Assembly (NCBI RefSeq): GCF_027923555.1
Contig: NZ_AP025523.1
Location: forward strand, 1,426,001 to 1,490,000
Source: Vulcanimicrobium alpinum
Lineage (GTDB): Bacteria; Vulcanimicrobiota; Vulcanimicrobiia; Vulcanimicrobiales; Vulcanimicrobiaceae
DNA length: 64,000 nucleotides
Direction: 5' to 3'
Positions 1 to 64,000 of the stretch are shown one piece after another; position 1 is the first letter of the stretch; every line of letters starts with the position of its first letter. The notes below the pieces were generated by a model, which saw only the letters and a program-made list of their open reading frames with translations, was not told the DNA's origin and did not search any database. Made by a program: the position numbers and the translations under genes.

Positions 1-22
1 ACGTTCGTCGCAGCAGCAGAGC

Positions 23-49
23 TGTGGATAACGGGGATACTGTGGAAAA
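23..49. promoter_or_regulatory. Pair of DnaA-box-like 9-mers at left end of IS3 element
   Basis: TGTGGATAA at 23-31 is the exact complement of the consensus DnaA box TTATCCACA. TGTGGAAAA at 41-49 complements TTTTCCACA, which also fits TTWTNCACA. The two lie in the same orientation, 18 bp apart start to start. A third TGTGGATAA lies at 1478-1486 inside the 3' end of the transposase gene, so the motif marks both ends of the IS3-family element. Binding by DnaA or by the transposase is not shown by the sequence. Confidence 0.4.
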
Positions 50-97
50 CATCCGGAACGATGCAAAGCACGCGGGGGCGAGAAAGTCCTGCAACAG

Positions 98-517
98 ATG
101 CAGTCCTCGAACGGAACCGTTTCAACGGAAATCAAGGCAACCAGTTCACCCCAAAAACCTCAGCGACGTCGGTTCTCCGCCGCCGAGAAGCTGCGCATCG
201 TGCGCGAGGCTGATGCGCGTCCAGCCGGCACGATCGGAGCGTTTCTCCGGCGCGAAGGTATTTACTCATCGCAGCTCTATGCCTGGCGAAGGCAGCGCGA
301 TCAAGGCGACCTCGATCCAGGTGCGGTGCGCCAACGTGCAAAAGCCAAAATGCAAGCCGACGAGGTTGCGCAGCGGCTCAAAGAACTCGAGCGGGAAAAC
401 CGGAAACTCCGTCGCCAGTTGGCGCGCGCCGAGCTCATAAACGATATCCAAAAAAAATTTGCGGGGCTCCTGGGCGTCGATCTGGAGAGCCCCGAGACGA
501 ACGAGAACGCAGAATGA
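98..517 (+). CDS. IS3-family transposase OrfA (helix-turn-helix)
   Basis: This is a basic protein of 139 residues. Residues about 22-60 (RRFSAAEKLRIVREAD and following) match the transposase-8 helix-turn-helix that binds the element's ends. A leucine/charged helix at about 88-125 (ELERENRKLRRQLARAEL) resembles the leucine zipper of IS3 OrfA. The gene overlaps OrfB by 4 bases (ATGA at 514). A run of eight A residues at 450-457 could support -1 frameshifting into the OrfB frame, which is open from there to 514. Function is by family resemblance. Confidence 0.85.
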   Translation: MQSSNGTVSTEIKATSSPQKPQRRRFSAAEKLRIVREADARPAGTIGAFLRREGIYSSQLYAWRRQRDQGDLDPGAVRQRAKAKMQADEVAQRLKELERENRKLRRQLARAELINDIQKKFAGLLGVDLESPETNENAE

Positions 518-1518
518 GTGCGGCGCTGGAACTTGCCCACGAGATTCCGCAGCGCGCGTTGTGCACTGCAGCGGGCATCAGCCGCTCGACGCTGCGGCGC
601 CGCCTAAACGGCACGCCGGAACGACTTCCGTCCGTGATCTCGCGCCGGCGCTCGAGAAGAGCACTGAGCGAACACGAGCAAGCTGAGGTGCTCGCGGTGC
701 TGCATGGCGAGCGGTTTGCCGATCGCGCGCCGGCGACGATCCACGCGACCTTGCTGGACGAAGGTATCTACCTGTGCTCGGTGAGCACGATGTACCGCCT
801 GCTGCGAGCAAACGCGGAGGTGCGCGAACGTCGCCGTATTGCACGTCATCCGGAGTACCGTAAGCCCGAACTGGTGGCCACCGGTCCGCGTCAAGTTTTC
901 TCGTGGGATATCACGAAGCTGCGCGGCCCGCACCCGGGTGAGTGGTTCTCGCTGCTGGTGATGCTCGACATCTTCAGCCGGTTTGTCGTCGGCTGGATGC
1001 TCGTGCATCGGGCCAACGCCGAACTCGCACGGCACTTCATCGCGCAGACGCTGGAACGTGAAGGCATCCAGCCCGGGCACGCGATCGTTCACGCCGATCG
1101 CGGCGCGGAGATGACGGCGCAACCCGTGTGCGCCCTGATGGACAAGCTCGGCGTCGTACGTTCGCACAGCCGTCCGCACGTTAGCGACGATAACCCCTTC
1201 TCGGAGTCCCAGTTCCGCACGCTGAAGTACCATCCCGAATTCCCCGATCGATTTGGGTCGTTTGAGCACGGGCACGATTTCGTTGGTGAGTTCATGACCT
1301 GGTACAACAACGAGCACCGGCACTCCGGAATCGCGATGCTGACGCCGGCAATGGTGCATCACGGCCAGGCGGACCGCGTGCTCGCCGCCAGACACGACGT
1401 GATGCTCGCGGCTTACCGCGCCAAACCGGAACGATTCATCGGCGGATCGCCAAAGCGGATCGTGTTACCGCCCGCGGTGTGGATAAATCCGCCCGCTCAC
1501 GACGGGGTCGCCGTGTAG
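514..1518 (+). CDS. IS3-family transposase OrfB (DDE integrase core)
   Basis: A 334-residue protein with an N-terminal HTH_21-like segment and an rve integrase core. The catalytic triad can be placed at D132 (in SWDITK), D195 (in HADRG) and E231 (in FSESQF). The 35 residues between the second and third give the DD35E spacing typical of IS3. The C-terminal YNNEHRHSGIAMLTP block is also typical of the family. It may be made alone or as an OrfAB fusion by frameshifting. It looks intact and potentially active. Confidence 0.9.
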   Translation: MSAALELAHEIPQRALCTAAGISRSTLRRRLNGTPERLPSVISRRRSRRALSEHEQAEVLAVLHGERFADRAPATIHATLLDEGIYLCSVSTMYRLLRANAEVRERRRIARHPEYRKPELVATGPRQVFSWDITKLRGPHPGEWFSLLVMLDIFSRFVVGWMLVHRANAELARHFIAQTLEREGIQPGHAIVHADRGAEMTAQPVCALMDKLGVVRSHSRPHVSDDNPFSESQFRTLKYHPEFPDRFGSFEHGHDFVGEFMTWYNNEHRHSGIAMLTPAMVHHGQADRVLAARHDVMLAAYRAKPERFIGGSPKRIVLPPAVWINPPAHDGVAV

Positions 1519-1556
1519 GCGCTCACAAAAAGCAGATGACTAACAGGACCAAACAC

Positions 1557-2284
1557 CTTGACAGATTCCGCCTCGATGGCAATCGCTACGTGTACCTGTG
1601 GGTCGACGGCATCCATCTTGGCGCCGGCCCCGCTGACGACGGCGCGTGTTGCTCGTGGTGATTGGGGCAGATGCCGATGGCACCAAGCATTTGGTGGCCC
1701 TCGACGATGCGATGAGTGAGAGCGAACTGAGTTGGACGGAGCTTTTCGAAGACCTTAAAAAGCGCGGTTTACACATGCCGCAACTCCTCATCGCCGACGG
1801 CGCAAACGGGTTATGGGCTGCTGCCGGGAAGGCACTTCCCAACACGCGACAGCAACGGTGCTGGCTGCACAAAGTACGCAACGTCTTGGACAAGCTTCCC
1901 GAGAAACAGAAGCCGCGCGTCCATACCGAACTGCGATGCATCGTAAACGCGCCGAGCGAGACGGAAGCGCGCGATCGGATCGAGGCGCTCGCGAAAACAT
2001 TGCAGCGAGATTACCCCAAAGCCGCCGCATGTATCCGCGATGACGTCGATCGCATGGTGACGTTCTATCGCTTTCCGTCGAGCAGTTGGAAAAGCTTGCG
2101 AACGACCAATCCGATCGAATCGATCTTCGCTTCCGTGCGATTACGAACCGAAGCTGCGAAGCGATTGCGTACCGGAAGCTCCGCGACGTACTTGGTGTTC
2201 AAGCTCGTTCAACGCCTCTCTGGCAGCTGGCGACGCATCAACGGATACCAATCCATAACCCTTGAAAACGCCGAAGCGGCGTGA
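1557..2284 (+). pseudogene. IS256 (Mutator)-family transposase remnant, 5'-truncated and frameshifted
   Basis: Similarity to IS256 transposases starts abruptly with NRYVYLWVDGIHLG at about 1578, which carries the first catalytic Asp. It then changes frame near 1645-1650 and continues from GTG 1646 to 2284 (LLVVIGADADGTKHLVALDD, then QQRCWLHKVRNVLDKL, then TTNPIESIFASVR, the last containing the conserved Glu). The N-terminal DNA-binding half is missing; the IS3 element ends just upstream and probably replaced it. At least one frameshift and the truncation make an active enzyme unlikely. Confidence 0.85.
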
Positions 2285-2414
2285 GATACTCATGATGCCG
2301 GTGCTACGCCGCCAAACCAATGTCCCCGATAATCGGCACGACCTCCCTGGAAGGCCGGGTTGCCTCTACCGTGCAGCTATAAGGGAAACTATGCACGCTC
2401 CGTAAGAATGCTAC

Positions 2415-2444
2415 TTGGACTTTGCTCGAAGCGTACTCTATCAT
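2415..2444 (+). promoter_or_regulatory. Putative sigma-70-type promoter of the cupredoxin-sorAB genes
   Basis: TTGGAC (2415-2420) and TATCAT (2439-2444) are separated by 18 bp, giving a start about 2451, 30 bases before the TTG start of the cupredoxin gene. The -35 region sits in the 11-mer TACTTGGACTT (2412-2422), which recurs at 7843-7853 upstream of the TDT transporter. It is a pattern-based prediction only. Confidence 0.5.
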
Positions 2445-2480
2445 CGATGCGGACCACTTCGACCCGAGAGGAACCTCCGT

Positions 2481-2828
2481 TTGAACCGTATCGCCCTCGT
2501 CGCCGGCCTCGTTGCCGGCTCCCTTGTGCTCGCCGCGCCTGCCTTCGCGCGTGACGTCGACATCACGGCCAACGGTCACACGTTTGCCTTCTCGCCCAAC
2601 GTCGTGACGCTCAAGAAAGGCGTTCCGACGACCCTCCATTTCAAGGCGACGCCGGGGGCGCCGCACGGGCTTGCGGTTCCGGGCATCGGTCTCGCCAACA
2701 CCGTGATCACGTCCGCGGGAACGACCGTCACCGTCACCCCGAAGAAGGCCGGTACGTTTCCCGCGAACTGCACGATCGTCTGCGGCGCGGGCCACGACCA
2801 CATGGCAATGAAGTTCGTCGTGAAATAG
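2481..2828 (+). CDS. Exported cupredoxin with CuA-type copper motif
   Basis: A 115-residue protein with an N-terminal signal peptide (LNRIALVAGLVAGSLVLAAP, cleavage after AFA) and a cupredoxin beta-barrel. The C-terminal CTIVCGAGHDHM reproduces the C-x3-C-x3-H-x2-M ligand loop of the CuA centre of cytochrome oxidase subunit II and N2O reductase. An upstream His in GAPHGLAV supplies the remaining ligand. No membrane anchor is seen beyond the signal peptide. The TTG at 2481 is chosen as start because GAGAGGA precedes it by 8 bases and a promoter overlaps the more upstream start at 2415. It lies 10 bases before the sulfite dehydrogenase gene, so it may carry its electrons; that is inference. Confidence 0.8.
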   Translation: MNRIALVAGLVAGSLVLAAPAFARDVDITANGHTFAFSPNVVTLKKGVPTTLHFKATPGAPHGLAVPGIGLANTVITSAGTTVTVTPKKAGTFPANCTIVCGAGHDHMAMKFVVK

Positions 2829-2838
2829 GGAAGCGCCA

Positions 2839-4044
2839 GTGATGCTTTCGTCTCGTCGCTCGTTCTTAGCCGCGTCCGGTGCGGCTGCGTTGACCGGCGC
2901 TCTCGCGGCGCCGGCATCCGCCGAAAAGATCGTGCGCGGCGTCTTCGTCAACGGGGACCGTCCGCTCGTCGCGTTTCCGCAGAAGCGGGCGCTGATGGTG
3001 CTCACGCCGCGTCCGCCTCAGCTGGAGACGCCGTTTGCGGTGTTCGACGAGGGCGTCTTCACGCCGAACGACGCGTTTTTCGTGCGCTGGCATCTTTCCG
3101 ATATCCCGACGAGCATCGATGCGGCGAAGCACCGCATCCGCGTGACGGGTGCGGTCGACAAGGCGCTCTCCCTGTCGATCGCGGATTTGCGGCGGATGCC
3201 GTCGGTCGAGATCGCAGCGGTGAATCAATGCTCCGGTAACAGCCGCGGCTTCTTCGATCCGCGTCCAGCGGGCGGACAGTGGCAGAACGGCGCCATGGGC
3301 AACGCGCTATGGAAGGGCGTTCGGCTCAAGGACGTCCTATCGCGCGCCGGGCTGAAAGCCGATGCGAAACAGGTTCAGTTCAACGGCCTCGAACGCCCCG
3401 CGCTGCCGGCTACGCCGGACTTCAAAAAGTCGCTCGACGTTGACATCGCGCGCGGCGAAGACGTCATCGTCGCCTATGAGATGAACGGCAAGCCGATGCC
3501 GCTGCTCAACGGATACCCCGTGCGCCTTATCGTGCCGGGTTGGTATTCGACGTACTGGGTCAAGATGCTCAGCGACATTACGGTGCTCGACCACGTCGAC
3601 GATCAGTTCTGGATGAAGACCGCGTACCGCATCCCCGACACGCCCAACCACAGCGTCTCGCCTACGGATAAAGATTACCCGACGGTTCCAATCAATCGGA
3701 TGGTCGTCCGGTCGTTCGTCACAAACGTGACTGACGGGCAGTCCATGAAAGCCGGCCGTACTACTGTTCGCGGAATTGCGTTCGACGGCGGCAGCGGGAT
3801 CAAGTCGGTCGAGATCTCCTCGGACGGCGGCACGACCTGGGCGCCCGCCGCACTCGAGCGCGATTTTGGAAAGTATTCGTTTCGGCGTTGGAACGCCGAC
3901 GTCGCACTCGAGGGCGGCAAGAGCTACACGTTCGCCTGTCGCGCCGTCGCAAACGACGGAGACACGCAAACCGCCACCCCGATCTGGAACCCCGGAGGAT
4001 ACATGCGCAACGAGATTCAGACCTACAAAGTGACGGTCACGTGA
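2839..4044 (+). CDS. sorA: SorA-like sulfite dehydrogenase, molybdopterin subunit
   Basis: A 401-residue member of the sulfite oxidase family. SSRRSFLAAS near the N-terminus is a twin-arginine signal, so the enzyme folds with its cofactor before export. The Mo-ligating cysteine is C131 in VNQCSGNSRG. The C-terminal third (DGGSGIKSVEISSDGGTTW) is the Mo-co dimerisation domain. It is followed by a monohaem cytochrome with a GTGA overlap, the arrangement of SorAB enzymes that oxidise sulfite to sulfate in the periplasm. It is distinct from the SoxC at 15631. GTG 2839 or ATG 2842 could be the start. Confidence 0.85.
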   Translation: MMLSSRRSFLAASGAAALTGALAAPASAEKIVRGVFVNGDRPLVAFPQKRALMVLTPRPPQLETPFAVFDEGVFTPNDAFFVRWHLSDIPTSIDAAKHRIRVTGAVDKALSLSIADLRRMPSVEIAAVNQCSGNSRGFFDPRPAGGQWQNGAMGNALWKGVRLKDVLSRAGLKADAKQVQFNGLERPALPATPDFKKSLDVDIARGEDVIVAYEMNGKPMPLLNGYPVRLIVPGWYSTYWVKMLSDITVLDHVDDQFWMKTAYRIPDTPNHSVSPTDKDYPTVPINRMVVRSFVTNVTDGQSMKAGRTTVRGIAFDGGSGIKSVEISSDGGTTWAPAALERDFGKYSFRRWNADVALEGGKSYTFACRAVANDGDTQTATPIWNPGGYMRNEIQTYKVTVT

Positions 4045-4397
4045 AGGCCCTCGCTATCGCATCGGCACTTGCCGTCGTGCCGCTCGTCGCCGTTGCGGCC
4101 ACGCCGGCGCCCTATCCGGCTGTAAAGGCCAAGCCCGCTGCTGCGAGCTCGAAGGTGACAATCGCAATGCCGGGCGATCTTTCGTTCCAGTTCAAGCCCG
4201 GTGCCGGCTCGCAAGTTGCGGCGACATATTGCTTGACGTGCCACTCATCGGCCTACGTGTCGACGCAGCCTCCGCTCGATAAAGCCCACTGGGCGGCGGA
4301 GGTGACGAAGATGCGTAAGGCTTATGGTGCGGCGATCCCCGACAAAGACGCCGAAACGATCGTGGACTACCTCACGGCGACATACGGAAAGTCGTAG
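4041..4397 (+). CDS. sorB: SorB-like monohaem cytochrome c
   Basis: A 118-residue exported cytochrome. The first about 20 residues form a signal peptide (ending LVAVAA), and one haem-c site CLTCH lies at residues 64-68. The GTG at 4041 overlaps the sorA stop (GTGA), so the two are translationally coupled and probably form one complex passing sulfite-derived electrons to a downstream acceptor. The longer upstream reading frame is a shadow of sorA. An axial Met is likely one of those in the KMRKAYG region, but I cannot be certain. Confidence 0.82.
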   Translation: MKALAIASALAVVPLVAVAATPAPYPAVKAKPAAASSKVTIAMPGDLSFQFKPGAGSQVAATYCLTCHSSAYVSTQPPLDKAHWAAEVTKMRKAYGAAIPDKDAETIVDYLTATYGKS

Positions 4398-4587
4398 GGC
4401 GTTCACGGTCTGAGCCAACGTACCCTAAGCGGCAACGACGACCGCGAGCCCGATGCTCAGCACGAACCAGCTGAACGAGTGCGGCGTTGGTCGACGATGT
4501 GATCGGGCGAACGCACCGGTTTCCCAGCGGACCGCCCGCGCAATTCGGGCGGGAGACTTCCGGCGAGGAATGCGGCGGCTCTCTTAA
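4398..4587. other. Intergenic stretch with a possible minus-strand membrane-gene remnant
   Basis: The 190 bases between sorB and ccoN hold no complete gene. On the minus strand, about 4497 down to a TAG at 4425-4427, the frame reads PHSFSWFVLSIGLAVVVAA, which looks like the C-terminal membrane helix of a lost gene. No hairpin terminator or clear promoter could be placed. The remnant could also be chance. Confidence 0.3.
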
Positions 4588-6006
4588 GTGTCAGCGAGGT
4601 TATTGGTGCGGGATCTACGGTCGTATTCGGGCGAACCGGGAAGCCGAGGTGTCGTCGAGGATGCGCAGATTTTCGCCGCGTTCACGATCTCGGCGACCAT
4701 GTGGCTTCTCATAACGACAGCCGCGGGACTTATCATCAGCTTCAAATACAGCTACCCCGACCTATTCACGAGCCCGTGGTTTTCGTTCGGGCGGTTGCGG
4801 GCCATCCACACCAACGGTACGTTCTACGGGTGGGCGTCGATGGCGCTGGTCGGCTGCGCGATATGGGTGGCGGCCCGGTCGAGCGGCGTGAACGTCAAAA
4901 GTCCGCGCGTCGCGTGGCTCTCTCTCTGGCTCTTCAACGTTGCGGCGTTGGTCGGTACGATCACGCTCGACCTGGGTTTGAACAACGGCAACCAAGAGTA
5001 CCGCGAGTGGATCTGGCCGGCGGCCGTACTGTTTCTGTGCGCGCTCCTCTCAGCGCTAGTCGTCGTTTTCCGCACGGTGGCGTCTCGGATCGGCGACGAT
5101 ATCTACATCGCAAATTGGTACACGATCGGCGGGTTCATCTTCACGATCATCTTGGGCGTAACCGCAGGTGTGCCGTGGTATCAGCACGGCTTGGGCCAGG
5201 TGGCGCTTCAAGGGTTCTACATGCACAACGCCGTCGGCATGTGGTTTACGTTCCTTGCGCTCGGTACGACCTACTACGCGCTGCCGAAGCTTCTGAATCG
5301 GCCGATCTACTCCTATGCCTTGGGCGTGCTCGGATTTTGGACCAACCTGCTGTTCTATCCGGTGATCGGCGCGCATCACTACGAGTTCTCGCCGTTGCCG
5401 TGGTGGTTCCAGACGTTGGCGATCGTCTTCTCCGTCGGAATGCTCGTCCCGGTCTGGGCGGGCAGCGGCAATTTCTTTCTGACGATGCGTGGGCGTTGGG
5501 GGACTGTCCGGCGATCCTATGCGCTCCCATTTCTTGCTGTGGGCATCGGATACTACTTCGTCGGCTCGACGCAAGGCACGATCGAAGCGTTTCGGTCGCT
5601 GCAGAACATCTGGCACCTGACGTCGTTTACGGTCGGACATTCGCACGCCACCATGTACGGTTTCATCACGTTCGTCGCATGGGGAGCGATCTACGGTCTC
5701 CTGCCGAGCGCAACCGGTAAGGAGCCGCCAAGAATTGCGGTAGGAATTCATTTTTGGCTGGCGTTTATCGGAGTTACCGGGTACGTCGTCGTCCTGTCCA
5801 TTGCCGGGACGGAGCAGGGGCTGCGCTGGGCGAGCGGCGACCCGTTCATCGCTTCGGTCGAAGCTGCTGCGCCCTTGTGGCTGGCGCGCGCGGTGACGGG
5901 AACGATGATGTTCGCGGCTCATCTCGTCTTCGCATACAACGTTTGGCGGATGACCGCGCCGCGCCACGTCGTCGCGCCGTCCGGGCTACGAGGAGCTACC
6001 GTGTGA
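4588..6006 (+). CDS. ccoN: cbb3-type cytochrome c oxidase subunit I (CcoN)
   Basis: A 472-residue membrane protein with about 12 helices that reduces O2 at a haem b3/CuB site. The expected histidines are seen: IHTNGTFYGW and the second His of VGHSHATMYGF for low-spin haem, the first His of that motif for haem b3, and YMHNAVG plus GAHHY for CuB. A Tyr six residues before the GAHH pair (LFYPVIGAHH) matches the cross-linked Tyr position of cbb3 enzymes. The start is uncertain: GTG 4588 lacks a clear ribosome site, and TTG 4603 or GTG 4606 after GCGAGG are alternatives. Confidence 0.9.
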   Translation: MSARLLVRDLRSYSGEPGSRGVVEDAQIFAAFTISATMWLLITTAAGLIISFKYSYPDLFTSPWFSFGRLRAIHTNGTFYGWASMALVGCAIWVAARSSGVNVKSPRVAWLSLWLFNVAALVGTITLDLGLNNGNQEYREWIWPAAVLFLCALLSALVVVFRTVASRIGDDIYIANWYTIGGFIFTIILGVTAGVPWYQHGLGQVALQGFYMHNAVGMWFTFLALGTTYYALPKLLNRPIYSYALGVLGFWTNLLFYPVIGAHHYEFSPLPWWFQTLAIVFSVGMLVPVWAGSGNFFLTMRGRWGTVRRSYALPFLAVGIGYYFVGSTQGTIEAFRSLQNIWHLTSFTVGHSHATMYGFITFVAWGAIYGLLPSATGKEPPRIAVGIHFWLAFIGVTGYVVVLSIAGTEQGLRWASGDPFIASVEAAAPLWLARAVTGTMMFAAHLVFAYNVWRMTAPRHVVAPSGLRGATV

Positions 6007-6014
6007 GGACCGGG

Positions 6015-6584
6015 ATGAACAACCTCGGGATTCTCGCGGGAAGCGCCTTCTTCACGTATCTCGCGCTCGCGATTGCGATGGGCGTCTTCCCCGGAGCTGC
6101 CCTTTCCGCGACCAAGCCGGGACCGGGCGTCGTTCCGTTGAGTGCGCAGGAGGCGCGCGGCCGCGACGTCTATGTCGCCGAAGGCTGCTCCTACTGCCAC
6201 ACGCAGCAGGTCCGTCCGTTGGCTCAGGACGGAGTGTGGGGCCGTCCCTCGACCGCCGGCGACTACGCGCACGACACCCCGCAATTGTTGGGAACGGAAC
6301 GCACAGGTCCCGATCTCTCCAACATCGGCGCACGGCAGCCGAGCGATGTATGGCACCTCATCCATCTCTACCAGCCGCGCTCGCTGGTGCATGCCTCGAT
6401 CATGCCGCAATATCCGTGGCTGTTCGCGGTCAAGGTACGGGCGGATGCCGGCGACGTCACGGTCGCCGTTCCGCCCGGATATGTTGCGCCGAACTCGACG
6501 GTCGTCGCGACGCAGAGTGCGCTCGACCTGGTCGCGTATCTCAAATCGCTCAAGCAGAAGCCGCTCCCGACGGCCGCGCCATGA
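6015..6584 (+). CDS. ccoO: cbb3-type oxidase monohaem cytochrome subunit (CcoO)
   Basis: A 189-residue protein with one N-terminal membrane anchor (about residues 5-27) and one haem site in EGCSYCHTQQVRPL, the hallmark CcoO motif. HASIMPQYPWLF supplies the axial methionine region. ATG 6015 is chosen, with GAGGAC just upstream; a GTG at 6003 overlapping the ccoN stop is possible. It transfers electrons to CcoN. Confidence 0.9.
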   Translation: MNNLGILAGSAFFTYLALAIAMGVFPGAALSATKPGPGVVPLSAQEARGRDVYVAEGCSYCHTQQVRPLAQDGVWGRPSTAGDYAHDTPQLLGTERTGPDLSNIGARQPSDVWHLIHLYQPRSLVHASIMPQYPWLFAVKVRADAGDVTVAVPPGYVAPNSTVVATQSALDLVAYLKSLKQKPLPTAAP

Positions 6585-6754
6585 CGATGCACCCGGCGAT
6601 GTTCGATCCGAGCGATGCCGTCGGCACGGCCATCGTGATCGCCGGCGCCGTCGCGACGGCGTTGTCCTTCGTGCTGGCGGTTCGTTACACGGCGTGGCCG
6701 CGCGAAGACGATCCGAATCACCCCAAGCACGTGATCCTTAGCGAGGATCGCTGA
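6581..6754 (+). CDS. ccoQ: Small single-helix CcoQ-like subunit
   Basis: A 57-residue protein beginning with an ATGA overlap on the ccoO stop. One membrane helix at about residues 14-34 (GTAIVIAGAVATALSFVLAV) is followed by RYTAWPREDDPNHP, a short cytosolic tail. Position between ccoO and the ccoP-like gene and the single-helix architecture match CcoQ, which stabilises cbb3 oxidase. The sequence is too short for firm homology, so the symbol rests mainly on position. Confidence 0.6.
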   Translation: MTMHPAMFDPSDAVGTAIVIAGAVATALSFVLAVRYTAWPREDDPNHPKHVILSEDR

Positions 6755-7657
6755 ATGGATGCATCGCATGGGCAGCGCGACGTCGCACGGCTCGACGCGT
6801 TTATCGACGACGCGCAAGAGCCGTTCCAACGCGTCGTTCCCCCGGTGACGATCACGCTGGACACAACCTTACTTGACGACGGCGACCACGTGTTGCGGCT
6901 CGAAGCGTACGATGCACTTGGTCACGTGGGCCGGCGAACGATTCCGTTCGTCGTGCAGAACGGGCCCGGGATCACGATCACCGGTTTGCGTGCGCGTGAT
7001 CGCGTCGCCGGAACCGTCGACCTGGCGCTCAACGCGTTCAGCGGCGAAGAGCCGTTCGACTCGATCCGCGCCGAATCGCGTGGGCCGATTCCGGTCTGGA
7101 CGTGGGTGATGATCCTCATCGTCGCGGGCTGGGCAGGATGGTACGGCTTAGCGTTGTTCGCGACGCCGGCGGTATATGCGTCGACGCCGACCTACGAGGA
7201 GCATCCCGTCGAACCCGCTGCTGCGGCGGGGAACGCGTCCGCGACGCCGCCTCAGAATCCGGTCGCTGCCGCCCAAGCGCCATTGACGACCAAGGCCGCT
7301 CCGCGCGGCTCCGGCAAGGGATCCGCCGGCGGCTTCGACTTCGCTTCCACCGGGCCGCAGTTGTACACGCAAAACTGCTCGGCGTGCCACGGTGCAAGCG
7401 GCGCGGGAATACCCGGAGCGTTCCCCGCCCTCGCGGCGGACCCGGTTGTCAACGCGACGAATCCCGCCGAGCACATAGCGATCCTCTTGCGCGGGCTAAA
7501 AGGAAGGGCCATCAAGGCAGTTACGTATTCGAGTCAGATGCCGGCGTTTCCGCAGCTGTCCGACGCCGACATCGCTGCGATCGTCGACCATGAACGAACG
7601 TCATGGGGAAACCAGGCGCCGGTGGTCACTCCGGCAGATGTCAAGCGCGCGCGTTGA
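6755..7657 (+). CDS. CcoP-position monohaem cytochrome with N-terminal Ig-like domain
   Basis: A 300-residue protein whose start ATG directly follows the previous stop. Residues about 20-110 form a beta-rich Ig-like module (DGDHVLRLEAYDALGHVGRR). A membrane helix follows at about 114-134, then an Ala/Pro-rich linker, then a cytochrome c domain with CSACHG. Canonical CcoP has two membrane helices and two haem sites; this one has a single CxxCH and an added Ig module. By position it should feed electrons into CcoO/CcoN, but the architecture is non-canonical. Confidence 0.75.
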   Translation: MDASHGQRDVARLDAFIDDAQEPFQRVVPPVTITLDTTLLDDGDHVLRLEAYDALGHVGRRTIPFVVQNGPGITITGLRARDRVAGTVDLALNAFSGEEPFDSIRAESRGPIPVWTWVMILIVAGWAGWYGLALFATPAVYASTPTYEEHPVEPAAAAGNASATPPQNPVAAAQAPLTTKAAPRGSGKGSAGGFDFASTGPQLYTQNCSACHGASGAGIPGAFPALAADPVVNATNPAEHIAILLRGLKGRAIKAVTYSSQMPAFPQLSDADIAAIVDHERTSWGNQAPVVTPADVKRAR

Positions 7658-7881
7658 CCTATCCGATGTTCTCACGATCCGCATTTTCTGGTAGAGCTCT
7701 ATGTCATCGCTCGGGCACCCGGTTCAGTCAACGATTGTGAGAGCAATTCGCCACGAGTGCGCTGAGCAAGCCAAGACAACCGTATGTACCTGCCAAGAGC
7801 CCACAAAACATAACTATTAGTAATTAAATAGCAAACATACCATACTTGGACTTATTTAGGAATTTGCGCTAGGCTGGGAAC
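7658..7881 (+). promoter_or_regulatory. AT-rich intergenic region with putative promoter of the TDT gene
   Basis: The 224 bases after the oxidase operon become strikingly AT-rich from about 7805 to 7865, in a window otherwise very GC-rich. TTGGAC (7846-7851), 18 bp, then TAGGCT (7870-7875) is a possible promoter that would start at or next to the ATG at 7882, giving a very short leader or none; GGGAA just before the ATG could still serve as ribosome site. The 11-mer TACTTGGACTT at 7843-7853 is shared with 2412-2422. Confidence 0.45.
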
Positions 7882-9003
7882 ATGATCGCTCCGGCGGGTA
7901 GCCCTCGATTCGCCCACGTTATGTCCACCGCGATACTCGCTGCGGGCCCCGGCTGGTTCACGAGCGTGATGGGAACCGGAATTCTCGCGATCACGCTCAC
8001 CGTTGCCCCGGTGCAACTTCCGATCGTGCGTCATCTCGGTGCGGTGCTGTTTGCGATCGATGTCGCGATGTTCGTTGGTTTCACACTGCTGTGGACGATC
8101 GGCATCGCGCGCAGTCCTCGCACCGTGACCGAATCTTTGCACGATCCGGCGCGGGCGCAGACCTGGGGCGCGCCGCCGATGGCGTGCTTCACCGTCGCCG
8201 TCGGCTTTCTTCGGATAGCGAGCGGCGCAATCGATGCGGCAGCCTCTGTCGAAATCGCGCAAGCACTTTTCGTCGCCGGCGTCGTATTGAGCCTTTGGAG
8301 CGCGTTCCTCGTTCCCTACCTGATGTTCACTCGGCACGAGTTGACCCCACAGCGCGCCTACGGGAGTTGGTTGTTGCCGGTCGTCCCGCCAATCGTCGCG
8401 TCGGTGCCGGCTGCGCTCCTCTCTCCGACGTGGCCTGAATCAATGCGCGGCTCGATGCTGGGACTGGCCTACGCATTGTTGGGTCTCGGAGTCGCTCTTG
8501 CCGCGATCATCATCGTGATCTTTTACACGCGTCTGCTCTATCACAAGATCCCCGAAGCGGCAGTCGTCCCGACGATGTGGATCGTCGTTGGCCCGCTCGG
8601 CCAATCCGTCGCCGGAATCATCGCACTCGGGACCGTCTCGGCAAGCGTCTGGCCCGAACTCGGACACGGTCTTTACGTCGCGGGCGTCGCGTTCGGGCTG
8701 CTGGTGTGGGGTTTCGGCGTCTATTGGCTGCTGATGGCGCTCGCCGTCACGGTACGGGCTGCGCGTAAACACCTTCCGTTCTCGCTCGGTTGGTGGGCCT
8801 TCACGTTCCCCGTCGGTACGCTCACGTCTGGAAGCTACGGCCTGTACGCCGCCACCCATGCAGCCGTGTTCGACGTCGTCGGCTTGCTGCTGCTCGGCCT
8901 ACTCGCCACGACATGGTCGATCGTCGCCGTACGCAGTCTGCGTTCGATTGCTGTTACGATGCGCTTCGCGAAGAGCCCAAGCTCACGTCTGGCAACCGCC
9001 TGA
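7882..9003 (+). CDS. TDT/SLAC1-family transporter, possible sulfite exporter
   Basis: A 373-residue membrane protein with ten predicted helices. The opening GPGWFTSVMGTGILAI and the WGAPPMACFTVAVG segment are signature blocks of the tellurite-resistance/dicarboxylate transporter family (TehA, SLAC1, Mae1, Ssu1). Some members (fungal Ssu1, some bacterial homologues) export sulfite. Its place between SorAB/cbb3 and Sox genes makes sulfite or another sulfur oxyanion a reasonable substrate, but family substrates vary and the sequence alone does not decide. Confidence 0.8.
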   Translation: MIAPAGSPRFAHVMSTAILAAGPGWFTSVMGTGILAITLTVAPVQLPIVRHLGAVLFAIDVAMFVGFTLLWTIGIARSPRTVTESLHDPARAQTWGAPPMACFTVAVGFLRIASGAIDAAASVEIAQALFVAGVVLSLWSAFLVPYLMFTRHELTPQRAYGSWLLPVVPPIVASVPAALLSPTWPESMRGSMLGLAYALLGLGVALAAIIIVIFYTRLLYHKIPEAAVVPTMWIVVGPLGQSVAGIIALGTVSASVWPELGHGLYVAGVAFGLLVWGFGVYWLLMALAVTVRAARKHLPFSLGWWAFTFPVGTLTSGSYGLYAATHAAVFDVVGLLLLGLLATTWSIVAVRSLRSIAVTMRFAKSPSSRLATA

Positions 9004-9025
9004 ACCGCATCGCTGGAATGCGTAG

Positions 9026-9526
9026 TTATTGCGGCGATCCGTCGTCCGCGGGTTGACGCGGGCGCGGTGAACCGATGACGCCGCCGTCCTCGCCGCGAAC
9101 GAGCCGGCCGCCGGCTTCTTCGAGCACGCGCGCCGCGTCGCCGATGATTCCGGTCCAGCCGGCGATCACGACGACGCCGTCGGCGGGCATCTCACGCTGC
9201 AGGCGACGAGCGACGTCATCCGCGACACCGTGATCGGTGAGCGCGGAATAGAGCGTTTCCCCGCCGTCGCCGGAAAATAGCCGCACGAACGATTCGAACC
9301 ATCCCCCGCCCCGCTCCCGAACGACTTGCGAAAACGCGCCGTCATCCCGCAACGCTCGCGTCACACCGAGCCACGCGTTCTTGAAACCGGCATCGTGAAG
9401 TTTGGCGAGTGCCTTGACCCCCTCGGCCTCGCTCCGGAACAACGCCGCGATGGATCGTGGCTGATCCACGTAGCGATCGTCCTGTTTCCGGCCCGATGAA
9501 TCGGCCGACGTATCATTGCTATCCAT
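9026..9526 (-). CDS. YflT/general-stress 17M-like protein
   Basis: A 166-residue soluble protein. Residues about 23-60 (RSIAALFRSEAEGVKALAKL) and the later VADDVARRLQREMPADGVVVIAG segment resemble the repeated alpha/beta unit of general-stress-protein 17M/YflT-like domains. The N- and C-termini are polar and disordered. It is the only intact minus-strand gene in the sulfur island and lies next to transposase debris, so it may be pre-insertion backbone. Its biochemical function is not known. Confidence 0.6.
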   Translation of the reverse strand: MDSNDTSADSSGRKQDDRYVDQPRSIAALFRSEAEGVKALAKLHDAGFKNAWLGVTRALRDDGAFSQVVRERGGGWFESFVRLFSGDGGETLYSALTDHGVADDVARRLQREMPADGVVVIAGWTGIIGDAARVLEEAGGRLVRGEDGGVIGSPRPRQPADDGSPQ

Positions 9527-9603
9527 AGTGAGGATGTAGATACCTCCTGGCGGAGTCCGCGGGCGAGTGTAAAATCGAGTAGCTGAGGCCCGGAAATTAA
9601 GGG

Positions 9604-9656
9604 GCCATCGAGCGAACGGAGTGAGTGCTTGACGCTCTTCCTGGAGGCTCGATGGC
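9604..9656 (+). repeat. Inverted repeat covering the transposase start codon (left copy)
   Basis: GCCATCGAGC at 9604-9613 is perfectly complementary to GCTCGATGGC at 9647-9656. The 3' arm contains the ATG (9652) of the IS256-type fragment and abuts its GGAGG ribosome site at 9643-9647. Transcripts entering from outside would fold the start codon into a hairpin. Compare the similar hairpin at 10149-10217. Confidence 0.7.
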
Positions 9657-9955
9657 TAAAGAAAGTGTACCCCCCTCGGCGCTCGTCGACAACCTGGTCG
9701 CGGTCGTTTCCGAACCCCAGCTCGCCGACTTGCGGGAGCTCTTGGCGCTGGTCCTGGACCGAGCCATGCAACTCGAAATCGAACAGCGGGCCGGCGCCGG
9801 CCGCTACGAGCGCAGCGACGAACGCCGGACGTATCGCAATGGCACTCGGCCGCGGCGCTTCGATACGCGGCTGGGAACCCTTGATCTGGCCGTACCGAAG
9901 CTCCGGTTCGGCGGCTACGTGCCGGCGTTCCTTGAGCGCCGATCGCGCAGTGAAC
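9652..9955 (+). pseudogene. IS256-family transposase, N-terminal fragment (plus strand)
   Basis: From ATG 9652 the frame encodes MAKESVPPSALVDNLVAVVS and continues to VPKLRFGGYVPAFLERRSRSE, the N-terminal about 100 residues of an IS256/Mutator transposase (DNA-binding part, including YERSDERRTYRNGTRPR). At about 9955 the similarity stops and the frame runs into the antisense of a second IS256 fragment. The DDE catalytic domain is gone, so it cannot transpose on its own. Confidence 0.8.
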
Positions 9956-9956
9956 G

Positions 9957-10154
9957 CGTCTCCCATTGGCGCTCGCGGAAGCCGTTGCGGGCGTTCTGTC
10001 GGCCGGGGCCGCGCTCGCCGTAGGGCAAGCCGCAGAGTTCCTCAACATCGATCTCCATGATCCGCTGCCCGGCGTACTGGAGCATCTCGCGAACGAAGTC
10101 GACGTCGCCGCCCTTTTCGACGAGCTCGGAAAGTGCGATACTGGGTTTGGCCAT
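9957..10154 (-). pseudogene. IS256-family transposase, N-terminal fragment (minus strand)
   Basis: Reading leftwards from ATG 10154, the frame encodes MAKPSIALSELVEKGGDVDF and continues to CGLPYGERGPGRQNARNGFRERQWETR, the N-terminal about 65 residues of another IS256 subfamily. Similarity ends near 9957, where it is joined head to head to the plus-strand fragment. The catalytic domain is absent. An AAAGGGA ribosome site lies 8 bases before the ATG. Confidence 0.8.
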
Positions 10155-10217
10155 CGTGGATCCCTTTCGGTCGGTTATTTGTTGCAAAAACAACCTTCGC
10201 CGAAAGCCACGATGGCC
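10149..10217 (-). repeat. Long inverted repeat occluding the minus-strand transposase start
   Basis: GGCCATCGTGG at 10149-10159 pairs perfectly with CCACGATGGCC at 10207-10217. Inside it, CTTTCGG (10164-10170) pairs with CCGAAAG (10200-10206) and GTTG (10181-10184) with CAAC (10191-10194). On the minus strand the distal arm carries both the AAAGGGA ribosome site and the ATG (10152-10154), so a transcript read in from outside would hide both. Confidence 0.75.
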
Positions 10218-10343
10218 GCTCTCTATGCTACAAGGGCGACCCTCTCATACACCACGGGCCGGGACACGATCGCATCGCCGGCATTTGACGACGGATCGCC
10301 GGGAACGTCGTGGCCGGACCAAAACGGCTGCTGTGGGGTATAT

Positions 10344-11291
10344 ATGGATCGATCTCGGCGCGATGATTTGGCCTCGTCGCTCAACTGTGCGCTCTTGCGG
10401 ACGTTCACGTGTGTCGCGGAGCTGGGGAGCATGACGCGCGCCGCCGAAGCGCTCTACCTCGCGCAGTCGGCCGTCTCGACGCACGTTGCCACCCTGTCGT
10501 CACACGCGGGTGGCCCGCTGTTCGAACGCCGTGACGGAAAGCTGGTCCCGACGCCGCTCGGCCGGATCCTGTACGACGAGGCGTGCGAGATCTTGGCGTG
10601 GGTGAGCGCATTGGAACACCGGCTGCGCGAGGCGATCGCCGCGGATTCGCGGCGCATCGCGGTGTCGTGCACGCGGACAGTGTGCGAGACGTCGGTCGCC
10701 CGGATCGTCTCGCTCTTCGCCCGAGCCCATCCGGGCCTTCCCTTGGGGATTACGAGCGGTACGGTTAAGGACGCGGAGATGCGTCTGCGCACCGGCGAAA
10801 GCCACGTCGCGCTCGTCGAGGGCGACGTCGAGATGCGAGGCGCTCAGCTCGCGCCGTTTCATATCGACCGGCTTCTGGTGGCCGTACCGGCGCGTCACGC
10901 GCTCGCAGGCCGCACGACGGTCACGCTCGACGAGGTTGCTCGGTATCCGTTCGTGTTGCGCGATCGAACGTCCGGGACGCGGCTGTTGATCGAGCAGCGC
11001 TTGGGCCGCCGTTTCAAACGGCTTGAGATCGCATTCGAGCTCGAGGGGAACGCGGAAGTGGTCTCGTGCGTGGAAGCGGGCATCGGTCTCGCGCTCCTGT
11101 CCGAAACTGCCGTGTCCGGCGCGCTGGCGCTTGGGACCGTCGCCACGATCGCGCTTGCGGACATCGATCTCTCGCGCACGTTTCACGTTGCAATCCCGAG
11201 AGACCGTACGATTCCGGAAGGCGCCGCGTGCTTCGCGGACTGGCTTACGAGCCGCTACGCGAAGGCTCGTCAAGATCTCGTATCCGCGTAG
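10344..11291 (+). CDS. LysR-family transcriptional regulator
   Basis: A 315-residue protein with an N-terminal winged helix-turn-helix at about residues 14-72 (ELGSMTRAAEALYLAQSAVS) and a two-lobed substrate-binding domain beyond residue 100. ATG 10344 is used, preceded by GGGG at 10336-10339; reading further upstream enters transposase debris. It ends 108 bases before soxS in the same orientation, so it is the best candidate regulator of the sox genes. The effector is unknown; sulfur compounds are a guess from position. Confidence 0.85.
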   Translation: MDRSRRDDLASSLNCALLRTFTCVAELGSMTRAAEALYLAQSAVSTHVATLSSHAGGPLFERRDGKLVPTPLGRILYDEACEILAWVSALEHRLREAIAADSRRIAVSCTRTVCETSVARIVSLFARAHPGLPLGITSGTVKDAEMRLRTGESHVALVEGDVEMRGAQLAPFHIDRLLVAVPARHALAGRTTVTLDEVARYPFVLRDRTSGTRLLIEQRLGRRFKRLEIAFELEGNAEVVSCVEAGIGLALLSETAVSGALALGTVATIALADIDLSRTFHVAIPRDRTIPEGAACFADWLTSRYAKARQDLVSA

Positions 11292-11325
11292 CCATCGGTG
11301 TCGCCGCCGGTCTATCTCGATTTTC

Positions 11326-11338
11326 GATGGCGGCCATC
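11326..11338. promoter_or_regulatory. Candidate operator between lysR and soxS
   Basis: GATGG-CGG-CCATC is a perfect 5-bp dyad with a 3-bp centre, flanked by AT-rich ATTTTC on the left and ATATTT on the right. It lies in the 108-bp gap between the LysR gene and soxS, where a LysR protein controlling sox would bind. No experimentally known box is matched. Confidence 0.35.
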
Positions 11339-11399
11339 ATATTTCTCAATGCCCGTTCGCGAGGCAGCGGTCCGTGCCGCAGCCAACGACACCCGACGA

Positions 11400-11804
11400 A
11401 TGTCGCATGCGAAGTTTCGAGCAATCACATGCCTGGTTGCTTTTTTCGCCGTCGTGCTGATGTCTGGCGCTAAAGCCGCTGTCTCGTTACCGGCGCGCGA
11501 CCAATTGGTCATGTTCGAGCAGGAAGGCTGCCCGTACTGCGCCGCGTGGAACCGAGATGTCGGCAATGTGTATTCGAAAAGCGACGAAGGGAAAGCGTTT
11601 CCGCTTCGCCGGGTCGACATCCATCACACTCGCCCCGCCGATCTCCGGGCCGTCGGCAGCGTGCGGTTCACGCCGACGTTCGTCGTGATGCATTGCGGCC
11701 GCGAGTTCGCTCGAATCACGGGATACCTCGGCAACGAACAGTTCTGGGGGCTTCTCGACCAAAGCGTCCGTTCGATCAAGGAGTCGTCGGCGTGCGCTTC
11801 GTGA
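11400..11804 (+). CDS. soxS: SoxS-like periplasmic thioredoxin
   Basis: A 134-residue protein with signal peptide (AITCLVAFFAVVLMSGAKA) and a thioredoxin-fold domain containing EQEGCPYCAAWN, so the redox pair is CPYC. The cis-proline strand is present in RFTPTFVVM. SoxS in other sox loci keeps the SoxY cysteine reduced and active. ATG 11400 places the signal peptide at the N-terminus; ATG 11349 is a possible earlier start. It overlaps soxX by 13 bases. The CcdA-type protein at 17892 is its likely electron donor. Confidence 0.82.
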   Translation: MSHAKFRAITCLVAFFAVVLMSGAKAAVSLPARDQLVMFEQEGCPYCAAWNRDVGNVYSKSDEGKAFPLRRVDIHHTRPADLRAVGSVRFTPTFVVMHCGREFARITGYLGNEQFWGLLDQSVRSIKESSACAS

Positions 11805-12301
11805 ACGGAATCGCGCGTTCGTGGAAGGTGGTCGTTCCGGCCGTGGGGCTGTCGCTGACGCCGATTTGGGGCGCGGTTGCACAGCCCGCGCCGGACACGA
11901 CGCCCGCACCGATCGTCTCGTATCGCGTCGTTGCCGACGGCGTCCCCGAGTCGCTCACGGGACGGCCGGGCGACCCGGTCGAGGGCCGTAAGGTCGTCGA
12001 AGACCGCAAACTCGGCAACTGTCTGAGCTGTCATGCGTTCCCGTTTGCCGCCGAGGACCCGGGCAACATCGGGCCGGATTTGCAAGGCGTCGGCGCGCGG
12101 CTCAGCCCCGCCGAATTGCGGTTGCGGGTGGTAAACATGAAAGTTCTCGACCCGCAGACGATCATGCCCGCGTACTACCGCGTCGCCGGCTTGCGCGACG
12201 TCGGCAAGGCGTTCGGCGGCAAGCCGATTCTCACCGCCCAACAAGTCGAGGACGTCGTTGCGTTCCTCGCAAGCACCAAATCGACGGGAGCCAAGCGATG
12301 A
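11792..12301 (+). CDS. soxX: SoxX, monohaem cytochrome c of the thiosulfate-binding complex
   Basis: A 169-residue exported cytochrome with signal peptide to about residue 30 and haem site NCLSCHAF. The segment NIGPDLQGVGARLSPAELRL and DPQTIMPAYYRV (axial Met) are typical of SoxX. GTG 11792 is chosen because AAGGAG (11778-11783) sits 8 bases upstream inside soxS. SoxX pairs with SoxA to attach thiosulfate oxidatively to SoxY. Confidence 0.9.
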   Translation: MRFVNGIARSWKVVVPAVGLSLTPIWGAVAQPAPDTTPAPIVSYRVVADGVPESLTGRPGDPVEGRKVVEDRKLGNCLSCHAFPFAAEDPGNIGPDLQGVGARLSPAELRLRVVNMKVLDPQTIMPAYYRVAGLRDVGKAFGGKPILTAQQVEDVVAFLASTKSTGAKR

Positions 12302-12762
12302 CCGATCCATCTTTAAGCAGGCGCGGTGCGATCGCGCTGGCAAGCCGCGGCTGCGTTATCGCGCTCGCCGCGTGCCTATTCCCCACAGAGGCCTGGGCGT
12401 CGCCGAGCGAAGCGAAAGCCTTGCTGGCGACCCTCGGCCCGGGCGCGCTTCAGCCTGGGAAGGTGACGATCGGGGCCCCCGAGATCGCGGAGAACGGCAA
12501 CACGGTTCCGATCATGATCGACGTCGACAGCCCGATGACCGACGCGAGCTACGTCAAGACGATCATGATGGTCGCCGACGGAAACCCGCTGCCCGGCGTC
12601 GCGCGCTTCGAGCTCTCGCCGGCGAACGGCCGCGCGCACGTGGAGTTCCGCATCCGGCTCGCGCAGACGCAAAACATTACCGCGGTCGCGCTCATGAGCG
12701 ACGGCACGATGTGGACCGCGACGAAAAACGTCAAGGTCACCATCGGCGGCTGCGGCGGATAG
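12298..12762 (+). CDS. soxY: SoxY, sulfur-carrier protein
   Basis: A 154-residue protein with a Tat-like leader (LSRRGAIAL) and the invariant C-terminal GGCGG, whose cysteine carries the sulfur intermediate. It starts by an ATGA overlap on the soxX stop. SoxY exports with SoxZ as a folded heterodimer, consistent with the Tat signal and with the leaderless SoxZ next door. Length and motif match the family, so the assignment is secure. Confidence 0.95.
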   Translation: MTDPSLSRRGAIALASRGCVIALAACLFPTEAWASPSEAKALLATLGPGALQPGKVTIGAPEIAENGNTVPIMIDVDSPMTDASYVKTIMMVADGNPLPGVARFELSPANGRAHVEFRIRLAQTQNITAVALMSDGTMWTATKNVKVTIGGCGG

Positions 12763-12775
12763 AGAGGAAACGGCA

Positions 12776-13105
12776 ATGGCTTCAAACGTCGAATCGCGCC
12801 TACGCGTGCCCACCACCGCGAAAAAGGGCGACATCATCGACATCAAGACGCTGATCTCGCATCCGATGGTATCGGGCCAAGCGAAAGACGCCGCCGGCAA
12901 GATCATCCCGCGCGACATCATCAATACGTTCACGTGCACGTTCAACGGCAAGCAAGTGTTCGCGATGAAGCTCGAACCGGCCATATCCGCTAACCCGTTC
13001 ATCTCGTTCCCCGTCAAGATGACCCAGGACGGTACGTTCGACTTTCAATGGGTCGACGACAACGGCCAGGTCTACAAAGACTCCGCCAAAGTCACCGTGA
13101 CGTGA
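12776..13105 (+). CDS. soxZ: SoxZ, partner of the SoxYZ carrier
   Basis: A 109-residue protein without signal peptide, beginning after AGAGGAAA at spacing 6. KGDIIDIKTLISHPMVSG and the FTCTFNGKQVFAMKLEPAIS strand pattern are characteristic of SoxZ. It is expected to cross the membrane bound to SoxY. The next gene starts within its stop codon (GTGA). Confidence 0.93.
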   Translation: MASNVESRLRVPTTAKKGDIIDIKTLISHPMVSGQAKDAAGKIIPRDIINTFTCTFNGKQVFAMKLEPAISANPFISFPVKMTQDGTFDFQWVDDNGQVYKDSAKVTVT

Positions 13106-13923
13106 GCCTGCGACCAGGCGTCCTGCCGGCGGCTGCCGCGACCGCGTTTGCACTCACGATGGTCTTCGGCATCGCATTGCTCGTGCGTTCGCAGACGCAG
13201 GGCGATCTGGGGAAGTACACCGTCGGCAACAAGAAGTCGGGCTACGTCTACGCGACACCGCAGACGCGGGCGATGCAAGATGATGACTTCCAGAACCCCG
13301 GATTCTTATGGATCGACAAGGGTAAGGCGCTGTGGAACAGTGTCGACGGCGGCGCAGGAAAGTCGTGCGCGTCCTGCCACAACGCCGCGGAAATCTCGAT
13401 GAAAGGCGTCGGTGCGAGCTATCCCAAGTATGACGCAAAGGCCGGTCACGTCATCGACATCGAGCAGCGCATCGGCATGGAACGCGAGCGCATGGGCGCC
13501 GCGCCGTGGGCGTGGGAGTCGGAGCAGTTGCTGGCGATGACCGCATATCTTAAGCTGCAGTCCCGCGGCATGCCCGTGGACGTATCGAGCGACGGGCCGG
13601 CGCATGGGGCATGGCAACAGGGAAAAACGTTCTACGAGACGCGGCGCGGCCAGCTCGACATGGCGTGCGCGCAGTGCCACGTGCAGAACAACAACCGCAA
13701 GCTGCGCACGGAGACGCTGAGCCAAGGGCAGACGAACGGGTTCCCGACGTACCGGTTGAGCTGGCAAACGCTCGGGTCGGTCCAGCGCCGCTTCCGCGAG
13801 TGTAACGAGCAGATCCGGGCGGAACCGCTCCCGTACGGCTCGCCACAGTACGTCGCGCTCGAGCTATACCTCGCGTCAACCGGAAACGGGCTGCCGGTCG
13901 AAGCGCCGTCGGTACGGAAATAG
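13102..13923 (+). CDS. soxA: SoxA, cytochrome c L-cysteine S-thiosulfotransferase subunit
   Basis: A 273-residue exported protein with two haem-c sites, SCASCHN and ACAQCHV, plus the conserved RECNEQIRAEP, in which the cysteine is the active-site haem ligand that becomes a persulfide. N-terminal hydrophobic segment AAAATAFALTMVFGIALLV acts as signal or anchor. GTG 13102 overlaps the soxZ stop. With SoxX it forms the enzyme that links thiosulfate to SoxY. Confidence 0.92.
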   Translation: MSLRPGVLPAAAATAFALTMVFGIALLVRSQTQGDLGKYTVGNKKSGYVYATPQTRAMQDDDFQNPGFLWIDKGKALWNSVDGGAGKSCASCHNAAEISMKGVGASYPKYDAKAGHVIDIEQRIGMERERMGAAPWAWESEQLLAMTAYLKLQSRGMPVDVSSDGPAHGAWQQGKTFYETRRGQLDMACAQCHVQNNNRKLRTETLSQGQTNGFPTYRLSWQTLGSVQRRFRECNEQIRAEPLPYGSPQYVALELYLASTGNGLPVEAPSVRK

Positions 13924-13924
13924 G

Positions 13925-15631
13925 ATGGTAACGCGTCGAGACTTCGTGCAGGCCGCAATCGCGACGGCCGTTCTGACGGGCTCGTCGACCGGATTGGCGC
14001 GCGCCGCAGCGCGCCAATCGATCACACAGGCGGACCTATTGCGCTTCGAGCCGATGGGTCAGGTGACGCTTCTCCACTTCACCGATCTCCATGCGCAGCT
14101 GCGGCCGGTGTACTTCCGGGAGCCGTCGGTCAACATCGGCGTGGGAACGAACGCAGGCTTGCCGCCGCATCTCACCGGCAATGCCTTTCTCGAGGCGTTC
14201 GGCATCCCGCCGGATACCGCGAACGCTTACGCGCTGAGCTCGGCCGACTTTGCGGCGCTCGCAAAAGAGTACGGGCGCATGGGCGGATTCGACCGTATGG
14301 CGACGCTCGTCAAAGCGATTCGTGCCGAGCGGCCGACCCAAACGCTGCTGCTCGACGGCGGCGACACGTGGCAAGGCTCGTACACGTCGCTCAAGGAGCG
14401 CGGCGCCGACATGGTCGCCGCACAAAACCTGCTCGGTGTCGAAGCGATGACGGGACACTGGGAGTTCACCTACGGACAAGACCGCGTCAAGGAGCTCAAG
14501 GCGCAGCTCAAGGCGCCGTTCCTATGCGGCAACGTCAAGGACGCGACTTGGGGCGAGCGGATCTTCGACGGCACCAAAGTGTTTGAGCGCGGGGGTGTGG
14601 CCGTCGCCGTGATCGGACAAGCCTTCCCGTACACGCCGATCGCCAACCCGCGCTGGCTGATGCCGGATTGGTCCTTCGGGATCGAAGAGGACCGCGTGCG
14701 CGCCGAGGTGGACGCTGCGCGAAAAGCGGGCGCCGACGTCGTGGTGCTGCTCAGCCACAACGGGTTTGACGTGGACCGCAAGCTCGCGGCGCGCGTCACC
14801 GGGATCGACGTCATCTTGACGGGTCACACGCACGACGCCATCCCGCGCAGCGTCATGGTCGGCAAGACCATCTTGACCGCGCCCGGATCCCACGGAAAGT
14901 TTCTCGGCCGCCTCGACCTGTACGTGAAAGGCAAGCAGGTCGTCGATCACCGGTTCCGGCTGATCCCGATCTTCACCGACGCCATCGTGAGCGATCCGGC
15001 GATGGCAGCATTGATTGCAAACATCCGCGCGCCGTACGAGGCCGAGCTGGATCGCGTGCTGGCGCGTACCGACTCGCTGCTGTATCGGCGCGGGAACTTC
15101 AATGGAACGTTCGACGATTTGATCTGCCAATCTCTGCTCGCGGAGCGCAACGCGCAGATCGCGCTCTCGCCCGGATTCCGCTGGGGCACGTCACTCCTGC
15201 CGGGACAAGACATCCGCATCGAGGACCTCTACAATCAAACAGCAATCACCTATCCCGCGGCCTACCGGTCCACGATGACCGGCGCCACGCTGAAAAGCGT
15301 CTTCGAAGACGTGGCGGACAACCTGTTCAACCCCGACCCGTACTATCAGCAAGGCGGCGACATGGTGCGCGTCGGCGGCATGTCGTACGCCATAGACGTC
15401 GCGAAACCGATCGGCTCGCGCATCTCCGAGATGCGGCTGACGGACGGGACTGCTATCGAGCCGGCAAAGACTTACGTCGTCGCCGGCTGGGCCTCGGTGA
15501 ACCAGGGTACGGAGGGCCCAGCCATCTACGACGTCGTGACGCGCTATCTCGAGCGCCGGCAAGTGGTGTCCGTGCCCGACCGCCAGGTTGTGCGCGTACG
15601 TGGGGCGGACCCGCGCGGGATCGCGCCCTGA
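13925..15631 (+). CDS. soxB: SoxB, dimanganese thiosulfohydrolase
   Basis: A 568-residue 5'-nucleotidase-like enzyme with a Tat-type start (TRRDFVQAA). Metal-binding motifs run in order: HFTDLHAQL, LLDGGDTWQG, TGHWEFTYG, LLSHNGFD and TGHTHDAIP. The C-terminal nucleotidase domain begins near residue 360. It hydrolyses the sulfone sulfur from SoxY as sulfate. The gene begins one base after the soxA stop and its own stop overlaps soxC (TGATG), so all are in one operon. Confidence 0.95.
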   Translation: MVTRRDFVQAAIATAVLTGSSTGLARAAARQSITQADLLRFEPMGQVTLLHFTDLHAQLRPVYFREPSVNIGVGTNAGLPPHLTGNAFLEAFGIPPDTANAYALSSADFAALAKEYGRMGGFDRMATLVKAIRAERPTQTLLLDGGDTWQGSYTSLKERGADMVAAQNLLGVEAMTGHWEFTYGQDRVKELKAQLKAPFLCGNVKDATWGERIFDGTKVFERGGVAVAVIGQAFPYTPIANPRWLMPDWSFGIEEDRVRAEVDAARKAGADVVVLLSHNGFDVDRKLAARVTGIDVILTGHTHDAIPRSVMVGKTILTAPGSHGKFLGRLDLYVKGKQVVDHRFRLIPIFTDAIVSDPAMAALIANIRAPYEAELDRVLARTDSLLYRRGNFNGTFDDLICQSLLAERNAQIALSPGFRWGTSLLPGQDIRIEDLYNQTAITYPAAYRSTMTGATLKSVFEDVADNLFNPDPYYQQGGDMVRVGGMSYAIDVAKPIGSRISEMRLTDGTAIEPAKTYVVAGWASVNQGTEGPAIYDVVTRYLERRQVVSVPDRQVVRVRGADPRGIAP

Positions 15632-16896
15632 TGCCGCGCAACTCGCTCGGGCGCGGCGGCTTCCTGCGCGCGGGCACAGGGCTCGTCGGCGGCGCGCTGC
15701 TCGCAGGGTCTGCTCCCGCAAACGCGCTCGCCGAGGATGCGGCGCCGCTCGCGATCCCGGAGTCGAACAAAGTCCTGGGTGCCGGCGTCAACGATACGCC
15801 GTACGGAATGCCGTCGAAGTACGAGCGCGACGTCGTACGCCGGACGGTGCCGTTCCTCACAGCGGAAGACAAGTCGTCCGTGAGCTTCACGCCGCTGCAA
15901 GACTTGGACGGGATCATTACGCCCAACGGTTTGTGTTTCGTGCGCGACCACGGCGGTTCGCCGATGGATATCGATCCGTTGACGCACCGGCTCGTGATCC
16001 ACGGGCTCGTTGATACGCCGATGGAATACACGATGAACGACCTCATCCGGTTTCCGACCGAGAGCCACGTGTATTTCATGGAGTGCGGCGCGAACGGCGG
16101 GATGGATTACAAGGGTGCGCAAATGCAGGGCGTGCAGTTCACGCACGGCATGATCCACTGCTGCGAGTGGACTGGCGTGAAGCTGTCGGTGCTCATGGCC
16201 GAAGCCGGCGTGAAACCGTCCGCCAAGTGGATGCTAGCCGAGGGGGCGGACGCAGCGGCGATGACGCGTAGCGTTCCGATCGAGAAGGCGCTCGACGACG
16301 CGCTTATCGCGTGGTCGCAGAACGGTGAGCGGCTGCGCCCCGAGAACGGGTACCCGGTCCGCCTCGTGCTCCCCGGCTGGCAAGCGAACCTCAACGTGAA
16401 GTGGCTGCGGCGCTTGAAGTTCGGCACCGATCCTTGGGAAACGCGCGAAGAGACATCCAAGTATACCGAGTTATTGCCCGACGGCAAGTCGAGGCAGTTC
16501 GACTGGGTGATGGGAACAAAGTCGGTGATCACCGCACCGTGTCCGGAGAAACCGATGGTGGGGAAGGGCTTTCGCGAAGTCACCGGACTCGCGTGGTCGG
16601 GTTACGGTTCCGTCACGCGCGTCGACGTCTCGTTCGACGGCGGCGTGAACTGGCAACGTGCGACGCTCCAGGAGCCGGTTCTGACGAAGGCGCTCACGCG
16701 CTTTCGCATCCCATGGCAGTGGAACGGCGAGACGGCACTGCTGCAAAGCCGCGCCGTCGACGACAAGGGCCACGTCCAGCCGACGCACGAGCAGCTCCTC
16801 GCCGCGCGCGGCGGGAACGCCATCTACAACAAGAACTCGATCCAGACGTGGCGCGTGAATCCAAACGGAACGGTGGACAGTGTCCAAGTCTCGTAG
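15631..16896 (+). CDS. soxC: SoxC, sulfane dehydrogenase molybdopterin subunit
   Basis: A 421-residue sulfite-oxidase-family protein with an N-terminal export leader (GGFLRAGTGLVGGALLAGSA). The Mo-ligand cysteine lies in YFMECGANGG, and the GMIHCCEWTGVKLS segment is typical of SoxC as opposed to SorA. The C-terminal Mo-co dimerisation domain is present. With SoxD it oxidises the sulfane sulfur on SoxY by six electrons, so this is the complete Sox pathway without free sulfur storage. soxD overlaps its 3' end by 17 bases. Confidence 0.93.
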   Translation: MPRNSLGRGGFLRAGTGLVGGALLAGSAPANALAEDAAPLAIPESNKVLGAGVNDTPYGMPSKYERDVVRRTVPFLTAEDKSSVSFTPLQDLDGIITPNGLCFVRDHGGSPMDIDPLTHRLVIHGLVDTPMEYTMNDLIRFPTESHVYFMECGANGGMDYKGAQMQGVQFTHGMIHCCEWTGVKLSVLMAEAGVKPSAKWMLAEGADAAAMTRSVPIEKALDDALIAWSQNGERLRPENGYPVRLVLPGWQANLNVKWLRRLKFGTDPWETREETSKYTELLPDGKSRQFDWVMGTKSVITAPCPEKPMVGKGFREVTGLAWSGYGSVTRVDVSFDGGVNWQRATLQEPVLTKALTRFRIPWQWNGETALLQSRAVDDKGHVQPTHEQLLAARGGNAIYNKNSIQTWRVNPNGTVDSVQVS

Positions 16897-17887
16897 CTTC
16901 GCCGCGCTGGTCGCGATCGTCGTGCTGATCGCAGCCGGCGCAGTGGCCGATGCCGGGCAGCGCTACGGCTTCGGAAAGCCGGTGACGCAATCGCACATCG
17001 CACCATGGGACATCGACGTCAACGGTCTGACCGGCGAGGGGCTACCGCCGGGTTCGGGCTCCGTCGCCCAAGGCGCGAAAATTTGGGAAGCAAAATGCTC
17101 CTCTTGCCACGGCACGTTTGGCGAAGGCGCCGGCAAGTATCCAGTGATCGCGGGGGGGAAAGGCACGCTTAAAGACGAGCGCCCCGAGAAGACGGTCGGA
17201 AGCTACTGGCCCTACGCACCGACGCTATTCGACTACATCAAGCGCGCGATGCCGTTTCGCCAGCCGCAGTCGCTCTCGAACGACGAAGTGTATGCCCTCA
17301 CCGCGTACGTTCTCAACGTGAACGACATCGTGCCGAGTTCGGCCGTTCTGGATGCGAAATCGCTCGCGGCCGTCAAGATGCCGAACCGCGATGGATTCAT
17401 CAAGGCGGAGTGGGACACCAAGAACGTAGCGTGCATGTCGAGCTGCAAGCCGGCGGCCAAGGTGACCAGCGATCTCGTGAGCCTCCACGTGACACCCGAC
17501 GAGCGCGAGGTGGGGAACGTTGGGTCGACCGAACATCTCGCGATTGCGGCGTCGCCCGAGCCCTTGCCCCCGGCAACGTCGGCATCGTCTCGCGGTAGTA
17601 CGGCGGCATCAAACACATTGGCCCGCGTGACGTTCGCGATGGTTCAACCCGTCATCGCTAAGCGCTGCACTGTTTGCCATTCGGCGAAGCCCAGCCAGTC
17701 GGGGTTTTCGGCCGCCCCGGCCGGCATCAAATTCGATACGCCGGCGGAGATCAAAGCCCAGGCGGCGCAAATCAAGTCCCAGTCGGTGACGACACACCAG
17801 ATGCCGTTGGCGAATATGACGCACATGACGGACAAGGAGCGCGCGCTGCTCGGCCAGTGGATCGCTGCCGGAGCGCCGGTTCCGTGA
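16880..17887 (+). CDS. soxD: SoxD, dihaem cytochrome c of sulfane dehydrogenase
   Basis: A 335-residue exported protein. An N-terminal hydrophobic signal (FAALVAIVVLIAAGAVADA) is followed by the first cytochrome domain with CSSCHGTFGEGAGKYP and a second haem site KRCTVCHSAKP near the C-terminus. An extra MSSCKPAA cysteine pair lies between the domains. The linker at about residues 215-250 is Ser/Ala/Pro-rich. GTG 16880 lies inside soxC. It accepts electrons from SoxC. Confidence 0.9.
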   Translation: MSKSRSFAALVAIVVLIAAGAVADAGQRYGFGKPVTQSHIAPWDIDVNGLTGEGLPPGSGSVAQGAKIWEAKCSSCHGTFGEGAGKYPVIAGGKGTLKDERPEKTVGSYWPYAPTLFDYIKRAMPFRQPQSLSNDEVYALTAYVLNVNDIVPSSAVLDAKSLAAVKMPNRDGFIKAEWDTKNVACMSSCKPAAKVTSDLVSLHVTPDEREVGNVGSTEHLAIAASPEPLPPATSASSRGSTAASNTLARVTFAMVQPVIAKRCTVCHSAKPSQSGFSAAPAGIKFDTPAEIKAQAAQIKSQSVTTHQMPLANMTHMTDKERALLGQWIAAGAPVP

Positions 17888-17891
17888 GCGG

Positions 17892-18632
17892 GTGAGCGCT
17901 TTCGACGTAGGCTATCCGACTGCGGTCGCCGCGGGTATCGCGAGCTTCGCGTCGCCTTGCGTCCTGCCGCTGGTGCCGGGATATCTCTCGTTCCTCGCGG
18001 GCGTGTCGTACGACGACATGGCGCTCGCCGTGCGCGATCGTTCGGTCTCGCGCCGCGTCTTTACCGCGGCGCTGGCATTCGTCGCGGGCTTCGTCGTCGT
18101 CTTCGTCGGGCTCGGAGCATCCGCCACGCTAGTAGGGCGCGTCCTCATCGATCATGCGGACGTTCTCGAAAGGGTCAGCGGACTGCTCATCGTCCTGTTC
18201 GGCCTCCACTTCGTGGGCGTACTGCGCATTCGAATGCTGCAGCGTGACGTTCGATTCCATCCCGGGCGGCTGCCGGCGGGACCCGGCGGGGCCTTTCTCA
18301 TGGGGCTCGCGTTCGGTTTCGGATGGACGCCGTGCGTCGGGCCGATTCTTGCGACGATCCTCGCGCTTGCAGCCGTCGGCGATTCCGTGGCGCGAGGCAT
18401 GACCTTGCTTGCATGTTATGGGTTAGGGATCGGCCTTCCGTTTCTGATCGCGGCCGCGGCCTTTCAACCGTTCTTGAAGGCGGTCGCGCGCTTCAAAACG
18501 CGAATGCGCGCGATCGAGATGACCGTCGGCGCCTCGATGATCGCTACGGGCGCTTTGATCACGACCGGATCCTTGGCCGGTACGAGCGGCTGGCTCCTTC
18601 GAACATTCCCCGCACTCGGCCGATTCGGCTAG
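17892..18632 (+). CDS. soxV: CcdA/SoxV-type thiol-disulfide transmembrane carrier
   Basis: A 246-residue six-helix membrane protein. ASPCVLPLVPGYLSF and FGWTPCVGPILATI carry the two cysteines that shuttle reducing equivalents from cytosolic thioredoxin across the membrane. It follows soxD by 4 bases. In sox loci such a protein (SoxV) feeds SoxS or SoxW, and here SoxS at 11400 is the obvious recipient. A general role in cytochrome c maturation is also possible, so the symbol is by context. Confidence 0.82.
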   Translation: MSAFDVGYPTAVAAGIASFASPCVLPLVPGYLSFLAGVSYDDMALAVRDRSVSRRVFTAALAFVAGFVVVFVGLGASATLVGRVLIDHADVLERVSGLLIVLFGLHFVGVLRIRMLQRDVRFHPGRLPAGPGGAFLMGLAFGFGWTPCVGPILATILALAAVGDSVARGMTLLACYGLGIGLPFLIAAAAFQPFLKAVARFKTRMRAIEMTVGASMIATGALITTGSLAGTSGWLLRTFPALGRFG

Positions 18633-18645
18633 AAACGAGTTCTAT

Positions 18646-19104
18646 GTGCGCACGCCACTGATCGCGGTTGCGATGCTCATCGGGGTCTGCTCGCCCTGTT
18701 TCGCGCAGGCAAGCGCAGCGCCGGCAACGTACTCAAACCCGCAACCGTCGATCGATCATCCGCGCAAGGTCGTTCTCACGCTGTCCGAGCGCGACCCGGC
18801 CCGCATGAACGAAATCATCGGGAACGTCGGGAACATCCAGAAATTCTACGGGACCGACAACGTTCGAATCACGCTCGTCGTGTACGGACCGGGGATCCAC
18901 GCCGTGCTCAAGAGCGATAGCCCCGTGGCTCCGCGCATAGCGGGGCTCGTCGCGATCGGCGTCGACGTGCTCGCCTGTGACGCGACGCTGAAAACGCTCA
19001 ACCTCACCGCAAGCGACTTGATCGCAGGGGTGAAGGTCACGCCGAACGGTCTCCCGGCCGTCGTCGAGTTACAAGCTGCCGGGTGGTATTACGTCCGCCC
19101 GTAG
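18646..19104 (+). CDS. Exported DsrE-like protein 1
   Basis: A 152-residue protein with a signal peptide (LIAVAMLIGVCSPCFAQA) and a DsrE/DsrF-like fold: RKVVLTLSERDPARMNEIIG, then VRITLVVYGPGIHAVLK, then VDVLACDATLKTL with a single conserved-position Cys. DsrE proteins carry or transfer sulfane sulfur, usually in the cytosol; an exported version next to sox may bind sulfur in the periplasm. GTG 18646 is used. It is paralogous to the next gene, 21 bases downstream. Confidence 0.75.
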   Translation: MRTPLIAVAMLIGVCSPCFAQASAAPATYSNPQPSIDHPRKVVLTLSERDPARMNEIIGNVGNIQKFYGTDNVRITLVVYGPGIHAVLKSDSPVAPRIAGLVAIGVDVLACDATLKTLNLTASDLIAGVKVTPNGLPAVVELQAAGWYYVRP

Positions 19105-19125
19105 GGCGAGAAACGGACCGGAACG

Positions 19126-19596
19126 ATGCAACACTCCACAAATCGCTCGGGTTTTGCCCGCCTGCTGGCAACCGGAACGGCAACGTTGGCGGCGCTCGCG
19201 GCGCCGGCGTCGGGAGCCGCGACATCGAAAAACCATCGGATCGCCTTTCACGTCGATCGGAACGAGCCCGCCGTCATGAACCTCGTGCTCAACAACATGA
19301 GCAACGCCGCGACATACTACGCGGGGACCGGTGAACTGTTCGAAATGGAGCTCGTGGCATACGGACCGGGCCTGCACATGCTGCGCGCCGACACGTCGCC
19401 GGTCAAGGACCGGCTCTCCTCGATCAAGGACAGCATCGCCGGCGTGACGTTCTCCGCCTGCAACGTCACGAAGCTCGGGATGGAAAAGGTGGAAGGGCAC
19501 CCGATCGCGATCTTGCCGCAAGCGCGGATCGTACCGGCCGGCGTCGTGCGCCTCACCGAACTCCAGGAGAGCGGCTGGAGCTACATCAAACCGTAG
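19126..19596 (+). CDS. Exported DsrE-like protein 2
   Basis: A 156-residue protein with an N-terminal signal (ending APASGAA) and the same fold and order of motifs as its neighbour: HRIAFHVDRNEPAVMNLVLN, then MELVAYGPGLHMLR, then VTFSACNVTKLGM. The Cys in the SAC position is retained. The pair looks like a tandem duplication that has diverged strongly. It is the last intact gene of the sulfur island; transposase debris begins two bases after its stop. Function in sulfur handling is inferred from fold and context. Confidence 0.73.
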   Translation: MQHSTNRSGFARLLATGTATLAALAAPASGAATSKNHRIAFHVDRNEPAVMNLVLNNMSNAATYYAGTGELFEMELVAYGPGLHMLRADTSPVKDRLSSIKDSIAGVTFSACNVTKLGMEKVEGHPIAILPQARIVPAGVVRLTELQESGWSYIKP

Positions 19597-19597
19597 G

Positions 19598-20105
19598 CTA
19601 GATACCGTAATAGCTTAAAGTTTGCTCGCTTTCATCCCACTTCGTAGCACGGTACGTGCGTTCAACGATGTTGCTGCTTATCTCCCGTAACTGATCCACC
19701 GGCGCGCTCGCGCGGTGCTCGAGCGCCGTGGGTACGAACCACAGGTAGGGCAACCGCCGAGCCGCTTCAGGCTCGTCCCGACGCTCGATGCACCTTCTCG
19801 CCGTCTTCCCGTTTTGAACCGGAAGCGTCCGGTGGAGAGGCCCCCCAATTGTCGGAGACGGCGACGTCGACGCCGTGCAAGCCGCGTGCTTTAAGGCCGC
19901 GAAAGAACCCGTTCCACGTCGCAAAGCTCTCCGAATCGCCGATCGAGAGACCAAGGATCTCGCGGTATCCGTCAGCGCGAATGCCGCTGGCAATGAGCAG
20001 CGCTTTGCTGACCGCGCTCTTGTCGGTGCACACAGTCGTAAAGAGAGCGTCAACGATGATAAATGGATACGCCGCTGGAGTGACCCCGCCGATTCTAGAC
20101 AGTGA
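19598..20105 (-). pseudogene. Degraded IS256-family transposase
   Basis: On the minus strand about 20080-19840, the frame reads AYPFIIVDALFTTVCTDKSA, then SKALLIASGIRADGYREILG and SDNWGASP. This is the catalytic core of an IS256 transposase with the first Asp in IVDAL and the second in VSDN. It then breaks. A second frame (19800-19598) gives RRDEPEAARRLPYLWF and SSNIVERTYRATKWDESEQ, a decayed C-terminal part. N-terminus and middle are lost. Confidence 0.75.
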
Positions 20106-20115
20106 GGGTCGTTAA

Positions 20116-20181
20116 TCAAGCTGCATCGCGATCCCGCCAATCGGCCGGGGTGAGGTAGCCGAGGCTTGAATGGTGTCAACT
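20116..20181 (-). pseudogene. IS3-family OrfB C-terminal scrap
   Basis: The minus strand from about 20178 to a stop at 20116-20118 encodes HHSSLGYLTPADWRDRDAA, the conserved C-terminal end of IS3-type OrfB transposases. Nothing upstream of it (to about 20300) continues the gene. It is separate from the intact IS3 element at the left of the window and of a different sequence type. Confidence 0.7.
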
Positions 20182-20299
20182 CCGGTGAGTAATTCCCCAC
20201 TTTCTCCGGCGAGAAGTTCCTGCTGTTAAGGCACCTGTTTCCTTCCTCATCCGATTGACAGGACGGCTCGTGCGCGGTCGAAGCCTGACCCGGAAGGAA

Positions 20300-20665
20300 C
20301 TAAGGAACGTCAACCCGCTCCCCAGGCGCCAGCATTCGCACGATCGTGTCGTAGATAAGCTCGCGGTCTTCGAGCGGATCGAAGACGAGGCACGACGGTG
20401 CGCCGCCGCGGGCGGCCGGCTCGAGGACGATCGTGACGCGTCCCTTCGCGCAGACGTCGAGGCAGGTCGTGCCGGTCGCGCGGATCGCGCCCCAGTGGCC
20501 GTCGTGCCTGAGCCGCTCTTTGAGCCACTCGCGCAATTTGAGCCGCTCGTCGCCCGCGTGCTCGGGGTAATCTTGCGCAAACCGCACGTTCAGGCACTTC
20601 TCGCACACGAGCGCCAGGCCGCCGCCCCGCTTCCATGCCGGAATCACTTCAATCGGTTCGCTCAC
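20300..20665 (-). CDS. Thioredoxin-like (2Fe-2S) ferredoxin domain protein
   Basis: A 121-residue soluble protein. LVCEKCLNVRFAQ near residue 20 and TCLDVCAKGRVTIV near residue 70 supply four cysteines in the arrangement of thioredoxin-fold [2Fe-2S] ferredoxins; GAIRATGTTCLDVC is close to the GxVxVxxxxCLGxC signature. No partner gene is adjacent, so the electron donor or acceptor is unknown. It is the first intact backbone gene right of the sulfur island. Confidence 0.75.
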   Translation of the reverse strand: MSEPIEVIPAWKRGGGLALVCEKCLNVRFAQDYPEHAGDERLKLREWLKERLRHDGHWGAIRATGTTCLDVCAKGRVTIVLEPAARGGAPSCLVFDPLEDRELIYDTIVRMLAPGERVDVP

Positions 20666-20733
20666 GCTAGTTTCGATGCGATGTCTGACGGAACGGTTGC
20701 GGAGGTCTCGGCGCGGAGCGAGCGATCCGCATC

Positions 20734-20925
20734 CTATTGAAATACGATCGCGTTGAAATACGATCGCGGCGGCAAGCAGGCGTTATGAAGGCGGATGAGG
20801 TGCTCGGCATGCTCGCGATGGCGACACGCCTGACTGCAAAAGCGCCGTCGCCGGGTCTTCACCGTCTTTCCGCACCCCGCATCGCAAAAGTTTGGTCTTA
20901 TAGAGACAGAGTCTCTCTTAGGCAT
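20734..20925 (-). CDS. Small putative zinc-ribbon protein
   Basis: A 63-residue basic protein with FCDAGCGKTVKTRRRRFCSQAC: two Cys pairs resembling an FCS-type or MYM-like zinc knuckle. It starts with ATG at 20925, just beyond the 3' end of tRNA-Thr(UGU) in the same direction. The coding potential is modest and no partner is evident, so it may not be a real gene. Confidence 0.4.
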   Translation of the reverse strand: MPKRDSVSIRPNFCDAGCGKTVKTRRRRFCSQACRHREHAEHLIRLHNACLPPRSYFNAIVFQ

Positions 20926-20944
20926 GACAGGCGTGTGGCATCTT

Positions 20945-21028
20945 AGCCGACGGTGGGATTCGAACCCACGCTGTGCTTGCGCAGCCGCATTACAAGTGCG
21001 GTCCCTTCAACCTCTTGGGTACGTCGGC
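20945..21028 (-). tRNA. tRNA-Thr(UGU) with class II-type long variable arm
   Basis: The minus-strand sequence folds completely: acceptor GCCGACG/CGTCGGC, 3-bp D stem CCC/GGG, anticodon stem CCGCA/TGCGG around loop CTTGTAA (anticodon TGT), T arm GTGGG-TTCGAAT-CCCAC. The variable region is 15 nt (CTGCGCAAGCACAGC) and can form its own stem, as in Leu/Ser/Tyr tRNAs. G1-C72, C2-G71 and U73 are shared with the ordinary tRNA-Thr(GGU) at 23163, supporting threonine identity. CCA is not encoded. Confidence 0.88.
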
Positions 21029-21123
21029 GTCGCGGCTCGTTTCGGGTCGGCCCCGCTGCAGACCCTCGCCCCGCGACCAGGAACGGCAGAGGCGGTTCGC
21101 GTATGATCGCAGGTCCCCACCGT

Positions 21124-21211
21124 GGGTCGGTGGTCGAGTGGTTAATGGCACCGGACTGTAAATTCGGCTCGCGAAAGCGATACGCAGGTTCAAATCCTGC
21201 CCGGCCCACCA
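21124..21211 (+). tRNA. tRNA-Tyr(GUA)
   Basis: An 88-nt class II tRNA: acceptor GGGTCGG/CCGGCCC, anticodon loop CTGTAAA (anticodon GTA), long variable arm, T arm GCAGG-TTCAAAT-CCTGC, discriminator A and encoded CCA at 21209-21211. A TATGAT hexamer at 21102-21107 is a plausible -10 element. It is followed 69 bases later by tRNA-Gly, as tyrU is by glyT in the classic cluster. Confidence 0.95.
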
Positions 21212-21280
21212 GTTGCGCAAGAGGCGGCGCGCCGATCGAGAGGGTCGCGCGTCGCCGCTTCGCGTAGAACGAGACTGAGC

Positions 21281-21354
21281 GCGGGCGTTGCATAATGGTA
21301 ATGCCCTTGCCTTCCAAGCAAGAGTCGCGGGTTCGATTCCCGCCGCCCGCTCCA
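21281..21354 (+). tRNA. tRNA-Gly(UCC)
   Basis: Acceptor GCGGGCG/CGCCCGC, D stem GCAT/ATGC, anticodon stem CTTGC/GCAAG around CTTCCAA (anticodon TCC), T arm GCGGG-TTCGATT-CCCGC, discriminator T and encoded CCA. All arms pair perfectly. It ends 6 bases before the stop of the convergent DUF2470 gene. Confidence 0.95.
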
Positions 21355-21360
21355 AAATTT

Positions 21361-21684
21361 CTAGCCGCGCCCCTCCCGCACGCCTGCGCCCTGGGTCCGT
21401 TCCGGCAGCGGCTGCGGCGCCGACGTCTGCCACATCGAGATCAGCATCGCGCGCGCGTCGTCGGTATCGGTGACGGTGCGCGCGAAGTCGATACGGACGT
21501 CGCGGGTCTGCGCCCCCATGTCGACCGAGAGCGTGAGCCCCGTAGCGTCCATCGTGACGATCCGCGCGCCGATGGCGGGATTGCACTGCGCGTAGTGCTG
21601 CGCATATGCCGCGACGGCGTCGGGATGGTCGTCGTTCATGTGGGTGGTCATCGCCGCGAAAGCGGCGTCGCTGAGTTCGGCCAT
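21361..21684 (-). CDS. DUF2470-domain protein
   Basis: A 107-residue protein. MNDDHPDAVAAYAQHYAQC followed by ATGLTLSVDMG matches the DUF2470 fold found at the C-terminus of pyridoxamine-oxidase-like haem-utilisation proteins; here it stands alone. ATG 21684 is chosen because the domain begins almost at once (MAELSDAAFAAMTTHMNDD). A haem or flavin-related role is known for the family only by association. Confidence 0.75.
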   Translation of the reverse strand: MAELSDAAFAAMTTHMNDDHPDAVAAYAQHYAQCNPAIGARIVTMDATGLTLSVDMGAQTRDVRIDFARTVTDTDDARAMLISMWQTSAPQPLPERTQGAGVREGRG

Positions 21685-21831
21685 GCGCACCGCATTTCCG
21701 ATCGCAACGCCGCGTGCCCTGGCGGTCAGCGGATGACCTCGAAGAACGCATGGCCATGCGGGCGCAGATCGTATTCGTGACGCCACACCTCCAGCGTCTG
21801 AACGACGTCCGAAACGGCGCGGCTTTCGCCG

Positions 21832-22890
21832 TCAGCGGTGAACGTGCTTCGTGTCGTCGCCGCGGGCGGCGCTCTGCCAGCCGAGGACGCGCGCGAGCAT
21901 CTGCGAGCGGTTGGACGCGCCGGTGCGTTCGATCAGTTTCTTGATGTGGTCGTTCACCGTCGAGACGGTGATGTTTAAGCGCTCTGCGATCTCGTCGGTG
22001 CGGCGGCCGTCGAGCAGCGACGCGACGACCTCGCGCTCGCGCGGCGTGATGAAGAAGCGCTTCGCCGCGCGGAGGAGGGTGTTACGGCGGCGCGTCTTCT
22101 CGATCGTGACCGCCAGGAAGTGGCCGTCGGCGGAGGTCAGGTCGTTGATGCGTAGCAGCAGAAACGGCAGCGGCATCGCCGTCGCGTTGACGGGGCGCGT
22201 CGGATCTTCGGCCCACTCCGTCGTCAGTTCGCGAATCGTCGTCTCGAAGAGTTCCGGGAGACGCATCCCGAACGCCGGGCCGCCGAGAGTTCCCTCGGCC
22301 GCTGCATCGTTCCGATTGCCCATCACGGTACGGTACGTCCGGTCGAGGATGAACAACATCGGCTTTGCACGGCGCAGGGGCTCGTCGGTTGATGGATCGG
22401 CGTCGACGGCGCTAATCTCCGGGTTGAGCGCTTCCTCGCTCAGCGTCTTTGCGAGCGCGAGCAATTGGATGTCGTGCGCGGTGAACGGGCCGAGTTCGGC
22501 ATCACGCAGCAGCACCAGCATCGCGTCCCCCCCGTCGGGAACCGTCAGCGCGATCGTCATCGCGTGCGGATAGACGGCGTCCAGCACCGCGGCGATCGGC
22601 CGCTGATCGGTGCGGCGCTGCTGCCGGCGGTAGCAGGCCAGAAAGCGGTTCGCTTCCGCGCGTTCGTCCGCGTCCGGGCCGCAGCAGAACGAGACCAGCG
22701 TCTTGCTCTGCAGCCGGCCGAAACGCCATGCGCGAAACGCCACCAGGCGCGCGACCAGTTCGACGATCGCGCGCTCGCGATCGTGGGGGACTCCGTCTCG
22801 AAGATGTCGGTGCAGGAGGTTCACGAAAAAGTCCGGGCCGTTCGCAAAGAGAGCGTGCGGTTCGATCGGGTGCGCCGGGAGGTGGCGCAT
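21832..22890 (-). CDS. LuxR-family response regulator with divergent N-terminal sensor region
   Basis: A 352-residue protein. The C-terminal LuxR/GerE helix-turn-helix (about 280-340) is clear: ITPREREVVASLLDGRRTDE followed by STVNDHIKKLIERTGASNR. The N-terminal 270 residues contain GAF/PAS-like segments (VLDAVYPHAMTIALTVPDGG) but no receiver aspartate that I can place, so the input signal is unknown. ATG 22890 is chosen over a TTG at 22917 because a perfect palindrome, a likely operator, covers the TTG. Confidence 0.8.
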   Translation of the reverse strand: MRHLPAHPIEPHALFANGPDFFVNLLHRHLRDGVPHDRERAIVELVARLVAFRAWRFGRLQSKTLVSFCCGPDADERAEANRFLACYRRQQRRTDQRPIAAVLDAVYPHAMTIALTVPDGGDAMLVLLRDAELGPFTAHDIQLLALAKTLSEEALNPEISAVDADPSTDEPLRRAKPMLFILDRTYRTVMGNRNDAAAEGTLGGPAFGMRLPELFETTIRELTTEWAEDPTRPVNATAMPLPFLLLRINDLTSADGHFLAVTIEKTRRRNTLLRAAKRFFITPREREVVASLLDGRRTDEIAERLNITVSTVNDHIKKLIERTGASNRSQMLARVLGWQSAARGDDTKHVHR

Positions 22891-22914
22891 GTTCCCGGGA
22901 TGTTCGTCCCGGGG

Positions 22915-22926
22915 CAATGGCCATTG
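22915..22926. promoter_or_regulatory. Palindromic candidate operator upstream of the LuxR gene
   Basis: CAATGGCCATTG is a perfect 12-bp palindrome 25 bases before the LuxR ATG. It is flanked by GGGG on the left and TTCCC on the right, which extends the dyad. LuxR-type regulators bind such dyads, so autoregulation is plausible. The downstream 23000-23162 stretch holds no gene. Confidence 0.4.
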
Positions 22927-23162
22927 TTCCCGGTCGGACAGGACTCCTGTGCTTCCCAGCTTCGCTTAGTCCAAGATTGTGTGAAGGCCGCCGGAGGGCG
23001 AGCATGGGACGTCCCGCGCAGTCGACGGATTGTTTGTCCGCGAGGGAGGAGCAGCAGATCCGTCGAGCGCGAACGCGCGGTGCAGCGGGAAGGTATCTCT
23101 CGTTCGCGGGGGGGAATCGATCCCGTCGAAAATCCGGCGATCCGCTGGGCGCATCGGTCCGG

Positions 23163-23237
23163 GCTGGCGTAGCTCAGTGGTAGAGCATCACATTGGTAAT
23201 GTGAAGGTCATGGGTTCAATCCCCATCGCCAGCTCCA
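23163..23237 (+). tRNA. tRNA-Thr(GGU)
   Basis: Acceptor GCTGGCG/CGCCAGC, D arm AGCTCAGTGGTAGAGC, anticodon stem TCACA/TGTGA around TTGGTAA (anticodon GGT), T arm ATGGG-TTCAATC-CCCAT, discriminator T, CCA encoded. It is a normal class I tRNA with a 5-nt variable loop, which contrasts with the tRNA-Thr(UGU) at 20945. Confidence 0.96.
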
Positions 23238-23247
23238 TGGTCTCGAA

Positions 23248-23269
23248 GACCCTCCCGCAGCGGAGGGTC
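23248..23269 (+). terminator. Hairpin after tRNA-Thr(GGU)
   Basis: GACCCTCC (23248-23255) pairs perfectly with GGAGGGTC (23262-23269) across a 6-base loop, 11 bases beyond the tRNA 3' end. There is no U-run, so it may be an RNA-stability or processing hairpin rather than a full intrinsic terminator. Confidence 0.4.
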
Positions 23270-23301
23270 CCGCCGTCTTCGTTGAGTAGACCGGCGGCGA
23301 T

Positions 23302-24237
23302 ATGACGACGACCGTCTCCGCCGACAGCGCGAAGCAGGCCCTGCTCGCGCACCTCATCGACGACGCGAGCATGTTCCCGCCGTCGGAGCTCCCGATCGGA
23401 GCCGCGGTGCGCGCGCACCTGCGTCATCGCGAGAGCGCCTACGCCTGGATCGGCGGCAATCTCGTCGTGCCGGCGTCGCGGCTCGACGCGTTCGTCGCGG
23501 CCATGCAGCCCGGCGAGACCGTGCGGCTGAGTGTCACCCTCGACGCCGCCCAGCGCGCGAAGGGAGACACGGTGCGCGCGGATCTGGATCGTATCGCGCG
23601 CTCCGGCGTCGACGTCGGAAGCGTCGCCGCGCTGGAGATCCGCTTCCGAGGCGCGCTCGAAGCGGAAGCGCTGAGCGGCGCGGCCGCGGCCGTCGCCGCT
23701 GCCTTTCCGCTCCAGCCCGCAACGCTCTACGTCGAGCTGCCGTATGTCGGGGGCTGGGCGGTGCCGCCGGACGCAGCGCTCGCCGTCCTCGCGGGCCTGC
23801 GTTCGAATTCGCCCGGCTCGGTGACGGTCGCCGCCAAAGTGCGATGCGGCGGCAGCCCCGAAACGACGCCCTCCGTCGACGACCTCGCCGCGTTCGTCGT
23901 CGCGGCCCAGGCGCAAGGCGTGCCGTGGAAGGCGACGGCCGGTCTGCACCATCCGGTGCGCGGCGCCCACGGCGGCACGACGATGCACGGCTTTCTCAAC
24001 CTGTTCATCGCGGGCGTCGCGCATCATGCCGGCTTCCTCGATGCCGCGCGCGTCGCCGACGCGATCGGCGAAGAAGATCCGCGCGGGTTTCTCGTCGACC
24101 CGATGCATGTCGGCTGGCGCGACGTCCGCGTCGATGCCGAGGCGGTCGCCGCCGCGCGCGCGCACTGCACCGCGTTTGGCAGCTGCAGTTTCGACGAACC
24201 CGTGAACGGTCTGCGAGAACTCGGCCTGCTGTTGTGA
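23302..24237 (+). CDS. Conserved protein coupled to fumarylacetoacetase, function unknown
   Basis: A 311-residue Ala-rich soluble protein. Conserved-looking blocks are LLAHLIDDASMFPPSELPIG at the N-terminus, PWKATAGLHHPVRGAHGG near residue 215 and FGSCSFDEPVNGLRELGLL at the C-terminus. The HH and D/E clusters could bind a metal or act catalytically, and the alternating alpha/beta pattern suggests a barrel, but I recognise no characterised family. GTGA overlap with fahA implies a joint role in aromatic amino-acid breakdown; that is context only. Confidence 0.7.
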   Translation: MTTTVSADSAKQALLAHLIDDASMFPPSELPIGAAVRAHLRHRESAYAWIGGNLVVPASRLDAFVAAMQPGETVRLSVTLDAAQRAKGDTVRADLDRIARSGVDVGSVAALEIRFRGALEAEALSGAAAAVAAAFPLQPATLYVELPYVGGWAVPPDAALAVLAGLRSNSPGSVTVAAKVRCGGSPETTPSVDDLAAFVVAAQAQGVPWKATAGLHHPVRGAHGGTTMHGFLNLFIAGVAHHAGFLDAARVADAIGEEDPRGFLVDPMHVGWRDVRVDAEAVAAARAHCTAFGSCSFDEPVNGLRELGLLL

Positions 24238-25454
24238 TCGATCCGCGCGACTTCGGAATCGACAACCTGCCGCTGGGAATCGTCGCCGACGACGCAGGCC
24301 GCGCGCGGCCCGCCGTCGCCTATCGCGACCTCGTCGTCGACCTCGATGCGCTCGTGCACGCGCGCGCGATCGACGAACAGTCGCTCGCCGATGCATCCTC
24401 GCTCAACGCGTTTCTCGGCCGCGGACCGGCCGCGTGGACCGCGCTGCGCGCTCGCTTGCAGCACCTGCTCGGCGAACGCGCATCCGCTGAGGAACGTCGC
24501 GCCGTCGCCGCCGCTTCGCATCCGCACGGCGCGCTGCACGCTCGCATGCCCGTGCAGGTCGGCGACTATGTCGACTTCTACTCGTCGCTCGAACACGCGA
24601 CGAGCCTCGGCCGCATCCTGCGCCCCGGCGGCGAACCGCTGCCTCCGAATTATCGCCACATCCCGATCGGGTACCACGGGCGCTCCGGCACCGTCGTCAT
24701 CAGCGAGACCCCGATCCGGCGGCCCGCCGGGCAGACGAAAGCGGGCGATGCCGCGGCGCCGGAGTTCGGTCCGTCGCAGATGCTCGACGTCGAACTCGAG
24801 ATGGGCTGGATCGCCGGCCCGGGCAACGCGCTCGGCGCGCCGATCCCCGCGGATGCCGTACGCGAGCATGTCTACGGCTACGTCCTGCTCAACGATTGGA
24901 GCGCACGCGACATCCAAGGCTGGGAGTATCAGCCGCTCGGACCGTTTCTCTCGAAATCGTTCGCGACGTCGATCTCGCCGTGGATCGTTTCGCTCGAAGC
25001 GCTCGAACCGTTCCGCGTCGCGGAGCCGCCGCGCGAGCCGGAGCCGCTCCGTTATCTGCGCGCGTCGCAGCCGTTCGCCTACGACGTGGAACTCGATCTG
25101 CTGCTGCTGACACGAGCGATGGCGGAGCGTGGCGATCCGCCGTTCCACGTGTCGCGGACAAATCTGCGCGGGATGTACTGGACGGTCGCGCAGCAGCTCG
25201 CACACGTTACCGCCAACGGTGCGACGATCCGTCCCGGCGATCTGTTCGGTACCGGCACGATCTCCGGTTTCGAGCCCGGAACGCAGGGGTCGCTGATTGA
25301 GCGCACGTGGCGCGGTCGCGATCCGCTCGCACTGCCGGGGGGCGAGACGCGCGCGTTTTTGGAGAACGGCGACACCGCGATCGTTCGCGGGCGCGCGGTG
25401 CGCGGTGACCTGCGCATCGGCTTCGGCGAGGTCGTCGGCACGATCGTCGCGTGA
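24234..25454 (+). CDS. fahA: Fumarylacetoacetase
   Basis: A 406-residue FAH-family enzyme, the usual length, with the N-terminal SH3-like domain and a C-terminal beta-roll. Key segments are VGDYVDFYSSLEHA (metal Asp), IPIGYHGRSGTVVIS (substrate/catalytic), MLDVELEMGWIAG (metal Glu) and NDWSARDIQGWEY (metal Asp). It hydrolyses fumarylacetoacetate to fumarate and acetoacetate in tyrosine and homogentisate catabolism; no other gene of that pathway is in the window. GTG 24234 overlaps the previous stop. Confidence 0.93.
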   Translation: MIDPRDFGIDNLPLGIVADDAGRARPAVAYRDLVVDLDALVHARAIDEQSLADASSLNAFLGRGPAAWTALRARLQHLLGERASAEERRAVAAASHPHGALHARMPVQVGDYVDFYSSLEHATSLGRILRPGGEPLPPNYRHIPIGYHGRSGTVVISETPIRRPAGQTKAGDAAAPEFGPSQMLDVELEMGWIAGPGNALGAPIPADAVREHVYGYVLLNDWSARDIQGWEYQPLGPFLSKSFATSISPWIVSLEALEPFRVAEPPREPEPLRYLRASQPFAYDVELDLLLLTRAMAERGDPPFHVSRTNLRGMYWTVAQQLAHVTANGATIRPGDLFGTGTISGFEPGTQGSLIERTWRGRDPLALPGGETRAFLENGDTAIVRGRAVRGDLRIGFGEVVGTIVA

Positions 25455-26011
25455 GCGTTGCAACGCCGGACGGCGCGCGGTTTCCGTACAACTGGGGCGC
25501 GACCGCGCTCGAGGTGGCGGCGCGCTTTCCTTGCGATCGGTACGCGCCGGATCCCGACGTCGTGTTGTGGCGCGCCGTCGACGTCGCCGCGCCGCCCGCG
25601 ACGGTCTTTCGCTGGCTGCAGCAATTGCGGATTGCGCCCTACTCGTACGATCTGGTCGACAACTTCGCGCTGCGCAGCCCGCGCCGGCTCACGCCGCGCG
25701 CCGCGATTCTTGTGCCGGGGCAGCGCATCATGCACGTCTTCCGTCTCCTCGAGTTCGATCCGCCGCGCACGCTCACCATCGGTCCGGGCGCGGCGGCCGG
25801 CGTGAAGCTCTTCGGCGCGCTCCACGGGACCTACGTTGTGAGCGAAGCCGCCGGCGGTTCGCGGCTGGTCGTGAAGGTCTGCGCGAACGTCGGCTCGGCG
25901 TGGTATGCGCGCGCGTACCTGCGGGCGCTCCCGCTGCTCGATTTCGTCATGATGCGAAAGCAGCTGCTCACGCTGAAAGCCTGCGCCGAGCGCAGCACTC
26001 GCCGGGGCTAG
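25451..26011 (+). CDS. SRPBCC-like protein
   Basis: A 186-residue protein starting by GTGA overlap on fahA. LWRAVDVAAPPATVFRWLQQ is the usual opening of START/SRPBCC ligand-binding domains, and SRLVVKVCANVGSAWYARA fits the closing strand and helix. Such proteins bind hydrophobic ligands or act as cyclases/dehydratases; no specific role is evident. Its TAG stop interlocks with the convergent gene's TAG in the palindrome CTAG. Confidence 0.65.
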   Translation: MSVATPDGARFPYNWGATALEVAARFPCDRYAPDPDVVLWRAVDVAAPPATVFRWLQQLRIAPYSYDLVDNFALRSPRRLTPRAAILVPGQRIMHVFRLLEFDPPRTLTIGPGAAAGVKLFGALHGTYVVSEAAGGSRLVVKVCANVGSAWYARAYLRALPLLDFVMMRKQLLTLKACAERSTRRG

Positions 26012-29000
26012 CCGCGGCCCATCAGCACGGCCGTCGCGCGCGCGCCCCGGTCGGATTCGCGCGTCACGCTGAACGCGCGGGTGAGACACTCGACCAGAAA
26101 CAGACCGCGGCCGGACTCGGCGTCGTCGTTCGGCAGGCCGCTGCGCGACGCGAATCCGGGGCCGTCGTCGACGACGTGGAGGATCGGCGTCGACGGATCG
26201 TCCCATGTCAGTTCCACGTCGACGACGCCCGGTGCGTGTCGCACCGCGTTGCCGACCAGCTCGCCGAACACCAGCTGCGCCGCCGCCGTATCGATCTCGC
26301 GGCCGAAGTTCACCAGCGCTTCGACGAGCGCTTCGCGCACGTCGTAGGTGCGCCGCCGGTCGCGCGGATCGAACCGCCAGCGGATCGTCCACTCGCGCGC
26401 GGCCGGGACGTCGTCGGTGACGCGCACCGTCAGCACCGCGACGTCGTCGCGGATCGCGCCGTCGAGGACGCGCGAAACGATGAGCGCCGCGGGCGACGTC
26501 TCTTCCTTGATCGCCGCGTCGTGGAGCGCGGCGATCACGCGGCGCTCGCCTTCGGCGATGTCGCGAGTCGATTCGGTGAGCCCGTCGGTGAAGAAGACCG
26601 CGAGCGCGCCGGTGGGCAGCACGACGGTGATCGCTGGGGGCTGACTTTCGTCGCGCAGCCCCAGCGGGAGGCCGCGGCCCGGGAGGTTGCGGACCGTTCC
26701 GTCGGCGCCGCGGACGAACGGCGTCGGATGGCCCGCGGTCGCGTAGGTCATCGTGCGCGCGAGCGGGTCGATCACGCCGACCAGCGCCGTGACGATCGCC
26801 TCCGGATGCGTGCGGCGCAGCACCTGATCGGCGGCGTCGAGCAGGCGCACGGGATCGGTTTCGTAGGTCGCCAGCGTCTCGATCGCCTGACGCATCCGCC
26901 CCATGATCACCGCCGCTGTCAGCCCCCGTCCGGTGACGTCGCCGATGGAGACGACGACGCGGCCGTCGTCGAGCGCGATCGCGTCGTACCAGTCGCCGCC
27001 GATCTCGGCTTCGGTTGCGCCCGGCGAGTAGACCGCGTCGAACGCGAGCCCGTCGACCGCGGGGAGCACCGCTGGGAGGAGCGCCCGCTGCAGGGTGACG
27101 GCGACGCGATGCTCGCGTTCGTAGAGCCGCGCGTTTTCGATCGCCACCGCGGCGCGCGCGGCGAGCTCGTCGAGCAGGGAGGCGTCGAGATCGTCAAAGC
27201 GCTCGCGGCTGCGCAGCGTGATCGCGCCGATCACCTCGTTGCGGTGGAGCATCTGGGCCTGCAGCACCGGTGCATCCGGCGGGACCGGGACGTGGGTGCG
27301 TACGATCTCGGTACCGCCGGTGAGGCGGATCGTCGCCTCGTCAGCAACCTCCGAGAACAGCAGATCGGCGAAGTGCGTCAGCAGCGTTTCGACGTCGAAG
27401 GTCGCTCCGACGACGTCGCCGGCCCGCGCGATGATGTCGCGATTGTTCGCAAGGCGGCGGCTTGCGTCGATATCGGTCATCGAGCCGAGCCACTCGACCG
27501 TTTCGCCTGCAGGGCCGTCGCGGCGGGCCCGAGCGCGCACGAGGTGCCACCGGTAGGCCTCGTCGGACGCGCGGCGCAGGCGGCATTCGGTCTCGAAGTC
27601 GACGCCGGCGTCGCGTGCTTCGCGCCATTTCGTGAGCAGCGGCGCAAGATCCGAGCGGTGCACCACCGCGCACCAGCCGTAGCCCAGCGCTTCGTCGCGC
27701 GGCATCCCCGTCAGCGCAGTCCAGCGCTCGTTGACGTAGGTCATCATCCCGCGCACGTCCGCGGTCCAGATGATCTGCGGCGTCGCCTCGGCGAGCAGAC
27801 GGTATTGCGTCTCGATCGCCTTGCGATCGGTGATGTCCGTAAGCATCCCCAGCGCGCCGGCGAAGGCGCCGTGAGCATCGAGGATCGGGCTCGAAGCGAC
27901 GATCGCCCACACCGTGCGCCCGTTTTTGCCGCTCAGCCGATTTTCGAAGCGCTGCGTCTGTCCTGTGCGGAGTGCGTTGAACGCGTGCTCGGCGTCGCGC
28001 GACGCCTCGGTCTCCATGAACGCGTAGATCGACTGTCCGAACATCTCGTCGGCGTCGTAGCCGAGCATCTCGCACAGCCGACGGTTGACGTACGTCGTGC
28101 GTGCCTGCGCGTCGATGATCCACACGCCTTCCTGCGCGGTGTCGATGATCCCCCGATAGCGCGCCTCGCTCGAGGTAAGGTCGGCGTACAGCTTCGCGTT
28201 CGTCAGCGCGATCGCGGCGCGCCGCGCAACTTCCTGGACGTCGTCGAGATCGCTCTCGGTGAAGCGGCGTCCCGTCCCGGTCGCCGCGCCGAAGGTCAGC
28301 ACGCCGATCCGTTCGCCCGCCGCGATCATCGGCGCGTACACGACCGACGCGAGCGGCAGGGTGTGGGCGAACGCTGCGTGCTCGGGATTCCAGGCGGTCG
28401 CATCGACCCACGCGTCGTCGGTATGGTCGACGATGATCGGGCGTCCGCTCGCGAGCGCGATGTTGATCGGATGACCCTTGACCTCGGGCGGGGGCACGCG
28501 ACGCCGATAGCTCTCGGCATCGCCGCCGAGCCGACCGGCCTCGACTTCGACGCGCCGCAGCCTGCCGTCGCTGCCGATGACGTCGAGGAACGCGAAGTCC
28601 GCGAAGTCCTCGCACACCGCGCTGACGACGGTACGCGCCGTGCGCGCGAAGTCGAGCGAATCCGCAAAGGCGCTGCCGAGACGGGCTAGGATCGCGCGCC
28701 GCTGCGTCGCCCGATACTCGTCATCGACGTCGACGATGTTGCCGTACCACGCGCCGACCGATCCGTTCGCCCGAAACGTCGGGACGGCGTGCGCGACGAC
28801 CCAGCGCGCTTCGCCGCCGGCTACGCGGAACCGGAATTGCTCGCGGAACGGCTGCGCGTGCGCCATCGCGTGCAGCCACGCGCCGACGACGCGGTCGGCG
28901 TCGTCCGCTTCTACGGCGTTGGGCCACCGATCGTCGAGGATGCTCTCGCGCGGCAACCCGCTGAACGCGGTCCATGCCGGGTTCACGTAGCCGATCGTGC

Positions 29001-29103
29001 CATCGGGCCGAGCGACGAAGACGATCGTCGGAGCGGCGTCGAAGAGTTCGCGGAAGAGGACGTCGTCGAGCGTTCCCGGCGTCGCGGGTCCAGATGGTGT
29101 CAT
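26008..29103 (-). CDS. PAS/GAF sensor with PP2C (SpoIIE) phosphatase and anti-sigma-type kinase domains
   Basis: A 1031-residue cytosolic signalling protein. Approximate order: PAS (15-130), GAF (150-300), PAS (305-425), PAS (425-550), GAF (560-690), SpoIIE/PP2C phosphatase (700-890; AEIGGDWYDAIALDDGR, VSIGDVTGRGL), and a C-terminal HATPase_c of the RsbW type (905-1030; VFGELVGNAVRHAPG, VVDDGPGFASR, GRGLFLVECL). It therefore joins the phosphatase and kinase halves of a partner-switching system in one chain, predicted to set the phosphorylation of a STAS anti-sigma antagonist. No such antagonist or sigma factor is adjacent. Confidence 0.9.
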   Translation of the reverse strand: MTPSGPATPGTLDDVLFRELFDAAPTIVFVARPDGTIGYVNPAWTAFSGLPRESILDDRWPNAVEADDADRVVGAWLHAMAHAQPFREQFRFRVAGGEARWVVAHAVPTFRANGSVGAWYGNIVDVDDEYRATQRRAILARLGSAFADSLDFARTARTVVSAVCEDFADFAFLDVIGSDGRLRRVEVEAGRLGGDAESYRRRVPPPEVKGHPINIALASGRPIIVDHTDDAWVDATAWNPEHAAFAHTLPLASVVYAPMIAAGERIGVLTFGAATGTGRRFTESDLDDVQEVARRAAIALTNAKLYADLTSSEARYRGIIDTAQEGVWIIDAQARTTYVNRRLCEMLGYDADEMFGQSIYAFMETEASRDAEHAFNALRTGQTQRFENRLSGKNGRTVWAIVASSPILDAHGAFAGALGMLTDITDRKAIETQYRLLAEATPQIIWTADVRGMMTYVNERWTALTGMPRDEALGYGWCAVVHRSDLAPLLTKWREARDAGVDFETECRLRRASDEAYRWHLVRARARRDGPAGETVEWLGSMTDIDASRRLANNRDIIARAGDVVGATFDVETLLTHFADLLFSEVADEATIRLTGGTEIVRTHVPVPPDAPVLQAQMLHRNEVIGAITLRSRERFDDLDASLLDELAARAAVAIENARLYEREHRVAVTLQRALLPAVLPAVDGLAFDAVYSPGATEAEIGGDWYDAIALDDGRVVVSIGDVTGRGLTAAVIMGRMRQAIETLATYETDPVRLLDAADQVLRRTHPEAIVTALVGVIDPLARTMTYATAGHPTPFVRGADGTVRNLPGRGLPLGLRDESQPPAITVVLPTGALAVFFTDGLTESTRDIAEGERRVIAALHDAAIKEETSPAALIVSRVLDGAIRDDVAVLTVRVTDDVPAAREWTIRWRFDPRDRRRTYDVREALVEALVNFGREIDTAAAQLVFGELVGNAVRHAPGVVDVELTWDDPSTPILHVVDDGPGFASRSGLPNDDAESGRGLFLVECLTRAFSVTRESDRGARATAVLMGRG

Positions 29104-29169
29104 CGGGTCGCGCCCGAGGTTCCAGCCCCCCGCTCGCGGAGCCTCCGCAGCGTACGGCGGGGCGGCGGC

Positions 29170-29385
29170 TCAGCCGAGCGTTCTGACGCTTTTCTCCAAC
29201 AGCGTCCAGGCGTCGGCGCCGAACGCGGCCTTCGCGACGCGCGCCATCTTGTTGCTCTTCGCCTGCGCCTCGCTGCTAGGCGTGGCCGACTTCAAGGTTA
29301 ACGCCGCGGCGCGGGCCGGCGCGCAGACGAACGCGATCGACGCGAACGCCGCGGCCGAACCGCCGAGGAACTTAGATCGGATCAT
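29170..29385 (-). CDS. Small putative exported protein overlapping aceB
   Basis: A 71-residue protein with a good signal peptide (KFLGGSAAAFASIAFVCAPA, cleavage after ARA) and a short polar mature part rich in Ala, Ser and Lys (NKMARVAKAAFGADAWTLLE). Its ATG lies 14 bases inside the 3' end of aceB, so it may be cotranslated. No family is recognised; a chance ORF is possible. Confidence 0.4.
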   Translation of the reverse strand: MIRSKFLGGSAAAFASIAFVCAPARAAALTLKSATPSSEAQAKSNKMARVAKAAFGADAWTLLEKSVRTLG

Positions 29386-30916
29386 GAAATCCGTTCGTGA
29401 TCATCGCTTCGCTCTGGGCGCGGGCTTCGCGGAAGCGCTCGGTCTGCAGCGGATCCCGGGCCGCCGGCTCGCCGAGCAGCTTCGCAAGCTCTTCGTCGAA
29501 GAAGCGCGTCACCTCGGCAGCGCCGTGCATCCCGTGGCGGATGCGCTGCGCAATCATCAGGCGGTAGATGCGGTCGGTCGCGAGATCCTCCATGTAGCCG
29601 TCGAGCAGCGACGCGCCCAAGCCGTTGAGATAGCCGTGACGATAGCGGATCACCGTGCGGACCGCGGCGCGCGTCCCCGCTTCGGTTCGTTCGCCGACGC
29701 CGGCGATCGACGGCCGCAGATCCGGCGTGGCGTTCGCGCCGGGTTTGCGCGCGAAGCCCTGATTTGGGACGGGGAACTGCGCGACCGCGATCGCGTTTTG
29801 ATCCGGATGGCCGGTCCACGCGCCGTCGAATAGCGCGTCGGATTCGTTCTTCTTGTCCTTTTCGAGGACCGCGAGCGCGCGCGCGTTGAGTTCCGGGTTC
29901 GTGCGATCGGGGAAGAGCGCGGTCATCCCGCCGATTGCGAGCAGACCGTGCCGATGACACACCTCGGGGATGCGTTCGCGTAGATTCTGGAAGAACGCCA
30001 CGTCGTGCGGGATCGTATTGCGATCCGGCAGCACCCACCCCGGGTCGAGCAAGTTGTAGTGGATCAGCGAGGCCATGTAGTCCCATCGCCCGAGGTTGAG
30101 GCCGAGCAGATGCTCGCGCAGATTGTAGGCGAACTCTTCAATCTGATACGCGAACGGATGCGCTTCGACCAACGCCATCGCTTTGATCGCGTAGGGGTCG
30201 CCGAGTCCCTTGGCCTTCGCGACCGCCTGGAAGACGTCGCGCCACCACAGCGCCTCGTCGGCCGACTCCGTCTTCGGGATGTAGATCGCGAGCGGATGCG
30301 CGAGCCGGGTGAAGTCGAGCTTGTACGCGAGCAGCGCCAGGTCGAAGAGCGACGCCGAGGTCGGTTCGTCGTAGATCCCGGCCTGCGAGAGGTGCAGGCC
30401 GCGCACGCGCGTCCAGAGGACGGTCGACGACGGTGTGATCGGGACCGTCACCCCGCCGCGCTTCTGGTCGACGTACGTGAGCTCGCGGTAGTACATCGCG
30501 ATGACGTTGTCGATCCCGCGCAGGGTGTGATCGAAGGCGTTCGCCATCGAGTCCTCGAGGTCGACCATCACGCCCGGCGCGCCCGAATTGAGCATCTTCA
30601 CGCCGAGCTCGTGATCGTCGGCCGGACCGGTCATCTGATTGCGCTGATCCGCGACCCAGGCCGGCAGCGCGATCCGCCAGTCGCCCTGCGCCTCCGACGG
30701 CAGTAGGTACTCCGGACGCTGCCCGTTCTGCGAGGCCGCGAGCACCGCGTGCCGTTTCGCGAGCGCTGCTTGCTGGCGCGGCGTGAACGCCTCGTGGAGG
30801 GGGCGATAGAAGTCGGCGAATCCCGCCGGGAGGTCGCGTTCGATCGAGAAGCCCGCCGGCGCGGTGCTCATCGCCGGGATGTGCGCGGTTCCGACGGAAC
30901 CCGTCTGCGTCTGCAT
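29372..30916 (-). CDS. aceB: Malate synthase A
   Basis: A protein of about 514 residues condensing glyoxylate with acetyl-CoA to malate. The malate synthase signature GLNLGRWDYM is present, with VDLEDSMANAF for Mg/substrate binding and RVRGLHLSQ early. SLLDGYMEDLATDRIYRLMI marks the C-terminal domain. No isocitrate lyase is adjacent. The start is unclear: ATG 30952, 30916 and 30871 are all in frame and none has a good ribosome site; 30916 is a compromise and avoids tRNA-Arg, which begins at 30953 on the other strand. Confidence 0.92.
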   Translation of the reverse strand: MQTQTGSVGTAHIPAMSTAPAGFSIERDLPAGFADFYRPLHEAFTPRQQAALAKRHAVLAASQNGQRPEYLLPSEAQGDWRIALPAWVADQRNQMTGPADDHELGVKMLNSGAPGVMVDLEDSMANAFDHTLRGIDNVIAMYYRELTYVDQKRGGVTVPITPSSTVLWTRVRGLHLSQAGIYDEPTSASLFDLALLAYKLDFTRLAHPLAIYIPKTESADEALWWRDVFQAVAKAKGLGDPYAIKAMALVEAHPFAYQIEEFAYNLREHLLGLNLGRWDYMASLIHYNLLDPGWVLPDRNTIPHDVAFFQNLRERIPEVCHRHGLLAIGGMTALFPDRTNPELNARALAVLEKDKKNESDALFDGAWTGHPDQNAIAVAQFPVPNQGFARKPGANATPDLRPSIAGVGERTEAGTRAAVRTVIRYRHGYLNGLGASLLDGYMEDLATDRIYRLMIAQRIRHGMHGAAEVTRFFDEELAKLLGEPAARDPLQTERFREARAQSEAMITNGFHDPI

Positions 30917-30952
30917 GACCCGGACGTTCGCTACGGGAAGGTCTCCATTCAT

Positions 30953-31026
30953 GCGCCCGTAGCTCAACTGGATAGAGCAGAGCACTCCTAAGGCTAAGGT
31001 TGGCGGTTCAAGTCCGCCCGGGCGCG
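30953..31026 (+). tRNA. tRNA-Arg(CCU) with weak anticodon stem
   Basis: Acceptor GCGCCCG/CGGGCGC and T arm GGCGG-TTCAAGT-CCGCC pair perfectly, and the D arm GCTCAACTGGATAGAGC is normal. The loop CTCCTAA gives anticodon CCT. The anticodon stem GAGCA/GGCTA has only three pairs, with mismatches at 27-43 (G-A) and 31-39 (A-G). CCA is not encoded. It may be functional or damaged. Confidence 0.82.
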
Positions 31027-31054
31027 CGTTGCTTTCGGACTTGCGGAGAACGGC

Positions 31055-31591
31055 TTGACCCTCGGCATCCTGACCGCGGTGCCCCCGCTCGAGCGGCCCG
31101 ATCTGCTCGCGCCGCCGGTCGCGGCGGCGTTCGCGAACGGTGTCTCGTTCGCCGGCGCCGGCGTCGCGGAGATCGATCCGGCGCTCGCCGACACCACGGC
31201 GTTCTGCGAGCGCTACCGTGTGGGTCCCCAGGAATCGGCGAATTGCGTCGTCCTCGCGGCGCGCCGAGAAGGGCGATCCTGGTATGCTGCATGCGTCGTC
31301 TTCGCGACGACCCGCGCCGACGTGAACGGTCTGGCGAAGAAGGCGCTCGGCGCGAGCAAGATCTCGTTCGCCGCGATGGACGACGCCGTTGCCGCAACCG
31401 CGATGGAGTACGGCGGGATCACGCCGATCGGATTGCCTGCCGCATGGCCGCTCCTCGTCGACGCGGCGGTCGCGTCGACTCCGCTCGTCGTCGTCGGCAG
31501 CGGCGTGCGCCGCTCGAAACTGATCGTCCCGGGCGCGCTGCTCGCCGCACTCCCGAACGCGCGCGTGCTCGACGGGCTCGGAAGAATGTAA
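31055..31591 (+). CDS. YbaK/EbsC-family aminoacyl-tRNA deacylase-like protein
   Basis: A 178-residue protein. ESANCVVLAARREGRSWYAA, then LAKKALGASKISFAAMDDAV, then TAMEYGGITPIGLPA match the YbaK/ProX editing domain that hydrolyses mischarged tRNAs; the conserved Lys is in KKALGASKISF. TTG 31055 is used, with GGAG 7 bases upstream. It sits 28 bases after tRNA-Arg. The exact tRNA substrate cannot be told from sequence. Confidence 0.75.
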   Translation: MTLGILTAVPPLERPDLLAPPVAAAFANGVSFAGAGVAEIDPALADTTAFCERYRVGPQESANCVVLAARREGRSWYAACVVFATTRADVNGLAKKALGASKISFAAMDDAVAATAMEYGGITPIGLPAAWPLLVDAAVASTPLVVVGSGVRRSKLIVPGALLAALPNARVLDGLGRM

Positions 31592-31661
31592 CGATCGCGT
31601 TTGAAACGCGTCCAAGGGCCGCGGCGGCGCGTTTCGCGAACACGCAGGGAAGGAGCCCGGA

Positions 31662-33332
31662 TTGATCGCTCGACGCGTGTACGGTTTCGTTCGCGCGGCC
31701 TCGCTGTTTGCGGCGACGGCTTTGTTTGCCGTGTCCGGTCGCGAGGCGATTCGTGCCCTGCAAGGCGACGGCGGAGCGTTCGTGATCGCCGCGCTGATAG
31801 CGGCGATCGTGCTCGGGCTGCTCCGTGCGCCGGCGGCGCATTTCGAACGCAGCGTGCGCCCGACGCCGGCGAGCGATCGCGTCGGTCTGCTCGTCCCGGT
31901 GTTGCTCGCCGTGCTCGTTACCGACGGCTGGGTGTGGGCCGCCCTCTGCAACGTCGCCGCATACCTCGTGCGTCCGACGCGCCGCCGCAGTTCGCTGCGC
32001 GAACGGATCTTCGGGGCCGCGCTGCGCGTCCCGGCGTGGTATGCCGGGTCGTTGGCGGCGGCCCCTCTGCACGACGCCGCGCTGGCGCGCGGAGCCGCGC
32101 CGTTCCTGATGTTTGTCGCGATCGCAACCGTCTACGTGCTGCTCTCGGATCTGCTCTGGGTCGACCCGCTGACGGCGGCGCGCCAGAGCCGCTCGCTCGC
32201 GCGGGTGTGGAACCGCCACCTCGCCGATCGCGGAACGATGCTCACTGTGCTGGCCGAAGCGGGCTGGGCGTACGTGATCGTGCGCGTCACGCTGACGGAT
32301 GGCGCGGCGCTCGGTGCGGCGACCTTGGCGCCGCTGCTCGTCCTCGCGGTTGTCCTGGTGCGGTTCGCGCGCCTCAACGCGCGGCTGCACCGGCTCGCGC
32401 TCTCGCGCGAAGCCGTCGATGCGATGCTGCGCGCGAGCGATCCGCAGCCGCAGATGCGCTCGCTGCTCGAGAGCGTCGATCCGCGGATCACCCGTGAGTC
32501 GGTGGAGATCGCCGCCTACGGGCGCGGCGGCGCGGACCGCTGGTCACGCGTCGTGCGCTTCGGGCCGCCGGTCGCCGAATCGCTCGAACGTCACGGCTTG
32601 CGCGTGCTGCTCGAACTGCAGGTTACCGGGGAAGACCGCGCCGACGAGACGCACGATGACGGGATCGTGAGCGGTTATGCGGCGCGCGACGTGCACGGCA
32701 GGCTGCGCGGCGCACTCCTCGTCTATCGCGCGCACGGTGGCCAGGCCCATGCGGAGCCGCGCGAACTCGCGCGGGCCGCACTCGAATTAGGCCCGCTGCT
32801 CGGAGAGTACGGCGCGATCGCGGCGACGCACAGCGCGGCGACGATCGACACGCTGACTGGGCTGCCGAACCGGCGCGGCGTGACGCGCTCGTTCGAGGAG
32901 GCGATGGAATACGTACGCGCCGGCGGCACGTACGCGGTGCTGCTGCTCGACGTCGATCACTTCAAATCGATCAACGACCTGCTCGGACATCAGACCGGCG
33001 ACCGCGCGCTCGCGCAGATCGGACGGATCATCGCCGACAACCTGCGCGGCGTCGACGTCGCGGGGCGATTCGGCGGCGAGGAGTTTCTGGTGTTGCTGCG
33101 CGACGCGGCGCGCGAGCGTGCGATGCACGTCGCCGAACGGCTGCGCTCCGCGATCGAGAGCGGCGGGATCACCTACTCCGATGGGAAGCCGGTCACCGTC
33201 TCGATCGGCGTCGCATACGCCCGCTCGGTCGACGGGACCGCCGACGTCGTCGAGCGCGCGGACCGCGCGCTCTATCGCGCGAAGAACGCCGGGCGCAATC
33301 GTGTCGTCGAGTCGCCTCTGGTCGCCGTATGA
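31662..33332 (+). CDS. Membrane diguanylate cyclase (GGDEF)
   Basis: A 556-residue protein. Several hydrophobic segments occupy residues 1-250, a less conserved cytosolic linker follows, and a GGDEF domain fills about 390-550. The active site is GGEEF in RFGGEEFLVLL. RGVD five residues before it matches the RxxD inhibitory site, so product inhibition by c-di-GMP is expected. Metal-binding LLLDVDHFKSIND is intact. TTG 31662 follows GGAAGGAG. It overlaps the next gene by ATGA. Confidence 0.88.
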   Translation: MIARRVYGFVRAASLFAATALFAVSGREAIRALQGDGGAFVIAALIAAIVLGLLRAPAAHFERSVRPTPASDRVGLLVPVLLAVLVTDGWVWAALCNVAAYLVRPTRRRSSLRERIFGAALRVPAWYAGSLAAAPLHDAALARGAAPFLMFVAIATVYVLLSDLLWVDPLTAARQSRSLARVWNRHLADRGTMLTVLAEAGWAYVIVRVTLTDGAALGAATLAPLLVLAVVLVRFARLNARLHRLALSREAVDAMLRASDPQPQMRSLLESVDPRITRESVEIAAYGRGGADRWSRVVRFGPPVAESLERHGLRVLLELQVTGEDRADETHDDGIVSGYAARDVHGRLRGALLVYRAHGGQAHAEPRELARAALELGPLLGEYGAIAATHSAATIDTLTGLPNRRGVTRSFEEAMEYVRAGGTYAVLLLDVDHFKSINDLLGHQTGDRALAQIGRIIADNLRGVDVAGRFGGEEFLVLLRDAARERAMHVAERLRSAIESGGITYSDGKPVTVSIGVAYARSVDGTADVVERADRALYRAKNAGRNRVVESPLVAV

Positions 33333-33712
33333 GCATGCAAGAAGAAGATCCGATCGTCGAATCGCCGAGTTCCATCTACGTCATCGTACAGCTGACGCCG
33401 ACGGAGCGCTGGAGCGCGCTGCCCCGCGAAGAGCGAACGCGTTGGGTGGAAGACCGCTTCGCCCAGCTCTCCGAGTCATTTGCCGGGGATCGAAGCGGAC
33501 CGCTCTGGTCGCAGATCACCGAGATGCACACGACGCGCGGTATCGAGCGCAGCATCGTCATGCTGTGGCGCATCGCCGACGACGCCGCGTTGAGCGGTCT
33601 GGGTGACGTTCTGCAGCGCGACGACGTGAGCGCCTACTTCGGCGTCGCCACGATCGGCGGATTTCGCGCCGACGATCGCGCCGCGATCGCCGCGCCGCTG
33701 ATCGACGTGTGA
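33329..33712 (+). CDS. Small protein of unknown function, possibly darcynin-like
   Basis: A 127-residue soluble protein beginning with an ATGA overlap on the GGDEF gene. IYVIVQLTPTERWSALPREE resembles the opening of darcynin-type proteins, and the rest forms a plausible ferredoxin-like alpha/beta fold. No catalytic motif is seen. Coupling to a diguanylate cyclase suggests a signalling or accessory role, but there is no direct evidence. Confidence 0.55.
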   Translation: MSMQEEDPIVESPSSIYVIVQLTPTERWSALPREERTRWVEDRFAQLSESFAGDRSGPLWSQITEMHTTRGIERSIVMLWRIADDAALSGLGDVLQRDDVSAYFGVATIGGFRADDRAAIAAPLIDV

Positions 33713-33734
33713 CTGCTGCGGACGCGAAGTCGCG

Positions 33735-33926
33735 TCATTCTCGTTCGACGGTTTCGACGAGCGCATCGCCGTCGGCGTCGACGACGATCGCGAACACCAG
33801 CGGGCGGCAGCACACCGGGCAGTCCTCGACCAGCGTTTGGCGGCGCCCCGCAGTCGGGTCGACCCCGACGGCGTTGATCTCGCCGCAGCTCGGACAGGCG
33901 TAGGTTGCGTCGCTCTCGAGGGGCAC
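33735..33926 (-). CDS. CPXCG-motif cysteine-rich zinc-ribbon protein
   Basis: A 63-residue protein with YACPSCGEIN near the N-terminus and VEDCPVCCRPLVF in the middle, the two knuckles of the CPXCG cysteine-rich family. Length and spacing match the family. Its role is not known. It lies 4 bases downstream of the crcB-type gene in the same direction. Confidence 0.78.
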   Translation of the reverse strand: MPLESDATYACPSCGEINAVGVDPTAGRRQTLVEDCPVCCRPLVFAIVVDADGDALVETVERE

Positions 33927-33930
33927 GGCG

Positions 33931-34325
33931 TCAGGCGTGCGGCGCGAGCAGCCGCGCCGCGACCGTGCCGGCGTACGCGGCGGCGAAACCGAGCGCCACG
34001 CTTCCCGCCGCGTAGGCCGTCGCCAAGCCGGCCGAGCCGTCGCGCGCGAGCGTCAGCGCTTCGAGCGAGAAGGTCGAAAAGGTGGTGAAGCCGCCGAGGA
34101 TCCCGGTCGCGACGAACAGCCGGACGTCGGCGTGACGCCCAGGACGCCGCCGGCGCCCCACTCGGCGATCGCGCCGATCGCGAACGAACCGGCGACATTG
34201 ACGAGCAGGGTCCCCCACGGAAAGCTCACCCCGAACCGCTGGGCGGCGAGGACGATCGCAGCCCAGCGCAGCACCGAACCGATCGCTCCGCCCAGGGCGA
34301 CCCAGCCCGCCGCTTGCCACGTCAC
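33931..34325 (-). pseudogene. crcB: CrcB fluoride channel gene interrupted by a frameshift
   Basis: From GTG 34325 the frame encodes VALGGAIGSVLRWAAIVLAA and GTLLVNVAGSFAIGA, the N-terminal half of CrcB/Fluc. Near 34125-34140 the frame must shift by one to continue with ADVRLFVATGILGGFTTFST and end at 33931. Both halves keep family motifs (GGAIGS, GTLLVN, GGFTTFSTFS), so a single indel has occurred recently, or the sequence has an error. GTGA overlap with the DUF190 gene supports a real operon. Confidence 0.82.
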
Positions 34326-34687
34326 GGCGCAGGTGCGCTCGGGGAGAGCGCGACGACCTCGACGTCCTGAAGCGTGACCAGGCCCTCGCGGACCAACGCG
34401 CGCACCGCCGGGAGGACCGCGGCGATCCGCTCCGGCGTATCGACGGCCTCGACCACCATCGGCAGATCGCTGCTCAAGTCGAGGATCCGCGCGGCGTGGA
34501 CGGTCGCGTGACCGCCGTACCCCTCGACCCCACGTAGCACGGTGGCGCCGGCGATTCCGGCGCCCTTGAGGCATTCGACGAGGGCGGCGTAGAGCGGGCG
34601 ATGGCCGGCGCGGTCGGCCTCGCCGATCACGACGCGCAGCAGCTTGGCCGGTCCGGCAAGGGGCACGCGCGCTGCTTCGGTGGACAC
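34322..34687 (-). CDS. DUF190-domain protein
   Basis: A 121-residue protein. LLRVVIGEADRAGHRPLYAA and GAGIAGATVLRGVEGYGGHA are the hallmark segments of DUF190, often encoded beside crcB, as here. The family has a PII-like ferredoxin fold and is thought to help fluoride resistance. GTG 34687 is chosen; upstream sequence is not conserved. I see no fluoride riboswitch upstream. Confidence 0.82.
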   Translation of the reverse strand: MSTEAARVPLAGPAKLLRVVIGEADRAGHRPLYAALVECLKGAGIAGATVLRGVEGYGGHATVHAARILDLSSDLPMVVEAVDTPERIAAVLPAVRALVREGLVTLQDVEVVALSPSAPAP

Positions 34688-34709
34688 AAGGCCGACCCTG
34701 TGATAAACT
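34681..34709 (+). promoter_or_regulatory. Putative promoter of rpmG-trpT-secE-nusG
   Basis: TGGACA (34681-34686), a 17-bp spacer and TAAACT (34704-34709) form a sigma-70-type promoter about 75 bases before the rpmG ATG. It overlaps the start of the divergent DUF190 gene. Confidence 0.5.
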
Positions 34710-34784
34710 CCATATTCGGAACGGACCCCGCGTCCGTTTTCTTCATGTTTCCCGGCGTCCCGGAGCCCACCCGAGAACACCACG

Positions 34785-34949
34785 ATGGCGAAAAAAGAGA
34801 CCCGCGTAATGGTGACGATGGCCTGCACCGAGTGCAAGCGTCGCAACTACAACACGTTCAAGAACAAGCAGAAGACCAGCGACCGGCTCGAGTTGAGCAA
34901 GTACTGCCGCTGGTGCCGCTGCCACCGCGCCCACCGCGAAACAAAGTAG
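34785..34949 (+). CDS. rpmG: Ribosomal protein L33
   Basis: A 54-residue protein, [20 protein letters not shown] at the start and [15 protein letters not shown] at the end, with the C-x2-C pairs of the zinc-binding form of L33. Length matches the family. It lies just before tRNA-Trp and secE, the usual rpmG-trpT-secE-nusG order. Confidence 0.95.
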
Positions 34950-34967
34950 TTCTTTTCTCCGCAATTG

Positions 34968-35048
34968 CCGAAAATCGTCTCGACAATTTCCGAACACCGC
35001 AAAATTCGTCTTGACGATTTTCGGTACGGCTTCCGCAAAGCGGAAGCC
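34968..35048 (+). repeat. Structured intergenic inverted repeats between rpmG and tRNA-Trp
   Basis: CCGAAAATCGTC (34968-34979) pairs perfectly with GACGATTTTCGG (35013-35024) across 33 bases. Immediately after, GGCTTCCGC (35028-35036) pairs with GCGGAAGCC (35040-35048) across AAA. The second hairpin ends 3 bases before the tRNA. They could be processing or attenuation structures; no U-run follows. Confidence 0.7.
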
Positions 35049-35051
35049 CAT

Positions 35052-35127
35052 AGGGCGGTAGCTCAATTGGTAGAGTTGCGGTCTCCAAAACCGTCGGTTG
35101 CAGGTTCGAGTCCTGTCCGCCCTGCCA
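35052..35127 (+). tRNA. tRNA-Trp(CCA)
   Basis: Acceptor AGGGCGG/CCGCCCT, D arm AGCTCAATTGGTAGAGT, anticodon stem GCGGT/ACCGT around CTCCAAA (anticodon CCA), T arm GCAGG-TTCGAGT-CCTGT, discriminator G and encoded CCA. Position before secE matches the conserved trpT. Confidence 0.96.
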
Positions 35128-35149
35128 CATTTCTGCGGTACAAGGTAGT

Positions 35150-35452
35150 ATGAAGTCCAACCCTCGACCCGGTACTCCCGCACAAACGGGCGCAAGCCGC
35201 ACCCCGGCCGGCCGGCCCGCGGCGACCCGAGCCACGACGCCCGCGCAGCGCGCGGCGGCGAACGTGCGCACGCAGGATTTCGTGCGCGGCGTGATCGCCG
35301 AGATGAAGCGCGTGACGTGGCCTTCTCGCGACGAGTGGGTCAGCGCGACGCTGCTGACGATCGCGCTGGTCGTGGGCGTCGGCTTGTTTACGGCCGGCTG
35401 CGATTGGCTCTTCGGCGTGATCTTCGGTTGGCTGACCGGAGGATCGCGTTGA
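35150..35452 (+). CDS. secE: Preprotein translocase subunit SecE
   Basis: A 100-residue protein with a Pro/Ala/Thr-rich N-terminus, the SecE signature GVIAEMKRVTWPSRDEW and one membrane helix (about 70-92). It is part of the SecYEG channel. It is longer at the N-terminus than the minimal single-helix form. Its stop overlaps the nusG ATG by one base (TGATG). Confidence 0.93.
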   Translation: MKSNPRPGTPAQTGASRTPAGRPAATRATTPAQRAAANVRTQDFVRGVIAEMKRVTWPSRDEWVSATLLTIALVVGVGLFTAGCDWLFGVIFGWLTGGSR

Positions 35453-36063
35453 TGGATCAGGATCAAGCATCGGCGCTCGTCACCGAAGACGAGTCCGTGC
35501 CCGCGGCGCCCGCACAGAAGAAGCAGGACGATCGCAAGAAGTGGTACGTGATCCACACGTACTCGGGTTACGAGAACAAGGTCAAAGCCAACCTCGAGCG
35601 CCGCATCCACTCGATGAACATGCAGGACAAGATCTTCCGCGTGCTCGTCCCGATGGAGGACGAGGTCGAGTTCAAAGACGGCAAGCGCAAGATCACGCCG
35701 AAGAAAGTCTTTCCGGGCTACGTGCTCGTCGAGATGGACATGGACGACGGATCGTGGTACGTCGTGCGCAACACGTCCGGCGTCACCGGGTTCGTCGGCT
35801 CGCCGGGTTCCGGTGAGAAACCGGTCCCTCTGCAAGAAAAAGAAGTGAAGACGATCCTCAAGCAGATGGGCATCGAGACGCCCAAGCTCAAGATCGACTT
35901 TGCGAAAGGCGATCGCATCAAGGTCACCTCGGGCCCGTTCTTCGATTTCACCGGAATCGTCGACGACATCCAGCCCGAAAAAGAAAAGGTGCGCGCGCTC
36001 ATCTCGATCTTCGGCCGCGAGACGCCGGTCGAACTCGAGTTCTATCAGATCGAAAAGGTCTAA
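35452..36063 (+). CDS. nusG: Transcription termination/antitermination factor NusG
   Basis: A 203-residue protein with a polar N-terminal extension of about 28 residues, the NGN domain (WYVIHTYSGYENKVKANLER, then VFPGYVLVEMDMDD) and a C-terminal KOW domain (GDRIKVTSGPFFDFTGIVDD). It binds RNA polymerase and couples to ribosomal S10 or Rho. Normally rplK follows at once, but here two minus-strand genes and an S1 gene intervene. Its TAA stop interlocks with the convergent gene's TAG. Confidence 0.95.
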   Translation: MDQDQASALVTEDESVPAAPAQKKQDDRKKWYVIHTYSGYENKVKANLERRIHSMNMQDKIFRVLVPMEDEVEFKDGKRKITPKKVFPGYVLVEMDMDDGSWYVVRNTSGVTGFVGSPGSGEKPVPLQEKEVKTILKQMGIETPKLKIDFAKGDRIKVTSGPFFDFTGIVDDIQPEKEKVRALISIFGRETPVELEFYQIEKV

Positions 36064-36503
36064 GCACCGCCGACGAGGGCCGCATGGATGCCGGCCCAGT
36101 CGTCGAGGTCGTTGAGCCGGACGGCCTTCGTGTAGGCGGGGTCATCCAGGCCGAAGCGCGCGCGCCGCTCGGAGAGCATCGGTTCGGGAAGATCGGCGCT
36201 GCTCACGCGCGCGTTGACGGCGGCGATCGCCTCGGGCGTCAGGTTCGCCGCGTTCGCGCGCACCCACGCTTCGAGCGCGAGATAGTCGGGCAGTGCGGTT
36301 TCGATGTACGCGATGAACGCGTCGCGGTCGATCCCGAGCGTCGAGGTCGTAAACTCGTCGAAACCGCCGACGCCGTGGCGGTAGCCTTCCGGGAGCACGC
36401 CTCGCGCGTGCAGCAGAATCTTCAGCCACAGGCGCGGCAGATGCATCACGCCCAGCGGGCCGGTGACGCTCGAACTCAGCACGGGAACCAGCGGTCGCTG
36501 CAT
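36060..36503 (-). CDS. DUF5069-domain protein
   Basis: A 147-residue soluble protein. LPRLWLKILLHARGVLPEGY and FDEFTTSTLGIDRDAFIAYI match DUF5069, a small helical family of unknown function. ATG 36503 is the start. It is convergent with nusG with interlocked stops, and 47 bases downstream of the Nramp-type transporter in the same direction. Confidence 0.72.
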   Translation of the reverse strand: MQRPLVPVLSSSVTGPLGVMHLPRLWLKILLHARGVLPEGYRHGVGGFDEFTTSTLGIDRDAFIAYIETALPDYLALEAWVRANAANLTPEAIAAVNARVSSADLPEPMLSERRARFGLDDPAYTKAVRLNDLDDWAGIHAALVGGA

Positions 36504-36550
36504 GCCGCCGGATTCGTCCGGCGCGACCGCGTCCCTCGCTCCGGGTTCGC

Positions 36551-37822
36551 TCAGGAACCGCCTTGCCCGGTGAGCGTTTGAAACAAATAGATCCCCGTCG
36601 CGGCGGTGACAATCGCCGTGACGCTCCAGCCGGCGGCCGCGAGCCACGGTCCGATGCGGCGCTGGTGCATGACGTTGCGGCTGCGCCCGACGAGCAGCAT
36701 CAGCGCCATCGTCAACGGCGTCGCGATCCCGCCGGCGATCCCGCTGAAGTACAGCAGCTTGATCGGCGGCACGCCGGCCAGCCCGATCGCGACGGCGGCG
36801 GCGACGCATGCCGAGAGCACGAGATAAAACTTGCGCGCGTGCGTGAACGTCGCGTCGAGGCTGTGCCGCCAACCGAACATCTCGCTTGCGACGTACGCGC
36901 TGGTCCCGGCGATTACCGGGATCGCGATCAGCGCCGAACCCAGCAGGCCGACGGCGAAGACGAGCGAGGCGTAGCGGCCGGCGACCGGCGCGAGCGCCTG
37001 CGCCGCCTGTTCGGCCGTCTCGACCGAGCGATGGTGAACGCCGAGCGTCACGCCCGTCGCGATCAGGATGAACCAGAACGTGAGTCCGGCGACGACGATT
37101 CCGAGCGCGGCGTCGACCTGCACCAGCCCCAAGCGCCGCAGCGCCGGCTTTTCTTCGCTTTGTTCGATCGTCTCCCACACGTACGCGTACGCGGTGAGCG
37201 TCGTGCCCAGCAGCGCGAGCGCACCCGAAACGGTCGCCGCGCGAAAGTCGAAGTGCGGCACGAACGAATGGTACAGCACGTCGCCCCAGTTCGGGCGCGC
37301 GAGAAACGCCGCCGCGACGTACGTCAGGAACAGCAGCGCGACGTAGCGCAGCACGCGTTCGATGCCGCGATAGTTGCCGAAGACGAGCACGCCGACGGTG
37401 AGCGCGCCGAGCGGCGCGAGCCACCAGCGGTAGTCGACGTGCGTGAGCAGCTGCAGCGCGGCGCCGCCGCCCTCGAGATCGGCGGCGAGCGTGAGAACGT
37501 TGACGATCAGCAGCGCCGCCAGCGCCAGGAGCGCCCACGCGCGGCCGAACTCGGCGCGCACGCAATCTTCCAGTCCCTTTTTCGAGACGACGCCGACCTG
37601 CGCCGCGATCGCTTGAATCACGGCGAGCATCGGGATGACGAGCAGCGTGAGCCAGCCGAGTTCGTAGGTCGTCGTCGATCCGATCACCGCCAGCGTCGCC
37701 ACCGTCGTGGGATCGTTGTCGGACGCGCCGGCGACGATCCCCGCGCCGAAGTGCTGCGGCTCATCAGCCTTCGCAGCGCGACCGCGGTGCGGAAGCGACG
37801 GTCCCCTCCTCGACCTGCTCAT
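36551..37822 (-). CDS. Nramp-type divalent metal transporter (divergent TM1 motif)
   Basis: A 423-residue membrane protein of 11 helices. TM1 reads GAGIVAGASDNDPTTVATLA: the canonical Nramp DPGN metal motif is replaced by DNDPTT. TM6 reads LALLGTTLTAYAYVWE, lacking the MPH metal methionine. These changes place it in an Nramp-related clade whose metal (Mn, Fe, Mg or other) cannot be read from sequence. ATG 37822 is chosen; a longer start at 37936 would overlap the next gene's leader. Confidence 0.8.
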   Translation of the reverse strand: MSRSRRGPSLPHRGRAAKADEPQHFGAGIVAGASDNDPTTVATLAVIGSTTTYELGWLTLLVIPMLAVIQAIAAQVGVVSKKGLEDCVRAEFGRAWALLALAALLIVNVLTLAADLEGGGAALQLLTHVDYRWWLAPLGALTVGVLVFGNYRGIERVLRYVALLFLTYVAAAFLARPNWGDVLYHSFVPHFDFRAATVSGALALLGTTLTAYAYVWETIEQSEEKPALRRLGLVQVDAALGIVVAGLTFWFILIATGVTLGVHHRSVETAEQAAQALAPVAGRYASLVFAVGLLGSALIAIPVIAGTSAYVASEMFGWRHSLDATFTHARKFYLVLSACVAAAVAIGLAGVPPIKLLYFSGIAGGIATPLTMALMLLVGRSRNVMHQRRIGPWLAAAGWSVTAIVTAATGIYLFQTLTGQGGS

Positions 37823-37925
37823 CGAACGGCTCCTACCCCGGCGACACGCCGGTGATGCGCGATCATCCTTGGTTGATCTGAGAGTCTTTCCGTACCGTGC
37901 GCGCGAAGCGAATCGTTCAGCCGCT

Positions 37926-39203
37926 ATGAACGACACCTTTCACGCCGCCGAGCGCCCCGACGCATCTTCACCGGAAGGCGCCGCAACGCCGCCCGCCGAC
38001 GACGCGCAGCCGCACGCCGGCGAGGGCGTTGCCGCGCCGGAAGCGCACGAGGTGCCCGTATCCGCTGGTACTGCGGTGAGCGAAGCGGTCGAACCGAGCG
38101 CGCCGGCGGAATCGCCGGCCGGCGCTGCAGCGCCGGAAACGGAGGCGGCGGCACTCGTCGCGACGCCGCCGGAACCCGCGTTGTCACCGGCGGAGCCGGT
38201 AACCGAAGCGCCGGCTCAAGCCCACAGTACCGAGACCGCGCCGGCGCCGGAACGGCAGAGCGTGCCGGACGCTGCCGCAGCACCGCCGCCACCCCCGAAA
38301 CCGCAACGTCCGCCGCTCACCCCGGAGCAGCAAGCGGCAAACGACGAGCGGCGCAAGCGCGCGCAGGAAGCGTGGGAACGCGTCGTCGCGGCCCACGCGA
38401 ACGGCGAGACGCTGACGGGAACCGTAACGGCCGCCGTCAAGGGCGGCCTGCTCGTCGAGGTCTCCGGGATTCGCGGCTTTCTGCCGGCCTCGCAAGTCCG
38501 CGTGCCGGCAGGGACGGCGATCGACACGCTGGTCAAATCGAAAGTGCCGCTCAAGGTGATCGACGTCGACAACGGCCGCCGCCGCATCGTCGTCTCGCAC
38601 CGGCGCGCCGAACAGGACGAACGCCGCGCGAAGCGCGCCGACCTGCTCAAATCGCTGCAGGTCGGGCAAGTGCGCGAAGGGACCGTCGTGCGGCTCGCCG
38701 ACTTCGGCGCGTTCGTCGATCTGGGCGGGATCGACGGGCTGATCCCGATGCGCGAGCTCGCCTTCGAACGCGTCGAGAAATCATCGGACGTCGTGAAAGT
38801 CGGTGAAACGCTCCCCGTCGAGGTGCTGCGCATCGAGGAGAACGGGAAGAAGATCTCGCTCTCGCGCAAGAACGCGCTCCCCGATCCGTGGCGCGATCAC
38901 GCTGCGCTGCTGCGCACGGGGACGACCGTGCCCGGCAAGGTCGTCGACAAGGAGCGCGGCCTGCAGGTGGAGATCGCGCCGGGTGTGATCGGTTCGGTGC
39001 GCGAGAGCGACGTGAACCCCGACGACTACGCGATCGGCGAAGAGGTCGAAGTCTCGATCCGGTTCGTCGACCGCGCGAAGCGGCGGATCGGCCTGACGAC
39101 CCTGCCCGGAGCGGCGGCGGTGCCCCCGCCGACCTCGAGCGGTTTCGCCCCGCTGGGGATCGAGCTCACCGCGCGGCAGAGCCAGCGCGGGAAACGCCGC
39201 TAA
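37926..39203 (+). CDS. S1-domain RNA-binding protein (ribosomal S1-like)
   Basis: A 425-residue protein. Residues 1-125 are Ala/Pro/Glu-rich and probably disordered. Three S1 OB-fold repeats follow: about 152-220 (LTGTVTAAVKGGLLVEVSGI), 240-310 (REGTVVRLADFGAFVDLGGI, then ENGKKISLSRK) and 325-390 (VPGKVVDKERGLQVEIAPG). The short repeat number and long tail resemble the abbreviated S1 proteins of many non-proteobacteria. Role in translation initiation is inferred. Convergent with the next gene, stops interlocked in CTAA. Confidence 0.85.
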   Translation: MNDTFHAAERPDASSPEGAATPPADDAQPHAGEGVAAPEAHEVPVSAGTAVSEAVEPSAPAESPAGAAAPETEAAALVATPPEPALSPAEPVTEAPAQAHSTETAPAPERQSVPDAAAAPPPPPKPQRPPLTPEQQAANDERRKRAQEAWERVVAAHANGETLTGTVTAAVKGGLLVEVSGIRGFLPASQVRVPAGTAIDTLVKSKVPLKVIDVDNGRRRIVVSHRRAEQDERRAKRADLLKSLQVGQVREGTVVRLADFGAFVDLGGIDGLIPMRELAFERVEKSSDVVKVGETLPVEVLRIEENGKKISLSRKNALPDPWRDHAALLRTGTTVPGKVVDKERGLQVEIAPGVIGSVRESDVNPDDYAIGEEVEVSIRFVDRAKRRIGLTTLPGAAAVPPPTSSGFAPLGIELTARQSQRGKRR

Positions 39204-39595
39204 GCGGCCGCGGCGGCGAGGGGTTCGAGCACGCGCTCTTCGCGTGCGACGCGCAGCAGGATCGCGTCGCAGATCGTCGTCCAGGCCGTGCCGAAGCCGG
39301 CGGTGTCCGCGACGATCGCGACCGGGTCGTTCCACCAAGCACCGAAGGCCGTAACGGCGGCGGAGAGCGCCGCGGCACCGTCCTCGCACAGCCGCGGGTT
39401 CGGATTGATCTGCGCGTCGTCGACCGAGGGGTAGCGTTCCAGCGCCGCCGAGAGCCGCGAGACGTACCAGGAGATCATCCCGGGTGCCGTGACGCCTTGC
39501 TGCAGCGTCCGCTCGATGTCGGCGCACATGGCGCGGAGCGTTGCGTGATGGGTGCGGTACGAGTCGCAGGCGTTCACCGTGGGGTCTCCTTGCAT
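39200..39595 (-). CDS. Small helical protein, hemerythrin-like in pattern
   Basis: A 131-residue all-helical protein. YRTHHATLRAMCADIERTL early and LRVAREERVLEPLA late give the H-x-x-x-H/E spacing loosely seen in hemerythrin-like four-helix bundles, but the full set of iron ligands is not convincing. No family is firmly recognised. Upstream of it the 262 bases to rplK contain only a promoter. Confidence 0.55.
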   Translation of the reverse strand: MQGDPTVNACDSYRTHHATLRAMCADIERTLQQGVTAPGMISWYVSRLSAALERYPSVDDAQINPNPRLCEDGAAALSAAVTAFGAWWNDPVAIVADTAGFGTAWTTICDAILLRVAREERVLEPLAAAAA

Positions 39596-39727
39596 CGTGA
39601 CGTGACGCGTTGTCGCGTCCTTCTCCCCGTGGTTCGGCGCCGACGGCTCGGTCGACTAGCGCGAGTGTTGGGAACCGGTAAAGGCGCCGTCAAGTGTTTG
39701 TGATCACGTACGCCCGGATCGCGCGGC

Positions 39728-39756
39728 TTGCCGGTGCCGGAGGAGCGTGGTAAGAT
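39728..39756 (+). promoter_or_regulatory. Putative rplK promoter
   Basis: TTGCCG (39728-39733), a 17-bp spacer and TAAGAT (39751-39756) form a good sigma-70-type promoter about 100 bases before rplK. No separate promoter is needed if nusG transcripts do not reach this far, which the convergent genes between them make likely. Confidence 0.6.
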
Positions 39757-39857
39757 AGCGACTTGCGCCCGGCCGACGACCCCGGCGGCGGGCTCAGTTC
39801 ATCGGGGAAGATCCGTGCGGGCCGCTTCGGCGTCCGGCATGCGTCGAAAGGGATACC

Positions 39858-40283
39858 GTGGCCAAGAAAGTTGTCGGGAAGATCGGACTCGCTCTTCCCG
39901 CCGGGAAGGCGACGCCTGCGCCGCCCGTCGGTCCTGCGTTGGGCCCCTACTCGCTCAACATCATGGACTTCTGCAAGCAGTACAACGACCGGACGAAGGC
40001 CCAAGAAGGCTTCATCATCCCGGTCGAGATCACGGTCTTCGAAGACCGCACGTTCACGTTCATCACGAAGACGCCGCCGGCGTCGTTCCTGATCAAGCGT
40101 GCGCTCGGGCTCGAGTCCGGGTCGAAAGAGCCCAACCGCAACAAGGTCGGGAAGCTGACCCGCTCGCAAGTCGCGGAGATCGCGGCGGCCAAGATGCCCG
40201 ATCTCAACGCGAACGATCCCGCTGCGGCCGCAAAGATCGTCGCCGGAACGGCGCGTTCGATGGGCGTCGAGGTGGAAGCCTGA
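39858..40283 (+). CDS. rplK: Ribosomal protein L11
   Basis: A 141-residue protein of standard length. [20 protein letters not shown] and [19 protein letters not shown] are L11 signatures; it binds 23S rRNA near the factor site. GTG 39858 follows AAAGGGA. Its stop overlaps the rplA ATG by one base. Confidence 0.97.
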
Positions 40284-40990
40284 TGCGCAAGCACGGCAAG
40301 CGTTTCAACAACATCGTCGCCGCTTTCGATCGCGACGCGCTCTACGCGCCCGCCGACGCCGCCGCGATCGTGAAGAAGAACGCGACCGCCAAGTTTAACG
40401 AAACGGTCGAGATTCACATCAAGCTCGGCGTCGATCCGAAGAAGTCGGATCAGAACGTCCGCGGCACCGTCAATCTTCCGCACGGCACCGGCCGCAGCGT
40501 GCGCGTGATCGCGTTTGCGAAGGGCGATGCCGCGCGTGCGGCGGAAGCCGCAGGCGCCGACGTCGTCGGTGAAGCCGATCTGATCGAGCGCGTCAAAGGC
40601 GGCTTCGCCGACTTCGACGTCGCCGTCGCGACGCCGGATATGATGCCGTCGATCGGTAAGGAACTCGGGCGCATCCTCGCGCAGAAGATGCCGAATCCGA
40701 AGTCCGGTACCGTGACGCCGAACATCGGCAACGCGGTGCGGGAGATCAAGAGCGGCAAGGTCGAGTATCGTCTCGACAAGACCGGGATCGTTCACACGAT
40801 CGTGGGCAAGGCGTCGTTCGACGAAGCGCAGCTCGCCGAGAACTTGGCGACGCTGCTCGACGCGATCGTGCGCGCGAAGCCGTCCGCCGCGAAGGGGACG
40901 TATCTCAAGTCGATCACGCTCACCTCGACGATGGGGCCGGGCGTCAAGGTCGACCCCGCCCGCATCAAAGCGACCGCCACCACGGCATAG
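40283..40990 (+). CDS. rplA: Ribosomal protein L1
   Basis: A 235-residue protein with the L1 signatures [31 protein letters not shown] and [16 protein letters not shown]1 binds 23S rRNA at the L1 stalk and in many bacteria represses its own operon. An intrinsic terminator lies 26 bases after its stop, so rplKA is a separate transcription unit from rplJL here. Confidence 0.97.
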
Positions 40991-41015
40991 TGCCGCGCGC
41001 GATGCATCGTAGCGA

Positions 41016-41045
41016 AGCCGGAGACGCGACGTCTCCGGCTTTTTT
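41016..41045 (+). terminator. Intrinsic terminator of rplKA
   Basis: An 11-bp perfect stem AGCCGGAGACG/CGTCTCCGGCT (41016-41026 and 41030-41040) with a 3-base loop is followed by TTTTT. It is a textbook Rho-independent terminator, overlapping the predicted start region of the next gene. Confidence 0.9.
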
Positions 41046-41781
41046 GCAGGCTCTGCTCTTCGATTTCGACGGTACCATCGCGGAGACCGAACGCAACGGA
41101 CATCGCGTGGCGTACAACCGCGCGTTCGCCGAATGCGGACTCGATTGGGAGTGGGACGTCGCGCGTTACGGTGAACTGCTCGCCGTCGCCGGCGGCAAGG
41201 AGCGGATGCGGCACTTCGTCGCGAACGAACGTCCGGATGCGCCGAGCGGGGCGGAACTCGACGGACTCATCGCGCGCGTCTACGCGGCGAAGCAGCGCCA
41301 CTTTGCCGCGCTCGCTCCCGTGATCGCGCTCCGTCCCGGCGTGCAGCGGCTGATGTGTGAAGCGCATGCGGCAGGCGTTCCGGTCGCGATCGCGACGACC
41401 GCGGCGCCGAGCGGCGTCGAGGCGGTACTCGCACGCGATCCGGAGGTGCGCGCGACGGTCGCGCTCATCGCCGCCGGCGACGTCGTGGCGCACAAGAAGC
41501 CGGCACCGGACATCTATCGTTGGGCCCTCGAGAAGCTCGGCGTGAGCCCTGCGTGCGCCGTTGCGCTCGAGGACTCGGCGATCGGCTTGAACGCTGCTCG
41601 GGCCGCCGGGCTGACGACGATCGTGACCGTCAGCGAGTACACCGCCGGCGAGGAGTTCGCCGGCGCAGCTGCCGTGCTCAGCGATCTGGGCGAACCCGGA
41701 CGGCCCGCCGCCGTGCTCGCGGGCGCCGCCCCCGCGCACGGCGTGGTCGACCTCGCGTTCTTGCGTACGCTGTCCCGCTGA
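41044..41781 (+). CDS. HAD-family hydrolase (CbbY/phosphoglucomutase-like)
   Basis: A 245-residue enzyme: motif I ALLFDFDGTIAETE, motif II around AIATTAAPS, motif III HKKPAPDIY, motif IV LEDSAIGLNAARAAG. Cap domain and order match CbbY-type sugar-phosphate phosphatases. An upstream GTG at 40990 is in frame, but the strong terminator lies inside that extension, and TTG 41044 gives a protein starting right at motif I like its relatives. How it is transcribed past the terminator is unclear. Confidence 0.8.
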   Translation: MQALLFDFDGTIAETERNGHRVAYNRAFAECGLDWEWDVARYGELLAVAGGKERMRHFVANERPDAPSGAELDGLIARVYAAKQRHFAALAPVIALRPGVQRLMCEAHAAGVPVAIATTAAPSGVEAVLARDPEVRATVALIAAGDVVAHKKPAPDIYRWALEKLGVSPACAVALEDSAIGLNAARAAGLTTIVTVSEYTAGEEFAGAAAVLSDLGEPGRPAAVLAGAAPAHGVVDLAFLRTLSR

Positions 41782-41869
41782 TGCGTGTGCGGAATCGTCG
41801 GAAGCCTGCGACCCTCGTCGGCGAATCCGAGACGCCGCGATCGAACGTCCGCGAACGCTGAGAGCGGCG

Positions 41870-42394
41870 ATGCGCGAAGCGTGGATCGCGATCGGCGTGC
41901 TCGTGCTGGGGGTCGTCGTGCCGTCGGGATGCGCGCACGGAGCGAACGCCGTGCAGTCGACGGCCGTCGACCCGCGCCTGCGCGCGAAGCAGATCGAACT
42001 CGCCGCCCGCGACCGGCGTGAGGACGCACGCCGCAGCGCCGCGATCGCGCGCGTCGCGTCCGCGTCTGCACGCGACGTCACGGGTCCGGACGCCACGGTC
42101 GAGCGGTTCGTCGTGCGGCTCGCAAACCGCGGGAACACGCGGATCGCGCGCATCGCCGGCGGCGTCACGGTGTACGATGCGCGCTCCGGCCGGCGGCTGG
42201 GTCTCTCGACGTTCGCGGCCGCCGCGGACGTCGCACCAGGCGAGACGCGCAGCCTGGCCGTCGCGATTCCAATGAGCGCGTTTGCGGAGGGTGCCGGCCC
42301 GCTTGCGCGCCTCGCGGGCGCGCCCAAACGCGTGGACGTCGACCTCACCGAGATCGGCTTCGCCTCCGGCGCGCGCGCGGGCGAACGCGAGTAG
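41870..42394 (+). CDS. Exported protein, possible lipoprotein, function unknown
   Basis: A 174-residue protein with a hydrophobic N-terminus (WIAIGVLVLGVVVPSGCAHG). The Cys after PSG could be lipidated, although Pro at -3 is atypical. The mature part has a charged helix (ARDRRE...RRSAAI) and a C-terminal beta domain (VERFVVRLANRGNTRIARIA, then VDVDLTEIGFASGA) resembling FxLYD/DUF-type Ig-like folds. No role is evident. Confidence 0.6.
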   Translation: MREAWIAIGVLVLGVVVPSGCAHGANAVQSTAVDPRLRAKQIELAARDRREDARRSAAIARVASASARDVTGPDATVERFVVRLANRGNTRIARIAGGVTVYDARSGRRLGLSTFAAAADVAPGETRSLAVAIPMSAFAEGAGPLARLAGAPKRVDVDLTEIGFASGARAGERE

Positions 42395-42412
42395 AGCGCG
42401 AAGAACGGCGCG

Positions 42413-43192
42413 GTGACGGCGCTGTATGGGGTTCTGGCCTGGCTTCTGCTGATCGTCGCGTGCACGCTCGCGGCCGCAATCGCGGTCGGCGGACTGACGC
42501 TCGTGCACGCGCGCTTCCGCGGCATCGATTTCGTCCAGCACAACGAGGTCGGCGGCTTCATCATCGCCGTCGTCGGAACGCTCTACGCGGTGCTGGTCGC
42601 CTTCGTCGTCGCGATCGTGTGGCAGCAGTTCGAGGGCAGCGAATCTCGTGCCGGAGTCGAGGCCGCCGATGCGGCGACGGTGTGGCACGCCGCCGCCGGT
42701 CTCCCCGAACCGCTTGGCGCGCAGACGCGCGGCGCGATGGTCGGCTTCGCGCGCACGATGATCGACGAGGAGTGGCCAGCGATGCGCCACGGCGGAGAGA
42801 GCCCGCACGCCGAGGCGGCGATCACCGGGACGATCCACGCGATCGCGCGGTTCCGCCCCGCCGACGCCGGCGAAGCGAACCTGCAGGCGCAGCTGCTGCG
42901 AAGCGTCGAGGATCTGCACGACGCGCGCCATCAGCGGCTGCAGGACAACAAGACCGCGATCTCCGGATTTCAATGGCTCGTCCTCGATCTCGGCGCGATC
43001 ATCGTGATCGGGTTCTGCTACCTCTTCGGGCTGCAGAACAGCGTGGTGCACCGCATCATGACGGGTGCGGTTGCGTGCATGATCGCGTCGACGTTCGTGC
43101 TGATCTTCGAACTCGACTTTCCGTTCCGCGGCGATCTGGCGGTCTCGCCGGAGCCGTGGCAGACGTTTCTGCGCAGCATCGGCGCGCTGTAG
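42413..43192 (+). CDS. DUF4239 membrane protein
   Basis: A 259-residue protein with four predicted helices, two at the N-terminus and two near the C-terminus. HNEVGGFIIAVVGTLYAVLV followed by FVVAIVWQQFEGSE is the DUF4239 (bestrophin-like) signature. An acidic/helical loop faces the cytosol. Function is unknown. GTG 42413 is used, 18 bases after the previous gene. Confidence 0.75.
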   Translation: MTALYGVLAWLLLIVACTLAAAIAVGGLTLVHARFRGIDFVQHNEVGGFIIAVVGTLYAVLVAFVVAIVWQQFEGSESRAGVEAADAATVWHAAAGLPEPLGAQTRGAMVGFARTMIDEEWPAMRHGGESPHAEAAITGTIHAIARFRPADAGEANLQAQLLRSVEDLHDARHQRLQDNKTAISGFQWLVLDLGAIIVIGFCYLFGLQNSVVHRIMTGAVACMIASTFVLIFELDFPFRGDLAVSPEPWQTFLRSIGAL

Positions 43193-43199
43193 GGCGCGC

Positions 43200-43967
43200 C
43201 TATTCGGGCGGCCGGCGCAGCCTCCGCAGCGTGCCGAGCCCGGTGAATCCGAAGCGCGCCGCGCAGCGCGCCGTCGCGCCGCCGGCGACGCCCTTGGTGA
43301 AGGCGCGCGCGGCACCGCGTCCGGCCGCCGCATACAGGCGCGCGGCGAACATCGCGCGCTGCGCGCCGCGTCCGCGAAACGCGGGGAGCACCGCGCCGGA
43401 GTAGAGGACTGCTGCATCGCCCGCGATCCCGGCCGCGCCGACGCCGATGTCGGACCCGTCGAGCGACGCGATCACGAGGACGTGCGCCGCCGCGGCGTTG
43501 AGCGCCGCGGTCCGGCGCAGCAGCCCGGCCTCGATCGACTGGTCGGCCAGGCCGCGGATCAGCAGGTCGGTCCACGCCCGCCGGTCGGTCGTCGTCCGCA
43601 CCGAGACCAGGCCCTCGGGCGGCAGCACGTCGAGCGTCCCGGCAAACGCGGCGAGTTCGAGCCCGTCGTCGCCGTAGCCGCGTTCGCGGAAGAGCGCCCC
43701 ATCGCGTTCGAGGGTCGCGGCCGAGAGCTCGAACCGCGACGGCAGGCGCCGGGCGGCGTAGAAGGCCTCCACCACGTCGAGGTCGTCGGGGCGCACCGCG
43801 CGCGCGCTGCCGGCGCCGATCGCGTAGTCGAGCAGGGTCCCGGTCACGCACAGAGCATAGCCCCCGGCCACGGCGACCGCGCCGTCGCCGGCGGTCCCCG
43901 CGTCGACGTTGCGGTTGCGCAGGAAACCGGCCCAGAAGGCGGCCTCGGCCCGGGCTCCGTCACTCAC
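43200..43967 (-). CDS. GNAT-type acetyltransferase
   Basis: A 255-residue protein. The C-terminal half carries a GNAT fold: GAAGIAGDAAVLYSGAVLPA followed by FRGRGAQRAMFAARLYAA (the acetyl-CoA pyrophosphate loop, R-G-R-G-A) and ARFGFTGLGTL. The N-terminal half looks like a second, degenerate GNAT unit. GTG 43967 is the start; its region overlaps the rplJ promoter on the other strand. Substrate unknown. Confidence 0.75.
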   Translation of the reverse strand: MSDGARAEAAFWAGFLRNRNVDAGTAGDGAVAVAGGYALCVTGTLLDYAIGAGSARAVRPDDLDVVEAFYAARRLPSRFELSAATLERDGALFRERGYGDDGLELAAFAGTLDVLPPEGLVSVRTTTDRRAWTDLLIRGLADQSIEAGLLRRTAALNAAAAHVLVIASLDGSDIGVGAAGIAGDAAVLYSGAVLPAFRGRGAQRAMFAARLYAAAGRGAARAFTKGVAGGATARCAARFGFTGLGTLRRLRRPPE

Positions 43968-43969
43968 GG

Positions 43970-43999
43970 TTGACGCGACGCCCCGGTGCGTGATATAAG
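43970..43999 (+). promoter_or_regulatory. Putative rplJL promoter
   Basis: TTGACG (43970-43975) and TATAAG (43994-43999), 18 bp apart, form a strong-looking promoter about 190 bases before rplJ, leaving a long leader as expected for L10 autoregulation. Confidence 0.65.
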
Positions 44000-44004
44000 G
44001 TGCG

Positions 44005-44187
44005 TTGGCTCCAATGACCACAGGTCGACTCCCACCGGGGTCGGTAATGTGCGCTCTCACGAACGCACGCCTGCCGAGGACGCACTCTCGATGTACTCCG
44101 ATGAGCCTTTGCGGCTCGTCCCGAGCCTGTCGAAAGACGCCTCGCCGTGTCGGCGGAGGTGTTTTTCTTTCCCTCTCGGAGCACACG
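44005..44187 (+). promoter_or_regulatory. rplJ leader (L10-type) with attenuator hairpin
   Basis: The about 180-base leader before rplJ is where L10(L12)4 normally binds to repress translation. Near its end (44137-44170), a hairpin with ACGCCTC-GCCG pairing to CGGC-G-GAGGTGT (one bulged G) and a TTTTTCTTT tract looks like an intrinsic terminator 18 bases before the ATG, so attenuation is also possible. I did not verify the L10 kink-turn consensus. Confidence 0.6.
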
Positions 44188-44721
44188 ATGCCGACCGCGA
44201 AAAAAGAAGCGACGATCGAAGAACTCCGCGAGAAGATCGCAGGCGCGAAGAATCTGTTCTTCACCAACTACGCCGGACTGACCGTCGAAGAGATCACGAA
44301 GCTCCGCAACGAGCTTCGCAAAGACGGCAGCACCTACGGCGTCGTTAAGAACACGCTCTTCAAGCGTGCTGCAGGCGACGACCTCGCCTCGCAGCTCGAT
44401 GCGATCCTCGCGGGTCCGACGGGCGTCGTCTTCGCCGGCGACGATCCCGTCGCTCCGGCGAAGGCCCTCAAGACCTTCTCCGATCAGACCAAAGCGGTCG
44501 ACGTCAAAGCTGCGTACATCGACGGAAAACTCGTCGATGCGTCGCAAGTTCAGGCGCTCGCCGCACTTCCTCCCAAAATCGAGCTGCTCGCAAAACTCGT
44601 CGGGTCGCTCAAATCGCCGCTGTACGGTCTCGTCACCGTCCTCTCCGGCAACCAGAGCGGACTCGTCCGCGTCCTCAATGCGATCCGCGAGCAGAAGAGC
44701 GCGGATCAGCCCGCTGCGTAA
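44188..44721 (+). CDS. rplJ: Ribosomal protein L10
   Basis: A 177-residue protein with KEATIEELREKIAGAKNLFF, NYAGLTVEEITKLRNELR and YGVVKNTLFKRAA, the L10 signatures. The C-terminal helix (LVRVLNAIREQKSAD) anchors L7/L12 dimers. ATG 44188 is preceded by CGGAG. It is 18 bases before rplL. Confidence 0.96.
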   Translation: MPTAKKEATIEELREKIAGAKNLFFTNYAGLTVEEITKLRNELRKDGSTYGVVKNTLFKRAAGDDLASQLDAILAGPTGVVFAGDDPVAPAKALKTFSDQTKAVDVKAAYIDGKLVDASQVQALAALPPKIELLAKLVGSLKSPLYGLVTVLSGNQSGLVRVLNAIREQKSADQPAA

Positions 44722-44739
44722 TCAGGAGCCTCACGTATC

Positions 44740-45108
44740 ATGGCAGTCGCCGAACTCATCGATCAGATCGACAAACTCACCGTCCTCGAACTCGCCGACC
44801 TCGTCAAGCAGCTCGAAGAGAAGTACGGCGTGAGCGCCGCCGCGCCGGTTGCCGCCGCCGCCGCGCCCGCCGCCGCCGCCGCCCCCGCCGCCGAGAAGAC
44901 CGAATTCGACGTCGTCCTCGACGACTTCGGCGCGGAAAAGATCAAGGTCATCAAGGCCGTCCGCGAGATCACGAATCTCGGCCTCACCGAAGCGAAAGCG
45001 TTCGTCGAGAGCGCGCCCAAGCCGGTCAAGGAAGGCATCCCCAAGGCCGAGGCCGAGGAGATCGTCAAGAAGCTCACCGACGCCGGCGCAAAGGCCTCGA
45101 TCAAGTAA
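44740..45108 (+). CDS. rplL: Ribosomal protein L7/L12
   Basis: A 122-residue protein of standard length: N-terminal dimerisation helices ([20 protein letters not shown]), an Ala-rich hinge (residues about 37-52) and the C-terminal domain ([20 protein letters not shown]). It recruits translation factors. rpoB, which normally follows, is not present here. Confidence 0.97.
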
Positions 45109-45133
45109 ACCGCGCCCGCCGCGAAAACGGAGA

Positions 45134-45165
45134 GCCCGCGCCGGTATGACGCGGGCCCTTTTTTC
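45134..45165 (+). terminator. Intrinsic terminator of rplJL
   Basis: GCCCGCG (45134-45140) pairs with CGCGGGC (45150-45156), followed by CCTTTTTT. This ends the rplJL transcript and separates it from the next gene. Confidence 0.85.
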
Positions 45166-45223
45166 GCTTGCGTCGGAGGCGCACGCGAGCGCCCGGGCGT
45201 AGTGCGGACTCGGGAGGTGCGCG

Positions 45224-46434
45224 ATGCGGGGATTCGCCCCGGCCGCAGCGGCGGCGGTGACGGCGGTCGCGATCGCGGCGGCCGCCGCGTTCGGTCAAGG
45301 ACCGTCGCAGAACGTCGTCAGCGATCCCGGCTTCGAGCTGCCGGCGCTGCACGCGTGGTCTCAGTGCGGTACCGTCAACGCCCGCGTGACGACGGCAACG
45401 GCGCATAGCGGCACGCATGCGATGCGCGCGGGCTCGTCCTCGCGCACGAGCGGCGAGATCGACGGTGACGCCGGACTCTGCCAGCGCGTCACGATCCCCG
45501 TCAGCGCGGTGCTGACGTTCTGGCTCAACGGGATCACCGACGAGACCTCCGCCGAGTTTTCGTATCAATCCGCGGAACTGCTCGACGACGAAGGCAACAC
45601 CGTCGCGACGCTCTGGCAGGCGTCGTTGCAGACCAACGGCTGGGCGCGCAAGACCGTCGATCTCTCGGCATTCGCGGGGAAAACGCTGCGGCTCTATTTC
45701 GGCGTCCACGGCAACGGCTACGCGAAACGCTTCACGATCCTCTACGTCGACGACGTCACGGTGAGCGGCGGCGGCGCGCCCGCGACGCCGGCCGCCACGG
45801 GCGTGCCGACGTCCGCGCCCGTGGGGTCGCCGAGCGCCGCGCCGGCGACGCCGGCCGGCGGGCCGACGCCGATCCCCGCGCCGCAGGCCGGCGGTCCGGC
45901 GACCTGCGGGACCCACTGCGGGACGGAGCGCTGGCACGTGAAGACGCTCAGCGATCCGTTCGCCTCGCAGATCGATCGCAACGTGCGCATCACGACCGTC
46001 GACGAACTGGTCCACGCGCCGGTTCCGAGGGGATGTCGGCGCGCGCCGACAACGTGCGCTTCGCACCGTGGGAACTGCAGGCAGTGCAGGTGCGCGCGAC
46101 GATCGTCGGTTGGAAGATCGAGAACGACAACGACTATCACATCGTGATCGCCGATCCGGGCAACCCGGGCGAGACGATGATCGCCGAACCGCCGTCGTCG
46201 GCATGCTCGGGCGCGTGCTCGTCAGGGTACGGCGCGCTCTTCCAATCGGCGCGGCAGGCGTTCGTGGCCTGCATGGGCGATCCGCCGGCGCAGTTCGGCT
46301 ACCGCAACACCACGATCGTCGCGGTGATCACCGGCGTCCCGATGTTCGATGTCCTGCACGGGCAGACCGGCGTCGCCCCCAACGGCATCGAGATCCATCC
46401 GGTAATCAGCGTAACGTTCGAATCCGGCTGCTGA
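45224..46434 (+). pseudogene. Exported two-domain protein interrupted by a frameshift
   Basis: From 45224 the frame encodes a signal peptide (AAVTAVAIAAAAAFGQG), a carbohydrate-binding-like beta-sandwich (VVSDPGFELPALHAWSQCGT, DLSAFAGKTLRLYFGVHGNG), a Pro/Ala/Thr linker and RWHVKTLSDPFASQIDRNVR. Near 46025-46035 the frame shifts, and the rest continues from about 46033 as VRATIVGWKIENDNDYHIVI and PGETMIAEPPSSACSGACSS to 46434. The C-terminal block is a conserved domain of unknown function often following KTLSD. One indel separates the halves; it is a genuine lesion or a sequence error. Confidence 0.75.
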
Positions 46435-46437
46435 CCG

Positions 46438-48483
46438 CTACCAGATCCGGCAGCTGTTCGCGCGCACCATCGCGTCGCCGGCGGCGCACGCGAACGCGGT
46501 GCGGAACTCTGGCATGTTGGAGAGCGTGCCGATGACGCGATACGCATCGTCGGGGTGCGGGTCGGTCGCGGCCTGGCGCCGCCGGGCGTCGTCGGTCTCG
46601 ATCGACCGCCACACCTGCGCGTACGCTAGGAAGAAGCGCTGCGCGGGTGTGAAGCCGTCGATCGTTTTTCCGGCCTGGTACTGCGGCGTCTTCATGAACG
46701 CGTTGAATGCGATCGTCGTGCCGCCGAGGTCGGCGATCGCCTCGCCCTGCACCTGTTTGCCGATGATGTGCGTCCCGGGCACCGGCTCGAATGACGAAAA
46801 CTCGTCGATGATGCACTGCGCGCGCTGCGAGAAGGCGGCGGTGTCGGCGGAAGTCCACCAGTCGCGCAGGTTGCCCTTCGCGTCGCAAGCGCCGTCCCTG
46901 ATCGTCGAATCCGTGCGTCATCTCGTGACCGATGACGGCGCCGATCGCGCCGTAATTCACCGCATCGTCGGCCGCCGGGTTGAAGAAGACGCCGCCGAGG
47001 ATCCCGGCCGGAAACACGATCTCGCTGTTGGACGGGTTGTAGGAGGCGTTGACCGTCGAGGGCGTCATCCCCCAGCGCGCGCGGTTCGTCGGCGTGCCGA
47101 TCTGCGCGAGCTGACGCGCCGCGTCGAAGCGCGCCACGGCGAGCTGGTTCGCCGCATAGGCGCGCGAGCGACGGAGAGCTTCGCGTAATCTTCCCACACG
47201 TCCGGATAGCCGATCTTCTTGGTGAACGCGGCCAGCTTCGTCTCGGCTTCGGCCTTGGTCTGCGGCGACATCCAGTCGAGGGTCCGGATATCGTCGGCGA
47301 GTGTTGCCTGGAGATTCGCGACGAGGGCCTGCGCACGGACCTTCGCGGCGGCTGGGAAATAGCGCGCGACGTAGACGCGGCCGAGGACGTCGCGCAGCGA
47401 CTGGTCGGTCGCGACGGTGCAGATCTCCGAGCGCGGGCGGCGCGTCGTGACGCCGAGCAGCACGCCGGCTGCGGAACGCGAAGCGCGTATCGTCGAACGT
47501 CTTCGGAAGGTCGGCGGCGTACGCATCGATCACGTGCAGCCGCAAGTTGTTCTTCCACACGCCCAGCGGCGTCATTGCGAGCAGGCGATCCTAGGCGGCG
47601 GTGACGTTCGGGAGGGTCACGTTCACGGTGTCGAAACCGGTCGCGCGGAACGACGAGAAGTTCGCATTCCACGGAATGTCGGGTGCGACCGCGGGCAGCT
47701 TCGAGAGCGGCGTGGGATGGTAGGTCAGCTGCGGATCGCGGAATTCGGTGCGGTCCGGAATGGCCTTCGCTAACGCGGTCTCGAGCGCGACGACGGCCGC
47801 CGCTTCCGACGCCGCGTCGGCATCGCCGAGGTTCGCGAACTGCGCGGCGGCGTACTTGAGGTATTCACCGCGATAGTACGGATACTTGCCGTCGTCGTTG
47901 AGGTAGTACTTGCGGTCGCCGAGCAGCAGCCCGCCGACTACGAGCGACGCGATCTGCTTGTTCGAATCGAGCAGATCCGCGCGCGAACTCAAGGTGAGGT
48001 TCGTCCCGACGGCGGCCTGCTGCAGGGCCGCCGTCGTCGCGACCAGATCCGGCACGTTGCGGATCGCGGCGATCCGATCGAGCAGCGGCTGGATCGGGGT
48101 GAGGCCGGCCGCCTCGATCCCCGCCTGGTCCATGCCGGACGCGTGGAAATCGCGCAGCTTCTGTTCGTCGCTTCCCGCCGGAGCGGCGGCGTTCTTCGCG
48201 ACCTCGTCGAGGATCGCGGCGAGGTGGGCGCATTCTCGTCGGCCAGCGCGTCGAAGCCGCCGTAACGTGATTTTCCGGGCGGGATCGCGTGCGTCTTGCG
48301 CCATCCTCCGGTCGCGAACTGCACGAAGCCGTCGCACGCTCTGCACGTGGTGTCGAGGTTGGCGAGGTCGAGCGCCTTCGCCGGCGGCGTCGGCGCCTGC
48401 GCGCGCGCGGCAAGCGTTGTCGTCAACACTGCTGCCAGGGCGGCGGCGCCCGGCGAACGGATCGCGAGTCGAATCGGGTGCAC
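46438..48483 (-). pseudogene. M13 (neprilysin/PepO-like) metallopeptidase gene with multiple lesions
   Basis: Reading leftwards from ATG 48483: signal peptide and FVQFATGGWRKTHAIPPGKS, frame change near 48235, LLLGDRKYYLNDDGKYPYYR, in-frame TAG at 47591-47593, LHVIDAYAADLPKTFDDTRF, frame change near 47470, LRDVLGRVYVARYFPAAAKV, frame change near 47170, YGAIGAVIGHEMTHGFDDQG (zinc HExxH), frame change near 46885, GEAIADLGGTTIAFNAFMKT and finally FACAAGDAMVRANSCRIW. All M13 landmarks are still readable, yet at least four frameshifts and one stop break it. Translation of an active enzyme is impossible as sequenced. Confidence 0.88.
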
Positions 48484-48510
48484 CAGTTCGGAATCTCCGC
48501 AAGAAATAAT

Positions 48511-48534
48511 AAAGCCCGGGCGGTGCCGGGCTTT
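48511..48534 (-). terminator. Intrinsic terminator of the M48 peptidase gene
   Basis: AAAGCCCGG (48511-48519) and CCGGGCTTT (48526-48534) form a 9-bp stem with a 6-base loop; on the minus strand it is followed by ATTATTTCTT. It lies 28 bases after the M48 stop and before the M13 pseudogene. Confidence 0.8.
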
Positions 48535-48561
48535 AGCGCGGGCCGGGGTGCAACCCTCCCG

Positions 48562-49440
48562 TCAGTATTTGTAGCCGGAGCCGGCCGGAAACATCCCCTT
48601 GCCCTTGCCGTGCGTCGAATGAAGCGGGCGATACGACGTCGTTTTCGCGCCGGCACCGTTCAGCGGCGTCGCGTACGCCGTGTTCGACGAGAAGCGGCCG
48701 AAGGTCGCGGGATCGTCGCGGAACTCTTGCTCGAGCGCGGCGATGCGCGCCTGATCGGAGGGGTGATCGGAGAGGAAGTTCGGCGGTGCGTTGGTGTCGG
48801 CGGTCTGAAAGCGTTTGAACAGCCAGACCATCCCCCACGGGTTCGAGCCGGCTTGCGCGCACGTGAGCGCACCCTTCGCGTCGGCCGCGGCCTCCACGTC
48901 GCGCGAATAGCGCAGCGACTGCACCGTGAAGCCGATGTTCGCGATCTGACCGATCGTGTTGCTGTAGCGGCCGCCGGTCGCGATGTTCGCGAGGATGTCG
49001 CCGATCGTGTAGGCGGTCGCGGCGCGCTGTTGCTTCTGATAGAGGTGCAGGACGTCGTGGTGGATGTCGTGCGACGTCTCGTGGCAGAGTACGCCGGCAA
49101 GCTCCTCGCGATTCTGCACGAACTTCATCAGCGAGTCGGTGACGTAGACGTTGCCCCCGGGGACGGCGAAGGCGTTGGGCTGCGTCTCGTGGACCAGGAT
49201 GAATTGAAAGGGATGGTAGTACTGGGGATCCGCGACGCGTTTGATCTGCTGGGCGATGGGATTGAGAAGTGCGTAATACGGCGAACTGCCGATGAGTTCG
49301 CCCTTTTTCTGAAGCGCCTGGTACTCTTGCTGCCCGATCTGCGTCTCGATTTGATCGTCCGACGCGGACTGGGCCGCCGCCGGGACGATCCCCGCCAGCG
49401 AGAGCGAAAGGCCGAGCAGCGCGGCCGCAAACCGTTTCAT
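48562..49440 (-). CDS. M48-family metallopeptidase
   Basis: A 292-residue exported protein with signal peptide (AAALLGLSLSLAGIVPAAAQ). The zinc motif HETSH is in LAGVLCHETSHDIHHDVLH and the third ligand Glu in SRDVEAAADAKGA. FILVHETQPNAFAVPGGNVY precedes the active site as in BepA/LoiP-type M48B proteases that clear misfolded outer-membrane or envelope proteins. FLSDHPSDQARIAAL is the conserved C-terminal substrate-site segment. ATG 49440 is used. Confidence 0.9.
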   Translation of the reverse strand: MKRFAAALLGLSLSLAGIVPAAAQSASDDQIETQIGQQEYQALQKKGELIGSSPYYALLNPIAQQIKRVADPQYYHPFQFILVHETQPNAFAVPGGNVYVTDSLMKFVQNREELAGVLCHETSHDIHHDVLHLYQKQQRAATAYTIGDILANIATGGRYSNTIGQIANIGFTVQSLRYSRDVEAAADAKGALTCAQAGSNPWGMVWLFKRFQTADTNAPPNFLSDHPSDQARIAALEQEFRDDPATFGRFSSNTAYATPLNGAGAKTTSYRPLHSTHGKGKGMFPAGSGYKY

Positions 49441-49698
49441 GTCTCTCATAACGTACCCACGGGAAGCCCCGTTAGCGAGTGGCCGGAGCGGCGCTTCCCG
49501 GGCCGTTGCCCGGCTGTGCGTTCGCGCACGACCCCCGCTCGGGCAAGAAGGCGCCTTCACGCGGCGTCGTAACTGTTGCTGTTGGTGCCGTTCATCCCGC
49601 AAGCGCGCCGTTTCGTCCCGGTCGTCTCAGCCCGCGCAGTCGTCGTCGACGACGAGGAATCGTCTCCGACCGCGCGAACTGCGTCGTTTTGTCCGGCC

Positions 49699-49772
49699 GC
49701 GGGTGTGATGTAATGGTAGCCTGCGACCTTCCCAAGGTTGACGCGCGGGTTCGATTCCCGCCACCCGCTCCA
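49699..49772 (+). tRNA. tRNA-Gly(CCC)
   Basis: Acceptor GCGGGTG/CACCCGC, anticodon stem CGACC/GGTTG around TTCCCAA (anticodon CCC), T arm GCGGG-TTCGATT-CCCGC, discriminator T, CCA encoded. The D stem is weak (one mismatch and one wobble). It lies 8 bases before tRNA-Cys. The 258 bases upstream (49441-49698) show no gene. Confidence 0.92.
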
Positions 49773-49780
49773 ACGCGACC

Positions 49781-49854
49781 GGCGACGTAGCCAAGTGGTA
49801 AGGCAGAGCTCTGCAAAAGCTCCACCCCCAGTTCGATTCTGGGCGTCGCCTCCA
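49781..49854 (+). tRNA. tRNA-Cys(GCA)
   Basis: Acceptor GGCGACG/CGTCGCC, D arm GCCAAGTGGTAAGGC, anticodon stem GAGCT/AGCTC around CTGCAAA (anticodon GCA), T arm CCCAG-TTCGATT-CTGGG, discriminator T, CCA encoded at 49852-49854. The next protein frame begins 3 bases later. Confidence 0.96.
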
Positions 49855-49857
49855 ATC

Positions 49858-51222
49858 ATTCTGCTCGTCCTGGCGTTCCTCGCGACCGCCATCGCAGGAC
49901 CGTTGATCGGGCTGCGTCAGCTCGACGCCGCCTCGACCGCGCAGGTGCGGTTGGCGAATTTCCGGGCCGATCTCGATTCGCTGCTGCAGACGCAGCTGGG
50001 CGAAGAGACGGCGTTGCGCGGCTACGTCGCGACGCGCGACCCGACGTTCCTCGACACCGACCGGGCCCCCGACGGAGCGTTCGACCGGCTGGCGGTCAGC
50101 CTGCGCGACCGTCTGCGCGTCGAGGGACTCGATACGATCGCGGGCGCCGTCGACGACATCCTCACCCTGCACGGTCAATGGGAGCACGAGGTCGCGCTCC
50201 CGCTCATGCACGATCCGGGTTCGCGCGACGCGTACGTGCAGCAGTCGCGCGGCAAGGTGCTGACCGATCTGATGAGCAGCGACGCGCGCGCCGTGCGCGC
50301 CGCCCTGAGCGTGCAGAGCGACGGCGTCGAGCAGACGCTGAGGCGCCGGATCAACGCGACCGTTGCGATCAGCGCGGGGATCGTCACGCTCTTCGCGATC
50401 CTCGCTCTGTGGTATGCGATCGGCCGCGCCACCGTGATGACGAAGCTCGCGCGCGAACAAACGCTCGTCGACGCGCTTCAGCGGACCTTGCGCGTGAGCG
50501 GCGTCGGTCTGCCCAGAGCGCAGATGGGGTTTGCGTACGCGTCGGCGACGAGCGAGGCGCTGGTCGGCGGCGACGTCATCGACTCCTGGCGGAGCGGACC
50601 GGATCGCGGCTGGTTTCTGATCGCCGATGCCAGCGGCAAGGGGATCGAAGCGGCGCGCCATGCGGCGTTCGTGCAGTACGCGATCCGCGCGCTCGCCGCG
50701 GAGGCGGTCGATCCGGCCGACGTCGTCGCCCGGTTCAATCGCCTCTACGTGTCGACGATCGACGACCCGTCGGCGTTCATCGTCCTCTTTCTCGGCGCGT
50801 TCGACGGCGGGAACCAGACGCTGCGCTACGCCAGCGCCGGTCACGGCACCGCTTACGTCCGCCGCGGCTCGCTGGTCGAACGGCTGCCGCCGACGGGGCC
50901 GATCATCGGGATCGACGCCGAGCAGCAGTATCAGACGGAGACCGTTCCGCTGGCGATCGGGGACATCGTGCTGATCGCCACCGACGGCCTGAGCGAGGCG
51001 CGCGACGGGCGCGGGGAACTGCTGGGCGACGACCGCATCGTGACGCTGCTGCGCGACGGCCCGGCCGAGCCGCAGTCGCTCTGCGACGTCCTGATCGCAT
51101 CGGCGGACGATTTCAGCGGCGGCGCCAAAGACGACATGGCGATCGTCGCGCTGCGCGTGGTGAAGCACGACGTCGCGGCGGTACCGTTCGGTCCGGTAGC
51201 GGCCGACGACGAGCCGGCGTAG
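49858..51222 (+). CDS. CHASE3-sensor PP2C (SpoIIE-type) phosphatase, start unclear
   Basis: About 454 residues. TM1 (ILLVLAFLATAIAGPLIGL) leads into a CHASE3-like extracytoplasmic sensor (LDSLLQTQLGEETALRGYVA), TM2 at about 175-195, then a SpoIIE PP2C domain (FLIADASGKGIEAARHAAFV, RYASAGHGTAYVRRGSLVER, IATDGLSEARDGRGELLGD). No ATG, GTG or TTG lies between tRNA-Cys and TM1; ATT 49858 or CTG 49861 would be needed, or the 5' end has been lost. Predicted to dephosphorylate an anti-sigma antagonist in response to an external signal. Confidence 0.75.
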   Translation: MLLVLAFLATAIAGPLIGLRQLDAASTAQVRLANFRADLDSLLQTQLGEETALRGYVATRDPTFLDTDRAPDGAFDRLAVSLRDRLRVEGLDTIAGAVDDILTLHGQWEHEVALPLMHDPGSRDAYVQQSRGKVLTDLMSSDARAVRAALSVQSDGVEQTLRRRINATVAISAGIVTLFAILALWYAIGRATVMTKLAREQTLVDALQRTLRVSGVGLPRAQMGFAYASATSEALVGGDVIDSWRSGPDRGWFLIADASGKGIEAARHAAFVQYAIRALAAEAVDPADVVARFNRLYVSTIDDPSAFIVLFLGAFDGGNQTLRYASAGHGTAYVRRGSLVERLPPTGPIIGIDAEQQYQTETVPLAIGDIVLIATDGLSEARDGRGELLGDDRIVTLLRDGPAEPQSLCDVLIASADDFSGGAKDDMAIVALRVVKHDVAAVPFGPVAADDEPA

Positions 51223-51269
51223 AGCGCGTTCCAAGAAGGCGACGCCCACGCGGCGAAGGGAGCTGAGTC

Positions 51270-52049
51270 GTGCTGGCTCGTCGCATCATCCCCTGCCTGG
51301 ACATCAAAGACGGCCGCGTCGTCAAGGGCGTGCGCTTCGTCGAACTCGCGGATGCCGGCGATCCGGTCGAGCTTGCGCGCCGTTACGAGGAAGAAGGCGC
51401 CGACGAACTGGTGTTCCTCGACATCACCGCGACCGTCGAAGGGCGCCGCGCGACGCTCGCCGTCGTCCGTTCCGTCGCCCGCGAACTGACGATCCCCTTC
51501 GCCGTCGGCGGCGGGGTGCGCGGCGTCGAGGACGTCAACGACCTGCTGCGCGCAGGCTGCGACAAAGTGAGCATCAACTCCGCCGCCGTGCGCGATCCCG
51601 AGCTCGTGCGCCGAGCGTCGCTGCGCTTCGGCGCGCAGTGCATCGTCGTCGCGATCGATGCGCGGCGCTCCGGTGCGGCGGGTTCCGGTTTCGAAGTCGT
51701 CGTCGACGGCGGCCGTACGCCGACCGGGCGCGACGCGGTCGCATGGGCGCGTGAACTCGAAGAACGCGGCGCGGGCGAACTGCTGGTCACCTCGATCAAC
51801 CGGGACGGGACGCGCGACGGCTACGATCTCGCGCTCACGCGCGCGATCCGCGATGCATGCGATCTCCCGCTGATCGCGTCGGGCGGCGCGGGGAAGATCG
51901 CCGATTTCACCGCCGTTTTCCGTGATGCCGAGGCCGACGCTGCGCTCGCCGCGTCGCTCTTTCACTACGGGGAGCTCGCGATCCACGATCTCAAAGACGC
52001 GCTCGCCGGCGACGGCGTCGTCGTCCGCCGCGATCCGGTCGCCGTATGA
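51270..52049 (+). CDS. hisF: Imidazole glycerol phosphate synthase subunit HisF
   Basis: A 259-residue (beta/alpha)8 cyclase of standard length. [20 protein letters not shown] carries the first catalytic Asp, and [12 protein letters not shown] the second; [20 protein letters not shown] and [13 protein letters not shown] form the phosphate sites. It makes IGP and AICAR in histidine synthesis with ammonia from HisH, not in this window. GTG 51270 follows GAAGGGAG. ATGA overlap with hisIE. Confidence 0.96.
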
Positions 52050-52690
52050 TCGAGGCGTCGTCGGTGCGCTGGGACGCGGACGGTCTCGTCCCGGTGGTGA
52101 TCGCCGACGCGACATCGGGCGCGGTGCTCACGCTCGCATACGCCGATGCCGAGGCGCTGGCGCGGACGCAGGCCACCGGATCGACGTGGCTGTGGAGCCG
52201 CTCGCGCCGCGAACTCTGGAACAAAGGGGCGACCTCGGGGAACACCCAGCAGGTCGTCTCGATCTCGCTCGACTGCGACGGCGACGCGCTGCTCTATCGC
52301 GTCGTCCCGAGCGGGCCGGCGTGCCACACCGGCGCGCTGTCGTGCTTCGCAACCACCGTCGCCCTCGCAGGCGGGGCCGAGGCGCCCGCGGGGAGCGCGT
52401 TCGCCGGCGCGATCGGCGCGCTCGCGCGGACGATCGCGCACCGCAAAGCGCACCCGCCCGAGGGTTCGTATACGGCGAAGCTGTTCGCCGGCGGCGTCGA
52501 CCGCATCGGGAAGAAGATCGGCGAAGAGGCGACCGAGGTCGTGATCGCCGCCAAGAACGACGATCGCGGCGAACTGGTGTGGGAGACGGCGGATTTGCTC
52601 TATCACACACTAGTGCTGCTCGCCGAGCGCGGCGTCCCTCTCGATGACGTAGGAGCGGAGCTATCGCGGCGCGCGAACGCCACGCCCTGA
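52046..52690 (+). CDS. hisIE: Bifunctional phosphoribosyl-AMP cyclohydrolase/phosphoribosyl-ATP pyrophosphatase
   Basis: A 214-residue fusion. The HisI domain (1-110) has [35 protein letters not shown] and [10 protein letters not shown] for zinc and Mg. The HisE domain (115-205) has [20 protein letters not shown] and [20 protein letters not shown]. It performs steps 2 and 3 of histidine synthesis. Its 3' end overlaps the start region of recG. Confidence 0.95.
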
Positions 52691-54726
52691 GCTCGCTGAC
52701 GGGTATCGGTCCCGAGACGGCGGCGAAACTCGCCGAACTCGGCGTCGACACGCCCGACGCCCTGCTCGCGCACATCCCGCGCGCCTATCGCGACTGGCGC
52801 GAACCGGTCCCGATCGCGCGCCTCGAAGAAGGCGAAGCGATCGTCGTCGGCGAGGTTGCGCGCGTGAAAGAGCGTCAAGGACGCTTTCCGCTCGTCACCG
52901 CCGATCTCGCCGACGAGACCGGCGTCGTGCAAGCGAAGTGGTTCGGCCGCCGTCACCTCTTTGGGAAAATCACGCCCGGCGACCGGCTGTTCGTCGCGGG
53001 GCGCGTCGCGCGCAGCGGGCTGCTCCCCGAGATCAACGTCGCCTCGCACAAGACCCTGCGCCCGGGCGAACGCTACGAAGGCGAGATCGTTCCGGTCTAC
53101 GGCGCCACCAAGGAACTGCCGTCGCGCCAGATCCGCACGCTGATCGCAAAGAATCTCGAGCGACTGATCGCGCAGCATCCGGACGCGCTCCCGCCTTCGC
53201 TGGTTCGGCGGTTCGACTTTCCGGCGCTCGCGCAGGCCTGGCGCGACGTGCACGCGCCGCGCGACCTGCCGGCCGTCGCGCGGGCGCGCGAACGGATCGT
53301 GTTCGACGAGTTCTTCGCGATCGCGCTCGCCGCCGCGCTCAAGCGCGCGCGCCGCGAGAGCGAAGGCGGCGCCCGGGTTCTGGAAACGCCCGGCGGCTTT
53401 TGGGACGCGTTCACCGCGCAGCTGCCGTTCGCACCGACCGGAGCGCAGCGCCGCGTGATCGCGCGCATTTGGGCCGACATGGGGCGGACCGCGCCGATGA
53501 ACCGCCTGCTGCAGGGCGACGTCGGCAGCGGCAAGACGCTCGTTGCGGCGGCTGCGATCGTGCTGGCGCACCGCGGCGGTGCGCAGTCGGCGCTCATGGC
53601 GCCCACCGAGATTTTGGCCGCGCAGCACGCGGCGAAGCTTGCGCCGCTGCTGCTTCCGTTCGGAATTGCGGTCGAGGCGGTCTTCGGCTCGATGGGCGCG
53701 CGGGATCGCCGGCGTGCCGAGGACCGGATTGCGTCGGGCGAAGCGGCGCTCGCGGTGGGGACGCACGCGCTGCTCACCGAGAGCGTCACCTTCGCCGATC
53801 TGGGGCTCGTCGTGATCGACGAGCAGCACCGCTTCGGCGTGCGCCAGCGCGCCGCGCTGCGCGCGAAGAGTTCCGTGCGCGGAATGGGCGGCGCACCGCA
53901 CACGCTGGCGATGACCGCTACGCCGATTCCGCGCACGCTCGCGCAGACGAAGTTCGCCGACATGGACGTCGCGATCATCGACGAACTGCCTCCCGGGCGC
54001 ACGCCGATCCGCACCTTCGTCATCCGCGCGAGCCGCACGCGCGACGTCTACGCCTTCGTGCGCAAGAACGTCGAACGCGGGCGCCAAGCGTATGTCGTCG
54101 CTCCGGCGATCGACGCCAGCGAGACGGCGCTTACCGGTGCGCTCGCCGAAGCCGAGCGGCTGCGCACGAAGGTCTTCCCCGACCTGCGCGTCGACGTGCT
54201 GCACGGGAAGATGCCGGCCCGCGAGAAGGATGCCGCGATGGACCGCTTCACACGGCACGAAACCGACGTCCTCGTCGCGACGACGGTGGTGGAGGTCGGC
54301 GTCGACGTCCCCAACGCCTCGGTGATGGTCGTCCTCGACGCCAACCGCTACGGCCTCGCGCAGCTCCACCAATTGCGCGGCCGCGTCGGCCGCGGCGTCG
54401 CGGAGTCGTTCTGCATCCTGGTCGCGCCCGACGATGCCGGCGAAGTCGAGCGCCTGCACGTGCTCGAGCAGACGAGCGACGGCTTCGCGATCGCGGAAGC
54501 CGATCTCGCCCTGCGGCGCGCCGGCGAACTCGCCGGCACCGCGCAGGCTGGCGACGCGGGGACGATCGGCGACATCGTCGACGATTTCGCGCTCTACATG
54601 CAGGCGAAGGACGCCGCCGACGCGATCGTCTCGGCCGATCCCGACCTGCGCGATCCCGAACACGCCGGCCTGCGTGCGCTGGTCGACGCAAACACCATCT
54701 CGCGCGCGATGTTGGTGACGGCGTGA
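52663..54726 (+). CDS. recG: ATP-dependent DNA helicase RecG, non-canonical start
   Basis: A protein of 687 residues if it starts at ATC 52663, close to the usual 690. Wedge domain: [20 protein letters not shown]. Helicase motifs: Walker A in [18 protein letters not shown] box in [24 protein letters not shown], and motif VI in [10 protein letters not shown]. It reverses stalled forks. No ATG, GTG or TTG exists between the in-frame TGA at 52645 and residue 40, but AGGAGCGGAG ends two bases before the ATC; CTG 52687 is the other option. GTGA overlap with the next gene. Confidence 0.9.
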
Positions 54727-55421
54727 GCGTCGCATTCGGCTTCGATTTCGATCACACGCTCGGCGTCGACAACGGGCTGGAACGGACCGGCCTGGTCGAG
54801 TACGCCGCCGAGCTCGGCCGTCCGCTCGACGTGCAGCGGGACCCCGAGTGGATCGCGCGCCTCGACGCGCTGCTGACGGAGTTTCGCAACGGAAGGATCG
54901 CGCGCGCGGAGATGCTCGCGCGCTTCGCCGCCGCGATCGGCGCGCCGCCGGACGCGCTCGACGGCGAACGCTGGAAGGCGATCTGCATCGCGCTCGTCGA
55001 CCGTCTGGTGCGCCCGGTCGACGGCGCGCACGACCTGCTCGCGTCGCTGGTGGACCGGGGCATCCCGGTCGCGATCCTCACCAATGGCTGGACGCCGCTG
55101 CAGCAGCGCAAGATCGCGCGCGCGCTGCCGGGATTCGACGATGCGCTGCCGATCCTGGTCAGCGACGTCGTCGGCGCCTCGAAGCCCGCTGCTGCGGCGT
55201 TCGAAGCGCTCGTCGGTGCGCTCGGCGTGCCGCGCGATGCCGTGTGGTACGTCGGCGACAACCCGCGCACCGACGTCGCCGGTGCGCTCGGTGCGGGTCT
55301 GCGCGCGGTGTGGTTCGATTGGGAAGGACATCCGTACCCGGGCGACGTGCCCCCGCCGACGCTGCGCATCGCGGCGTTGCGGGAGCTCGAGGACGCGGCC
55401 GAGAACACCATCGCCCCATAA
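54723..55421 (+). CDS. HAD-family hydrolase
   Basis: A 232-residue protein: motif I FGFDFDHTLGVDNG, motif II VAILTNGWTPLQQRK, motif III VVGASKPAAAAFEAL, motif IV VWYVGDNPRTDVAGALGAG. The layout fits HAD phosphatases of the REG-2/YjjG type. Substrate unknown. GTG overlaps the recG stop; it is in the recG-rsmD-coaD run. Confidence 0.82.
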   Translation: MSVAFGFDFDHTLGVDNGLERTGLVEYAAELGRPLDVQRDPEWIARLDALLTEFRNGRIARAEMLARFAAAIGAPPDALDGERWKAICIALVDRLVRPVDGAHDLLASLVDRGIPVAILTNGWTPLQQRKIARALPGFDDALPILVSDVVGASKPAAAAFEALVGALGVPRDAVWYVGDNPRTDVAGALGAGLRAVWFDWEGHPYPGDVPPPTLRIAALRELEDAAENTIAP

Positions 55422-55426
55422 CTCGT

Positions 55427-55990
55427 ATGGGAACGCTGACGATCACCGGGGGGACGCTCCGCAGCAGGCGGGTGCCGACGCCTTCGGGCCGCGCGGTGCG
55501 ACCGACGCCTTCCAAAGTCAAGGAAGCGCTGTTTTCGATCCTCGGCTCGCGACTGCGCGACGCGCGCGTCCTCGATCTGTTCGCCGGCAGCGGCGCGCTC
55601 GGATTCGAATCGCTCTCGCGCGGCGCAGCCCACGTGACGTTCGTCGAACGGCACCGGCCGACCGCGGAGGCGCTGCGCGGCGCAGCCCGCGCGCTCGGCG
55701 TCGACGATCGCGTCGCCGTGGTCGCCGCCCCGGCCGAACGCGCCGCGCGCGTACTGGACGCGCGGTACGACGTCGTCTTCGCCGACCCGCCATACGTCCA
55801 GCCCTATCCGCAGGCCGCGTTCACCGCGCTGCGCGAACGGGACCTGATCGATCCGCACACCACCGTCGTCTACGAGCACTCGTCGCGCACGGGCGCGCCC
55901 GACGATCCGCAGATGCAGCTCGAACGCAGCGAGCGCTACGGCGAGGTGGCGCTCGCATTTCTTCGTCCGCGGGCGGCGGAGACGGCTTGA
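55427..55990 (+). CDS. rsmD: 16S rRNA (guanine966-N2)-methyltransferase RsmD
   Basis: A 187-residue SAM-dependent methyltransferase. VRPTPSKVKEALFSILG opens the family, RVLDLFAGSGALGFESLSRG is the SAM-binding motif I and VVFADPPYVQPYP the catalytic DPPY. It methylates G966 of 16S rRNA. Pairing with coaD (TTGA overlap) is the conserved order in many bacteria. Confidence 0.94.
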   Translation: MGTLTITGGTLRSRRVPTPSGRAVRPTPSKVKEALFSILGSRLRDARVLDLFAGSGALGFESLSRGAAHVTFVERHRPTAEALRGAARALGVDDRVAVVAAPAERAARVLDARYDVVFADPPYVQPYPQAAFTALRERDLIDPHTTVVYEHSSRTGAPDDPQMQLERSERYGEVALAFLRPRAAETA

Positions 55991-56496
55991 ACGGGAATCC
56001 GGCAAGCGGTCACTCCGCGATCTACCCCGGCTCGTTCGATCCGCTCACGCGCGGCCACCTCGACGTCATCGAACGCGCGGCCGAAATCTTCGACTGCGTC
56101 CTGGTCGCGGTCGTGGTCAACCCGCAGAAGCGCGAGCCGCTCTTCTCGCTCGACGAGCGCGAGGCGATGATTCGCAAGTCGGTCGCGCACCTGCGCAATG
56201 TCGAGGTCGATCACTTCCGCGGACTGCTCGCCGATTTCGTGCGCGCGCGCAACGCGACCGTGATCGTGAAGGGCCTGCGCGTCGTCTCCGACTTCGAGAG
56301 CGAGATGTCGACGGCGCTGATGAATCGTTCCCTTTCGGGTGTGGATACCGTCTTTCTGCCGAGCGATCCGCGCTGGTCGTTCGTCAGTTCGACGCTGGTC
56401 AAGGAAGTCTACAATCTCGGGGCCGACGTGAGGGAATACGTTCCGCCGTCCGTGCTCGAGGTGATGCTCTCGAAACGCCCTGCTCCCCGTTCGTAG
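55987..56496 (+). CDS. coaD: Phosphopantetheine adenylyltransferase
   Basis: A 169-residue nucleotidyltransferase. AIYPGSFDPLTRGHLDVIER has the T-x-GH active site, and WSFVSSTLVKEVYNLG the ISSTxxR-type loop (here SSTLVKE). VVVNPQKREPLFSLDER is typical. It makes dephospho-CoA from phosphopantetheine. TTG 55987 is used. Confidence 0.95.
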   Translation: MNGNPASGHSAIYPGSFDPLTRGHLDVIERAAEIFDCVLVAVVVNPQKREPLFSLDEREAMIRKSVAHLRNVEVDHFRGLLADFVRARNATVIVKGLRVVSDFESEMSTALMNRSLSGVDTVFLPSDPRWSFVSSTLVKEVYNLGADVREYVPPSVLEVMLSKRPAPRS

Positions 56497-56506
56497 GAGA
56501 TCAAGC

Positions 56507-57064
56507 ATGTCCGTGTATCGCGTGATCGACAAGCTCGAAGCGTCCGTCAAAGCCGGCACCGTGCTGCCCTTGGGCTACCGGATCGTCAGCGAAGAACGCA
56601 TCCTCGAACTCATCGAGAAACTGCGCGCCTCGCTCCCCGAGGAGGTCGGCCGCGCGCGAACGATCGCGAAGAACGGCGACCGGCTCGTGCGCGAAGCGCA
56701 GGAGAAGGCGCAGGCGATCGTGGTCGAAGCGTCGGCCGCGCAGTCGCAGCTCCTCGACGATCACGAGCTCGTGCAGCGCGCCCGCGCGACCGCCGAGATC
56801 GTGCTGCGCGAAGCCGAACAGAAAGCCGCGCGGGTGCGTGAAGGCGCCGATGCCTACGCCGCGGCCGTGCTCACCGATCTCGACGTGCGGTTGAGCGGCG
56901 CACTCGGTTCCGTGAAGAAGGGGATCGACGCGCTCGCCGCCGCCAAGGCCGGGCCGGCGCAGCCGCCCGCACAAGCGACGCTCGCCGACGCGGCGGCGAA
57001 ATCGAAACGGGCGGCCTTCGACGCCCAGCAGCACTCCGAGACGGCGCAGCTCGAATCGGTCTGA
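56507..57064 (+). CDS. Coiled-coil, DivIVA-like protein
   Basis: A 185-residue protein, strongly helical. Residues about 25-125 (ERILELIEKLRASLPEEVGR, NGDRLVREAQEKAQAIVVEA, EIVLREAEQKAARVREGADA) form a coiled coil; the C-terminal tail is Ala/Pro-rich. Such proteins follow coaD in several lineages and resemble ATP synthase b or DivIVA helices. A structural role at the envelope is possible but unproven. The MFS gene begins within its stop (CTGA). Confidence 0.65.
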   Translation: MSVYRVIDKLEASVKAGTVLPLGYRIVSEERILELIEKLRASLPEEVGRARTIAKNGDRLVREAQEKAQAIVVEASAAQSQLLDDHELVQRARATAEIVLREAEQKAARVREGADAYAAAVLTDLDVRLSGALGSVKKGIDALAAAKAGPAQPPAQATLADAAAKSKRAAFDAQQHSETAQLESV

Positions 57065-58269
57065 GTCCGGGCTGGCCGCGCTACCTCGCCGCGTTCGCGG
57101 CGCTCGGCGTGGCCGAACAGATTCAAAGCGTCGCGATCGCCTGGCAGATCTATCAGGTCGCGCACCGCCCCTTCGATTTGGGGCTCGCGGGCCTGGTGGT
57201 GTTCGTCCCGACCCTGCTGCTCGCGCCGGCGGCGGGCGTCGCCGGCGACCGCTTCGACCGCCGCGCGATCGTCGCGGCCGCGGCGCTGGTCGAGGTTGCG
57301 ATCTCGCTTGCGTTGATCCCACTCGCCGGCGGCCACACGAACGCCGTGCTGGCCGCCGATCTCGGGATCCTCACGCTCGCCGGGATCGCGCGCGCGTTCG
57401 CGTTTCCGGCGCAGAGCGCGCTTGTGCCGTCGATCGTCCCGCCGGAACTCTACCTGTGCGCGAGCGCGGCGAGTTCGGCGCTGTTCTCGCTGGTGCGCAT
57501 CGGCGGCCCCGCGCTCGGCGGCGCACTCGTCGCCGCCGGCGCGGCGATCGCGTACGGCACCGTTGCGGTGCTGGCGCTGCTGGTCGCGGCGGCGATCGCG
57601 ACGATCCCGCTGCTGAAGCGGCCCGCGCGCAACGATCTCCCGACGCTGCGCGACGCGCTCGAGGGATTTCGCTTCCTGCGTGCGCGGCCGGTGATCGGCG
57701 GCGCGATAACGCTCGATCTGTTCGCGGTGTTTTTCGGGGGAGCGACGGCACTGCTGCCGGTCTATGCGGCGAGCATTCTGCGCGTCGGACCGTTCGGCTA
57801 CGGCGTGCTGCGCTCCGCGGTCTCGGTCGGCGGGACGATCTGCGCGGCGCTGCTCGCGCGGCGGCCGATCGCGCGGCACGTCGGGCCGCGGCTCTTGTGG
57901 AGCGTCGCGATCTTCGGCGGCGCGACGGTGCTGTTCGGCGTCTCGCGCTCGCTGTGGCTCTCGGCGCTCGCGCTGGCGATCCTGGGGGCATCCGATATGG
58001 TCAGCATGCGCATCCGCGATGCGCTCGTCGCGCTCGGCACGCCGGACGAACTGCGCGGACGCGTCACCGCGATCGAAGGCGTCTTCATCGTCGCGAGCAA
58101 CGAACTCGGCGAGTTCGAATCCGGCACGCTCGCCGCGTTCGCCGGACCGGTCGCCGCCGTCATCGCGGGCGGCATCGCAACGATCGTAGTCGTCGTGCTG
58201 TGGACGCGCCTCTTCCCGCAACTCGCCCGCGCCGACGAGATCTCACCCCCGTCGACTGAGACGGCGTGA
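57061..58269 (+). CDS. MFS transporter, probable CTG start
   Basis: A protein of 402 residues with 12 helices, EntS/MFS_3-like: WPRYLAAFAALGVAEQIQSV, PAAGVAGDRFDRRAIVAAAA (the loop 2-3 GxxxDRxxRR motif). CTG 57061 overlaps the previous stop as CTGA and gives the complete first helix; GTG 57109, the first standard start, would cut that helix in half. Substrate unknown; relatives export siderophores or drugs. Confidence 0.8.
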   Translation: MSPGWPRYLAAFAALGVAEQIQSVAIAWQIYQVAHRPFDLGLAGLVVFVPTLLLAPAAGVAGDRFDRRAIVAAAALVEVAISLALIPLAGGHTNAVLAADLGILTLAGIARAFAFPAQSALVPSIVPPELYLCASAASSALFSLVRIGGPALGGALVAAGAAIAYGTVAVLALLVAAAIATIPLLKRPARNDLPTLRDALEGFRFLRARPVIGGAITLDLFAVFFGGATALLPVYAASILRVGPFGYGVLRSAVSVGGTICAALLARRPIARHVGPRLLWSVAIFGGATVLFGVSRSLWLSALALAILGASDMVSMRIRDALVALGTPDELRGRVTAIEGVFIVASNELGEFESGTLAAFAGPVAAVIAGGIATIVVVVLWTRLFPQLARADEISPPSTETA

Positions 58270-58290
58270 CGAGGGATTCAGCGACGCAGG

Positions 58291-59238
58291 TTACACCGGC
58301 GGGGCTTGGACGCCGTGCGCGAACGCTTCGAGGCGCGCACGGTCGATCGAGCGGACGCGGCCGCGATCGAGTTCCACCGCCGCGGCATTTTTCAGGCGGA
58401 TTAAGGCGCGCGCCGCCATGTCGCGCACGGTGCCGGCGGCCGCGGCGATCTGGGCTTGCGAGAGGTTTTCCACGCCGGGCAGACCGGGCGCCATCCCGAC
58501 CGTCGCGGGCGCGTACGACATCAGGAACTTCGCGACGCGCTGCAGGACGTGCGCGAACGCCAGATCGGCGATCGTGTCGATCGAGCGGCGCCGCGCCTGC
58601 GACGATGCGGCGAGAAATCCGAGCGCGAGCTCGCTGTCGTTGCGGACGGCATGCAGGATCGCTTCGGTGGGCACCAGCACCAAGGTGCAGTCCGTCAGCG
58701 CCTCGGCGCGCGTCGTCGCGCCGCCGCCGTCGAACGTCCCCGACTCGTTGAGCGGATCTTGGGTCAGCCGTTCGCCGAGCGCGTGCGTCTTGCCGTCGGG
58801 CGAGAGCAGCGTGTACACGACCTTGCCGCCCCGCACGAAGCCGAGATACGGCCACATCTCGCCTTCATCGAAGATCGTCTCGCCGGTGCGGTACGCGCGT
58901 TCCGTCGCGACGGCGGCGAGTTCGTTGATCGTCGACTGCTTCGCGTTGGCGAAGGGCGGGCAATGGGTGAGAAACGTCGCGGTGTCGGCGCGCTCGTCGA
59001 CGCGCTCGAGCCGGATCGTCCAGCGTCCGCTCCCGAGGTTGCGCGCGTCCCACGCGAAGTGGCCCGGCCGGTACTGCTGGAACTCGTTGCGCAGCGAGCG
59101 GGGATCGCTCTCTTCGAGCAGCTCAAGGATCCCTCCGACCGGGAGCTTGTCGAACGTGTCGAAGATGCGCGCGCTGCGGTTGTGCGCGGGCAAGGTGCGA
59201 GCGTCGATCGTCACGGAGGCCGCGCGGACGGTGGGCAT
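58291..59238 (-). CDS. Crp/Fnr-type regulator fused to N-terminal DUF2249 domain
   Basis: A 315-residue protein. Residues 8-72 (TIDARTLPAHNRSARIFDTF, VGGILELLEESDPRSLRNEF) form a DUF2249 domain; residues 95-215 are a cNMP-binding fold (RTGETIFDEGEMWPYLGFVR); residues 225-305 are the Crp helix-turn-helix (NLSQAQIAAAAGTVRDMAA, ALIRLKNAAAVELDRGRVRS). DUF2249 and Crp/Fnr are both linked to NO and redox responses in other bacteria, so sensing of NO or redox state is possible. No FNR cysteine cluster is seen. Confidence 0.85.
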   Translation of the reverse strand: MPTVRAASVTIDARTLPAHNRSARIFDTFDKLPVGGILELLEESDPRSLRNEFQQYRPGHFAWDARNLGSGRWTIRLERVDERADTATFLTHCPPFANAKQSTINELAAVATERAYRTGETIFDEGEMWPYLGFVRGGKVVYTLLSPDGKTHALGERLTQDPLNESGTFDGGGATTRAEALTDCTLVLVPTEAILHAVRNDSELALGFLAASSQARRRSIDTIADLAFAHVLQRVAKFLMSYAPATVGMAPGLPGVENLSQAQIAAAAGTVRDMAARALIRLKNAAAVELDRGRVRSIDRARLEAFAHGVQAPPV

Positions 59239-59293
59239 CGGTTGCTGGGATGCTCCGAAGGTAGCGCTTTCCCTGCGAGGCGAAGCCTAGAGG

Positions 59294-59827
59294 GTGCCGG
59301 CTTTCACGCGCCGCTGGGGAGCGCGCGCACTCGACGTCGCGGCCGTCTTGGTGCTCGCGTACGCGGCCGCCCGATTCTTCGTCTTCCCGCGCCTCCACCA
59401 TGCCCCGGCCGCGGCGCCGCCGGTCTCGCTGGCGACGCTGGCCGGTCCGCGATTCGACCTCGACCGCACGCGCGGGAAGCTCGTGTTCCTGGAGTTCTTC
59501 GCGACGTGGTGCCAGCCGTGCCGGGCATCGATCCCGCTGGTGCAGCGATTCAAGCGCGATCACCCCGCCGTGGTCGTCGAATCCGTCGACGTCGGCGAGC
59601 CCGATGCGCTGGCGCGCGGTTTCGCCCGGACCTTCGCGATGCGCGACGTCGCGCTGGACCCCGATGAGACCGTCGCGCACGCCTTCGCCGTCGACGGGTT
59701 TCCGACGCTGGTCGCCGTCGATCCGCACGGCACGATCGTCGCGCGCTGGATCGGCGAGAACCCGAACATCGAGCAGGCGATGACCGACGCGGTCGCGCGT
59801 TACGCCGGCCGCGTCGGGCTGCGCTAA
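59294..59827 (+). CDS. TlpA/ResA-type membrane-anchored thioredoxin
   Basis: A 177-residue protein with an N-terminal anchor (ALDVAAVLVLAYAAARFFVF) and a thioredoxin fold: KLVFLEFFATWCQPCRASIP with the CQPC pair, and VDGFPTLVAVDPHGTIVAR with cis-Pro. Such proteins reduce apocytochrome c or other exported thiols. GTG 59294 is used. Its stop interlocks with that of the convergent enoyl-CoA hydratase gene (CTAA). Confidence 0.85.
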   Translation: MPAFTRRWGARALDVAAVLVLAYAAARFFVFPRLHHAPAAAPPVSLATLAGPRFDLDRTRGKLVFLEFFATWCQPCRASIPLVQRFKRDHPAVVVESVDVGEPDALARGFARTFAMRDVALDPDETVAHAFAVDGFPTLVAVDPHGTIVARWIGENPNIEQAMTDAVARYAGRVGLR

Positions 59828-60609
59828 CGCCCGCGAAACGCGGGCTTGCGTTTGTCGAGAAACGCGCGCGAACCCTCGCGAAAATCTTCGGTGCTCACCG
59901 CGTAGCCGAAACGCAGCGCTTCGAGCGCGAGCCCGTCGGCGAGCGTCAGCGCCGCGCCGTCGACGATCGCGCGCTTCGTCGCGGTGATCGCGAGCGGCGC
60001 CTTCGCGGCGATGAGCTCGGCGATGCGGCGGGCTTCGCCGAGCAGCGCGTCGGCGGGGAGGACCCTCTGCACCAGACCGATGCGGAGCGCTTCCTGGGCG
60101 TCGATCATCTCGCCCGTCAAGCACAGGTACATCGCCCACCCTTCGCCCAGGAGCCGGGTCGTGCGCTGCGTCCCGCCGTAGCCGGGGACGATCCCGAGGT
60201 TCACCTCGGGCTGGCCGAACTTCGCGTTCTCCGAGGCGATGCGGATATCGCAGGCCATCGCCATCTCGCAGCCGCCGCCCAGCGCGAAACCGTTGACGGC
60301 GGCGATCACGGGGACGCGCAGCCGCTCGATCGCGACGGTCAGCGCCTGGCCGCGCCGCGCCTGCTCCTCGCCCGCCCGCGCGTCGGGAAGCGCGTTCAGT
60401 TCCGCGATGTCGGCGCCGGCTGCGAACGCCTTGGGACCCGCACCGGTGAGGATCACCGCGCGCAAGGCGTCGTCGGCGTCCAGGGTCGCGAGCGCCTGGC
60501 CGAGCTCATCGAGCATCGCAAGGTTAAGGGCGTTTAAGACGTTCGGTCGGTTGAGAGTGATCGTCGCGATCGGACCGTCTCGCTCGACGGTGATCGTCTG
60601 CAGCACCAT
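59824..60609 (-). CDS. Enoyl-CoA hydratase/isomerase-family protein
   Basis: A 261-residue crotonase-fold enzyme: ATITLNRPNVLNALNLAMLD, AFAAGADIAELNALPDARAG (oxyanion hole), VNGFALGGGCEMAMACDIRI and GTQRTTRLLGEGWAMYLCLT. It hydrates enoyl-CoA in fatty-acid or amino-acid breakdown; exact substrate cannot be told. ATG 60609 or 60624 could start it; neither has a clear ribosome site. Confidence 0.9.
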   Translation of the reverse strand: MVLQTITVERDGPIATITLNRPNVLNALNLAMLDELGQALATLDADDALRAVILTGAGPKAFAAGADIAELNALPDARAGEEQARRGQALTVAIERLRVPVIAAVNGFALGGGCEMAMACDIRIASENAKFGQPEVNLGIVPGYGGTQRTTRLLGEGWAMYLCLTGEMIDAQEALRIGLVQRVLPADALLGEARRIAELIAAKAPLAITATKRAIVDGAALTLADGLALEALRFGYAVSTEDFREGSRAFLDKRKPAFRGR

Positions 60610-60677
60610 CGCCATCATCGACATGCGCTACGTCGGGGTTTCGGTGACGCCCTTCCCTCTGCTATGGTGGATGAGAC

Positions 60678-61307
60678 ATGCGTGCCGCTTACCACGAGGC
60701 TCTCGAGAACTCGCGCCTCGACGTCGTCCGCCTCGGTGCCCTCGTCTCCGACGCGATCCGCACCGCGACGCAGGCGCTCGAGCGGCGCGACGTCGTGCTG
60801 GCCGGCCGCGTCGTCGCCGGCGACGACGAAGTCGACGAGATGCGGCGCCGGGTCGAGGCGACCTGCATCGAGATGATCTGGAAGCAGCAGCCGGTAGCGG
60901 GCGAACTGCGTTCGATCGCGGGGATGCTGCAGATCGTCACCGACCTCGAACGGATCGGCGACTACGCGGTCGACATCGCGAAGAACGCGATCAAGCTCGC
61001 CGACGTCGCGGTCCGGCCTGCGAGCGTCGAGATCGGCCGGATCGCCAGCGTCGCGTACGAGATGCTCGTCGACGTGATGCGCGCCTATCGCGAGGGCGAC
61101 GAGAAGCTGGCCGACGCTGTGATCGAGCGGGACGATACCGTCGACGAACTCTACCACTCGAGCCTCTCGGCCCTCCAGACGGAGATGCAGCAAGATCCGG
61201 GTACGGTACCGGCAGGCACCCTCTTGCTCTTCGTCGTTTCGATCATCGAACGGGTCGGCGACCGGGCGCAAAACATCGCCTGGCACACAAAGGATATCTA
61301 CGCATGA
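60678..61307 (+). CDS. phoU: PhoU-family phosphate regulator
   Basis: A 209-residue all-helical protein with two PhoU repeats; metal-binding segments LQIVTDLERIGDYAVDIAKN and VVSIIERVGDRAQNIAWHTK are the E/DxxxD motifs of the family. PhoU links Pst phosphate uptake to PhoR. pst genes are not adjacent. TATGGT at 60663-60668 could be a -10, only 15 bases before the ATG. Confidence 0.92.
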   Translation: MRAAYHEALENSRLDVVRLGALVSDAIRTATQALERRDVVLAGRVVAGDDEVDEMRRRVEATCIEMIWKQQPVAGELRSIAGMLQIVTDLERIGDYAVDIAKNAIKLADVAVRPASVEIGRIASVAYEMLVDVMRAYREGDEKLADAVIERDDTVDELYHSSLSALQTEMQQDPGTVPAGTLLLFVVSIIERVGDRAQNIAWHTKDIYA

Positions 61308-61735
61308 TGCGATTGCTCGCCGGCCTGCTCCTCGCTCTCGCGATCGCCGCCCCGGCCCTCGCGGCCGACGGGCCGGTGCGGCTCACCCTCGACGGCCGCC
61401 CGATCGACCGCCAGGGTGGGAGCGCGGTCACGCACGGCGGCGTCGTCTACGGCGATCTCCTCGATCTGGTGAAGTCGTTCGACGGCCTGCTGACCTATCA
61501 CGGGCCCTCCGTCGAGGTGACGCTCAACGGCAAGACCGTTCGCTTCACGCGCGGCAGCCGGACGGCGCAGCTCGGCGAAGAGGCGGTGACGATGCGCGGG
61601 GCGCCGTTTCTGCGTCAGGGCGAGATGTTCGTCCCGCTCGATTTCTTCGTGACGAAGGTCGCCGGCGCGAAATTGCGCGTGAACCCGGCGCGCACGCGCG
61701 CGAACATCTACGTGAACGCCAACCCGTTGTCGTGA
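61304..61735 (+). CDS. Exported copper-amine-oxidase N-terminal-like (stalk) domain protein
   Basis: A 143-residue protein with signal peptide (MRLLAGLLLALAIAAPALA) and one domain: YGDLLDLVKSFDGLLTYHGP, VEVTLNGKTVRFTRGS and LRQGEMFVPLDFFVTKVAGA match the copper amine oxidase N-terminal (Cu_amine_oxidN1) fold, used as a wall or peptide-binding module. It overlaps phoU by 4 bases and the next gene by GTGA. Confidence 0.78.
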   Translation: MMRLLAGLLLALAIAAPALAADGPVRLTLDGRPIDRQGGSAVTHGGVVYGDLLDLVKSFDGLLTYHGPSVEVTLNGKTVRFTRGSRTAQLGEEAVTMRGAPFLRQGEMFVPLDFFVTKVAGAKLRVNPARTRANIYVNANPLS

Positions 61736-62847
61736 TCCCGCGCGGGGCGTTCGCGCTCGCTCCGGGACTCGTCTACCTCAACCACGCCGCGGTCGGTATT
61801 TTGCCGGTCGCCACGCGCGACGCGCTGCACGCGATGATCGACGATCACGCGGCGCGCGGCGTGCTTGGCACGTGGCCGCGCGAGCAGGCCGTTCCGTCGT
61901 ATCGCCGCCGCATCGCCGAGTTCATCGGCGGCCGCGGCGACGAGATCGCCCTGCTGCGCAACACCGGCGACGGCGCGACGATCCTCGCGCAAGGCCTCGA
62001 CCTCGCACCGGGCGACGAGGTGATCACCGGCGCAAACGAGTTCGGCTCGAACGCGTATCCCTGGCTGGCGCTGCGCGAGCGCGGCGTGCGGGTCACGCTG
62101 CTCGACGCACCGCGCGAGCGGATGACGCCCGACGTGCTGCGACGCGCGCTCGGCCCGCGTACCAAAGCGGTCGCCGTCTCGTGGGTGACGTTCGACGACG
62201 GCTACCGCCACGATCTCGCCGCCCTCGCCGAGGTCGCGCACGCGGGCGGCGCACTGTTCTTCGTCGACGCGATCCAGGGACTCGGCGCATTTCCGCTCGA
62301 CGTGAACGCGACCGGCGTCGACGCGGTGTACGCGGGCGGCGCCAAATGGCTGATGGCGCTGCAGGGCGTCAGCGTGCTGTGGCTGCGCGGCGCGCTGCTT
62401 GACCGCATCGCGCTGCGGCTGCCGGGCTGGCGTTCCGTCGCCGATATGTGGAACTTTTTCGACTACGCCCAGCCGCCGGCGCCCGGCGCTTCGCGCTACG
62501 AAGGGGGCACGCCGAACTTCCTCGGCGCGCTCTCGCTCGCGACGTCGATCGACGTGCTCGCCGGCGCCGGAATCGCGTCGATTGCCGAGCACGTCGTCGC
62601 GCTGACCGACCGGCTCGCCGACGGCGTGCGACGTCGCGGTTACACGGTGATCGGCGACCGTTCGCGCGAGGCGGTGAAATCAGCGATCGTGACGTTCCGC
62701 CGGGACGGCGAGGACGCGGTCGCGCTCGGACGGCGGCTCGCCGCCGCCGGAATCTGCGTCACCTCGCGTCCGGGCGGAATTCGCGCGGCGCCGCACGGCC
62801 ACAACACGGCGAGCGACATCGACGCGCTGCTCGACGCGCTGACGTAA
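61732..62847 (+). CDS. Class V aminotransferase-family PLP enzyme
   Basis: A 371-residue protein of the aminotransferase class V/cysteine desulfurase superfamily. VYLNHAAVGILPVAT opens it, LLRNTGDGATILAQGL binds PLP phosphate, FFVDAIQGLGAFPLDV holds the PLP Asp/Gln, and GVDAVYAGGAKWLMALQG the Schiff-base Lys. A desulfurase-type catalytic Cys loop is not evident, so transamination or isopenicillin-epimerase-like chemistry is more likely. Substrate unknown. Confidence 0.85.
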   Translation: MIPRGAFALAPGLVYLNHAAVGILPVATRDALHAMIDDHAARGVLGTWPREQAVPSYRRRIAEFIGGRGDEIALLRNTGDGATILAQGLDLAPGDEVITGANEFGSNAYPWLALRERGVRVTLLDAPRERMTPDVLRRALGPRTKAVAVSWVTFDDGYRHDLAALAEVAHAGGALFFVDAIQGLGAFPLDVNATGVDAVYAGGAKWLMALQGVSVLWLRGALLDRIALRLPGWRSVADMWNFFDYAQPPAPGASRYEGGTPNFLGALSLATSIDVLAGAGIASIAEHVVALTDRLADGVRRRGYTVIGDRSREAVKSAIVTFRRDGEDAVALGRRLAAAGICVTSRPGGIRAAPHGHNTASDIDALLDALT

Positions 62848-62855
62848 ACGCCGCG

Positions 62856-63590
62856 TCAGCGGCCGCTCCCCGAATCCGCCGGTCCGCCCGCGAAGATCCC
62901 GGCGAACAGGTTGATCACCATCCCGACGATGATCGAGTTGTACGCGAACGAGATCACCGAGTGCACGATCACCTCGCGGCGCACGCGCGTCTCCGTGACC
63001 TGCGGGTCGGAGACGGCGAACGACGTGCCGAGCGTGAACGCAAAGTACGCGAAATCGTAATCGTTCGGCCGCGTCGTGCCGGGGAAGTTGATCCCGCCGC
63101 ATTCGGTGCCGTCGCCGTCGTCGTCGAACCAGTAAAGGTGCGCGTAGCGGAACGTGTAGACGGTGTGCACCAGGAACCAACCCAGCGCGATCGCGAGGAT
63201 CCCGAGAATGTACGCTTCCCATTTTTCGGTCTGGTTTTGCACGTGCGGTCCGTGGCCGATGATCGCGATCGCCGAGACGAGTCCGAGAACCACCGACGCC
63301 AGGACGATCAGCAGGATGACGTTGTGGCCGGGGTCGTCGTTCGCCGCGCGCAGCCGCGTCAGTTCGGCGTCCATGTGCAGGCTGCGCAGCCAGAAGAAGG
63401 CGAGCAGCACGGTCGCGGCCGCGTCGTACGCGGCGACGACGCGGGTCGCACCGTGCAGCCAGGTCGGCACCAGGAAGTAGACCGCCGCGCCGACCAGCCC
63501 GGCCGCCGTGAAGCTCTGCAGGCGGCGGCGATTGCGCATCCTCATCGCATGCTCGGCTCGTTCATCGCGCGCCGCGCGCTCGTCGATCAT
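62856..63590 (-). CDS. DUF1345 membrane protein
   Basis: A 244-residue protein with about five helices. LGWFLVHTVYTFRYAHLYWF followed by NDYDFAYFAFTLGTSFAVSD are the DUF1345 signatures; between them lies an acidic segment (DDDGDGTECGG) that could bind a metal. Function unknown. It is convergent with the aminotransferase gene and starts 3 bases after the end of the next minus-strand gene. Confidence 0.8.
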   Translation of the reverse strand: MIDERAARDERAEHAMRMRNRRRLQSFTAAGLVGAAVYFLVPTWLHGATRVVAAYDAAATVLLAFFWLRSLHMDAELTRLRAANDDPGHNVILLIVLASVVLGLVSAIAIIGHGPHVQNQTEKWEAYILGILAIALGWFLVHTVYTFRYAHLYWFDDDGDGTECGGINFPGTTRPNDYDFAYFAFTLGTSFAVSDPQVTETRVRREVIVHSVISFAYNSIIVGMVINLFAGIFAGGPADSGSGR

Positions 63591-63592
63591 CG

Positions 63593-64000
63593 CTAGAAGC
63601 CGTCGTCCGCGACGCGGCACGGAGCCATGATCGCGTCGCTCATCCCATGGATCACGCGCTTGTCGGCCGGCGCGACGGTCGCGAGGATTCCGCCGAGCTT
63701 CGTCTCGTCGCCGACGACGAAGTAATACGGGCAGAGCCGGACGCGTCCGTCCATCTCTTTGATCTCGTTCGAGGAGGCCGCGAGATACGGGACGCGGACG
63801 CGGCGTCCTTTGTGAAAACGCTGCAGGATGTACGGCGTCTTCTCGAACGACGCGGCGGCGTCGTGCAGCGCTTCGCGCCAGCCGTGTTTGGTGAGGTCGT
63901 TCGCGACCTTCACGCCGCGCGAGCCCCACGCCAGTTCGCTGTACCCGGACGGCTTGAGCACGTAGTCGCGCTCGCTCTTGCCGAGTTCTTCCAATTGCGA
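63593..64000 (-). CDS. C-terminal part of a large protein cut by the window edge
   Basis: At least 133 residues are visible, ending at 63593; the 5' part lies beyond the window. RDYVLKPSGYSELAWGSRGV, TPYILQRFHKGRRVRVPYLA and LCPYYFVVGDETKLGGILAT look like the C-terminal half of an ATP-grasp-type fold (Lys in VLKPSG, Gln/Arg in LQRF), as in carboxylate-amine ligases. I cannot name the substrate. Confidence 0.6.
   Translation of the reverse strand, partial: SQLEELGKSERDYVLKPSGYSELAWGSRGVKVANDLTKHGWREALHDAAASFEKTPYILQRFHKGRRVRVPYLAASSNEIKEMDGRVRLCPYYFVVGDETKLGGILATVAPADKRVIHGMSDAIMAPCRVADDGF

Follow-up and report, generated by a model that had tools for sequence, protein, structure and literature searches.

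A threonine tRNA with a class II variable arm, encoded by the single tRNA-Thr(UGU) gene of Vulcanimicrobium alpinus

A review of unusual tRNAs names only the serine, leucine and tyrosine isotypes as ordinary class II tRNAs, and the exceptions with a long variable arm that it describes, tRNA-Sec, selC* tRNA-Cys and the allo-tRNAs, all have altered acceptor lengths (PMC7609411). Our search of the open-access literature brought up no description of a threonine tRNA of class II. The tRNA-Thr(UGU) of bacteria, known as thrU in thrU-tyrU-glyT-thrT, has a 4-bp D stem and a variable loop of 4-5 nt, and the usual order of its cluster is Thr-Tyr-Gly-Thr-tufB-Trp-secE-nusG. Here, we describe a tRNA-Thr(UGU) gene of different build, located in a window of 64,000 nt (the whole stretch of DNA analysed) of the V. 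alpinus WC8-2 genome.

ARAGORN and the Rfam model RF00005 agree on an 84-nt tRNA with anticodon UGU (TGT in the DNA), and its RF00005 score is 60.7 bits for a cut-off of 29 (Table 1). The acceptor, anticodon and T stems are fully paired (7/7, 5/5 and 5/5 bp, respectively), position 73 is U, and the D stem has 3 bp (CCC/GGG), with an A13-A22 mismatch. The variable region (CTGCGCAAGCACAGC / CUGCGCAAGCACAGC) comprises 15 nt and contains a 3-bp stem. The minimum-free-energy fold has the same five-helix form as this parse. The gene therefore has both marks by which we recognized class II, a variable region of at least 10 nt with a stem and a 3-bp D stem with positions 13 and 22 unpaired. All these structural features (length, perfect arms, anticodon, stem-forming variable region and short D stem) had been proposed in a previous sequence-only reading of the locus, which is confirmed on these points.

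Table 1. Positions in the window of the class II tRNA-Thr(UGU) gene, its parts and the neighbouring tRNA genes
Feature	Position	Strand	Basis
tRNA-Thr(UGU), class II, 84 nt, without encoded CCA	20945..21028	-	ARAGORN, Rfam, genome-wide searches
Acceptor 3' strand CGUCGGC and discriminator U73	20945..20952	-	parse, tRNA comparison
Variable arm CUGCGCAAGCACAGC, 15 nt: UGC/GCA 3-bp stem (20981-20983 with 20974-20976) closed by a GCAA tetraloop; 1 nt on the 5' side and 4 nt on the 3' side stay unpaired	20970..20984	-	parse, fold, homologue covariation
Anticodon UGU	20992..20994	-	ARAGORN, sequence
D-arm region (positions 8-26), D stem CCC/GGG of 3 bp, class II type	21002..21021	-	parse, fold
Acceptor 5' strand GCCGACG (G1-C72, C2-G71), identical to that of the genome's tRNA-Thr(CGU)	21022..21028	-	tRNA comparison
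tRNA-Tyr(GUA), neighbour in divergent orientation; class II by nature, with a variable arm of 16 nt that leaves 3 nt unpaired on the 3' side	21124..21211	+	ARAGORN, parse
tRNA-Gly(UCC), member of the conserved cluster	21281..21354	+	ARAGORN
tRNA-Thr(GGU), class I of the usual type, with U73 and a variable loop of 5 nt	23163..23237	+	ARAGORN, parse

With bacterial thrU, the V. alpinus gene shares the anticodon, the G1-C72 and C2-G71 pairs, the U33-UGU-A37-A38 loop, the T arm and a neighbourhood containing Tyr, Gly(UCC) and Thr(GGU) genes; it differs by its D stem, its variable arm and its inversion. The long stem-bearing arm and the 3-bp D stem are those of bacterial tRNA-Ser, tRNA-Leu and tRNA-Tyr, and the base of the arm is built as in tRNA-Tyr (1 nt 5', 3-4 nt 3'). 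However, the acceptor stem, U73 and the anticodon are of the threonine type, and the arm is shorter than that of tRNA-Ser. Like tRNA-Sec, selC* tRNA-Cys and the allo-tRNAs (PMC7609411), this tRNA carries a long arm outside the Leu/Ser/Tyr trio, but it has normal 7/5 arms, whereas those molecules have elongated acceptors (8/5, 8/4 or 9/3).

The same reading had stated that the gene is inverted with respect to its neighbours, and it indeed lies on the strand opposite to tRNA-Tyr, tRNA-Gly(UCC) and tRNA-Thr(GGU). A tRNA-Trp gene and nusG lie farther along, past tRNA-Thr(GGU), and the gene order resembles that of the usual bacterial cluster with its first gene flipped. The inversion is not linked to the class II form, since class I relatives are also inverted.

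The genome of V. alpinus WC8-2 is complete (one contig, 3,508,363 bp). Our Rfam search detected 45 tRNA genes, with all the needed anticodons present, while the published count for this genome (AP025523) is 54 (PMC9758169). ARAGORN assigned among these 45 genes one tRNA-Thr(UGU), one tRNA-Thr(GGU) and one tRNA-Thr(CGU), and a relaxed pattern of anticodon loop and T loop, run on the whole genome, retrieved only the window gene and one chance match. Neither search revealed a second tRNA-Thr(UGU), standard or otherwise. With a single tRNA-Thr(UGU) gene, the class II tRNA should be the sole tRNA reading ACA in V. alpinus. In ten genes of the window, ACA accounts for 14 of 260 threonine codons, so this tRNA serves a rare codon.

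The variable arm is a real structure that is formed more often than chance would allow. For covariation, we aligned 28 class II tRNA-Thr(UGU) that have the same dimensions and come from phages, Vulcanimicrobiota, Kiritimatiellota and further bacteria. In this alignment, the arm's stem of 3 bp is paired in all of the 84 cells, with 34 double changes that are compensatory at each of the three pairs. Sliding the partners by one column lowers the pairing of the whole structure from 98.6% to <50% in the same 28 sequences. Moreover, 71% of the Vulcanimicrobiota arms can form a stem of at least 3 bp, against 34% in shuffles, and a GNRA loop is present in 19 of 28 distinct arms of this phylum.

We then examined the distribution of this form with a pattern neutral to arm length, run on 149 Vulcanimicrobiota genomes, from which the candidate loci were fetched and parsed. 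Class II tRNA-Thr(UGU) is present in 35 of 99 genomes of the Vulcanimicrobiaceae, belonging to 15 of 38 genera. Seven other genomes of the family (loci L110, L119, L121, L136, L138, L139 and L141) have intermediate variable regions of 6, 7 or 11 nt, lengths that are rare in bacteria; most of the remaining ones have a normal loop of 4-5 nt, and some gave no match. The neighbouring family has the class II form in one genome, and the rest of the phylum has class I only. Placing the class II label on a tree built from the ThrRS of 59 genomes requires at least 13 changes, at least 8 of them forced by branches with ≥95% support, this tree being a stand-in for the species tree on which gene transfer could lower the number of switches. 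These counts suggest an old and conserved class II form that was nevertheless gained or lost many times within the family, and with that many switches charging must tolerate either form.

In one genome of the same genus (G119), the tRNA-Thr(UGU) at this inverted locus is of class I, its variable loop being 5 nt long. Over the 25 nt of its 3' part it has the same sequence as the class II members of the genus, and the D arm, the anticodon stem and the variable region differ, which fits a remodelling in place. As this relative still has a class I tRNA, function does not depend on the arm. Several class I relatives possess a D arm of class II type, in which positions 13 and 22 are mismatched; this would be expected if the arm can be lost too. 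As a separate observation, the relatives G119, G128 and G059 (L143, L152 and L155) contain dense tRNA arrays with >12 extra, oddly built tRNAs forming a second isoacceptor set, probably carried by mobile elements or phages.

In a scan of 84,980 species genomes, the class II pattern was found in 84 stretches, and ∼70 were kept once chance matches, sequences with gaps and introns of archaea had been taken out. Among those discarded, eight archaeal matches (L234, L235, L254, L261, L271, L285, L295 and L296) have an unpaired anticodon stem, as expected for introns, four (L240, L247, L269 and L281) are chance matches and two (L226 and L238) contain runs of N. The matches kept come mainly from Vulcanimicrobiota and Kiritimatiellota (under the title Lentisphaerae or Verrucomicrobia in several records). 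Isolated ones bear the titles Bacteroidota, Actinomycetota, Pseudomonadota and Bacillota, and some of these lie in phage-like tRNA arrays. The Kiritimatiellota and rumen bins (L230, L233, L243, L249, L270, L286, L292, L299 and others) make up another clade of bacteria in which tRNA-Thr(UGU) is class II. On viral contigs, the pattern gave at least 120 matches. A BLAST search for the nearest phage returned two INPHARED records only, with the best match annotated as tRNA-Thr in the Pseudomonas aeruginosa phage HPP-Temi (PP968062, 16284-16370). The class II tRNA-Thr(UGU) of phages such as this one resembles that of V. alpinus in its anticodon, GCCG...CGGC acceptor, GNRA-type arm and geometry of the arm base. 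The phage copies are part of tRNA arrays, depart from the window gene in their acceptor stem and D arm, and are not its nearest relatives. In the viral loci with a class II tRNA-Thr(UGU) (L310-L429), long variable regions sometimes also occur in Asn(GUU), Ile(UAU), Cys, Pro(UGG), Met and Gly tRNAs, and some of the longest may be introns or misparses.

According to the literature, threonine identity depends on the acceptor pairs and the anticodon, and position 73 contributes only weakly in most species (PMC9976931). The window tRNA has an NGU anticodon (UGU) together with G1-C72 and C2-G71, and both pairs are identical in all the parsed members of the family and in tRNA-Thr(CGU). Its acceptor stem with U73 is identical at 15 of 15 positions to that of the tRNA-Thr(CGU) encoded elsewhere in the genome. 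The agreement of G1-C72, C2-G71 and U73 with the tRNA-Thr(GGU) at 23163, already pointed out from sequence, was also verified. Within the family, GCCG...CGGC is kept in all parsed members and U73 in nearly all. The ThrRS of V. alpinus is standard, with core, anticodon-binding and SAD (editing) domains. We consider it very probable that this gene encodes a working tRNA for threonine, which was remodelled into a class II molecule and is charged by an ordinary ThrRS that ignores the arm. The earlier proposal of a remodelled threonine tRNA is thus well supported by the uniqueness of the gene, its threonine acceptor stem, its usual cluster position and the class I relative at the same locus in the genus.

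As an alternative, the same reading had offered that a body of the serine type was recruited to read threonine codons. In such a case, a tRNA-Ser would have changed its anticodon and acceptor stem and might be partly serylated. The D arm of some family members indeed resembles the one found in bacterial tRNA-Ser (TGGCTGAGTGGTTGAAGGCA), and the T arm of the window tRNA is identical (17/17) to that of the genome's tRNA-Ser(UGA), although other tRNAs commonly have this T-arm sequence too. G73 is the discriminator expected for bacterial serine tRNAs, and the window tRNA has U73; yet tRNA-Ser(UGA) shares U73 as well. In this genome, tRNA-Ser(UGA) (L030, G000:C1:2333333-2333419) ends in an encoded UCCA, and the three other tRNA-Ser have G73. 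U73 is therefore no strong barrier to SerRS and probably gives weak protection in V. alpinus. However, the acceptor stem is entirely of the threonine type, and the 25-nt 3' part shared with the class I relative fits a change in place. The arm also departs from the 18-20 nt of tRNA-Ser: its base has 1 unpaired nt 5' and, in relatives, usually 3-4 unpaired nt 3' (4 in the window gene), whereas the 3' number is mostly 1 in tRNA-Ser, 1-2 in tRNA-Leu and mostly 3 in tRNA-Tyr. This geometry is Tyr-like in outline and not Ser-like, and should disfavour SerRS. Given also that the nearest relatives are other tRNA-Thr(UGU) of Vulcanimicrobiota, the recruitment of a serine body is unsupported, and we regard it as very unlikely. 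Mis-serylation of the tRNA is plausible. Instead of the G2-C71 of tRNA-Ser, the window tRNA has C2-G71, which in the tRNA-Leu of E. coli is an antideterminant for SerRS (PMC9976931); this pair, the geometry of the arm and the editing domain of ThrRS argue for a low risk, and the editing domain could clear Ser-tRNA-Thr should SerRS act on this tRNA. It is highly improbable, to a still greater degree, that the gene is a decaying pseudogene or the relic of a mobile element, with ACA read by another tRNA. CCA is not encoded and the promoter scan gave no sigma-70-type match upstream of the gene, but the lack of CCA is shared with many other tRNA genes of V. alpinus, and the stems are perfect, the arm covaries and no other candidate exists in the genome.

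Two further explanations were weighed. A phage-borne class II tRNA-Thr(UGU) may have replaced the host gene, repeatedly. The class II form represents about 7% of comparable viral tRNA-Thr(UGU) (8/120 in the scan neutral to arm length), versus ∼70 matches among 84,980 genome species. Whole variable arms are common to rumen Kiritimatiellota and phage genes (for example, ATCCGCAAGGACAC in L249 and in the viral L313), and several Vulcanimicrobiota D arms are near phage ones (TCGCATAGCGGTCGATTGCA in L121 and in phage L400, TCGCATAGCGGTTGATTGCA in phage L318). However, by position-wise identity the 15 tRNA-Thr(UGU) nearest to the window gene are all from Vulcanimicrobiota, and in a weak tree of 61 columns its close neighbours are nearly all from this phylum and none from phages. 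Its nearest neighbours, to the extent that this weak tree can be read, hence do not support a phage origin. Moreover, the acceptor stem matches tRNA-Thr(CGU) at 15/15 positions against 9/15 for the best phage match, and the ancestral cluster position was retained. We therefore hold the phage source to be unlikely. We attach a similarly low probability to the arm being an adaptation against tRNA-cutting nucleases (of defence systems, toxins or phages) that target the anticodon arm of tRNA-Thr(UGU). Its broader version, equally doubtful, is that class II tRNA-Thr(UGU) is a recurrent adaptive state by which phages and some bacteria shield this isoacceptor from such nucleases or from another isoacceptor-specific factor, with ThrRS blind to the change. 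Only the UGU isoacceptor is affected: we obtained no convincing class II tRNA-Thr(GGU) or tRNA-Thr(CGU) in Vulcanimicrobiota, the matches being chance or other tRNAs. The tRNA-Asn(GUU) of phage arrays is also often class II (8/33 in viral loci that were selected because they contain a class II tRNA-Thr), but many other phage isotypes sometimes are too (Ile(UAU) 6/17, Cys 5/19, as well as Pro and Met), and tRNA-Lys(UUU), the main target of AriB, rarely is (1/21). An AriB-like DUF4435 protein, DUF4435 being presumably the family of the PARIS nuclease AriB, was found in 0 of the 99 family genomes. As judged by DUF4435, AriB is thus rejected as the selective agent in this family, and the nuclease idea is left without direct support for V. 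alpinus. Alternatively, the restriction to UGU may reflect a relaxed constraint on a tRNA that is seldom used and whose synthetase would ignore the arm.

A remodelling in place of a threonine tRNA, the preferred reading, would have proceeded as follows. The core of a single-copy ACA-reading tRNA would have been rebuilt from class I to class II, giving a 3-bp D stem and a GNRA-capped variable arm with a tRNA-Tyr-like base. The gene is presumably expressed, and the ordinary ThrRS would charge its product via the unchanged acceptor stem and anticodon while tolerating the arm. SerRS, LeuRS and TyrRS would reject it through differences in acceptor stem, discriminator, anticodon and arm geometry, serylation would stay low, and the ThrRS editing domain would serve as a backstop against Ser-tRNA-Thr. 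Relaxed constraint on a rare-codon tRNA may have been the permissive condition.

The annotation of tRNAs relies on the rule that long arms in bacteria are confined to Leu, Ser, Tyr and Sec, as do models of tRNA selection by SerRS, LeuRS and TyrRS. In V. alpinus, this rule would be broken by an essential threonine tRNA in a cultured organism. The class I, intermediate and class II forms found at one locus in close relatives constitute a natural series, in which the role of the variable arm in charging, misacylation and ribosome use, as well as the crossing of the class boundary, may be tested. Finally, because the class II form is so frequent in phages, a connection with defence against tRNA nucleases is conceivable and could be tested.
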